A stretch of DNA of 38,142 bases from Bryobacterales bacterium (GTDB lineage Bacteria > Acidobacteriota > Terriglobia > Bryobacterales > Bryobacteraceae), in the NCBI GenBank assembly GCA_027450225.1, contig DAIDJK010000099.1:1-38142 (forward strand), in the 5' to 3' direction. Positions 1 to 38,142 of the stretch are shown here, piece by piece. The position numbers and the translations under genes were made by a program. Below the pieces are notes generated by a model, which saw only the letters and a list, made by a program, of their open reading frames with translations, made no database searches and was not told the DNA's origin. How positions within the stretch are numbered: the first letter of the stretch is position 1; the number at the start of each line of letters is the position of its first letter.

Positions 1-711
1 CCCGGCCAGTGTCTCTGGGAAGAGACGCTGCACGGCGGCGCAAGCTGGTCGCTGATTCTGAAGCGCGGCAATGCGCTGAAGATCGAAGACACGGAAGGAG
101 GCGCTAATGTCAGCGCTCTTCTCTATAACTATGACTGTCCGGTGGAACGTTACAACATGCCGGATACGCTCAAAGCGCAACACACCGCACACTTAACAAA
201 GAACTTCGTCATTTACTCGGATATGGGCCGGGTACTGGCGTCGATTGTCGAGGATACCTGCGGCTGGCACGATCCGCTCGGCAGTTATAACGACGCCTTT
301 CAGGTGATCGCCAAATACGGCGGCGGCAGTTATCAGGAGTGCCGCAACGGCTGGCGCCGCAATACGCGGGATAACTTTCTGCAGGAAATCTCGAAGTATG
401 GCCTGGGAGTTCGAGACCTCGGACCATCCATCAATTTCTTCAGCAAGGTGGTGGTGGCGGATGATGGCGCAATGAACTTCGTGCCGGGTCACTCGAACCC
501 GGGCAGCTACGTGGAGATTCGGGCAGAGATGAACCTGCTGGTGATTCTCGATTCGGGCCAGCACGCGCTCGATCCCAATCCGAGTTATGCACCGAAGCCA
601 GTTCGCTTCTCGGTCTGGAAAAGCTCGCCTGCCGGTCCGGACGATCCATGCCGGCTCTCGCGACCGGAAAACGAACGGGGTTTCGTCAATACCGAGAGGT
701 ATTTCCTGTGA
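1..711 (+). CDS. Urea carboxylase-associated protein 1 (UAAP1, DUF1989), 5'-truncated; probable carboxyguanidine deiminase subunit
   Basis: The open frame runs in from the left edge, so the true start lies outside the window; 236 codons are visible. DUF1989 signatures are present: [10 protein letters not shown], then [27 protein letters not shown] and a C-terminal PKPVRFSVW. Proteins of this family (UAAP1/UAAP2) are encoded beside urea/guanidine carboxylases, and the pair has been characterised as carboxyguanidine deiminase (CgdAB), which turns carboxyguanidine into allophanate. The C-terminal stretch that reads NCPQLNNPC in the downstream partner is here [13 protein letters not shown], without cysteines, so this subunit may lack part of the metal site. 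The stop codon overlaps the start of UAAP2 (GTGA at 708-711), which implies translational coupling. Family is sure; the deiminase role is inferred from family and context. Confidence 0.9.
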
Positions 712-1316
712 ACTACAGCAAGGTAGTAAATGCGGGTGACGGCTGGATACACGAAATCCGGCAGGGACAGATGTTCCGGATTGTGGATTTGAAAGGAAAT
801 CAGGCGGTAGACACACTGTTCTACGGCCTTCACGACACCGCGGAGCGTTATAGCGCTCTGGACACGATCACGGCCCAGAAGAACATCTATCTGACCACCG
901 GCTCCACGCTGGTTTCGAATTTCCGGCGACCGATGCTGACCATCGTGGCCGATACATGCGGTCGGCACGACACGCTGGGCGGCGCCTGCGCGGCGGAAAG
1001 CAATCAGGTGCGCTACGCGATCGAGAAGCGCTACATGCATGCCTGCCGGCAGACGTTTCTTTCGCAGATCGCCGACCCGAAGTGGGGGCTGACGAAGCGG
1101 GATCTGGCGCCGAACATCAATTTCTTCATGAATGTGCCGGTAACTCCCCAGGGCCGGTTGACTTTCGAAGACGGCATTTCGGAACCCGGCAAATATGTGG
1201 AAATGCGAGCCGATATGGACGTGATTTGTCTCATCAGTAACTGCCCGCAGCTGAACAACCCCTGCAATGGTTATGATCCGACGCCGATCGAGGTACTGAT
1301 CTGGGACGTGAACTGA
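708..1316 (+). CDS. Urea carboxylase-associated protein 2 (UAAP2, DUF1989); probable carboxyguanidine deiminase subunit
   Basis: This 202-residue protein starts at GTG 708, overlapping the UAAP1 stop and preceded by GAGAGG at 695-700. An in-frame ATG at 648 lies well inside UAAP1 and is less likely. DUF1989 hallmarks are complete: [35 protein letters not shown] and [17 protein letters not shown] near the C-terminus. It is homologous to UAAP1, and with it should form the heteromeric carboxyguanidine deiminase of the guanidine pathway. The cysteine/histidine-containing signatures are kept here, so this is the likelier catalytic, metal-binding subunit. The carboxylase gene begins 8 bases after the stop, within the same operon. 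The function comes from characterised CgdAB homologues and is not shown by this sequence alone. Confidence 0.9.
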
Positions 1317-1323
1317 GGACCGG

Positions 1324-4300
1324 GTGTTCAGCAAAGTCCTGATTGCCAATCGTGGCGCGATCGCGTGCCGCATTATTCGAACGCTGGACCGCATGGGGGT
1401 GAAGTCCGTCGCGGTCTATTCGGAAGCGGACCGGCATTCGCTGCATGTGGCGCAGGCGAGCGAGGCCGCGCCGCTTGGGTCGGGTCCGTCCGCGACGACG
1501 TACCTTGACATCGCGAAAGTGCTGGACGCGGCAAAGCGAACGGGCGCACAGGCGATTCATCCCGGATACGGTTTTCTGAGCGAGAACGCGGGATTCGCGG
1601 AAGCGTGCGAGGCCGCCGGAATCGTGTTCATCGGGCCGACGCCGGAGCAAATGCGGCGTTTTGGCTTGAAGCATACCGCTCGAGCCATCGCCGCGGCGAA
1701 CAAGGTTCCGCTGCTGCCGGGGACGGGGCTGCTGGCGAGTGCCGATGAGGCGTTGATCGAGGCGCGCCGAATCGGATTTCCGGTGATGCTGAAGAGCACG
1801 GCGGGCGGGGGCGGAATCGGCATGCGCCTGTGCCGCGAGGAAGCCGAACTGGCGGAGGCGTTCGAATCAGTGGAACGGACCAGCCGGGCAAGCTTCAAAG
1901 ACGGCGGCATCTATCTCGAGAAGTTCGTCGACCGCGCGCGGCACATCGAAGTGCAGATCTTCGGCGACGGCCACGGCGAGGTGATCGATCTCGGCGAGCG
2001 CGATTGCTCGGTGCAACGCCGGAACCAGAAGGTAATAGAAGAGACCCCGGCGCCGCAGTTATCAGACGCGACACGGGCCGAACTGCTCGCGTGCGCGGTG
2101 CGGCTGGGCAAGGCGGTGAGTTATCGGTCAGCCGGGACGGTCGAGTTTGTTTATGATGCGGGCGCGGAACGATTCTACTTTCTTGAAGTAAACACCCGGC
2201 TGCAGGTAGAGCACGGAGTTACCGAGGAAGTTACGGGCGTCGACCTTGTGGAATGGATGATCCGGTGCGCGGCGGGTGAAATCGGCGATCTGGCGGCGCA
2301 GAAGCCGATGAACCGCGGGGCTTCCATTCAGGTGCGCGTGTATGCCGAAGATCCGGGCCGCAATTTTCAGCCGTGCGCGGGATTAGTGACCGAGGTGGCG
2401 TTTGCGCAAACTTCACGCGTGGAAACCTGGATTGAGCGCGGAACGGAAGTGACGGCACTTTACGATCCGCTGCTGGCGAAAATCATCGTACGCGGCGAGA
2501 CGAGAGCGGCGGCGATCGGACGGATGCGCGGGGCTCTTGCGGTTGCCGCGATTGGCGGCATCGAAACCAACCTGGAATATCTGCGGCAGATTTGCGCTTC
2601 TGAAGCGTTCGAAAAGGGAGGAGTCACCACTCGTTTTCTCTCTAGCTTTCATTACGCCGCGAGCACGATCGAAGTTATTGATGGCGGAACTCTGACAACG
2701 GTGCAGGACTATCCGGGGCGGCTTGGTTACTGGGATGTTGGCGTACCGCCTTCCGGCCCGATGGACTCGCTTTCGTTCCGTATCGGCAACCGGATTCTCG
2801 GAAATGCCGAAGGCGCGGCAGGACTCGAATGCACGGTCACAGGTCCCACTCTGCGATTCAACTCCGATTCCGAAATCGCCATTACCGGAGCCGATTTCCG
2901 CGCCCATATCGACGGATATCCGGCGCCCCGGTGGGCGCGACTGGCGGTTCGCGCGGGCGCCACGCTTGAATTGCGCGAATGTGAAGGACCGGGCGCGCGC
3001 GCCTACATCCTGTTTCGCGGCGGACTGCAAGTTCCAGAATACCTGGGCAGCGCGAGCACCTTCACGCTTGGCCGATTCGGCGGACACGCCGGCCGAGCCT
3101 TGCGAACCGGGGATATTCTTCACCACTGCGAAGCCACCCAGACCGCCCGATTTGCGCCGGGCCTGAAGGCCCGGATCTCGACGGTTGATTGCCATCCTGA
3201 AGACGCCGGCCAGGATGCCGGCCGTGAATCGGGCGCTCTGCCTGGCTTTGTCGACGGATTTGCGCAAAACGGCCGTCCGGGTGGCGATCTTTGCGCTGTT
3301 CCCGCACTGACAAATGACTGGATTATCCGGGTGATGTACGGCCCGCATGGCGCGCCGGATTTCTTCACGGCGCGGGACATGGAAACCTTCTTCGCCTCCG
3401 ACTGGAAGGTGCATTTCAATTCCAGCAGAACGGGCGTCCGGCTGATCGGGCCGAAGCCCGAGTGGGCGCGGCGGGACGGCGGCGAAGCGGGGCTGCACCC
3501 TTCAAACATCCACGACAACGCTTACGCGATCGGAGCGATCGATTTCACCGGGGACATGCCGGTGATTCTGGGCCCCGATGGACCGAGCCTCGGCGGATTC
3601 GTTTGTCCCGCTGTGATTGTCGACGACGAACTTTGGAAAATCGGACAGTTGCGGCCTGGCGACAGCGTTCATTTCGAGCGAATGGAAGGCCAGGCAGTGG
3701 TGAAAACACTTCCGCCGAATGTGGTGTGCAGAGCGTCGGGCGATCGATATCTGCTGATCGAGTACGGCGCGCCGGTCCTCGACCTGAATCTTCGTTTCCA
3801 TGCCCAGGCGCTGCTGCAGTGGTTTGAGCGCGAGCGTCCGGCGGGCATCATCGATATGACGCCTGGCATCCGGTCGCTGCAGATTCATTTCGATTCCGGG
3901 CGGCTTTCACGCACAAAATTGCTGGACCTCATCGAGCGCGCGGAGGCCGGAATGCCGAAGCTGGACGACCTGGCGATTCCGTCGCGCGTCGTGCGGCTGC
4001 CGCTTTCCTGGGACGATCCGGCAACGCGGCTGGCGATCGAGAAATACATGACGACCGTGCGGCCGGATGCGCCATGGTGCCCGAGTAACATCGAATTCAT
4101 TCGGCGGATCAACGGACTAAGTTCCACTGAAGACGTCAAGCGTATCGTGTTCGATGCGAGTTATCTTGTGCTGGGGCTGGGCGATGTATATCTCGGCGCT
4201 CCGGTGGCGACGCCCATCGATCCGCGGCACCGGCTGGTGACGACGAAATACAATCCGGCGCGGACGTGGACGGCAGAGAATTCGGTGGGAATTGGCGGGG

Positions 4301-4941
4301 CTTACCTTTGCGTTTACGGTATGGAGGGCCCGGGCGGGTACCAGTTCGTGGGCCGCACGGTGCAGATGTGGAATCCGTGGCGGGTGACGAAGGATTTCAA
4401 ACCCGGCAGTCCCTGGCTGCTGCGCTTCTTCGACCAGATCCGCTTCTATCCAGTGGAAGCGGAAGAGTTGCTGGAACTACGGGACCGCTTTTTGCATGGC
4501 AAGTTCAAAATGGACATCCGCGAGGAAGAATTCCGGCTGCGCGACTACAACGCGTTTCTGAGCGATATCGCCGCTGACACCGCCGCGTTCAAGCGCACGC
4601 AGCAGGCGGCATTCGACGCGGAGCGTGAACGGTGGCGCGCGGCGGGACTCGACCGCGAGGTGGAAGCGCCGGACCAGCAGACGCAGGCAGACGAAAGGAC
4701 GGCGCCTCCGGGCTGTCGGGCGGTGAAATCGCCGGCGCATGCGAGCGTGTGGAATATCCCGGTGAAGCCGGGCGACCGCGTGAAACAGGGGCAGCGGCTG
4801 GTGATCGTGGAGTCGATGAAGATGGAAATCGCGGTTTCGGCTCCGCACGAAGGCACCGTGGTGGAAGTCCTTTGCGGGCAGGGTACGCAGGTGGCAGCGG
4901 GCCAGAACCTGTTGTTTCTGCGGCCTGAGGAAGCGGTATAA
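1324..4941 (+). CDS. Biotin-dependent urea/guanidine carboxylase
   Basis: A 1205-residue cytoplasmic enzyme carboxylating urea or guanidine with ATP and bicarbonate. GTG 1324 follows GAGGA at 1315-1319. Domain order: biotin carboxylase (about 1-445) starting [16 protein letters not shown], with an ATP-grasp glycine-rich loop (TAGGGGIGM) and [14 protein letters not shown]; KipA/AHS2-like carboxyltransferase half (about 446-790) with GPHGAPDFF and [16 protein letters not shown]; KipI/AHS1-like half (about 812-1020); biotinyl domain with ESMKMEI, biotinylated lysine K1166. Length matches bacterial urea carboxylases without a fused amidase. The stretch between LRTGDILH and VPALTNDW (roughly residues 600-660) is about 30 residues longer than I expect for the family. 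Flanking UAAP1/UAAP2 and allophanate hydrolase favour guanidine as the physiological substrate; urea cannot be excluded. Confidence 0.95.
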
Positions 4942-4943
4942 AG

Positions 4944-6713
4944 ATGACCATCCGCGACCTGATCAGCGCATATCAATCGAACAGGAAAACTCCCGCGGAA
5001 GTTATCCGGGAGACTTATGCCCGGATTCGCGATAAGGGTGAACGCCCTGTCTGGATTCACCTGGTCCCGGAAGAAGAAGCGATCGAACGCGCCATGTTAC
5101 TGGGGAGTTATCGGGATAACCTGCCGCTCTTTGGCGTTCCGTTCGCAATCAAGGACAACCTGGACCTTGTGGGTACGCCAACGACGGCTGGTTGTCCGGA
5201 GTTTAGCTATACGCCGGCCAAATCTGCCACAGTGGTGCAGAAGCTGATCGACGCGGGAGCGATCGCGATCGGGAAGACCAATCTCGACCAGTTCGCGACA
5301 GGGCTTGTAGGCGTGCGCTCGCCTTACGGGGCGTGTTCGAGCGTATTCGATGAGCGGTATATTTCGGGCGGTTCGAGTTCGGGGTCAGCGATCGCGGTTG
5401 CGGCAGGCCTGGTGGCTTTCTCGCTCGGAACGGATACGGCCGGTTCAGGGCGCGTGCCGGCTTCGTTCAACGGGATCGTCGGGATGAAACCGACGCGGGG
5501 CGCGTTGAGTACGGCGGGCGTGGTTCCGGCGTGCAGGACCCTCGATTGCGTATCGATTTTCGCGAACAGTTGCGAGGATGCCGCGCTGATTCAAAGCGTG
5601 GCGCAGGGGTTCGATGAGAGCGACGCTTACTCACGGCCCGCGGGGCAGCCTGTGGCGTGGAGCAGCAGGGGATTTGGGTTTGGCGCGCCGCGGCCGGATC
5701 AACTAGAGTTTTTCGGCGATGAATCGGCGCGCGCGCTGTTCGACCGGGCGGCAGACCGACTGAGGGAACTCGGCGGACGGCAGGTCGAGTTTGATTATGC
5801 GCCGTTTCGGGACGCAGCACAGTTGCTCTATTCAGGGCCCTGGCTGGCAGAACGCTTCGCGGCGATCCGGGAGTTTATTGAAGGACATCCGGATGCGCTG
5901 CATCCGGTGACGGCGAAGATCATCCGTGGCGGAGAGCGAATCGGCGCGGCAGATGCGTTTACGGGGATGTATGAGTTACAGCGGCTGGCGCGGGTGGCGG
6001 AAAGCCAATGGCGCGGCATGGACGTCATGCTGCTACCGACGGCTGGCGCGGCTTACACGCATGAGGAGATTGCGCGGGAACCGATCGAGCTGAATACGCA
6101 GCTTGGTTATTACACAAATTTTGTGAATCTGCTGGATCTGGCGGCGGTTGCCGTTCCGGCTGGAATTCGATCGAACGGAATGCCGTTTGGCGTAAGTCTG
6201 ATAGGGCCGGCATGGTCCGATGCGGCATTGCTGGAGCTCGGAGAAAGATTCGGAAGCCAATTGCCGGCGCGCATGGCCCAGTATTGCCCCAATGGATATG
6301 TGCCGCTGGCGGTCTGTGGCGCGCACTTGTCCGGGCAGCCACTGAATCACCAGCTGGCTGAAGCAGGAGCGTTTCTAATTGAATCGACTCTTACCGCGCC
6401 CGAGTACCGTTTGTTTGCCTTGCAGGGTACTGTACCTGCGAAACCAGGTTTGTTATTGCAGCCGAATGGAGGAACATCCATTGAAGTGGAAGTCTGGGCG
6501 GTTCCACAGGCCCGCTTCGGAGGATTCGTGGCAGGCGTTCCTTCGCCGCTTGCAATCGGCAACTGCAAGCTGGCGAACGGACGTCTGGTGAAGTCTTTTG
6601 TATGCGAGCCGATAGGTTTTTCCAATGCGCTCGATATAAGTCACTTGGGAGGCTGGCGGCCCTATGTATCTTCACTTGCCAGCGTTGACAAGGTGGCAGT
6701 TCAGCCGGGATAA
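4944..6713 (+). CDS. atzF: Allophanate hydrolase
   Basis: A 589-residue amidase-signature enzyme hydrolysing allophanate to ammonia and CO2, the last step of the pathway encoded by this operon. ATG 4944 lies 2 bases after the carboxylase stop, with GAGGAAG at 4927-4933 as ribosome-binding site. The Lys-cisSer-Ser triad is visible with AtzF-like spacing: K70 in PFAIKDNLD, S144 in SGGSSSGSA and S168 in TDTAGSGR. The C-terminal third (about 460-589), including LFALQGTVPAKPGLL and GIRSNGMPFGVSLIG just before it, matches the second domain of AtzF-type enzymes, so this is a full-length stand-alone hydrolase. A perfect -35 box for the next transcription unit lies inside its last codons. Confidence 0.95.
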   Translation: MTIRDLISAYQSNRKTPAEVIRETYARIRDKGERPVWIHLVPEEEAIERAMLLGSYRDNLPLFGVPFAIKDNLDLVGTPTTAGCPEFSYTPAKSATVVQKLIDAGAIAIGKTNLDQFATGLVGVRSPYGACSSVFDERYISGGSSSGSAIAVAAGLVAFSLGTDTAGSGRVPASFNGIVGMKPTRGALSTAGVVPACRTLDCVSIFANSCEDAALIQSVAQGFDESDAYSRPAGQPVAWSSRGFGFGAPRPDQLEFFGDESARALFDRAADRLRELGGRQVEFDYAPFRDAAQLLYSGPWLAERFAAIREFIEGHPDALHPVTAKIIRGGERIGAADAFTGMYELQRLARVAESQWRGMDVMLLPTAGAAYTHEEIAREPIELNTQLGYYTNFVNLLDLAAVAVPAGIRSNGMPFGVSLIGPAWSDAALLELGERFGSQLPARMAQYCPNGYVPLAVCGAHLSGQPLNHQLAEAGAFLIESTLTAPEYRLFALQGTVPAKPGLLLQPNGGTSIEVEVWAVPQARFGGFVAGVPSPLAIGNCKLANGRLVKSFVCEPIGFSNALDISHLGGWRPYVSSLASVDKVAVQPG

Positions 6714-6714
6714 T
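6685..6714 (+). promoter_or_regulatory. Candidate sigma70-type promoter for the TonB-dependent receptor
   Basis: TTGACA at 6685-6690, an 18-base spacer, and GATAAT at 6709-6714 (five of six consensus bases). The -10 box spans the stop codon of the allophanate hydrolase gene. It would give a leader of about 125 bases ahead of the receptor ATG at 6849. A weaker alternative (CTGACT 6740-6745, 17 bases, TATATC 6763-6768) lies downstream. Confidence 0.5.
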
Positions 6715-6750
6715 CAACTAAACCCCGGTTAGTTTCAATCTGACTCTTCG

Positions 6751-6761
6751 CTCGAGTCGAG
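6751..6761. promoter_or_regulatory. Short inverted repeat in the receptor leader
   Basis: CTCGA-G-TCGAG is a perfect 5+5 inverted repeat with a one-base centre, in the untranslated region before the TonB receptor. It also lies in the spacer of the weaker alternative promoter. It could be an operator, but it is short and XhoI-like hexamers are not rare in G+C-rich DNA. The remainder of 6715-6848 shows no gene; GAGGAGG at 6833-6839 is the receptor's ribosome-binding site. Confidence 0.2.
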
Positions 6762-6848
6762 TTATATCCACGAAGTACCTGCCCGCGAATTCGGCGCCGC
6801 GGCCCACGTGACGGATGCCCTGGAAATCTTTCGAGGAGGCATTTTGTA

Positions 6849-9800
6849 ATGACACGATTCGCGCGGTGCGCTTTTCTCTATGCCGCACAACGGCTCGCCG
6901 ACCGCCGGCCTGTGCGCGCACTGGCTGCTTTGACGATCATCGCGGCCATCAGCCCGGCATGGGCACAATCCACGTCGGTTCGCGGCACGGTGACGGATCC
7001 GCAGAAAGCCGTGATTCCGGCCGCCAGGGTAACCATTTCGGAAGGCTCGACGGGGGTAAGCCATTCGGCAGTAACGTCGCAGGCAGGCGAATATCAGTTT
7101 CTGCAGATCCGGCCAGGAAAGTACACGCTGAAAGTGGAAGCTCCGGGGTTCGCGGTGCGGGAGGTGAACGATCTGCAGCTGGTGGTAGATACGCCCGCCA
7201 CGCTCGACGTGGTGATGGACATCGCTTCGAGCGCGGCAACGGTGAGCGTGACAGCCGAGGCCGGGCAGTTGAATACGGTGGACGCGAGCATCGGCAATGA
7301 GTTCACCGAGAAGAAGATCGACACTTTGCCGATCCAGACGCGCAACGCTGTTCAGTTGTTGAGCCTGCAGCCCGGAGTGACGCAGAACGGCGAGGTGATG
7401 GGCGCGCGGCGCGACCAGAACAACATCACGCTGGATGGCGTGGATAACAACGACAACCAAAACGCGCTTTCGGGATTGAATGGCAACAATCAGGGCGGCA
7501 TTCCTTCGCCAACCTCGAGTAGTGGAAACAGCAACAATACCGCAATAGGATTCAATTCGGCGCTGCCAGTACCACTCGACTCGGTGCAGGAATTCCGGGT
7601 GACCGTGGCCGGGCAGGGCGCGGACCAGGGAAGGTCGTCCGGCGGGCAGGTCTCGCTTGTAACCCGCAGCGGCACCAATGCGCTTCACGGCACGGCCTAT
7701 GAATACAATCGCAACACCGATTACACGGCCAATGACTGGTTCAATAATCGCAGCGGCGTAGCGCGTCCGCAGCTGGTACGCAATCAGTTCGGCGCTTCGC
7801 TGGGCGGACCCGTGAAGAAAGACCGCATCTTTTACTTTCTGAATTACGAGCGGCGCATCGATTCGAGCCAGATGAGCGTTTCGCAAACGGTTCCCTCGGA
7901 GAGCCTCAAGCAGGGTCTGGTGAAGTTTCAGCTGAACAACGGCCAGATACAGACGCTCAACGCGGCGGACGTGGCGAACGTGGACCCGCTTCATCTGGGG
8001 ATCAGCCAGTCGATGCTGAACATTTTGAAGCAGTATCCGGTGGGTAACGATCCCGCACTGGGAGCAGACCAGGGATTAAACTTCACCGGACTGCTGTTCA
8101 ATGCGCCAGACAAGCTGGACTACAGGACTTATGTGGGACGCTTCGACTGGGTGATCGACTCGCAGGCGAAGCATACGGTATCGTTTCGAGGTACGTTGTC
8201 CAATCAGAACCAGACCAACGTGCCGGCGCAGTTCCCCGGCCAGGCGGCGGCATCACAACTGCTGGCCGACAACCGCGGCTTCGGGGCGCGATACACGGCA
8301 GTTCTCGCGCCGAACGTGACGAATGTGGCGAACATCGGTCTGACGCGCATCGGCTACGGATCGACGGGCGCGAGCGGGACGGCGCTGAGCTTCGGCGACA
8401 TCAGCAGCCTGCAGAACTACACACGCGCAAACAATCGCATCAATCCTACATGGAACTTCAATGACGATGTGACATGGGTGAAGGGCTCGCACACCATTCA
8501 GGCAGGAATCAATTTCCGGTGGATCAACAACAATCTGTCTAACTTCGCCAACTCATGGCCTTCCTACTCATTCAGCCGCGGCATTCTTTTCGGTCTCGGA
8601 GCGGATATCAATACGGCGGCGCTGAATTACGTGACGGGCGGCGCGGCGGGGGTGAAGCTCGCGAATCCTCAGGCGGTGACGAATGCGATGGGCGATCTGC
8701 TCGGGCTGGTCGATTCACTCGGCGTCACTTATCAATACCAGCGTACCGGAAACGTATTGGCATTCGGCCAGCCGCTGAACAACGACTTCATCACGGCGGA
8801 CTACGAAGGCTACATTCAGGACAACTGGAAGGTGAATCCGAAACTTACCGTCACCTTCGGACTGCGTTATCTGTATGACACTGTGCCTTACGAGGCCAAC
8901 GGGCTTCAGGTGGGCTCGAATCCCGGCCTGAATGTTTACTTCGCGAACCGTGTCGGAGCAATGAACAATGGGATTCCGGGCAATCAGATTCCGGGCGGCG
9001 ACCTGTTGAGTTACAGCCTGAACGGGCCGAAGAACGGGACCAGCAGCTGGTATAAGCCGGACACGAACAACTTCGCGCCAAGGCTGTCAGCGGCTTACTC
9101 GCTGACTCCGACGACGGTGATTCGCGCGGGGGCGTCAATGGTGTACGACCAGTATGGGAACGATCTGGTGGCGAACTACGCGTCGCTCGGCTCAGTCGGT
9201 TTATCCACGCGGCTCGGATTTCCGACGTCCTACAACTTCACGACTTCGCCCCGGTACAACGGTGGATCGCTGCCGGCGCTGCCCACGGCTCCGCAAGGCG
9301 GATTCCCCTACACGCCGCCGGACATCGCGGCGATTTCCGGTACGTTCTACGGCATCTCGCCCGATCTGGTGGCGCCGTACTCTTACCTGCTGAACTTCAC
9401 GGTGTCGCATGAGTTCAAGCACAACCTGGATCTGGATATGGGTTATGTGGGAAGGCTCTCGCGCAAGCTCCTTCTCCAGCAGGATGTCTACTCGCCCGCG
9501 ATCTACTTCAAGGACCAGAAGAGCGGCCAAACCTGGGTTCAGGCGGATACGGCAATGCGCCAGCTGTATAACGGCGGCCTGACGCCTTCGGCGGTGAAGA
9601 CGAATCCATCGCTGGTGGCGGCGAACCAGTTCGTGCAGGATATGTTTCCCGGTCTGCAGAACTACTATTTCCCTGGCAGCGCTTCGGCGAACTACTTCTA
9701 TGGGATCTACGGGCAATACGGAGGAAGCGATCTGGACAACCTGCACTCGCTCGACCGTGTACGCTCGGCCGCCTTCCCGAACTGCATCGTAGCGACGGGC

Positions 9801-10610
9801 TGCTACACGTTTTTCGCGCCGCAGGGAAGCGCGGACCCCACGTGGACGAACTCGGGCGACGCGAATTACGACGCGTTGATCGTGACGCTTCGCAGGCCAT
9901 TCTCGAACGGACTTTCGTTCGATTTCAACTACACGTGGTCTCATTCGATCGACAACGCATCGGCGGCGGCCAACGGTGCCGGCCAGTTCGGCGGAGTGCT
10001 GCAGAACGCGTTCATGCCGGGGCTGAGCCGGGCGAGCTCGGATTTCGATCTTCGCCATCAGTTCAACGCCAACATCATGTACGAGCTGCCATTCGGCAAG
10101 GGCAAGATGTTCCTGAACACCAGCAACAAGCTGGTGAACGAAGTGATCGGCGGCTGGCAGGTGTCTTCGCTGATCCGCGTGCAGTCCGGCCTGCCGAGCG
10201 TGATCAACGGCAGCGGCGTTTTCCCGACCAACTACTGGCAGAGCTCTCTGGCGATTCCCAATGGCGCCGCGCCGACAACGGGAACGTACATCGACAACCA
10301 GGGTAATCCTTCGATCTTCCAGAACATTTCCGCGATCTCGTCCTACCAGGACGCTTTCCCGGGCGGTGTTGGAACGCGGGGAATCGTGCGGCTGCCCTGG
10401 CAGAAGAACGTGGATCTGGCGGTACAGAAGTTCTTCCCGCTGCCGTGGGAAGGGCATACGCTGCAGCTGAGAGCTGAAGCGTTCAATGCATTTAACTTCG
10501 TGAACTTTACCAACATCAGTTTGAGTCTCGCGGACCCCGGCACGTTCGGCGAGTTCACCAACGACGCAGGACCGAGGGTACTGCAGATGGCTTTGCGGTA
10601 TCAGTTCTGA
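6849..10610 (+). CDS. Oar-like TonB-dependent outer-membrane receptor with N-terminal carboxypeptidase-regulatory-like domain
   Basis: A 1253-residue outer-membrane protein. A signal peptide ends near AISPAWA-QS (about residue 38). A carboxypeptidase-regulatory-like beta-sandwich follows (about 42-125: SVRGTVTDPQKAVIPAARV, GEYQFLQIRPGKY), then a plug-like region (NEFTEKKIDTLPIQTRN, ITLDGVDNNDNQ) and a long Oar/SusC-like beta-barrel with many alternating aromatic strands (YIQDNWKVNPKLTVTFGLRY; FNYTWSHSIDNA). It ends in LRYQF, with the terminal phenylalanine typical of barrel proteins. Such 1000-1300-residue receptors are heavily expanded in Acidobacteria and are thought to import glycans, peptides or other large substrates; the ligand here is unknown. 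A good promoter precedes it and an intrinsic terminator follows, so it is probably monocistronic. Confidence 0.92.
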   Translation: MTRFARCAFLYAAQRLADRRPVRALAALTIIAAISPAWAQSTSVRGTVTDPQKAVIPAARVTISEGSTGVSHSAVTSQAGEYQFLQIRPGKYTLKVEAPGFAVREVNDLQLVVDTPATLDVVMDIASSAATVSVTAEAGQLNTVDASIGNEFTEKKIDTLPIQTRNAVQLLSLQPGVTQNGEVMGARRDQNNITLDGVDNNDNQNALSGLNGNNQGGIPSPTSSSGNSNNTAIGFNSALPVPLDSVQEFRVTVAGQGADQGRSSGGQVSLVTRSGTNALHGTAYEYNRNTDYTANDWFNNRSGVARPQLVRNQFGASLGGPVKKDRIFYFLNYERRIDSSQMSVSQTVPSESLKQGLVKFQLNNGQIQTLNAADVANVDPLHLGISQSMLNILKQYPVGNDPALGADQGLNFTGLLFNAPDKLDYRTYVGRFDWVIDSQAKHTVSFRGTLSNQNQTNVPAQFPGQAAASQLLADNRGFGARYTAVLAPNVTNVANIGLTRIGYGSTGASGTALSFGDISSLQNYTRANNRINPTWNFNDDVTWVKGSHTIQAGINFRWINNNLSNFANSWPSYSFSRGILFGLGADINTAALNYVTGGAAGVKLANPQAVTNAMGDLLGLVDSLGVTYQYQRTGNVLAFGQPLNNDFITADYEGYIQDNWKVNPKLTVTFGLRYLYDTVPYEANGLQVGSNPGLNVYFANRVGAMNNGIPGNQIPGGDLLSYSLNGPKNGTSSWYKPDTNNFAPRLSAAYSLTPTTVIRAGASMVYDQYGNDLVANYASLGSVGLSTRLGFPTSYNFTTSPRYNGGSLPALPTAPQGGFPYTPPDIAAISGTFYGISPDLVAPYSYLLNFTVSHEFKHNLDLDMGYVGRLSRKLLLQQDVYSPAIYFKDQKSGQTWVQADTAMRQLYNGGLTPSAVKTNPSLVAANQFVQDMFPGLQNYYFPGSASANYFYGIYGQYGGSDLDNLHSLDRVRSAAFPNCIVATGCYTFFAPQGSADPTWTNSGDANYDALIVTLRRPFSNGLSFDFNYTWSHSIDNASAAANGAGQFGGVLQNAFMPGLSRASSDFDLRHQFNANIMYELPFGKGKMFLNTSNKLVNEVIGGWQVSSLIRVQSGLPSVINGSGVFPTNYWQSSLAIPNGAAPTTGTYIDNQGNPSIFQNISAISSYQDAFPGGVGTRGIVRLPWQKNVDLAVQKFFPLPWEGHTLQLRAEAFNAFNFVNFTNISLSLADPGTFGEFTNDAGPRVLQMALRYQF

Positions 10611-10638
10611 GTCGCAAAGTACAAATTGCACCTCATCG

Positions 10639-10669
10639 GCGGCGGGCTTCGGCTCGCCGCTTTTTTTTT
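10639..10669 (+). terminator. Intrinsic terminator with C(UUCG)G tetraloop
   Basis: A 9-bp stem (10639-10647 with 10652-10660, one G-U pair) closes a UUCG loop at 10648-10651 and is followed by nine T residues (10661-10669). It lies 28 bases after the TonB receptor stop and is the clearest terminator in the window. Confidence 0.92.
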
Positions 10670-10725
10670 GGGCAGGGACGACTGCAGGCACGGGAATATT
10701 AGCCTGAGATTCGAGCGTCTACACG

Positions 10726-11464
10726 ATGCTGGGCTCCGTCATGACCATCGCGTGCATTGTTGCGGGACTCTGCTGCAAAGCCGCGATTGCACAGAAAGAT
10801 GCGGGGCAACCGCCGAGCTCCGGGGAAACCTTGAGGTCTCTCATTGCGCTTGCCTGGCGGGTTGCAGCCGTTTCAGATTTCCGGGGGTCCGGCGTGGGCG
10901 CGCTCGGAATTTTTCAGCGCGAACACCGTAGCTGCGGGGAACCCGTCGGAGGACCAGTTACTGGAAATGCTGCGGACGTTACTCGCGGAGCGATTTTCGC
11001 TGAAGACGCATTTCGAAACGAAAGTGAGACCGGTTTACATGCTGGCGGCCGACGATCGAAGATCAGGGAGCGCCGCAGGCGTGCAGGTTGCAAACGAAGG
11101 CAGCTGCGTAAGAGACGATCCGGCATCTCCGTCCGATTCCGAGGCATGTGGATCGCTGGGCATGGGATCCAACCATATAGAAGGTCGGGAGATATTCATC
11201 GCTCGATTCGCCGACGCGTTGTCACGCGTGGCCGACAGGAAGGTGATCGACAGGACGGGAATGCCTGGCACGTTCAACATCCGGCTTCAGTGGCTGCCGG
11301 ACGAGGGCAACACGATTCGATCCGGCGATGCCATTGAGCTGCGGCCCGATACGCCCTCTATATTTACCGCTCTCCGGGAGCAACTCGGCCTGAAACTGGA
11401 GCCGGGCAAAGCGGCGGTCGATCTTCTCCTGATCGATCAGGCTGAGCGGCCCGGCGAAAATTGA
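10726..11464 (+). pseudogene. TIGR03435-family soil-associated exported protein, frameshifted and N-terminally short
   Basis: The C-terminal part, read to the stop at 11464, has the TIGR03435 landmarks: FQISGGPAWARSEFF, DQLLEMLRTLLAERFSLK, FADALSRVADRKVIDRTGM and a terminal PSIFTALREQLGLKLEPGK followed by LLIDQAERPGEN. The N-terminal part is in another frame from ATG 10726 or 10741: a signal-peptide-like segment (MTIACIVAGLCCKAAIAQ), then ETLRSLIALAWRV. Removing one G from the GGG run at 10859-10861 joins the frames into ALAWRLQPFQISGGPAW, as expected for the family. The gene is thus broken by a +1 insertion, or there is a sequencing error. The usual N-terminal VASIKP-type segment is also missing, which argues for real decay. 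Function of the family is unknown; copies abound in Solibacter-type genomes. Confidence 0.72.
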
Positions 11465-11473
11465 ATAACCGGT

Positions 11474-12511
11474 CTATTGCAATTGCGAAGGATCGATGCG
11501 CGACAAGGAATGGCCGCGCAGGTCAGACAGCCAGATTGAGCCGTGGCCGGCGCGGATGGAATCACCGCCGGAGCCGAACCATTGGCGTGTGACTTCGTTC
11601 GTCGCGGGATCGATTTCGGAGATGGGGATTTGAAACACAGTAGCCCAGACGCGTCCGAGCCCGAAGGCGATCTCGCCGCCTGTGCCCGGAATTCCGACTG
11701 CGATCGTTGAAACCACTTTGCGGCTTAGCGTATCGACGCGCGAGATGGTGCCGTCGCCCTGATTGAGTGTCCAGACAGCGCCCGCGCCGAAGGTCTGAAA
11801 GCGAGGTCCTGGCCCGACCTGAATAGTGTCGGTGACTTTGTTCGTCACCGGATCGACGCGAGTAAGGACATCGGCCGAAGGCGTTGTAACCCAGACGGCG
11901 CCATCGCCAAAGAGCACGGACGCTGAGCCGGGTGGCACATCAATAGTCGCGGCAACGGCGTTCGTTGCCGGGTCGATGCGGGAGAGCTTTCCGGCTTTAT
12001 CCGTCACCAGCCAGACAGCGTCGTCGCTTGCGGCGATGCCGCCTTCGCTCTCGGCCGGCGCGGCGGTGATGGTGGCGACCACGGTGTTGCTCTTGGTGTC
12101 CACCCGCGAGACGGTCTTGTCCAGGCAATTGGGAACCCAGATACTCCCGAATCCGGCGGCCAGCCCCGAGCACGGACGCCTGCCGACCGGGATGGTTGCG
12201 GCGACCTGATTCGTCCTGGCATCGATGCGATGGATGGAGTTGAGCGGGCCGTTCGAGATCCAGACTGCGTCATCGGTGAGGACCATCCAGTCCGGCGCGC
12301 CACCCAATGGGAACGTGGCGGCGGGGTTGACGGAAGCGATGTCGCGCTTGACGCCTGGCGTGCTTACGCCGGGACGGGGCGGACGCTGGGCTCTCTTTTT
12401 TGCCGTCTGCGCGGGTGGGTTGGTTAGTTCCTGCGCCTTCATCATCAGCAGAGGCGCGGATACGCCCAGGCAGAGACCGGCGGCGGTCCGGATGATCGTC
12501 TGTTTCTTCAT
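11474..12511 (-). CDS. Exported Vgb/YVTN-like beta-propeller protein (downstream paralogue)
   Basis: A 345-residue secreted protein: signal peptide (MKKQTIIRTAAGLCLGVSAPLLMMKA), a basic proline-rich linker ending in STPGV, then about six to seven repeats of a propeller blade of the form VWI.....SRIDP.TN.V.ATI.VG. This pattern is typical of virginiamycin B lyase-like and YVTN propellers. The final repeat reads SIWLSDLRGHSLSRIDPSQLQ. Lyase activity is not implied: most soil homologues are of unknown function and probably bind a ligand or surface. It starts at ATG 12511, 21 bases after the stop of a clear paralogue, and is probably co-transcribed with it. It converges on the broken TIGR03435 gene with a 9-base gap and no visible terminator. 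Confidence 0.85.
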   Translation of the reverse strand: MKKQTIIRTAAGLCLGVSAPLLMMKAQELTNPPAQTAKKRAQRPPRPGVSTPGVKRDIASVNPAATFPLGGAPDWMVLTDDAVWISNGPLNSIHRIDARTNQVAATIPVGRRPCSGLAAGFGSIWVPNCLDKTVSRVDTKSNTVVATITAAPAESEGGIAASDDAVWLVTDKAGKLSRIDPATNAVAATIDVPPGSASVLFGDGAVWVTTPSADVLTRVDPVTNKVTDTIQVGPGPRFQTFGAGAVWTLNQGDGTISRVDTLSRKVVSTIAVGIPGTGGEIAFGLGRVWATVFQIPISEIDPATNEVTRQWFGSGGDSIRAGHGSIWLSDLRGHSLSRIDPSQLQ

Positions 12512-12532
12512 GTAGCTCTGCTTTTTCTTCAG

Positions 12533-13564
12533 CTATTCGGAGAGAGTGGCTTTGATCAGGTTGGGATCGATACGAGAGACGGCGCCGCTGCTCAGATTCG
12601 AGAGCCAGACGGCCCCGGGACTGAGGGCGATTGCGCCGCCGGCGCCACCCCAGAACTGCTGGGCTACGGATTCGTCTTTTGGATCGATGCGGGTGATCGG
12701 AAAGCCGGTCATGGTGACCCAGACGGAACCTTCACCCACGGCAATCTGTCCGGCTGCGCCTGGGACGCCGAGGTCGATTGTTTTCGAAACCTTGTTGGTT
12801 TTGGGATCGATTCTTTCGAGCTTGCCGTCCTTGCGGCAAAGCGCCCAGACGGAACCTTCGCCGAAAGCGAGAGCAACGGGATCGGCGCTCACGTCGATGC
12901 GTTTGTCAATCAGGTTGGTATCGGGATTGATCCGGTAAACCTTATTCTCATCGGCACAGGCGATCCAGAGGGATTTTTCGGCCGAGATGAGACTTCGGCA
13001 GCTCTCGGGAAGACGCATTGCGCCGACGATCATCATCTGATCCGGATCGATGCGCGCGAGCGTGGTTTTCGTATCCAGCAGCATCCAGATGCTGTCGTCG
13101 CTCGAAGCGAGGGAACCAGTGATGTCCGCTGCGCCACGAATGAGAGTGGCGCTGATCTTTCCGGCTTTCGGGTCAACCTTCAGAAGAGCGCCGTCTCCAC
13201 AGGATTCGGTCCAGAGCGAACCGAAAGCGGAGACAACTCCGCCGCAGGGTTCCTTCACTCCGGCGATCGAGTCTTCGAACTTATTGGTTTTGGGATCGAT
13301 CCGGTCGATTTTGCCGGACCCGGGGAGATAAAGCGCGTTGGAAACGAAAGCGAGCCACTCGGGCTTCGCGGACGTCTCGATCGTGGCGTCTGGTTTAAGG
13401 CGAGCAAACGGAACCTGTACGCCGGGTGTTTTCACCCCATTTGCGGGACCGGCCAGGGTCTTGCCGTGTGTTTTCCGCGCGGGCGCGGCATCACCGGGAG
13501 CGGCAGCCAGAAGCATGCAAGACGCAACCGTCCCTAAAAACAGACGCATACTCGTGCGTTTCAA
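12533..13564 (-). CDS. Exported Vgb/YVTN-like beta-propeller protein (upstream paralogue)
   Basis: A 343-residue protein using a TTG start at 13564, chosen because GAGG (13569-13572 on the minus strand) precedes it closely and it yields a signal peptide with a basic front (MKRTSMRLFLGTVASCMLLA). ATG 13549 is the alternative; the open frame extends to 13696 but that part has no domain character. After the signal come a KTHGKT linker and KTPGV, matching STPGV of the neighbour, then propeller repeats (RIDPKTNKFEDSI, VDPKAGKISATL, RINPDTNLIDKRI, RIDPKTNKVSKTI). Both genes share length, linker and repeat plan, so they arose by tandem duplication. The role is unknown; location is periplasmic or extracellular. 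Confidence 0.85.
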   Translation of the reverse strand: MKRTSMRLFLGTVASCMLLAAAPGDAAPARKTHGKTLAGPANGVKTPGVQVPFARLKPDATIETSAKPEWLAFVSNALYLPGSGKIDRIDPKTNKFEDSIAGVKEPCGGVVSAFGSLWTESCGDGALLKVDPKAGKISATLIRGAADITGSLASSDDSIWMLLDTKTTLARIDPDQMMIVGAMRLPESCRSLISAEKSLWIACADENKVYRINPDTNLIDKRIDVSADPVALAFGEGSVWALCRKDGKLERIDPKTNKVSKTIDLGVPGAAGQIAVGEGSVWVTMTGFPITRIDPKDESVAQQFWGGAGGAIALSPGAVWLSNLSSGAVSRIDPNLIKATLSE

Positions 13565-13700
13565 ATTTCCTCGCTTCAACTCAGGGATGATTACCGACGG
13601 GGGTTCGCGTGGACAGGCGCGCGGCGGCCTCGAATGGAGGTTCGCTCTTCCCCAGAATACCGTGAAAGCAATGTGAGTTGAACAAAAACCGCTCAAGAGA

Positions 13701-13720
13701 CTATACGTTAACCGTTATAG
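13701..13720. promoter_or_regulatory. Imperfect inverted repeat, candidate operator
   Basis: CTATACGTTAACCGTTATAG: the arms CTATA(A)CG(G)TT and AACCGTTATAG are complementary except for two bases missing on the left arm, around a GTTAAC centre. It lies 11 bases upstream of the TTGACA of the rightward promoter and also upstream of the divergent propeller genes, a suitable place for a shared regulator. Its A+T content stands out from the G+C-rich surroundings. The regulator is unknown. Confidence 0.4.
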
Positions 13721-13731
13721 GCCTCATCAGA

Positions 13732-13759
13732 TTGACAGGCCCTCGCGGAGCATGATAGA
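13732..13759 (+). promoter_or_regulatory. Candidate promoter for the PSCyt1/DUF1549 operon
   Basis: A perfect TTGACA at 13732-13737, a 16-base spacer and a weak GATAGA at 13754-13759. The resulting leader would be about 170 bases. Confidence 0.4.
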
Positions 13760-13779
13760 CCAGATTTAGCCCCCGTAAA

Positions 13780-13916
13780 GTCGCGCTCCTGACCGGGCTC
13801 ACCCGTCTGAACGCGACAAGCACCCCCGGCCCTGTCGGCCCCGGCTCGTGTCCTGCCTTTGACGGCTTCCTGCCGTGTTCCGCCCCCAGCGGTGTCGCAC
13901 ATGCGCGGTCTCGCGC
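13780..13916 (+). promoter_or_regulatory. Hairpin-rich 5' leader of the PSCyt1/DUF1549 gene
   Basis: Three local hairpins can be drawn: GTCGCG (13780-13785) with CGCGAC (13812-13817) enclosing CGGG/CCCG around a CTCA loop; ACGGC/GCCGT at 13862-13876; and GCGCG/CGCGC around GTCT at 13903-13916. None is followed by a T run, so these do not look like simple terminators. In G+C-rich DNA some pairing is expected by chance, and no known riboswitch class was recognised. Confidence 0.3.
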
Positions 13917-13936
13917 TTACAGATCGATAAGGAACT

Positions 13937-16900
13937 ATGCCCGGATTCAGAATCTTCGCCTTTTATCTGTTCACTTTGCTCCTGGCCGCCATGACAACCG
14001 GGCCGGCAAACGCTCAAACCGTCAATGCGGGGAGCCCGGAATTCTTCGAGACGAAGATCAGGCCTATCCTCGCCAACAATTGCTATGGATGCCACACGAA
14101 TTCAGCCATGGGCGGACTGCGGCTGGATAGTCTTGAATCGCTCAAAAAGGGCGGCAAGCGCGGCCCGGCGCTGGTACCCGGTGACCCGGACAAGAGCCTG
14201 CTGATTCAGGCGATCCAGCAGACCGGCGATGCGCCGAAGATGCCCATGGGCGGCAAGCTGAAAGATGCGGAGATCAATGAAATCGTCCAGTGGGTAAAAG
14301 CCGGGGCGACATGGCCGAAGAGCGAAGCGCCGGTGGCGGCAACCAGCATGGACGGCAAGTATGTGATCACGGCAGAGCGGAAAAACTTCTGGTCTTTCCT
14401 GCCGCTGGCGAACCCGGAGCCGCCGAAGGTGGCGGATCCGAAATGGGCGAAGACGCCGATCGATCGATTCGTTCTGGCGAAACTGGAAGCGCAGGGGCTG
14501 AAGCCGGTTGGCCTCGCCAGCAAACAGGATCTGATACGCCGGGCCACGCTTGACTTAACAGGACTGTTGCCAACCCCGGAGGAAATCAGCGCGTTTGAAA
14601 ATGACAAGTCGCCCGATGCTTTCGCAAAGGTGGTGGACCGGCTGCTGGCGTCTCCTCATTATGGCGAGCGCTGGGGACGGGTGTGGCTGGACGTGGCGCG
14701 GTATGGCGAAGACGATTACCGCAGCCTGAATCCCAATCCCAGAGGCTACCGGCCTTATCCAAACGCCTGGGCTTATCGCGACTGGGTCATTCAGGCGTTC
14801 AATGACGACCTTCCTTATGATCAGTTCGTGAAAGCCCAGCTGGCGGGCGATCTGATGGATAAATCCGTGCGGTATAAGATGTTGCCGGCGACGGGCTTCC
14901 TGGGGCTTGGTCCCTGGTATTACGACAACGGGTCGGCTGAAGTGACGCGCGCCGATGAGCGCCACGATCGCGTAGACGCGGTGACGCGCGGATTCCTCGG
15001 TCTTACGGTCGCCTGCGCCCGCTGCCACGATCACAAATACGACCCCATTCCGCAGACCGATTATTACGGTCTGGCCGGAGTCTTTTACAACACCATCTAC
15101 GAGGAATATCCACGCGCTCCCAGGAAGACCGTGGAAGCCTTCGAAAAGATCGCTGACGATCTGGATAACAAACAGAAGCTGCAGCAGGAGACGCAGCAGA
15201 ACCTTTCCACCGAGCTTTCCCGCGTGCTGGCTCTTCAGACCTCCAATTACCTGATGGGCGTATGGGAGGTGACGGGCAAGCAGAAGAAAGACATTGCGCA
15301 GGTAGTGGAGACGCGCAAGCTGGATTACGAACTGCTCGACCGCTGGATCAAGTACATGGAGAAGCCGACGGACAAGTATCACAACAAGGACGCGTGGCAG
15401 GCCATGATGAAGAACGGCGGCGGTAATCGCGAGGAAGCGAAGAAGCTCGCCGACAAGTTCCAGCAGGATATCGAAGATGTGATGCTGGCGAAGAACGAGA
15501 TCGACGCGGAGAACAAGGTGATGTTCGACAAGGATCTCGACGGGCTGAAGCCGAAGAAAAGAACGGACAAACCCAGCAACTTCGTCACCAACAAGGACTT
15601 CAACCCCGGATCATGGCTGCAGCTCGAGAGCCTGCCGGAGCAGCGGAACAACTTCTGGATCGAGATCTTCCAGCGCGAGCTGAAAGACGCCGAAGACCCG
15701 CAGGCAGTGGAAGGCGGAAAGCGCCAGACGAAACCGGGTGTTCTGTTGTTCCGCGGCTGGGGTCTTGAAAGCCGGTTGGGACCGGAAGACAAGGCTCGCC
15801 TGAAGACCATGCAGGATGACGTGGCGGAACTGAAGAAAAAGCTGGATCCACATTATCCGTTCATACACGGTGTGATGGATTCGCCGAAGCCGGAAGATAT
15901 CAAACTGGCGCTCCGCGGCAATCCGGAGAATCTGGGCGATGTCGTGCCGCGGCACTTCCTGACTGTATTCGCCACCGGGAATCAGCCTACTCCACTCAAC
16001 CAGGGCAGCGGCCGCATGCAGCTGGCTGAACTGATCCTGAAGCAGCCGATCGCGATGCGCGTGATCGTGAACCGGATCTGGAAAGAACACTTCGGGACGG
16101 GCATTACGGATACGCCAAGCAACTTTGGTTTCGGCGGCGAACGGCCCACAAATCCGGAACTGCTGGATTATCTGGCCAGCTACTTCGTGAAAAACGGCAT
16201 GTCGATCAAGAAGCTGCACCGCGAGATCATGCTGAGCACGGTCTATCAGCTCTCGACCGAGATGAACCAGGCTGACTTCGACAAGGACTCGGGCAACCGT
16301 TACTACTGGCGCACCAACCGCAAGCGCATGGAGGCCGAGCAGATTCGCGACTCGATTCTGCAAGTGGCCGGCAATCTTGACGACCAGCTTGGCGGGCCTT
16401 CCGCCGACCTGACGCCGGATTTTCTGCGCCGGACGGTTTACGGAAAAGTGAGCCGCTACAAAACGGACGAGTACCTGAAGATCTTCGACTTTCCCACCCC
16501 GAGCATCAGCGCGGAGAAGCGGTTTACCACCACGGTTCCGCTGCAGCGGCTGTTCCTGATGAACAGCGACTTCGTGCAACTGGAGGCTGAAGCCTTTGCA
16601 AAGCGCGTCGCTTCGGAACCGAACAGCGCCGCGCGTATCCGGAAGATGTATCTGCTTGCCTATGGGCGGGAGCCTTCGCCCGAAGAGGTGAAGCTGGGGC
16701 TCGAGTACATTCGGACCGAGCCTATGAAGGAGTACGAAGAAAACAAAAACAAGGGGAAGGACGATAAGGGCGCTGGCAAGAAAAGCCGGGGAGGGGACGA
16801 GGGTAAGGAGCTTACCGAAGCCAAGCCGGCGACGGACGAAGAGACGGACGCGACCGATGGCGCAGGGGTTGACGGGGCCGCCATGCCCATGGGGATGGGC

Positions 16901-17047
16901 ATGATGGCGGGCGTTCCCGGATTCGGGGGGCCGGGTGGAGGCAAGCGTCAGCAGGCGAAGGCGGCGGAAATCAAGTATGACGCCACCGCGTGGGGCCGCT
17001 ATGCGAAGGTGCTGCTGAGTTCTTCGGAATTCATCTTCATCAACTAG
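13937..17047 (+). CDS. PSCyt1 / DUF1549 / DUF1553 c-type cytochrome domain protein
   Basis: A 1036-residue exported protein. Signal peptide to about residue 26 (LLLAAMTTGPANAQ); a planctomycete-type cytochrome domain with one CYGCH haem site (C49, C52, H53) and typical GGLRLDSLESLKKGGKRGP and DPDKSLLIQAI; DUF1549 (about 150-390) containing a second CxxCH, CARCH at 360-364, in CARCHDHKYDPIPQTDYYGL; a charged helical segment (about 395-560); and DUF1553 (about 680-940) with NRIWKEHFG and NPELLDYLASYF. Between DUF1553 and the terminal WGRYAKVLLSSSEFIFIN lies a low-complexity Lys/Glu/Gly- then Met/Gly-rich insert. ATG 13937 follows AAGGA. It is paired with a DUF1501 gene 49 bases downstream, the usual arrangement. 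Such pairs are linked to polysaccharide or aromatic degradation, but their biochemistry is not settled. Confidence 0.93.
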   Translation: MPGFRIFAFYLFTLLLAAMTTGPANAQTVNAGSPEFFETKIRPILANNCYGCHTNSAMGGLRLDSLESLKKGGKRGPALVPGDPDKSLLIQAIQQTGDAPKMPMGGKLKDAEINEIVQWVKAGATWPKSEAPVAATSMDGKYVITAERKNFWSFLPLANPEPPKVADPKWAKTPIDRFVLAKLEAQGLKPVGLASKQDLIRRATLDLTGLLPTPEEISAFENDKSPDAFAKVVDRLLASPHYGERWGRVWLDVARYGEDDYRSLNPNPRGYRPYPNAWAYRDWVIQAFNDDLPYDQFVKAQLAGDLMDKSVRYKMLPATGFLGLGPWYYDNGSAEVTRADERHDRVDAVTRGFLGLTVACARCHDHKYDPIPQTDYYGLAGVFYNTIYEEYPRAPRKTVEAFEKIADDLDNKQKLQQETQQNLSTELSRVLALQTSNYLMGVWEVTGKQKKDIAQVVETRKLDYELLDRWIKYMEKPTDKYHNKDAWQAMMKNGGGNREEAKKLADKFQQDIEDVMLAKNEIDAENKVMFDKDLDGLKPKKRTDKPSNFVTNKDFNPGSWLQLESLPEQRNNFWIEIFQRELKDAEDPQAVEGGKRQTKPGVLLFRGWGLESRLGPEDKARLKTMQDDVAELKKKLDPHYPFIHGVMDSPKPEDIKLALRGNPENLGDVVPRHFLTVFATGNQPTPLNQGSGRMQLAELILKQPIAMRVIVNRIWKEHFGTGITDTPSNFGFGGERPTNPELLDYLASYFVKNGMSIKKLHREIMLSTVYQLSTEMNQADFDKDSGNRYYWRTNRKRMEAEQIRDSILQVAGNLDDQLGGPSADLTPDFLRRTVYGKVSRYKTDEYLKIFDFPTPSISAEKRFTTTVPLQRLFLMNSDFVQLEAEAFAKRVASEPNSAARIRKMYLLAYGREPSPEEVKLGLEYIRTEPMKEYEENKNKGKDDKGAGKKSRGGDEGKELTEAKPATDEETDATDGAGVDGAAMPMGMGMMAGVPGFGGPGGGKRQQAKAAEIKYDATAWGRYAKVLLSSSEFIFIN

Positions 17048-17096
17048 GCAACTATCAACCAGGCAAATCGAAGAAGGAAGCGACCAGGGATAAACA

Positions 17097-18617
17097 ATGT
17101 TTGAACACAAGCCTCGGAACCCGGTAACTCGAAGGGAAGCTCTCAGACGCGTTGGAAACGGCTTCGGCATGATGGCATTTGCCGGCATGCTCGGCGAGTC
17201 CATTGCCCGGGCTGGTCTTGCGCCCGCGCCTGACGGCGCGCTCGGCGTGGCCAAACTGGACTACCCTCAGCGCGTGAAGCGCGTGATTTTTCTCTTCATG
17301 AACGGCGGTCTTTCGACGATCGACGCATTCGACCCCAAGCCGATGCTCGACAAGTACGATGGGCATCCGCTCCCGGGCGGCCACATCAACACGGAGCGCC
17401 GGACGGGCGAACTGATGAGATCGCCCTTTAAGTACAAGAAATACGGCCATTCCGGGATGGAAATCAGTGAACTCTGGCCGCATCTGGCCGAGGTCGCCGA
17501 CGATATCTGCTGGGTACGCTCGGTTCACACGGAGATTCCGAACCATGAGCCTTCGTGCCTGATGATCAACACGGGCGCAAACCAGGCGGGGCGGCCGTCC
17601 ATGGGCGCATGGATCACGTATGGACTTGGCAGCGAGAACCAGAATCTTCCTGGTTATGTCGTCTTGTGTCCGGACACGCCCACCACGGTAGGACCGCCTT
17701 TGTGGAGCAACGGCTTCCTTCCGGCCATCACCCAGGGCACGTTCATCTCGAACAAGATTGCGGGAGCCGCAGACGGGATGGGGATGGCAATGCCGTCGGG
17801 CGACAAGGTCAGGGACGATAAGCCCCGGAAAGTCGTCATCGAAAAGGGCTTCGATCCGAAGAAGATTCTCAGCTACGTGAACAATCCGAAGTTCACCATG
17901 CCGGAACAGCGGCGTGAAATGGATCTGCTCGAGAAGCTTGAAAAGATCCGCTCCGAAGACACCGGTACCGACCCTCAGGTGGAAGCGGTGATCAAGTCGA
18001 TGGAAATCGCCTACCGCATGCAGACCGAGGCGCCGGACGTGTTCGACATCCGCAAGGAATCGCAGGCGACGCTCGACATGTACGGTCCCGGCGAAGTGGC
18101 GCGCGGCGCTCTCATGTCCGTGCGGCTGGCCGAAAAGGGCGTGCGGATGGTGCAGCTCTACTATTCGAAGGGCGATCCGTGGGACGCTCACACGGACATC
18201 CTGGCGCACCGGATTAATGCGAAGAATTCGGATCAGGCATTCGCGGCGGTGATCAAGGACCTGAAGCAACGCGGGCTGTGGAAAGACACGCTGGTGGTTT
18301 GCGGCTCGGAGTTCGGGCGAACCCCGGTCCGCGAGGTGGGCGGCATGGCAGGCGCGGCCAAGCGCGGTCGCGATCACAATCCGTTCGCGTTCACGATGTG
18401 GCTGGCCGGCGGCGCCGTGAAAGGCGGCACGATCTATGGCGCGACCGATGACTTCGGATTCAAGGTGGCCGAGAAGCCGGTCCACGTGCACGATATTCAC
18501 GCGACGATCCTGTATCTGATGGGCATTGAGCACACGAAGCTGACCTATCGCTACAGCGGCCGCGATTTCCGGCTGACGGACGTGGCCGGTAACGTGATTC
18601 ACGACCTGGTCGCATAA
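17097..18617 (+). CDS. DUF1501 protein, sulfatase/alkaline-phosphatase-like fold, Tat-type N-terminus
   Basis: A 506-residue protein starting with a twin-arginine-like leader (TRREALRRVGNGFGMMAFAG), so export by Tat is likely. DUF1501 landmarks: VIFLFMNGGLSTIDAFDPKP, IPNHEPSCLMINTG, GRPSMGAWITYGLG, the metal-site-like DPWDAHTDILAH, and VVCGSEFGRTP followed by GRDHNPFAFTMWLAGG. DUF1501 proteins are distant members of the sulfatase/alkaline phosphatase superfamily; the family substrate is unknown. The gene sits 49 bases after the PSCyt1/DUF1549 gene and is presumably co-transcribed. Length and ends match the family; no oddity seen. Confidence 0.93.
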   Translation: MFEHKPRNPVTRREALRRVGNGFGMMAFAGMLGESIARAGLAPAPDGALGVAKLDYPQRVKRVIFLFMNGGLSTIDAFDPKPMLDKYDGHPLPGGHINTERRTGELMRSPFKYKKYGHSGMEISELWPHLAEVADDICWVRSVHTEIPNHEPSCLMINTGANQAGRPSMGAWITYGLGSENQNLPGYVVLCPDTPTTVGPPLWSNGFLPAITQGTFISNKIAGAADGMGMAMPSGDKVRDDKPRKVVIEKGFDPKKILSYVNNPKFTMPEQRREMDLLEKLEKIRSEDTGTDPQVEAVIKSMEIAYRMQTEAPDVFDIRKESQATLDMYGPGEVARGALMSVRLAEKGVRMVQLYYSKGDPWDAHTDILAHRINAKNSDQAFAAVIKDLKQRGLWKDTLVVCGSEFGRTPVREVGGMAGAAKRGRDHNPFAFTMWLAGGAVKGGTIYGATDDFGFKVAEKPVHVHDIHATILYLMGIEHTKLTYRYSGRDFRLTDVAGNVIHDLVA

Positions 18618-18662
18618 CCGTCAGAATGGCGTTCAGGAAGAACGGCCGTCCGACGCGCGTTT

Positions 18663-18671
18663 TGATATAGT
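18663..18671 (+). promoter_or_regulatory. Extended -10 promoter element before the enolase-superfamily gene
   Basis: TGATATAGT fits an extended -10 (TGN followed by TATAGT), 22 bases before ATG 18694, with no good -35 box. It would allow transcription independent of the DUF1501 operon. Confidence 0.35.
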
Positions 18672-18693
18672 TTCCGCGTCAGCCGGAACGAAT

Positions 18694-19923
18694 ATGAAAC
18701 GACGCGATTTTCTCGCCGGAACGGCCGCCGTTCTTCCCCTTCAGGCCCGAGCCATGCAGCAGCCCGAAGAACCGCCGTCACCTCGATACACGGGCAAGCC
18801 GGAGTTGAAGATCACGGACCTGCAGGCGTGGATCGTAAACGCCGGCCGGAACTACGTGTATGTGAAGGTGTCGACCGACCAGGGCATCCACGGCTGGGGC
18901 GAAGCCTATTCAGCTGGACCCGACCAGGCGACCCTGGACACGATTCTCGATTTCAAGAGCTGGCTGCTCGGCAAAGACCCGCGCAATGTGGAGTACTTGT
19001 GGGCGACGATGTACAACTTCACGCGTTTCCCCGGTGGGCTTGTGGTGAACGCGGCGATCAGCGGCATCGAACACGCGCTGTGGGACATTGCGGGGAAGGC
19101 TGCTGGCCTGCCGGTCTACATGCTCACTGGCGGCAAGTGCCGCGACAAGATTCGCTGTTACCAGGCGGCGAACAGTCCCGAGCAGGCAAAAAGCCTGATC
19201 GCGAAATACGGCTACACAGGGTTGAAGGCGACGCTGCCGCTGACCAATACCGTACCCGCCATCTCGTCGATTCGCGCTTTCGGCGACAAAGCGGCGGCGA
19301 TGCGGGAAGCGGTGGGCATGAACGTCGATCTCTGCTTCGACGCGCACGCCCGCGTGTGGGCGCCGTACATTGCATACCAGCTGGCTGAAGCCCTGAAGCC
19401 CGTACGGCCGCTGTTTCTGGAAGAAGCGATCCGCCCGGAAAATATGGACCAGATGGCGGAGTTGCGGCGCCGGGCGCAGATCCCGATCGCGACGGGCGAG
19501 GAACTCTATACGAAGTATCAGTTTCAGCAACTCATCTGGGCCGACGCGGCTGACATTATTCAGCCGGATATCTGTCTTGCGGGCGGGCTGCTGGAACAAA
19601 AGAAGATCGCGGCTATCGCGGAATCACGGTACGTGGAAGTAGCTCCGCACAATCCGCTCGGGCCGCTGGCGACGATGGTGAATATTCACTTCGCGGCCTC
19701 GACGCCGAATTTCGTGATCCTCGAATATCATCCCGACGACACTTCGCCGCGAAAGGACCTGATCAAAGGCGATCCGGTGGTGGTGAAGGACGGCTATCTT
19801 GCCATTCCGGACAAGCCGGGCTGGGGATATGAGATGAACGAGGAGGCTTTCAAACACATGCCGCCGAAGCCGTGGCATCGAGGATTTTCGTTCAATCCCG
19901 ACGGCTCGCCGGCATTCATCTGA
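18694..19923 (+). CDS. Tat-exported mandelate racemase/enolase-superfamily dehydratase, galactonate/mannonate dehydratase-like
   Basis: A 409-residue protein with a twin-arginine signal (MKRRDFLAGTAAVLPLQARA) followed by a complete muconate-lactonizing/enolase fold. Catalytic residues read by comparison with DgoD: metal ligands D216, E243 and E269; H218 in DAHAR (the DFHGR position of DgoD); and the D292/H319 dyad in IIQPDICLAGG and VAPHNPLGPLATM. These place it in the sugar-acid dehydratase branch (galactonate, mannonate or similar aldonates) that forms 2-keto-3-deoxy acids. Enzymes of this branch are usually cytoplasmic, so a Tat signal is notable. The convergent neighbour is a sugar-acid-type MFS transporter. 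The substrate is not resolved; the fold is certain. Confidence 0.9.
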   Translation: MKRRDFLAGTAAVLPLQARAMQQPEEPPSPRYTGKPELKITDLQAWIVNAGRNYVYVKVSTDQGIHGWGEAYSAGPDQATLDTILDFKSWLLGKDPRNVEYLWATMYNFTRFPGGLVVNAAISGIEHALWDIAGKAAGLPVYMLTGGKCRDKIRCYQAANSPEQAKSLIAKYGYTGLKATLPLTNTVPAISSIRAFGDKAAAMREAVGMNVDLCFDAHARVWAPYIAYQLAEALKPVRPLFLEEAIRPENMDQMAELRRRAQIPIATGEELYTKYQFQQLIWADAADIIQPDICLAGGLLEQKKIAAIAESRYVEVAPHNPLGPLATMVNIHFAASTPNFVILEYHPDDTSPRKDLIKGDPVVVKDGYLAIPDKPGWGYEMNEEAFKHMPPKPWHRGFSFNPDGSPAFI

Positions 19924-19997
19924 TCTTTCGCGCCGTCCGGGTTCTGCTCTCCTCATGCGGCGATACAGATCTGTCTGAGCGTGTGCGATAGGCGGAC

Positions 19998-21305
19998 TCA
20001 AACCTCGGCGCGTCGCCGGGGATCGATGAAGATCCAGAGGACGGCGGCCGAGAAATAGAGAGCAGCAGCGATCCAGAACACGGCGCGAAACGATCCGAAC
20101 GCGCTCTCGACCCAGGCGGCGGTCAGCGGCGCGAGCATGCCGGAGACGCTGGATGCCACGTTGATGAATCCCCCGGCCGTGCCTCCAAAACGGCCGCCGG
20201 TATCGGTAGTGGTGGCCCACATGACAGGGAGAGTGAGATCGTGCGCCCCGCTGGCGAGCGTGAGCAGGGCTACGGCGGCCCATGTCGATTGCATGTAAAC
20301 CGCGCCGAGGTAGCCAAGGGCGCCAATGGAGTATCCCGAGATGGCGACGGCGCGGCGTCCCACCACTATGCTCCGGCGCCAGCGCGAGATTCGATCGGCG
20401 AGCAAGCCGCCGGCGGCGCATCCGGCAGCTCCGGCAGCGAGCGGAAGCGCCGCCAGCAGGCCGGAATTCGGCAGCGATGCTCCGTGCTCGCGAATTAGCC
20501 AGGTGGGCAGCCACGTCACAAAGAACTGGAAGCCGAAGCCGGAGGCGAAATAGCTGGCGAAGAGCGCGAGCATTGTCGGATGGAGCAGGAGAGCCGTCCA
20601 GCGGAGTTTCGCGCCGGACCTCCGAGGTTGCGAGCCGGTTCGCATCAATTCGAGCTCGGCCGCATTCACCGATGGATGCGTGGCTGGATCGTCGCGATAC
20701 CACCACGCCCACACGATGCACCAGACGATGCCGAGCGCCCCGAAGGCAGCGAATGCTCCCCGCCAGCCGAGCCAGAGAATCAATGCGACGGCGAGCGGCG
20801 GAGCGAACGCGCCCCCGAGCCTCGCACCCATCCACATGATTCCGTTGGCCCGGGCCCGCTCATTGATCGGAAACCAGCAGGCGAGGGCGCGTGAAAGGGT
20901 CGGGAACGCGCCTGCTTCGGCGGCGCCGAAGACCGTGCGCGTGACGAGGAGGCTCGGGAAATTCCAGGCGGCGCCGGTGAGAGTGGTGAATACCGACCAG
21001 CACCCGACGATGCGCAGCAGCATGCGCCTCTGCCCGAAAAGGTCTCCAAGCCATGCAACCGGCAGTTCGGCAATCGCGTATGCGACATAGAACACCGTGA
21101 ATACCCATCCGAACTGAATATCGGAAAGCCCGAAAACTCTTTGCATTACCGGCGCGGCAGCGGAAAGGCACACGCGATCGAGGTATGTGATAAATGCCGC
21201 CGCGAAGACCAGACCGAGAACGGCCCGCCGGGCGCGCGTGGCCGGAACGAACCCAGCGGCGCTCTGAGTTCCGGCTCCACGGTCTGAATATCTTTGTTTG
21301 TTCAA
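19998..21305 (-). CDS. MFS transporter, anion:cation symporter type (hexuronate/galactonate-like)
   Basis: A 435-residue, 12-helix inner-membrane transporter. The first helix with ITYLDRVCLSAAAPVMQ and the following FGWVFTVFYVAYAIAELPVAWLGD are typical of the anion:cation symporter family (ExuT, GudP, DgoT), which import hexuronates and aldonates with protons. The loop GDLFGQRR carries the MFS motif. The TTG start at 21305 gives 32 residues before helix 1; its ribosome-binding site is weak (AAGG), and a later start is possible. The gene converges with the dehydratase across a 74-base gap holding a 10-bp palindrome (ACAGATCTGT, 19965-19974) but no clear terminator. Uptake of the dehydratase substrate or product is a reasonable inference. 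Confidence 0.88.
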   Translation of the reverse strand: MNKQRYSDRGAGTQSAAGFVPATRARRAVLGLVFAAAFITYLDRVCLSAAAPVMQRVFGLSDIQFGWVFTVFYVAYAIAELPVAWLGDLFGQRRMLLRIVGCWSVFTTLTGAAWNFPSLLVTRTVFGAAEAGAFPTLSRALACWFPINERARANGIMWMGARLGGAFAPPLAVALILWLGWRGAFAAFGALGIVWCIVWAWWYRDDPATHPSVNAAELELMRTGSQPRRSGAKLRWTALLLHPTMLALFASYFASGFGFQFFVTWLPTWLIREHGASLPNSGLLAALPLAAGAAGCAAGGLLADRISRWRRSIVVGRRAVAISGYSIGALGYLGAVYMQSTWAAVALLTLASGAHDLTLPVMWATTTDTGGRFGGTAGGFINVASSVSGMLAPLTAAWVESAFGSFRAVFWIAAALYFSAAVLWIFIDPRRRAEV

Positions 21306-21447
21306 AACGTTCCGCGCCTTGAATCGTATCGCGACGGGACGAAACGTAAAGTTTTCACGACCAGGAACCGATAAACCTTTCGAGAGCTTTCGGCGAGCGC
21401 GAGGCAGTGATGCGCAGCCGGTCGGAAAGGATCCAGGGCAGCCGCAA

Positions 21448-22608
21448 TTGCCTCATCTCGACCCCTTAACAGTGAAACTCATAACGGTGCTTACCATGTG
21501 CATGGTCAGCGCCGCGGTCCTGCTCTCACTCAGAACCGTGCGTCAAGCACCGGGCATGCGGCTGTTCGCGGCGGGAATGCTCTCCGTGTGCATCGGCGCC
21601 ATCGCGGGAATGAGCCGGCTGGTGATTACCGGGGCGTGGATCGTGATCGCCTGCCAGGCGCTGATGGTGGGAGGGTTGATCGCAATCGTCCAGGGATTGC
21701 GGGCCTTTCGCGGAGTCGCGGGCCTGTCCGAACGTATGACGGGAGGCATCATCGGCGCGGCAGGAGTGGCCTTTCTGTACCTCTTGATTGCAGACAACAA
21801 TTTCTCCGCAAGAGTTGTGCTCATTTCATGCATCAACTGTGCGCTCTGTGTCGATGCCACGGGCACGCTGCTGCGACGGACGCGCGGGGAGAAACGGGGC
21901 ACTTACTGGCCTGCCGCGGCAGCGTTCGGAACTGCCGCTCTGAATTACGCGGCGCGCGCGGTCGTGACGGTGTCGGGGCACTATGGCCGTTCTTACCTGA
22001 CAGACAACCCGTTCGATGTCGCGTTCACGATCTGCGCGTCCGCCGCGTACATCGCGGGCGCGTTCGGCATCCTGGTGGCGGCGAATGAGCGCGCGCGAGC
22101 CGATTCGGCGCGCATGGCGCTGTTCGATCCGCTGACCAATCTTCCGAACCGGCGGCACCTGTTCGATCGTTTCGCGGCGGTCGACGACCATCCCGAGACC
22201 ACTCCGAGTCCGGCGGGCCTGATCTATCTGGACCTCGACGGATTCAAGGAAGTGAACGATTTTCTGGGTCATGCGGCGGGCGACGAATTACTTCTCAAGA
22301 TCAGCCGCGCAATGAGCGGCGCGTTGCGCTCGGAGGACTGTCTGGCGCGCATTGGGGGCGATGAATTCGTGGCGCTGATTGGGCGCCCGGTCACGCGAAC
22401 CGAGCTGGAGGCGGTTGCGGAACGACTGCAATCCGCGGTGGAAAATCAGACGGTCTGCGACGGACTGCCGTGGCGAATCCGCGTGAGTTGCGGAACCGCG
22501 CTTTACCCGGACGATGGCGCGAGCATGCATGAGGTGATGCGAGAAGCGGATGCAGCAATGTACGCCGTGAAGCGGGAACGGCGGCTGAGCGCAGCTCTCG
22601 CCTCCTGA
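21448..22608 (+). CDS. Membrane-bound diguanylate cyclase (GGDEF) with product-inhibition site
   Basis: Synthesises c-di-GMP from two GTP. With TTG 21448 (AGGG about 10 bases upstream) the protein has 386 residues. The open frame continues back to 21298 but that part overlaps the divergent MFS start and lacks domain character; GTG 21472 is another option. About seven membrane helices (residues 8-210: LITVLTMCMVSAAVLLSL, LVITGAWIVIACQALMVGG, FTICASAAYIAGAFGILVA) form the sensor, then GGDEF (about 225-385) with DPLTNLPNRRHLFDRF and an intact GGDEF at 303-307. RSED at 294-297 is an RxxD inhibitory site at the standard five-residue distance. There is no EAL or HD-GYP domain. It may influence the polysaccharide genes further on, but nothing in the sequence ties them. 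Confidence 0.92.
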   Translation: MPHLDPLTVKLITVLTMCMVSAAVLLSLRTVRQAPGMRLFAAGMLSVCIGAIAGMSRLVITGAWIVIACQALMVGGLIAIVQGLRAFRGVAGLSERMTGGIIGAAGVAFLYLLIADNNFSARVVLISCINCALCVDATGTLLRRTRGEKRGTYWPAAAAFGTAALNYAARAVVTVSGHYGRSYLTDNPFDVAFTICASAAYIAGAFGILVAANERARADSARMALFDPLTNLPNRRHLFDRFAAVDDHPETTPSPAGLIYLDLDGFKEVNDFLGHAAGDELLLKISRAMSGALRSEDCLARIGGDEFVALIGRPVTRTELEAVAERLQSAVENQTVCDGLPWRIRVSCGTALYPDDGASMHEVMREADAAMYAVKRERRLSAALAS

Positions 22609-22622
22609 AGTCGGGTCCGCCG

Positions 22623-23417
22623 CTATTTCAGGAAACCGCTGATGCGGGCGCCGGATTCGCCCAGAGCGTCATTGCGCTCGTCATCAAGGGCGAGCAACTT
22701 CCGGCCGAGAGGGCTCAGGCGCGCCTGCACGTCAGGGCTTAGCAGCTTCTTCTGGTACTGCTGCTGAGGCTTGTCCCCCCGCGTGAAGTAGACATGCATG
22801 GCGCGCCGCGGCTGCCCGGTTCGATTATCCGTGCCCCCGTGCCAGAGGTGAGCATTCATGATGACGACGGTGCCGGCTTTGCCGGTAACCAGAATTTCGC
22901 TTTCGAGCTGCGCTCCCGGTTCCGGCAGCCGTCCCCAGCGATGAGAGCCAGGAACAACCCGCAGGGCGCCATTTTGCTCGGTAAAGTCGTCAAGCATCCA
23001 GACCGAGTTGCAGACGTAGTAGCCCTTTTCATCAGCGATGGCGCCGCTGTCGGCATGCAGAGGCTGGCCGCAGTTCGAATTCGGATTCGCCGACCGCACG
23101 TTCAGACTCGACAACTTGAAATCCGGGCCAAGCACCGTCTCGATGCCGTCTAGTACGACAGGGTGCTCAATCGCTTCTTCGAAGACTTCGCCTTTATCGA
23201 CGCAGTTCGCCAGACGGCGCGTGCCGGGCTCCTGTTTGAATTCGCTGCCGGCCTCACCGCCTTCGCTGGCGAAGAGTTCTTCCACGCGGGCTACAAGGCG
23301 CGCGACCTGGTCTGGAGAGAGCAGACCGGGCAGAATCAGGAATCCGTTTTCGTCGAGCGATCGCCTCTGTGATTCGGTTAGCATGTCAAAACGCTGTCCG
23401 TCCCATGAGTGTGCCAC
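22623..23417 (-). CDS. Phytanoyl-CoA dioxygenase (PhyH)-family Fe(II)/2-oxoglutarate oxygenase
   Basis: A 264-residue cytoplasmic oxygenase. GTG 23417 is preceded by GGAG on the minus strand. The iron triad is visible: H121 and D123 in PLHADSG, and H193 in NAHLWHGGTDN; an arginine for 2-oxoglutarate follows at about 204 in GQPRRAMHVYF. Other family features are LDENGFLILPGLLS at the N-terminus and NGALRVVPGSHRWG. PhyH proteins hydroxylate very different small molecules, so the substrate is not predictable. It ends 14 bases from the converging GGDEF gene and lies 31 bases after the homoserine dehydrogenase stop on the same strand, possibly one transcription unit. Confidence 0.9.
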   Translation of the reverse strand: MAHSWDGQRFDMLTESQRRSLDENGFLILPGLLSPDQVARLVARVEELFASEGGEAGSEFKQEPGTRRLANCVDKGEVFEEAIEHPVVLDGIETVLGPDFKLSSLNVRSANPNSNCGQPLHADSGAIADEKGYYVCNSVWMLDDFTEQNGALRVVPGSHRWGRLPEPGAQLESEILVTGKAGTVVIMNAHLWHGGTDNRTGQPRRAMHVYFTRGDKPQQQYQKKLLSPDVQARLSPLGRKLLALDDERNDALGESGARISGFLK

Positions 23418-23448
23418 AAGAGAAGCTCCGTGTCCGCAACGCTACGCC

Positions 23449-24753
23449 CTACAGTGGAGGCTCCATGGGCAGCGCAAGCGGCGGTTCCCGAAGGAAGCTC
23501 AGCCGGCTCATCTGATCGACGGCTTCGCGAATCGCCTGCTCGGAAGTCGGTTCGACTGTGATGACGAACGGCAGGTCATCTTTTGTGTCACACGGCAGTT
23601 GCAACACGGCTTCGAGGCTGATCTGCCTTGAGGCCAGAATGCCAGCAAGTTCGGCGATGATGCCCGGCCGGTCCTCGACGCGGAAACGCAGATAATACGG
23701 CCGGTGCTGCAATGTGATCGGAACGGGCTGATAAATGCCCAGCCGCTCGTGCGCGAAAGGAGATACGCGCTCCGGGCTGCCGCTGCGGATTTCGCGAGCC
23801 ACGCGCATCAGATCACTCACAACGGCAACGCCGGTGGGTCGTGGCCCGGCGCCCCGGCCGTAATAGAACGTGTCGGCGCCGTAGTGGCCCTTCACCCACA
23901 CAGCGTTGTAAGCGCCACGAACCCCGGCGAGGATGGTGGATTTCGGAATGAGCGCGGGCCGGACGGAAAGAATGAGACCCCGGTCAGTCTGGGCCGCGGC
24001 GCAAACCAGCCGGATGGTGTGGGCAAGCTGGTGGGCGTATTCAAAGTCGGCCGGAGTAATGCGGCGGATGCCCTCGACGAAAATATCGCCGGGCGTGATC
24101 CGTTCGCCGAAAGCGAGCGCGGCGAGAATGGCCAGTTTCGATCGCGCGTCGTGACCGTCCACATCGGCCGACGGATCGGCCTCGGCGTAGCCAAGCGATT
24201 GGGCCTCAGCGAGCACCGCCTCGAACGAGGCGCCGCGCGATTCCATCTCCGTGAGGATATAGTTGCTGGTGCCGTTCAGGATACCGGCAATCGCGACGAT
24301 GCGGTCGCCCGAGATGCCTTCGCGCAACACGGCATGGATGGGGATGCCGCCGGCGACGCTGGCCTCCATCGCCAGGTTAATATTGGCCCGGATGGCGCGG
24401 TCCCAGATTTCGGCTCCGCAGAGCGCCATCAGTTCCTTGTTGGCGGTAACGACGGATTTCCCGTTTGCGATAGCGGCGTCAATGATCTCGCGCGCAACGG
24501 ACGTCCCGCCGACCAGTTCCGCGACCACATCAACCCGAGGATTGGTGACCACCTCCCGCCAGTCTGCCGTTCGCGCCACGCCAGCGAGGCTGGCGGGGAG
24601 TGTTTTCGACGCGGCGGAACGGCTGCATACGGCGGCGACCCGGAGCCGAAACCCCAGTTTCAGCGCGATCTGGTCCGCGTTTCCGGCCAGAATCTCCAGC
24701 GCGCCCGAGCCTACGTTGCCAAGCCCGATCACACCGACATGAACGTCTGTCAT
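23449..24753 (-). CDS. hom: Homoserine dehydrogenase with C-terminal ACT domain
   Basis: A 434-residue enzyme reducing aspartate semialdehyde to homoserine with NAD(P)H, in threonine and methionine synthesis. ATG 24753 is chosen because the Rossmann motif follows at once (VHVGVIGLGNVGSG); the frame is open to 24954 but that part is low-complexity and lies under the divergent gene. Visible features: ANKELMA with the conserved lysine; GGIPIHAVLREGISGDRI and GILNGTSNYILTEM of the catalytic domain; YAEADPSADVDGHDA; and a regulatory ACT domain (about 345-425: RVEDRPGIIAELAGILASRQ), which suggests threonine feedback. The divergent gene at 24782 starts only 28 bases away, so both promoters share or overlap this short interval. 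Confidence 0.96.
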   Translation of the reverse strand: MTDVHVGVIGLGNVGSGALEILAGNADQIALKLGFRLRVAAVCSRSAASKTLPASLAGVARTADWREVVTNPRVDVVAELVGGTSVAREIIDAAIANGKSVVTANKELMALCGAEIWDRAIRANINLAMEASVAGGIPIHAVLREGISGDRIVAIAGILNGTSNYILTEMESRGASFEAVLAEAQSLGYAEADPSADVDGHDARSKLAILAALAFGERITPGDIFVEGIRRITPADFEYAHQLAHTIRLVCAAAQTDRGLILSVRPALIPKSTILAGVRGAYNAVWVKGHYGADTFYYGRGAGPRPTGVAVVSDLMRVAREIRSGSPERVSPFAHERLGIYQPVPITLQHRPYYLRFRVEDRPGIIAELAGILASRQISLEAVLQLPCDTKDDLPFVITVEPTSEQAIREAVDQMSRLSFLREPPLALPMEPPL

Positions 24754-24781
24754 TCTTGAGTATGATAACGAGGTATCGTTT

Positions 24782-25129
24782 ATGACACGGCAGCGCTTCC
24801 TTCGCCGCGTCCTGCTGTTGGTCGCGCCAACAGCGGTCGGTGCTCCCGTAACATCCGCCCAGGATCCGGGAGGGCCGCTCGAACCGCCTCCGCCGGGGAG
24901 TCCGGATGAGATCCGGCTGCCGAACGGCAAACGGCAGCGGGACGCGATCCTCAAAGCCGATTACGAGCAGAACCTAAAAGACGCGCAGGAACTGGTATCA
25001 CGCAGCCGGGATTTCGAGCTGCAACTCGAGAAGAGTGATCAGTATGTACTTTCGCTCGATCTGCTCAAGCAACTGAATGAAATCGAGAAGACTGTCCGCC
25101 GTATTCGTGGCCGCATGCGGCGGGTCTGA
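24782..25129 (+). CDS. Small exported hypothetical protein with C-terminal helical segment
   Basis: A 115-residue protein with ATG 24782 behind GAGG at 24770-24773 and 8 bases of spacing. A signal peptide is likely (RQRFLRRVLLLVAPTAVGAPVTSAQ; two arginines precede the hydrophobic core). Then come a proline-rich stretch (GPLEPPPPGSPDEIRLPNGK) and about 65 residues of strongly charged, probably coiled-coil helix (ADYEQNLKDAQELVSRSRDFELQLEK ending IRGRMRRV, described here by its ends only). I do not recognise a named family. It is divergent from homoserine dehydrogenase, with nothing coding downstream for over 400 bases. Probably a periplasmic helical protein; function unknown. Confidence 0.75.
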   Translation: MTRQRFLRRVLLLVAPTAVGAPVTSAQDPGGPLEPPPPGSPDEIRLPNGKRQRDAILKADYEQNLKDAQELVSRSRDFELQLEKSDQYVLSLDLLKQLNEIEKTVRRIRGRMRRV

Positions 25130-25427
25130 GCAAGATACCACGGGGGCGAAGATGCGATTCGAACTGGAAATCCGCATTCCCCAGTGAAACGATCACGTGC
25201 AACCCGGCACTCCGTCATATAACCGCCACCGGCGTGGAACCAAACCAGAATCGATGATCGCCATTCGAATACCGGATTGTGCAGGCGGGCCGACAATTGT
25301 CAGGAGTGGCGGGAACATCCGCCCGAAGTATGAATGGAGCCGTTCGTACGCGTTCGATTCATTCTCGTTTTCATATCCAAAGGCTCGAAAAGGTTTATTC
25401 CATTACGTAACAGTCATTACCTTTTCA
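25130..25427. other. Intergenic region upstream of the polysaccharide locus promoter
   Basis: No convincing gene lies in these 298 bases; one open frame (25197-25529) has no family-like features and runs across the promoter. Visible items: a perfect 10-bp palindrome GACAATTGTC at 25292-25301; an 8-bp palindrome TTACGTAA at 25403-25410; and direct repeats of CATTAC at 25401-25406 and 25415-25420 (14-base period), just upstream of the -35 box. The last 60 bases are clearly richer in A+T than the flanks. These may be activator or repressor sites. No terminator for the preceding small gene was found. Confidence 0.5.
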
Positions 25428-25456
25428 TTGATTACCTCGGCCCTGGGAACTATACT
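25428..25456 (+). promoter_or_regulatory. Sigma70-type promoter of the polysaccharide (wecA) operon
   Basis: TTGATT at 25428-25433, a 17-base spacer and TATACT at 25451-25456 (five of six -10 bases). Transcription would start near 25463, leaving a leader of about 95 bases before ATG 25558. Confidence 0.6.
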
Positions 25457-25495
25457 GAAGGCTGAATCAACCTGGCGCGACTGGAGGCGCGCGGG

Positions 25496-25544
25496 CGCGA
25501 GTGGCGTTCCCCGGAAGGGGAAAGGGTGATATTGCCGCTCAGCG
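25496..25544 (+). promoter_or_regulatory. Structured RNA leader before wecA, unknown class
   Basis: A 10-bp outer stem can be drawn: CGCGAGTGGC (25496-25505) with GCCGCTC-A-GCG (25534-25544), with one G-U pair and one bulged A. It encloses a perfect 6-bp hairpin, TTCCCC (25507-25512) and GGGGAA (25517-25522), with a GGAA (GNRA-type) loop, and then an unpaired 11-base segment AGGGTGATATT (25523-25533). The only ribosome-binding-site-like sequence (GAGAAG, 25544-25549) touches the end of the outer stem. I recognise no known riboswitch class. It could control translation of wecA. Confidence 0.4.
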
Positions 25545-25557
25545 AGAAGTACCAGTA

Positions 25558-26997
25558 ATGGACTCATTGATCTGGCTCGGATCCGCTTCGTTTATACTCT
25601 GTCTGATTCTCACCCCGATTTTTCGGGATGTATTCCGTTCGTACGGCGTAGTCGATCAACCGGACCACGGCCGAAAAATTCATAAGTATCCGATCCCGAG
25701 GGTCGGTGGAATTGCGATCGCGATTTCTTACGTCGCGACGTTTTTCGTCGTTCAGCTGAAAACCGGCGTTCTGAATCAGCAGTTGGCGCTGGTCTGGAAG
25801 GTGCTGCCGGCGGCGGCCGTGATCTTTGCGATCGGCGTCATCGACGACCTTTGGGGATTGAAGCCGTGGCAGAAGCTGATAGGGCAGTTTCTCGCTTCGG
25901 TGATTGCCTGCGCGAGCGGCGTGCTGATCAACGATGTGATCGGGCTGCACTCCCATTCATGGTGGACCTATCCGATCACGGTAGTATGGCTACTCGCCTG
26001 TACCAATGCCTTCAACCTGGTCGATGGGATGGATGGCCTCGCGTCGGGCGTAGGCCTGTTCTCGACCCTGACCATATTCCTCGCCGCGCTTCTGAGTCAT
26101 AATGTTCCGCTCGAAATGGCGACGCTGCCGCTGGCGGGCTGTCTGCTCGGATTCCTCTGTTACAATTTCAACCCGGCGACAATTTTCCTCGGCGATTCCG
26201 GCAGCCTGCTCATCGGATTCGTTCTCGGTTGCTATGGGATCATCTGGACCCAGAAATCGGCCACGCTGCTCGGCATGACGGCGCCACTGATGGCGTTATC
26301 ACTGCCGCTGATCGATGTCGGTCTCGCGATCGTTCGCCGGTTTCTCCGCCGGCAGCCAATCTTCTCGCCCGATCGCGGTCAGATCCATCACCGGCTGCTC
26401 GATCGCGGCATGTCTCCGCGACAGGCGGCCGTGCTGCTCTACGGCATCTGCAGTATCGTCGCGGTACTCTCACTCCTGGTTTCGGTGGTGAAGAGCAACG
26501 GCGTTTCGGGGATTATCGTTTTGATGTTCTGCGCGGTCGCGTGGATGGGTATCCAATACCTCGGCTACGCCGAATTTTCGCTCGCCGGGAAATTGCTGTT
26601 TCGCGGCGACCTGCAGCGGACACTCAAGGCGCAACTCGATCTGAACGCTTTCCGCGAAGCCGTGGAGGGTACGAGGTCAGCTGAAACATGTGCGGCCCTG
26701 ATCCACAAGACGGCGGGCGCGTTCGGCTTCGAGCTGATTCAGACTTCGCTCGCAGGCGAGATATTCGCCTGGCCCCGAAGCTCCGGAAACGACGGATGGG
26801 CAGTGCGAATCCCGCTGGAAGACGGTGATTTCATCGAAATGCGCCGCGGATTCGACAAGAAGGAACTCGCCGCCACGGCCGGGCTCTTCATCGACGTGCT
26901 GAAGACAGCGGTGGATTACAGGCTGCCGGCGTTCCGCGCCGCACGGATGAAGTCGGCCGCCATCGGGCTGCCAAACTCGGGTCCGGCGATATCCTGA
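25558..26997 (+). CDS. wecA: WecA/MraY-like polyprenyl-phosphate N-acetylhexosamine-1-phosphate transferase with extra C-terminal domain
   Basis: A 479-residue membrane enzyme that starts glycan synthesis by moving a sugar-1-phosphate from a UDP-sugar to undecaprenyl phosphate. ATG 25558 is preferred over in-frame GTG 25501, which falls inside the structured leader. All superfamily motifs are intact: D96-D97 in GVIDDLWGLKPWQKL; NAFNLVDGMDGLA (150-162); FLGDSGS with D213; and the HH motif QIHHRLLDRG (H277-H278). About eleven membrane helices end near residue 335. The remaining 140 residues form a soluble domain that WecA does not have (GKLLFRGDLQRTLKAQLDL, VRIPLEDGDFIEMRRGF); I do not recognise it. 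The next gene, 19 bases on, encodes a degenerate enzyme of the other initiating-transferase family. Confidence 0.93.
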   Translation: MDSLIWLGSASFILCLILTPIFRDVFRSYGVVDQPDHGRKIHKYPIPRVGGIAIAISYVATFFVVQLKTGVLNQQLALVWKVLPAAAVIFAIGVIDDLWGLKPWQKLIGQFLASVIACASGVLINDVIGLHSHSWWTYPITVVWLLACTNAFNLVDGMDGLASGVGLFSTLTIFLAALLSHNVPLEMATLPLAGCLLGFLCYNFNPATIFLGDSGSLLIGFVLGCYGIIWTQKSATLLGMTAPLMALSLPLIDVGLAIVRRFLRRQPIFSPDRGQIHHRLLDRGMSPRQAAVLLYGICSIVAVLSLLVSVVKSNGVSGIIVLMFCAVAWMGIQYLGYAEFSLAGKLLFRGDLQRTLKAQLDLNAFREAVEGTRSAETCAALIHKTAGAFGFELIQTSLAGEIFAWPRSSGNDGWAVRIPLEDGDFIEMRRGFDKKELAATAGLFIDVLKTAVDYRLPAFRAARMKSAAIGLPNSGPAIS

Positions 26998-27016
26998 CCC
27001 AGGCGGATCCCGGCGC

Positions 27017-28345
27017 TTGATTCGCATTCCCAAGGCGCTTTTTCCCGAACGCGTCTCCATTCTCCTGTTCACGGAGCTGGTAATCGCATTCGTGTGCTTT
27101 CTCTCGGGGGCCGCGATCTTCGCCGGCCAGCTCGCTTTCGAACAGGGCGGACTGATCCGCATCATCATCGCGGCGTTCAGCGTCATCCTCGGAGGTTATT
27201 TGAATGGCCTTTACCGGGATCTCCGCTGGACATCGCGCGTCTCGCTGGTACTACACCTGTCGAGCGTGTTCGGCATCGCGCTGCTGATCCAGGGCCTCGT
27301 TTCGTACGCAGGGATCGGCCTGGAGTTGCCTCGCATGGCGATGCTGGGTGGAGCGGCGATCAATTTCGTGATCATGGCGATCTGGCGCGTGAGCTATGTG
27401 GTCCTGCTGAATCGCGTTTTCGCGACGGATCGCGTCCTGTTTCTGGGCGCCAGCGAAATGCTGCAGGAGATTGCCGAGGGAATCGCGAAACGCCCGCTGC
27501 TGGGATTCAAAGTTGTCGGGTATCTTTCCGACGATCATCGCCCCGGCGCGATGCTGGAGGGCGCACCCGTATTTGGCGGGACCGCTGCTCTGGAAGAAGC
27601 GATCCGGGTGCTCGCGCCGAAGCGCCTTATAGTGGATGATCAGCGCGATTTTCCTGTCCCCGTTCTTATTCGTGCGCGGCGCCACGGCGTTATTTTGCAG
27701 GATGCGGCGACCGCTTATGAAATCGTTTGGGGGCGTATCTGCTCGCGTACGTTCCGGCCGTCACAGATCATCTTTGCCGACGAACTGGCGCAGCGGCCGA
27801 CCTCGCTCGCCCTGCAATCGGTCTATACGAATCTCGTTGCGCTGGCGGCATACGTAATCAGCCTGCCCGTGCTGGTACTGGCTTCGCTGGCCATCCGGCT
27901 CACTTCGCGGGGGCCGGCTCTGTTGACGGAACAATATGCCGGCTTCAACGGCATTCCGTTTGCGGCAAGTCGGCTGCGCTGTACGGTGCAGGGGGACCCG
28001 ACGCGGGCAACCAGAGTCGGCGCGGTGATCCGCGCGCTGCATCTGGAATTTCTGCCCAGGGTGGTCAATCTCGTTCGGGGCGAAATGGCCATCGTGGGGC
28101 CTGAGCCGCAGAGAATCGAATTCGCCGAAGAGCTCTCGGCCCATATCCCCTACTACCGGCAGCGGCAGGTGGTGAAGCCGGGCTTTACCGGGTGGACTCA
28201 GATACAGGAAGCGCCGGGACTGGCCAGAGACGCGCTGCGCGATATCGAGTCCGATCTCTACTACACGAAGCATTTCTCGCTTGGCCTCGATGCTTATATC
28301 CTGCTGCACACGATTCGGGCGATATTACCGTTTCAGGACCGGTAG
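27017..28345 (+). CDS. Polyprenyl glycosylphosphotransferase (sugar transferase) with degenerate catalytic motifs
   Basis: A 442-residue protein from TTG 27017. Layout matches WcaJ/EpsB-type enzymes: four N-terminal helices (about 15-135), a nucleotide-binding-like domain (about 138-235: VLFLGASEMLQEIAEGIAKR, LLGFKVVGYLSDD), a membrane-inserting helix (about 270-293) and a C-terminal catalytic domain ending GFTGWTQIQEAP. The catalytic signatures are altered. The KFRSM region reads ASRLRC (317-322), the Asp-Glu dyad normally in LDELP is E344-F345 in LEFLP, and GPRP is GPEP (361-364). Structural motifs (NLVRGEMAIVG, IPYYRQRQVVKPG) persist and the frame is clean, so this is a conserved protein that is probably inactive or changed in chemistry, not a decayed gene. 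It follows the WecA-like gene in one operon. Confidence 0.88.
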   Translation: MIRIPKALFPERVSILLFTELVIAFVCFLSGAAIFAGQLAFEQGGLIRIIIAAFSVILGGYLNGLYRDLRWTSRVSLVLHLSSVFGIALLIQGLVSYAGIGLELPRMAMLGGAAINFVIMAIWRVSYVVLLNRVFATDRVLFLGASEMLQEIAEGIAKRPLLGFKVVGYLSDDHRPGAMLEGAPVFGGTAALEEAIRVLAPKRLIVDDQRDFPVPVLIRARRHGVILQDAATAYEIVWGRICSRTFRPSQIIFADELAQRPTSLALQSVYTNLVALAAYVISLPVLVLASLAIRLTSRGPALLTEQYAGFNGIPFAASRLRCTVQGDPTRATRVGAVIRALHLEFLPRVVNLVRGEMAIVGPEPQRIEFAEELSAHIPYYRQRQVVKPGFTGWTQIQEAPGLARDALRDIESDLYYTKHFSLGLDAYILLHTIRAILPFQDR

Positions 28346-28413
28346 GATCAGAGAAACGGAAAATTATTTGAGATCGATATAAAGTTGCGGCGCGGCGCAT
28401 CCGATATACGCCC

Positions 28414-28728
28414 ATGAACGTGCTGATTCTTCTCGCATCCGCCGCGACGATCAGTCTGATGGGCGCGTTCGCCCGCCAGAATCGCAGGCAAGGCTGGGCA
28501 AAGACAAGAAAGACACTGATCGACAGCCTTCGGCAGGCCAAACGCGATCTGCTGACCATACCCGAGCCGGCGTCGCACGTCCCCGCCGCGGCTTACGCTG
28601 GCCTGCCAGTCGATCCAACCGAGTTTTCCAGTCAGCTCGGCCGCCTTCAGACTTCGCTGCATCGCGCAAACCAGCCCAGGATTGCCACCGAAAAGACAGC
28701 CGCAAAAGAAAAAGTTCTGGTGGCCTGA
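28414..28728 (+). CDS. Small membrane-anchored hypothetical protein
   Basis: A 104-residue protein from ATG 28414, in the same direction as the two transferases and 68 bases after the second. One hydrophobic N-terminal segment (NVLILLASAATISLMGAFA) is followed by basic residues (RQNRRQGWAKTRK), which predicts a single helix with the rest in the cytoplasm. The remainder is polar (RQAKRDLLTIPEPASH; SSQLGRLQTSLHRAN). No family was recognised. There is no clear Shine-Dalgarno sequence; TATAAA at 28378-28383 could be a -10 box. It converges on the GT2 gene with a 9-base gap. Coding status rests on the membrane segment and intact frame, so it is moderately sure. Confidence 0.55.
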   Translation: MNVLILLASAATISLMGAFARQNRRQGWAKTRKTLIDSLRQAKRDLLTIPEPASHVPAAAYAGLPVDPTEFSSQLGRLQTSLHRANQPRIATEKTAAKEKVLVA

Positions 28729-28737
28729 GCCGAGGGG

Positions 28738-29625
28738 CTATAACCACGGCGGCCGTCCAAAACGCCGGTGGAGACCGTCCCGCAGACCTTCGACTACCGC
28801 AGCGGTGTTCAGCCACGGCTTGCCGGTCCGCAGCGCCAGTCCCAGGTAGGTGGCTGCCAGCCGGAATGCGTTCAGCAGAAAATAACCGCGGCTGACCGGA
28901 ACCCCGTTTTCGCGAAGAATGTCGTACGTGAGGAACCGATTGCGCATGTGGAGATAGAACGCGTTGCGGCCCATTGTCGCTGCCGGTATTTGCTTTACGA
29001 TGCCGATGTGATCGATATAGATCACGCTCGCATGCATCGAGGCCAGGAGCCCGTACGCGGTGTCATCACCCGATATAAAGAAGCGCTCGTCGGGGAAACC
29101 GATGCGATCGATCACACAGCGCCGGATGAAGGCTCCTTCAAAGTTGCAATACTGAACAGGGAACCACTTTCGCCCGTGTTCGAATGCGGTTTCGCGCTCG
29201 AGCGTAAGCACGCCTCCGGCGGAAACATCCCAGATCGCCTGCCAGACAAGGGGCCCGTCCGGCATCATCTTGCGGGTTTGAATGATGTCGCCGACGTCCT
29301 GATACTGCAACATGGTCTCGAGGCAATCGGGCGTCACGCGGATGTCATCGTCCATCACCCACATCCATTCGAATCCGCGGCAGTGGGCCCACTGAATCCC
29401 GGCTTTGAAGCCGCCCGCGCCGCCGGAATTGTTCTGGAGGTTGAGCCGCGCCAGATTCGGAAATTCCGCGTCCAGCATCGCGCCGGTGCCGTCGGAGCAC
29501 GCGTTATCGACGACGACAATGAGGTCGAGAGGTCTGGTTTGTTCGAGAAGAGAGCGAAGGCAATTGCGGAGCAGGTCTTTGCGGTTGTAAGTGACGACGA
29601 CGGCGCAAATGCCGCCCTTCGTCAT
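28738..29625 (-). CDS. Family 2 glycosyltransferase, probable galactofuranosyltransferase
   Basis: A 295-residue GT-A enzyme. The N-terminus reads CAVVVTYNRKDLLRNCLRSL, nucleotide-sugar residues are in VVVDNACSDGTG, and the metal-binding triplet is D92-D93-D94 in WMWVMDDDIRV. This DDD form and the NNSGGAGGFKAGI segment resemble GlfT-like enzymes. ATG 29625 overlaps the stop of the UDP-galactopyranose mutase gene (ATGA), so the two are translationally coupled; the mutase makes UDP-galactofuranose, the likely donor. It has no membrane helix and should act on lipid-linked glycan at the inner membrane face. GT2 membership is certain; galactofuranose specificity is inferred from coupling. Confidence 0.88.
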   Translation of the reverse strand: MTKGGICAVVVTYNRKDLLRNCLRSLLEQTRPLDLIVVVDNACSDGTGAMLDAEFPNLARLNLQNNSGGAGGFKAGIQWAHCRGFEWMWVMDDDIRVTPDCLETMLQYQDVGDIIQTRKMMPDGPLVWQAIWDVSAGGVLTLERETAFEHGRKWFPVQYCNFEGAFIRRCVIDRIGFPDERFFISGDDTAYGLLASMHASVIYIDHIGIVKQIPAATMGRNAFYLHMRNRFLTYDILRENGVPVSRGYFLLNAFRLAATYLGLALRTGKPWLNTAAVVEGLRDGLHRRFGRPPWL

Positions 29626-30755
29626 GCCGATTCGCCGCGCGCGACCGAGTCCTCAAACAGCTTCAACGCCCGCGCCACTGCCTGATCCATGTTGTAGTAC
29701 TTGTAGTCGGCGAGCCTGCCCGCCAGAAGCACCGTCCCGTTCAACTTTTCCGCTTCCTGCAAATACAGATTGTATTGCTCGCGGTTCTCTTCGCGCGGGA
29801 TCGGATAGTAAGCTTCGTTCTCGCCGGGCATGTACGGCTGCGGGTACTCGTAAACCAGCGTGGAAACCGGAGAGCGCTGGCCCGTCAGGAATTTCTGCTC
29901 CGTGATGCGCGTGAAATCGTAATCGTTGGGATAGTTCACCGTGCCGGCGTCCTGCACGCGTTCCTGGTCAGCGGTCACGAAATCGAAGCGAAGGCTGCGG
30001 TACGGAAGATGCCCGTGCATGTAGTCGAAATAATCGTCGACCGGGCCGGTGTAGATCATGCGATTGAATTGGACCAGCCCGCCAAGTTCACGAACATCTG
30101 TGTTCAAGAGAACCCGGATATTCCTGTGGTTGAGCATGCGCTCGAACAGGGCTGAGTATCCGTAGCGCGGCATGGCTTGCCAGGTGTCCTGAAAATAGCG
30201 GTCGTCCCGGCTGATGTAGACGGGCACGCGACCGGTTACGGAAGGATCGAGCTCGTCCGGCTTTAGATCCCACTGCTTCACCGTGTAGTTGTAGAAGACG
30301 TTTTTGTAGATGTAGTCGGCCAGATTGCGCAGTTCCGTATTCGAGTTCTCGCGCATCTTGAGAATCGGCACCTTCACGCCGAATCCGTATGCTTCGAGCA
30401 GTGCGCATTCCAGCCTTTCGGCCATCCTCCGCGGGAACAGCATTTCGAGCGAGTTCAGATTAAACGGAACCGGAACGCGCTTGCCTTCGATGACGCCAAG
30501 CACGTGATGGTGATAGGGCCGCCATTCCGTGAAAGCCGAAAGATAATCCCAGACCTTCTTCGAATTGGTGTGAAAGATATGCGGCCCATACTTATGGACC
30601 AGGATGCCGTTCTTGTCGTAGTGATCGTAAGCATTGCCGCCGGTGTGGTTCCGGCGATCGATCAGCAGCACCTTCTGATCGAGTTGCGTGGCTATCCGCT
30701 CGGCCAGCGTGCAGCCCGTAAATCCAGCCCCTACAATGAGCCAATCGACTTTCAT
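29622..30755 (-). CDS. glf: UDP-galactopyranose mutase
   Basis: A 377-residue FAD enzyme interconverting UDP-galactopyranose and UDP-galactofuranose. The dinucleotide-binding motif is at the very start (WLIVGAGFTGCTLAERIA), followed by Glf signatures RRNHTGGNAYDHYD and YGPHIFHTNSKKVWDYL, FYNYTVKQWDLKPDEL, MIYTGPVDDYFDY, and YPIPREENREQYNLY with DYKYYNMDQAV at the C-terminus. Length is normal (about 370-390). ATG 30755 follows GGAAAAAG on the minus strand. It is coupled by ATGA to the downstream GT2 gene. It shows that the polysaccharide or another surface glycan contains galactofuranose. Confidence 0.97.
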   Translation of the reverse strand: MKVDWLIVGAGFTGCTLAERIATQLDQKVLLIDRRNHTGGNAYDHYDKNGILVHKYGPHIFHTNSKKVWDYLSAFTEWRPYHHHVLGVIEGKRVPVPFNLNSLEMLFPRRMAERLECALLEAYGFGVKVPILKMRENSNTELRNLADYIYKNVFYNYTVKQWDLKPDELDPSVTGRVPVYISRDDRYFQDTWQAMPRYGYSALFERMLNHRNIRVLLNTDVRELGGLVQFNRMIYTGPVDDYFDYMHGHLPYRSLRFDFVTADQERVQDAGTVNYPNDYDFTRITEQKFLTGQRSPVSTLVYEYPQPYMPGENEAYYPIPREENREQYNLYLQEAEKLNGTVLLAGRLADYKYYNMDQAVARALKLFEDSVARGESA

Positions 30756-30836
30756 GCGCTTTTTCCATCATATCGGCGGGCGTGCCAATACCCTACTTCC
30801 GCCTGTTGCCGAACATACCGAAAGAGTGCTACCGGA

Positions 30837-32735
30837 TCAGTTGCACGAAATAGCCACCGAATCGAATGATTCCTGCCGTTCGAACCACAGTTCCAGCATC
30901 AGCAGGGACCAGAGCCAGGTGGTGTTGTTTCGTCTGCCCGATTCGTGTTCCTGAATCATGTTGCGCACAAACGCGGAAGAAGCGACGTCTCGCGAACGGA
31001 ACCGCCCACTCTCGATGCTGTCGCGCAACATCGGCCGCAGCGGACCGCGAAACCAGTCCGCGAGCGGTACGGCGAATCCCATTTTGGGACGATTGAGAAG
31101 TTCCGCCGGCAGACGGTCCTCGATTGCGCGAATAAAGATATCTTTGCCGCGTCCATTGCGCATCTTCCAATCGTGCGGAATCGTGGACGCCAGTGCAGCC
31201 AATTCGTGGTCGAGCATGGGGCAACGAACTTCGAGCGACGCCGCCATCGACATCCGATCCACCTTGACCAGCATGTCGCCGGAGAGTTTCGCGGTGGCTT
31301 CGAAGTACAAGGCCTGCGAGAGATCGCTCGCGCCATTCGGCAGAAAACAATCGGCAAGTTGCGATCGGATCCAGCGCGGGTCGGAGGGCAGGCGCCATTC
31401 GGGTTCGAGCATCCGGCGCCGCATCAGCGTGGGCGCGAAGTTGCTTTCCAGATAGCGCGAAACCGGGTCGGGCCGGCTGATCATGTAGAGATAATTTTTG
31501 CCGTAAGCCGAATACGGCAGCGCTGCAGCAATACCGGCAACAACGCGCCGCGCGGCCTGGGGCATCCGATTCCAGCGCCTCAGATTGCGCACGAGTTCGA
31601 AGCTCTCGTATCCGGCGAATAACTCGTCGCCACCGTCGCCGCTCAGCGCGACCTTCACGTGCCGCGCCGCGAACTCGGAAACAATGTAAGTCGGAATCGC
31701 GGACGAATCGGCGAACGGCTCATCGAAGTGCTCCACCAGCTTCCCAACCAGAGCTACGGAATCCGGCTTCACGATAATCTCGTGATGCTCCGTCCGATAC
31801 TTCTTCGCGACCATCGCTGCGTAAGGAAGTTCGTTGTAGGCAGCCTCTTCGAAGCCGATGGAGAAGGTTTTCACCGGCTGCTTCGATTGCAGCGCCATCG
31901 AAGCAACCACGGAACTCGAATCGATGCCGCCGCTCAGAAAGGCGCCGAGCGGGACATCCGCGATCATGCGGATGCGAACCGCTTCATCGAAGCTTTCGCG
32001 AATGTGCGCCATCGCCGCCTCGGGCGTCATGCCAGACTGCGGCGTCTCCGCCGGCGCGGGCAGACGCCAGTAACGGCCCGTTCGTATTTCACCCCGGTCA
32101 TCGTATTCAAGCCAGGTTCCGGGCGCGAGTTTATGGACGCCTTCAAACGCCGTGAATGGGTCCGGAATGAACGTAAACTGAAAGTAGAGCCGCAGAGCTT
32201 CCCGATCGGGGTTGAGCCGCAACCCCGCGGCCCGCAGGCACTTCAGTTCGCTGCCAAACCAGATGCCTTCCGGCCGAACCGAGTAGTAGAGGGGCTTTTT
32301 GCCGAAACGGTCCCGCGCCAGAAGGATTTTGCGGCGCTTCGCGTCCCAGATGCAGAATGCGAACATGCCCCGCAACCGTGAAATCCCTTCAGCGCCGAGT
32401 TCCTCATACAGGTGAAGAATGCATTCGGTATCGGTTTGCGTGCGGAACGAATGCCCACGCCCGATCAGCCATTCGCGCAGTTCGCGATATTCATAAATCT
32501 CGCCATTGAAGACGATCCAGACAGAACCGTCCTCGTTCGAAATCGGCTGGTGGCCAGTGGATAAGTCAATGATGCTGAGACGGCGCATGCCGATGGCGAG
32601 CGCGCCATCGATGTGATAACCCGCGTCGTCCGGCCCGCGATGGCGAATCGCATCGCACATCCGCCGTACGGTTTCGGAGCGAACGACCGCCTCTGGAGCG
32701 CCGTTCGGGAGAAAATACCCGGCAATTCCGCACAT
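30837..32735 (-). CDS. asnB: Asparagine synthase (glutamine-hydrolysing)-type amidotransferase
   Basis: A 632-residue class II amidotransferase. N-terminal glutaminase (1-210) with nucleophile C2 in MCGIAGYF, RGPDDAG, FNGEIYEYRELR and RGMFAFCIWD; then the synthetase domain with the PP-loop LSGGIDSSSVV, FDEPFADSSAIPTYIVSEFA, LSGDGGDELFAGY, and VDRMSMAASLEVRCPMLDHEL. All motifs are intact. Free-standing asparagine synthase would need no polysaccharide context, but closely related paralogues are common inside exopolysaccharide and exosortase-associated loci, where they are thought to amidate a sugar acid or glycan. Both remain possible. ATG 32735 lacks a clear Shine-Dalgarno sequence. It lies 81 bases upstream of glf on the same strand and is divergent from the heparinase-like gene. 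Confidence 0.92.
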   Translation of the reverse strand: MCGIAGYFLPNGAPEAVVRSETVRRMCDAIRHRGPDDAGYHIDGALAIGMRRLSIIDLSTGHQPISNEDGSVWIVFNGEIYEYRELREWLIGRGHSFRTQTDTECILHLYEELGAEGISRLRGMFAFCIWDAKRRKILLARDRFGKKPLYYSVRPEGIWFGSELKCLRAAGLRLNPDREALRLYFQFTFIPDPFTAFEGVHKLAPGTWLEYDDRGEIRTGRYWRLPAPAETPQSGMTPEAAMAHIRESFDEAVRIRMIADVPLGAFLSGGIDSSSVVASMALQSKQPVKTFSIGFEEAAYNELPYAAMVAKKYRTEHHEIIVKPDSVALVGKLVEHFDEPFADSSAIPTYIVSEFAARHVKVALSGDGGDELFAGYESFELVRNLRRWNRMPQAARRVVAGIAAALPYSAYGKNYLYMISRPDPVSRYLESNFAPTLMRRRMLEPEWRLPSDPRWIRSQLADCFLPNGASDLSQALYFEATAKLSGDMLVKVDRMSMAASLEVRCPMLDHELAALASTIPHDWKMRNGRGKDIFIRAIEDRLPAELLNRPKMGFAVPLADWFRGPLRPMLRDSIESGRFRSRDVASSAFVRNMIQEHESGRRNNTTWLWSLLMLELWFERQESFDSVAISCN

Positions 32736-32911
32736 TTGCTGTGAGCGGCCGCAGGCGGCGCTTCTTTATCCTATGCTACTTATGGGCTTCGGGGCCGCTT
32801 GGAACCGCGCGGTTTTGCGCGCCAGCGTACTTCCATGCTCATTAATCGCACCTGCCGTGTTTCGTTTTGATTCAGGAAGGAACGCCAGCCCGGGCCCAGG
32901 GAGACTCGCCG

Positions 32912-34795
32912 GTGCGTAGCCCCGCCGAAATCGGTTTCCGGCTTCGTCAGGAGACACTGAACGCGTCCCGGCTGCTTCACATTCCGAAGCTGACGCTCAC
33001 CGAGCCGCTAACCCCGCGACCCATTCTTCCCGATCCGGCGGATTGCGCCAGACTGGCGCGCGACAAGCGCTATGCAATCGAGCTCTCCGATATCGCGGAA
33101 CAGATTCTGCATCACCGCTTTCCCCTCTTCGACCAGACCATCGAAACCGGTCCCGATATCGACTGGCTGCGCGATTACCACAACGGCAAATCGAGCGCGC
33201 TGAAGTTCTTCCGCCGCGTTCCATATCTCGATTTCAATGCCGTCGGCGACCACAAGTGGATCTGGGAGCTGAACCGGCATCAGCATCTGATCGTGCTCGC
33301 GCAGGCGTATCTGCTGACCGGGCGCGCCGAATTTCTGCGCGAGATCGAGCGGCAGATTGAAAGCTGGATCGTGCAGAATCCGTTCGCGCGCGGCATCAAC
33401 TGGGCGAGCGCGCTCGAAGTCGCATTCCGGGCGCTTTCGTGGATCTGGGTGGATCATCTGGTGGGCGCCGAGATCGCTCCGCCCTCACGAATCCGGCTGC
33501 AGCAATCGTTGTGGCAGCATGCCCGGCATCTGGAATCGAACCTCTCGGTCTACTTTTCGCCGAACACGCACCTGCTGGGCGAAGCGCTCGCGCTCTACGC
33601 GATCGGGCGGCTTTATCCCGCTATGCCGCGCGCCGAACGCTTTGTCGAGACAGCGCAGCCGATCGTGGAACACCAGCTCGAGTTTCAAGTTCGCTCCGAC
33701 GGCAGCCATTTCGAGCAATCGACTTATTACCACGTGTACGCGCTCGACATGTTTTTGCTGTATTACCTGCTGGCCGAGCGCCCCGAACGGATGAACGCAA
33801 AGCTGCGAGCAATGGCGCGTTATCTGGATGCGATTGCGGGGCCTGCCCGGCTGTTGTTTTCTTCGGGCGACGACGACGGCGGGCGGCTCTTCTATCCTTA
33901 CGGCGAACGTAACCGCTTCTGCCGCGCCACGCTCGCCACCTGCGCCAATCTGTTTCCCAATCTCGGCTTCGAGTGCTGCCCGAAGGATGTTCAGCAGCAG
34001 GCCGCGTGGTGGATCGGCCCCGGCATCCGGCTGAGCGCCGAGCGCCGCTCCGGGCGTTCGGGCCACGTGGCGTTTCACGGCGCAGGGATGGTGGCGCTCG
34101 AAGCCGGCGAGATTCATGCTCTCTTCGATGCCGGCCCATTCGGCTGGGGCGGCGCCGGACACAGCCATGCCGACTCACTGAATCTGCTGATTCGCAAAGG
34201 CGAACAGACCGTTCTCGAGGACCCCGGCACTTTCACCTACGTCGGCGATGCCGAGGCGCGCAACTGGTTTCGCGGAACCGCGGCGCACAATACCCTCCGC
34301 ATCGACGAGCGCGATCAGGCCGATCCCGTGAAACCCTTCCGCTGGGCGAAAAAACCCTCCGTCCACCTGATCCGTTCGGGAGACGCCTACGCCGACGCGC
34401 GCTGCGAATACCGCGGATTCACCCATCGCCGGCGGGTGCTTCTGTGCGGCGAACGCGCCTGTATCGTAGTGGACGACGTGGATGCAACGATGGGCGAGCA
34501 CCTGGTCGAGCAGTTCTGGAATATCAGCAACGCAGCGCTGGTTACGTCGAGACCAGGCGGGACCGAAACGGTGTGGCGATCACGCGTGTATGGTTCACGA
34601 GAGAAGATGAATCGCGCGATCGTCCGGGTACTCGGCCCTCTGCCCGTGCGCCTCGTGACTGCGATCCTGTTCGACGGCGAAACCTCGGAAATGCAGATAG
34701 AAGGCAGCATGGTTCGCGTCAACGGAATCGTCGCGACCTTCCGCGATGACGACGCGCCCACCTGGAGGCTCGAAGCGGTTGAGCCCCCCGAATAG
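32912..34795 (+). CDS. Heparinase II/III-family protein (polysaccharide lyase fold)
   Basis: A 627-residue protein. GTG 32912 is chosen because AGGGAG (32898-32903) lies 8 bases upstream and the product then starts RSPAEIGFRLRQE, like relatives; TTG 32867 is the longer alternative. Residues about 20-340 form the helical toroid (DYHNGKSSALKFFRRVPYLD; WELNRHQHLIVLAQAYLL; SWIVQNPFARGINWASALE) and about 360-625 the beta-sandwich domain with GAGHSHADSLNLLI, LEDPGTFTYVGD and RGTAAHNTLRID. Heparinase II/III proteins cleave uronate-containing polysaccharides by beta-elimination; members in exopolysaccharide loci are thought to trim or turn over the polymer. No signal peptide is visible, so location is unclear. 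The following GT4 gene overlaps its end. Confidence 0.88.
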   Translation: MRSPAEIGFRLRQETLNASRLLHIPKLTLTEPLTPRPILPDPADCARLARDKRYAIELSDIAEQILHHRFPLFDQTIETGPDIDWLRDYHNGKSSALKFFRRVPYLDFNAVGDHKWIWELNRHQHLIVLAQAYLLTGRAEFLREIERQIESWIVQNPFARGINWASALEVAFRALSWIWVDHLVGAEIAPPSRIRLQQSLWQHARHLESNLSVYFSPNTHLLGEALALYAIGRLYPAMPRAERFVETAQPIVEHQLEFQVRSDGSHFEQSTYYHVYALDMFLLYYLLAERPERMNAKLRAMARYLDAIAGPARLLFSSGDDDGGRLFYPYGERNRFCRATLATCANLFPNLGFECCPKDVQQQAAWWIGPGIRLSAERRSGRSGHVAFHGAGMVALEAGEIHALFDAGPFGWGGAGHSHADSLNLLIRKGEQTVLEDPGTFTYVGDAEARNWFRGTAAHNTLRIDERDQADPVKPFRWAKKPSVHLIRSGDAYADARCEYRGFTHRRRVLLCGERACIVVDDVDATMGEHLVEQFWNISNAALVTSRPGGTETVWRSRVYGSREKMNRAIVRVLGPLPVRLVTAILFDGETSEMQIEGSMVRVNGIVATFRDDDAPTWRLEAVEPPE

Positions 34796-35903
34796 CGCGC
34801 GCCGCGCGCCGGTTATGCTGCTGTGCCACACCCTCGGCATCGGCGGCAGCGAACGGCAACTCACGGAAACCGCCAGGGCGCTCGATCCCGAACGCTTCGA
34901 AGTTCACGTTGGCGCGTTTCACGCTAAGGGCCTGCGCGCGGACGATTTGTTTTCTGCCGCCATTGCGGTCGCCGAATTCCCCGTTCGCTCGTTCGGCAAC
35001 GCGAGTCTGCCCAAAGGCGCGCTGGCCTTCCGCCGGTATGTAAAACAGCACGGAATACGGCTGCTCCATTCTTTCGATGTTCCGCTGAACATCTTCCTCG
35101 CGTTCTCGTTTCCGCTGCATCCGCGGCCGGTGATGCTCACCAGCCAGCGCGGCCACCGCAGCCTCTCGCCCGCGCTGCATCGGAATCTGGTTCGCCTCTC
35201 GGATCGCTTTACGGACGGCATCGTGGTCAACTGCGAATTCATGAAGCGGCATCTCATCGAAGACGAGCACGTCGCGCCGGCGCTCATCGATGTCTGCTAC
35301 AACGGCATCGACACGGAACGCTTCACGCCCGCTGATCGCGCATCTGCCGATGGCCCGCCGCGTATCGGCGCCGTGTGCGCGCTTCGCCCCGAGAAGGACC
35401 TGCCAACGCTCCTGCGCGCCTTCGCGCTGGTGCGCGTGGCATACCCGGATGCGCAACTGCTGATCCTCGGCAGTGGACCGGAACTGCCGAAGCTTCAATC
35501 CCTGGCCGAGGATCTGGCACTCGGCGGCGCGATCGAATTCCAGCCAGCCACCGCAGACGTCATCCCCTCGCTGCGCCGCATGGACGTGTTCGTTCTACCG
35601 TCGGTTTCCGAAGCGCTCTCGAACGCTCTGATCGAGGCCATGGCATGCGGCGTATGCCCGGTCGCCTCGAGCGTAGGCGGCAATCCGGAACTCGTGGGCG
35701 AGAACGAGCGCGGCCTGCTTTTTTCACCGGGCGATGTCGATGATCTCGCGCGAACTCTTCGGCGCCTCATCGCGGACCCCGTCGAACGGCGGAGCAAGGC
35801 CTCGACCGCCCGCGCGTGGATCGCGCAGAATCTTTCGATCGCGGCCTCCGCGAATCGCATGGCCGCCATCTACGAAAGACATCTGGCGCGCGCCGGTGTA
35901 TGA
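34779..35903 (+). CDS. Family 4 glycosyltransferase (GT-B fold)
   Basis: With TTG 34779 (GGAGG at 34764-34768, 10 bases upstream) the protein has 374 residues and overlaps the heparinase-like gene by 17 bases. ATG 34815, just before LLCHTLGIGGSERQL, and ATG 34746 are alternatives. GT4 features: the N-terminal glycine-rich GIGGSERQ loop; YNGIDTERFTPAD; the nucleotide-sugar region IGAVCALRPEKDLPTLLRAF; and the C-terminal EALSNALIEAMACGVCPVAS with the two spaced glutamates, then GNPELVGENERGLLF. It transfers a sugar from a nucleotide donor to a lipid-linked glycan at the inner membrane. Donor and acceptor are unknown. Membership is clear and the protein is complete. Confidence 0.92.
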   Translation: MSPPNSARRAPVMLLCHTLGIGGSERQLTETARALDPERFEVHVGAFHAKGLRADDLFSAAIAVAEFPVRSFGNASLPKGALAFRRYVKQHGIRLLHSFDVPLNIFLAFSFPLHPRPVMLTSQRGHRSLSPALHRNLVRLSDRFTDGIVVNCEFMKRHLIEDEHVAPALIDVCYNGIDTERFTPADRASADGPPRIGAVCALRPEKDLPTLLRAFALVRVAYPDAQLLILGSGPELPKLQSLAEDLALGGAIEFQPATADVIPSLRRMDVFVLPSVSEALSNALIEAMACGVCPVASSVGGNPELVGENERGLLFSPGDVDDLARTLRRLIADPVERRSKASTARAWIAQNLSIAASANRMAAIYERHLARAGV

Positions 35904-35931
35904 TCCTGATCATTCCCGAGCAGGAGGAAAC

Positions 35932-36327
35932 ATGGCGCCGGCGTTCGATAACGGAATTGTCACGATCGCGAGCCGCCACACGGTGGACGATACCGTGGCG
36001 CGGCTGGAACAAATACTGGCGACGAAGCAAATCAAGCTGTTCGCCGTGATCGATCATTCCGGCGAAGCGGCTGCGGCTGGTCTTGAAATGCGTCCCGCGA
36101 AGCTGATCATATTCGGCAATCCGAAGGCCGGCACTCCGGTAATGGTGGCCTCGCCGACGGCTGCCATCGATTTGCCTTTGAAGATCCTCGTCGATCAGGG
36201 CAGCGACGGGACGGTCCGGGTCACATACAACTCGCCGGAATATCTGCAGGCGCGGCACGCGTTTCCCCCCGGGCTCATCGCCAATCTTGCCGCCGTGGAA
36301 ACCATCGCCCGGGCCGCGGCTGAATGA
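35932..36327 (+). CDS. DUF302 protein
   Basis: A 131-residue protein from ATG 35932, directly behind a strong AGGAGG at 35922-35927; an open frame extends further upstream but runs under the GT4 gene. It matches DUF302: HTVDDTVARLEQILATKQI, LFAVIDHSGEAAAAGLEMRP, KLIIFGNPKAGTPVM, IDLPLKILV and YLQARHAF. DUF302 proteins are small two-layer alpha/beta domains of uncertain function, sometimes fused to redox or heavy-metal proteins. No signal peptide, so cytoplasmic. Its stop overlaps the ATG of the GH32 gene (ATGA at 36324-36327), an unexpected coupling with a secreted fructan hydrolase. Confidence 0.9.
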   Translation: MAPAFDNGIVTIASRHTVDDTVARLEQILATKQIKLFAVIDHSGEAAAAGLEMRPAKLIIFGNPKAGTPVMVASPTAAIDLPLKILVDQGSDGTVRVTYNSPEYLQARHAFPPGLIANLAAVETIARAAAE

Positions 36328-37781
36328 AAATCGTTCCATTGCTTCTGCTTTTCGCCCTGGCCGGACCTTACGACCAGCCATGGCGGCCTCAGTTCCACTT
36401 TTCTCCGGCGAAGAACTGGACCAACGATCCCAATGGCCTCGTTTATCTCGACGGCGAATACCATCTCTTTTTCCAGTACAACCCGTTCGGCGACCAGTGG
36501 GGCCACATGAGTTGGGGCCATGCCGTCTCAGGCGATCTGCTGCACTGGCGTGAATTGCCGGTCGCGCTGCGGGAAGAAAACGGCGTGATGATTTTCACGG
36601 GCAGCACGGTGGTCGACGAGCATAATTCGAGCGGCTTCTGCACGAACAGCAAGCCGTGCATGGTCGCGATCTACACCGGCCACACGCCGGCGCAGAACGG
36701 CAAGCCGGTGCTCGAGACGCAGAACATCGCGTACAGCAACGATCGCGGCCGCACCTGGACGAAGTATGCCGCGAATCCGGTGCTGAATCTGAACATGTCG
36801 GATTTCCGCGATCCCGATGTCTTCTGGTCCGTCTCCGCCAGGCGCTGGACCATGGCTGTGTCGCTTCCGAACGACCACAAAATCCGCTTCTATGGCTCAC
36901 CCGATCTGAAGCACTGGACGCAACTGAGCGACTTCGGACCTGCGGGAGCGACCGGCGGCCAGTGGGAATGCCCGAGCTTGTTCGAACTGCCGCTCGACGG
37001 CGACGCGCACAATACGCGATGGGTTCTGAAAGTCGGCCTGAACCCCGGCGCGCTTCAGGGCGGTTCGGGTGAACAGTATTTCGTCGGGCGCTTTGACGGC
37101 ACGAAGTTCACCGATGACAATGCGCCTGCCACCATTCTCTGGACGGACTACGGGAAAGACTGCTACTGCGCCCTCGCGTTCAATCACCTGCCCCCATCCC
37201 GCCCGCCCCTGATGCTCGGCTGGATGGACAACTGGCAATACGCATCGAATCTGCCGACGAATCCCTGGCGCGGCCAGATGACATTCCCGCGTGAACTGGC
37301 GCTGCGTACATTTCCCGACGGCGTTCGGCTCATCCAGAGGCCGTCAGCGCTAATCGCGAAACTCCGGGGAGCGGAGACGAAATCGCCCAGCGCGCAGACG
37401 CTCGAAATCCGCGCGGCGATGACGATCGGCAACACGTCCGAAGCCGCGTGGAAACTCGAAGACAAGGCAGGTGGATTCGTCCTCATCGGCTACGACGCGA
37501 AGCATCGACAGGTTTTCGTGGATCGTACGCATTCGGGCGAAACGTCGTTCAGTCCGCAGTTTCCCGCCCGCACGGCCGCGCCCTTGCCGCTCCCTGACGC
37601 CCCACTCGATTTCGACATTCTGGTGGATCGGAACTCCGTCGAAGTGTTCGCCGGGGGAGGAAGTGTGGCGATGACCAGTCTCGTCTTCCCGAAAGCGCCG
37701 TGGAGCGCATTCGAGTTCCAGGCCGCCGCAAACGCGAAGCAAACGCGGCTCGTCGTCTGGCCCCTTAAGCCGTCCATGTGA
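36324..37781 (+). CDS. Secreted GH32 fructan beta-fructosidase (levanase/inulinase/invertase type)
   Basis: A 485-residue exported glycosidase hydrolysing beta-fructosidic bonds in levan, inulin or sucrose. A short signal peptide (MKIVPLLLLFALAG) precedes the five-bladed propeller. Catalytic residues: nucleophile D35 in NWTNDPNG, transition-state stabiliser D163 in FRDP, and acid/base E215 in WECPSLFEL. FQYNPFGDQWGHMSWGHA and the C-terminal beta-sandwich (SVEVFAGGG) complete the GH32 pattern. An exported enzyme with this architecture is more like exo-levanases and exo-inulinases than cytoplasmic sucrose-6-phosphate hydrolases. ATG 36324 overlaps the DUF302 stop. No fructose transporter or fructokinase is visible nearby. 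No downstream terminator was seen in the 36 bases before the next gene. Confidence 0.95.
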   Translation: MKIVPLLLLFALAGPYDQPWRPQFHFSPAKNWTNDPNGLVYLDGEYHLFFQYNPFGDQWGHMSWGHAVSGDLLHWRELPVALREENGVMIFTGSTVVDEHNSSGFCTNSKPCMVAIYTGHTPAQNGKPVLETQNIAYSNDRGRTWTKYAANPVLNLNMSDFRDPDVFWSVSARRWTMAVSLPNDHKIRFYGSPDLKHWTQLSDFGPAGATGGQWECPSLFELPLDGDAHNTRWVLKVGLNPGALQGGSGEQYFVGRFDGTKFTDDNAPATILWTDYGKDCYCALAFNHLPPSRPPLMLGWMDNWQYASNLPTNPWRGQMTFPRELALRTFPDGVRLIQRPSALIAKLRGAETKSPSAQTLEIRAAMTIGNTSEAAWKLEDKAGGFVLIGYDAKHRQVFVDRTHSGETSFSPQFPARTAAPLPLPDAPLDFDILVDRNSVEVFAGGGSVAMTSLVFPKAPWSAFEFQAAANAKQTRLVVWPLKPSM

Positions 37782-37805
37782 CCCGCTCCGGCGCCCAATC
37801 GCGCT

Positions 37806-37811
37806 TACAAT
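37806..37811 (+). promoter_or_regulatory. Candidate -10 box very close to the next start codon
   Basis: TACAAT (five of six consensus bases) ends 6 bases before GTG 37818, which lacks a Shine-Dalgarno sequence. This fits a leaderless or nearly leaderless transcript. No convincing -35 box was found. Confidence 0.3.
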
Positions 37812-37817
37812 AACGCA

Positions 37818-38142
37818 GTGCAGCAGCAGACGGTAGCGATTTTCGGCGGCGGCGTTGCGGGTTTGAGCGCTGCGCATGAACTGGCGACCCGCGGCTTCGC
37901 GGTTCATGTCTACGAGAGGAAAGATGTGCTGGGTGGCAAAGCCCGGAGCATTCCCATTCCCGGCTCCGGCCAGAACGGCCGGCTGCCGCTCCCCGGCGAG
38001 CACGGCTTTCGTTTTTTCCCCGGTTTTTACAAACATGTGACCGACACCATGCGCCGCATCCCGTATGGCGCGCACGGCAATGTACACGACAATCTGCGTG
38101 TCTCCACTCGCGTTCTTCTAGCGCGCGCCGGGCAGGTGGAAA
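37818..38142 (+). CDS. FAD-dependent amine oxidase/phytoene-desaturase-like protein, 3'-truncated
   Basis: The first 108 codons of a gene running off the right edge. From GTG 37818 the product opens with an FAD-binding Rossmann motif (VAIFGGGVAGLSAAHELATR), then VYERKDVLGGKARS, where the acidic residue binding the FAD ribose and the GGKA motif follow in order, then PGEHGFRFFPGFYKHVTDTM. This arrangement is that of the amine oxidase/carotenoid desaturase superfamily (for example hydroxysqualene dehydroxylase- or desaturase-like proteins). The substrate cannot be assigned from the N-terminal fragment. Confidence 0.8.
   Translation, partial: MQQQTVAIFGGGVAGLSAAHELATRGFAVHVYERKDVLGGKARSIPIPGSGQNGRLPLPGEHGFRFFPGFYKHVTDTMRRIPYGAHGNVHDNLRVSTRVLLARAGQVE

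Follow-up and report, generated by a model that had tools for sequence, protein, structure and literature searches.

A conserved monotopic PGT with a dead active site is encoded beside an intact WecA-like enzyme in Bryobacterales

The window analyzed here, a stretch of 38,142 nucleotides of Bryobacterales DNA, contains a gene for a large monotopic phosphoglycosyl transferase (PGT; monoPGT) with a dead active site, located directly downstream of a gene for an intact WecA-like polytopic PGT. Comparison with its relatives strongly supports that this protein, termed pseudo-PGT, is a conserved pseudoenzyme. We consider it fairly likely that the two genes form an initiation module, in which WecA would carry out the chemistry and pseudo-PGT would serve a non-catalytic role in docking, assembly, or control.

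Table 1. Positions of the genes and protein features in the window
Feature	Position	Strand	Details and basis
WecA-like polytopic PGT (GT4-type, Glycos_transf_4)	25558..26997	+	PF00953, 133 bits
Pseudo-PGT, large monoPGT with dead active site	27017..28345	+	442 aa, TTG start; PF02397, PF13727
Transmembrane four-helix bundle (predicted), residues 11-134	27047..27418	+	Helices 11-41, 45-62, 74-98, and 106-134 in the model; hydropathy
Rossmann-like cytoplasmic DUF (CoA_binding_3), residues 138-239	27428..27733	+	Pfam, AlphaFold model
Re-entrant membrane helix of PGT domain, residues 261-296	27797..27904	+	Kink Pro P284 retained; alignment, AlphaFold model
RLRCT (R319-L320-R321-C322-T323), KFRSM equivalent	27971..27985	+	Lys59 to Arg, Met63 to Thr; alignment
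Mobile substrate loop	27986..28018	+	Shortened to 11 residues (22-24 in nearly all active relatives); alignment
R339, equivalent of PglC Arg88	28031..28033	+	Retained in the window protein; alignment
E344-F345 in place of catalytic Asp-Glu dyad	28046..28051	+	Translation, alignment to PglC/WbaP
GPEP in place of GPRP	28097..28108	+	Arg112 to Glu (E363); translation, alignment to PglC/WbaP
Small one-helix membrane ORF, 104 aa	28414..28728	+	Beside pseudo-PGT in L037, L039, L040, and L115; beside active PGT in L183
GT2 glycosyltransferase, GlfT1-like	28738..29625	-	Profile matches
UDP-galactopyranose mutase	29622..30755	-	TIGR00031, 422 bits, over cut-off
Asparagine-synthase-like amidotransferase, XrtA/PEP-CTERM EPS type	30837..32735	-	Profile matches
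Heparinase II/III-like protein	32867..34795	+	Profile match
GT4 glycosyltransferase	34746..35903	+	Profile matches

Domain composition and active site of pseudo-PGT

The start of the pseudo-PGT gene lies 19 bases after the stop of the WecA-like gene, and the translation of ORF 27017-28345 includes FAASRLRCTVQGDPTRATRVGAVIRALHLEFLPRVVNLVRGEMAIVGPEPQRIEF. Pfam analysis of this ORF detected Bac_transf (PF02397, 106.6 bits) and CoA_binding_3 (PF13727), both above the gathering scores, and the score for NCBIfam TIGR03025 was 208.9, which is under the cut-off of 295.6. The AlphaFold model, built with a 46-sequence input, had a pLDDT of 91.2 and a pTM of 0.84. A Foldseek search with the model matched PglC (8e37; TM 0.82, rmsd 2.1) and also WbaP (8t53). 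The transmembrane bundle, PF13727, and PF02397 with the re-entrant helix place the protein in the large monoPGT fold family, an assignment of homology and not of function, and the modelled fold is of the intact PglC/WbaP type. The earlier note on this DNA had also described the fold-defining motifs as kept.

The same domain order and fold are found in WbaP, WcaJ, and EpsZ (TIGR03025 EPS_sugtrans, TIGR03013 XrtA EpsB_2; PF02397 and PF13727), namely a transmembrane bundle, a CoA_binding_3-like DUF, the re-entrant helix, and the PGT domain. Unlike these large monoPGTs, pseudo-PGT has no catalytic dyad, Lys59, full substrate loop, or GPRP Arg, and its NCBIfam scores fall under the cut-offs. The catalytic D93-E94 of PglC (8e37) and WbaP align to E344-F345, so that the Asp-Glu dyad of active PF02397 enzymes is missing. 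The other features of active members are likewise replaced: Lys59 by R319, the GPRP Arg by E363, and the mobile loop, which closes over the UDP-sugar and directly follows RLRCT, by a segment of 11 residues. The roles of these residues were taken from previous work on monoPGTs (PMC12802240, PMC10519829, PMC12550135). Translation and alignment to PglC and WbaP confirmed the changes of the dyad to E344-F345 and of GPRP to GPEP that the earlier note had reported. Its reading of the KFRSM equivalent as SRLRC began one residue early; the aligned motif is RLRCT, in which Lys is changed to a conservative Arg.

Two further candidate features were considered. PglC Arg88 contacts polyprenyl phosphate (PMC10519829), and the idea that the dead proteins still bind this lipid through the equivalent Arg was weakened, since the residue is kept in 5 of 8 window-clade members and in 3 of 23 other WecA-adjacent homologues. 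The loss of the D-X12-P Asp as a sign of altered topology was dropped because active relatives are also without this Asp.

Comparison with dead and active relatives

Homologues were searched for in 61 close genomes, 237 genomes of the family, 299 of the class, and a collection of 84,980 species; the phylum search covered 396 genomes with WecA as the query. In the species collection, the single window protein gave no matches when used as the query, and an alignment-based query gave homologues. Residues were compared in PglC numbering between 46 dead and 24 active relatives, and a wider set of about 53 dead and 87 active PGTs was then classified. A few rows that were misaligned when sequences were added to an alignment were read by eye.

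All 24 active relatives contained K59, M63, R88, D93, E94, and R112. Among the 46 dead relatives, in contrast, E94 and K59 were absent from every sequence (Arg replaced K59 in 39), whereas M63 was found in 2, D93 in 10, and R112 in 27, and the loop was 3-19 residues long. The wider set was split in the same way, with the dyad Glu and Lys59 gone in every dead protein and present in every active one. The substitutions are far beyond chance, as the same positions are invariant in the 24 active relatives compared. The dead relatives retained the fold positions P24, P96, G110, P111, G135, D157, and mostly D169. At the dyad positions they carried T, V, A, E, D, N, G, F, and other residues, and at the old site the 46 aligned sequences had no acid, nucleophile, or metal ligand in common that might act instead.

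The loss of the active site was common to relatives down to about 30% identity and was therefore not confined to the window sequence; such confinement was one of the results that the earlier note had named as fatal to its proposal. Pairwise dN/dS (NG86) was 0.11-0.34 for the dead copies and 0.11-0.13 for the active copies, and the PGT domain was the best-conserved portion of the WecA-adjacent dead copies. Thus, loss of catalytic residues across the lineage is accompanied by purifying selection. The claim that all three signatures are replaced holds for the window protein and not for the family, given the D93 and R112 retained in part of the dead relatives. Within one genus, G063 (L379, C247) encodes a PGT with KFRST, the active dyad IDELP, and an already short loop, and G061 (L349, C194) encodes one with IDDLP and Lys59 lost; these two PGTs may represent stages of active-site loss.

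Linkage to the WecA-like gene

The WecA-like ORF is open from a GTG at 25501, and translation more likely starts at the ATG at 25558. Its motifs DD, NxxNLxDGxDGL, FLGDSG, and HIHH are all intact in the window, in agreement with the earlier note, and in the partners compared. About 110 residues at the C terminus of the protein (window 26600-26997) form an extension without a match in Pfam; WecAs of the family that have no PGT neighbour are of a length similar to that of the window protein.

At least 31 genomes from 11 genera and 2 families had an intact WecA-like gene followed directly by a gene for a dead PGT (29 detected by script, together with G019 and G084, which have overlapping frames and were identified by eye). 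Adjacency to a WecA-like gene was a check that the earlier note had proposed. G265 (L291), which belongs to a different family of the class, showed the same arrangement. None of the 87 classified active PGTs lay directly downstream of a WecA gene, and one lay directly upstream of a WecA (L166/L380). In the scan of the species collection, all 7 dead loci were WecA-adjacent, and no WecA homologue flanked any other PGT locus retrieved. The record titles were Acidobacteriota/Bryobacterales except for one labelled Nevskia soli, which matches the family genome G082. The WecA matches outside the family obtained in the phylum search (L311, L312, L314, and L315) had no PGT alongside. Two records, L198 (NZ_CAJCHS010000180.1, titled Nevskia soli) and L201 (DYJN01000079.1, titled Arcobacter sp.), contain Bryobacterales-type PGTs, and the Nevskia soli label of the former is probably wrong.

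The partner WecAs formed one clade (99*), and their branching largely followed the dead-PGT tree, as expected for a co-inherited pair. The dead PGTs formed a single group with an SH-aLRT of 89 when all columns were used. When the motif columns were removed, three changes were found, and the p-AU for a single dead group was 0.415, so that on these alignments a single origin of the dead PGTs is neither proven nor rejected. Since a single loss of the dyad is not proven, the 31 pairs are to be read as a deeply conserved linkage and not as 31 independent events.

Gene cluster, replacement by active PGTs, and second dead PGT

The window gene set fits an exopolysaccharide cluster, as UDP-galactopyranose mutase, the GlfT1-like glycosyltransferase, the XrtA-type amidotransferase, the heparinase-like protein, and the GT4 glycosyltransferase are encoded together. 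Three members of the partner WecA clade without a dead neighbour were informative (G011, G009, and G181); the WecA of G212 lies at a contig edge and was not counted. Each of the three genomes encodes an active EpsB-type PGT that has the dyad motif LDELP and is 54-57% identical to the active probe L015. An active relative this close is missing from most of the genomes that carry the pair; G199, G062, G063, and G265 are exceptions, having the pair and an active PGT of the broad type. In G011, the active PGT gene has the small ORF/GlfT1-like GT2 on one side and an acyl-CoA dehydrogenase gene on the other, and at the syntenic locus of G082 (L115) a dead PGT and WecA are found instead. Judging from these active PGTs and the syntenic locus, initiation in this cluster seems to be provided by either of two alternative modules, the WecA and pseudo-PGT pair or a single active monoPGT.

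A second dead PGT was encoded just upstream of clpS in exactly 6 of the 237 family genomes, and all 6 fall among the 8 genomes with the window-type pair (hypergeometric value 1.2e-10, which assumes independent genomes, although they are not). These copies, L052 (1598-3010 of contig C130 in the genome of the window itself), L054, L055, L051, L308, and L309, scored 631-684 bits, the next match being 476, and their dyads read LDRYP, LGSWP, LENWP, and similar. In nine other genomes the position before clpS was taken by an active PGT. In many of the other module genomes the second dead copy is a different one and is often convergent with the first, and only one dead copy was seen in G032, G082, G204, G205, and G210. 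In many congeners (L041, L043, L044, and L046-L050), the order is WecA, dead PGT, and GT2, and a second dead PGT gene runs convergently to the GT2 gene, so that one glycosyltransferase is flanked by two dead PGTs. WbaP is active as a homodimer and has a regulatory DUF (PMC10942596); by analogy, two dead PGTs might form a heterodimer, which is a reasonable hypothesis.

Discussion

Judged by its sequence and model, pseudo-PGT is a true pseudoenzyme that has given up the covalent Asp-Glu chemistry and retains the membrane anchor, the cytoplasmic domain, and the PGT fold. In the proposed module, WecA would transfer the first sugar phosphate, presumably HexNAc-phosphate, onto polyprenyl phosphate. 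Being related to the usual monotopic initiator of the pathway, pseudo-PGT may retain the non-catalytic job of that protein and, through a putative contact with WecA, would tie the WecA product to the exopolysaccharide pathway as an assembly, docking, or control subunit. It might also dimerise with the second dead PGT that is usually encoded in the same genome. We infer this partner role from comparative sequence data. WecA does not strictly need pseudo-PGT, since WecA homologues of the clade exist without it, and the four genomes that carry both the pair and an active PGT count against the module. A physical complex across the two superfamilies, in which the active polytopic PGT would catalyse and one or two dead monotopic PGTs would serve for docking or control, with one job split between unrelated folds, is possible but should be regarded as tentative. 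The pseudoenzyme interpretation of the earlier note is upheld by the conserved losses, the purifying selection, and the adjacency to WecA. The roles that the note named for the protein (regulating, recruiting, or flipping the product of its neighbour, or new chemistry) are candidates, of which new chemistry is the less likely.

The role of the dead proteins could instead be regulatory, with the window protein and the clpS-linked or type-B copy forming a heterodimer that senses the UDP-sugar or the lipid carrier and switches WecA. Two dead PGTs are present in most module genomes, WbaP provides the precedent of a dimer with a regulatory DUF (PMC10942596), and the dimerisation of EpsZ is under the control of a non-catalytic partner (PMC12802240). 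However, the residues and loop of the UDP-sugar site are lost, which makes donor sensing doubtful, and five genomes have a single visible dead copy; we regard this explanation as rather unlikely. A remodelled pocket that uses other residues for a different reaction, for instance on the WecA product, would account for the PGT domain still being the best-conserved portion of the dead protein, and would be in line with the invariant H342 beside the old dyad and the frequent E344 in the window subclade. New chemistry of this kind appears improbable, as the dead group as a whole shares no residue that could stand in for the catalytic ones.

That the protein is still a normal PGT, with Glu344 as the nucleophile in place of Asp, would be compatible with the Glu found at this position in 5 of 8 window-clade members, but the dyad Glu has been lost too, together with Lys59, Met63, the loop, and in many cases the GPRP Arg (roles in PMC12802240, PMC10519829, and PMC12550135), and judged from these positions such activity is very unlikely. 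Sequencing error or recent pseudogene decay might be suspected because the most conserved sites are those hit, and G061 (IDDLP) beside G063 (IDELP) in one genus resembles a late intermediate. Given that the frame is open in dozens of species, that selection is purifying, that the same sites are lost in all, and that gene order is kept, this is scarcely credible, and for the window clade it is refuted by the comparative data. The module of a working WecA with a non-catalytic pseudo-PGT is thus the explanation that we prefer.

The monoPGT fold, WecA, pseudoenzymes, and non-catalytic control of an initiating PGT (PMC12802240) are already known. The closest likeness is the EpsW-EpsZ system of Myxococcus xanthus (PMC12802240), in which the initiating step is probably controlled by a non-catalytic protein; that protein, however, is a response regulator and its target an active monoPGT, whereas in Bryobacterales the suspected helper is itself the dead monoPGT, encoded next to a polytopic PGT. 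The gene adjoining pseudo-PGT encodes an intact member of the WecA/MraY superfamily (PF00953) with its catalytic motifs present, and this superfamily has a fold unrelated to that of monotopic PGTs and is normally uncoupled from their genes. Searches of the open-access literature yielded neither an inactive PGT of such a kind nor a conserved pair of an active polytopic and a dead monotopic PGT, an absence that speaks only weakly for novelty.

It is unclear what the non-catalytic parts of large monoPGTs do (PMC10942596). A lineage that has lost catalysis and kept the fold, next to a foreign initiator in many genera, is a natural experiment that isolates the non-catalytic function. It makes testable whether monoPGTs have, apart from catalysis, a role in assembly or control, and by what means a WecA-type enzyme is tied to one particular exopolysaccharide pathway. 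As the dead PGT follows a working WecA across genera and its fold is under selection, these results suggest that Bryobacterales, which are soil bacteria, have kept a dead enzyme as a helper or docking part.
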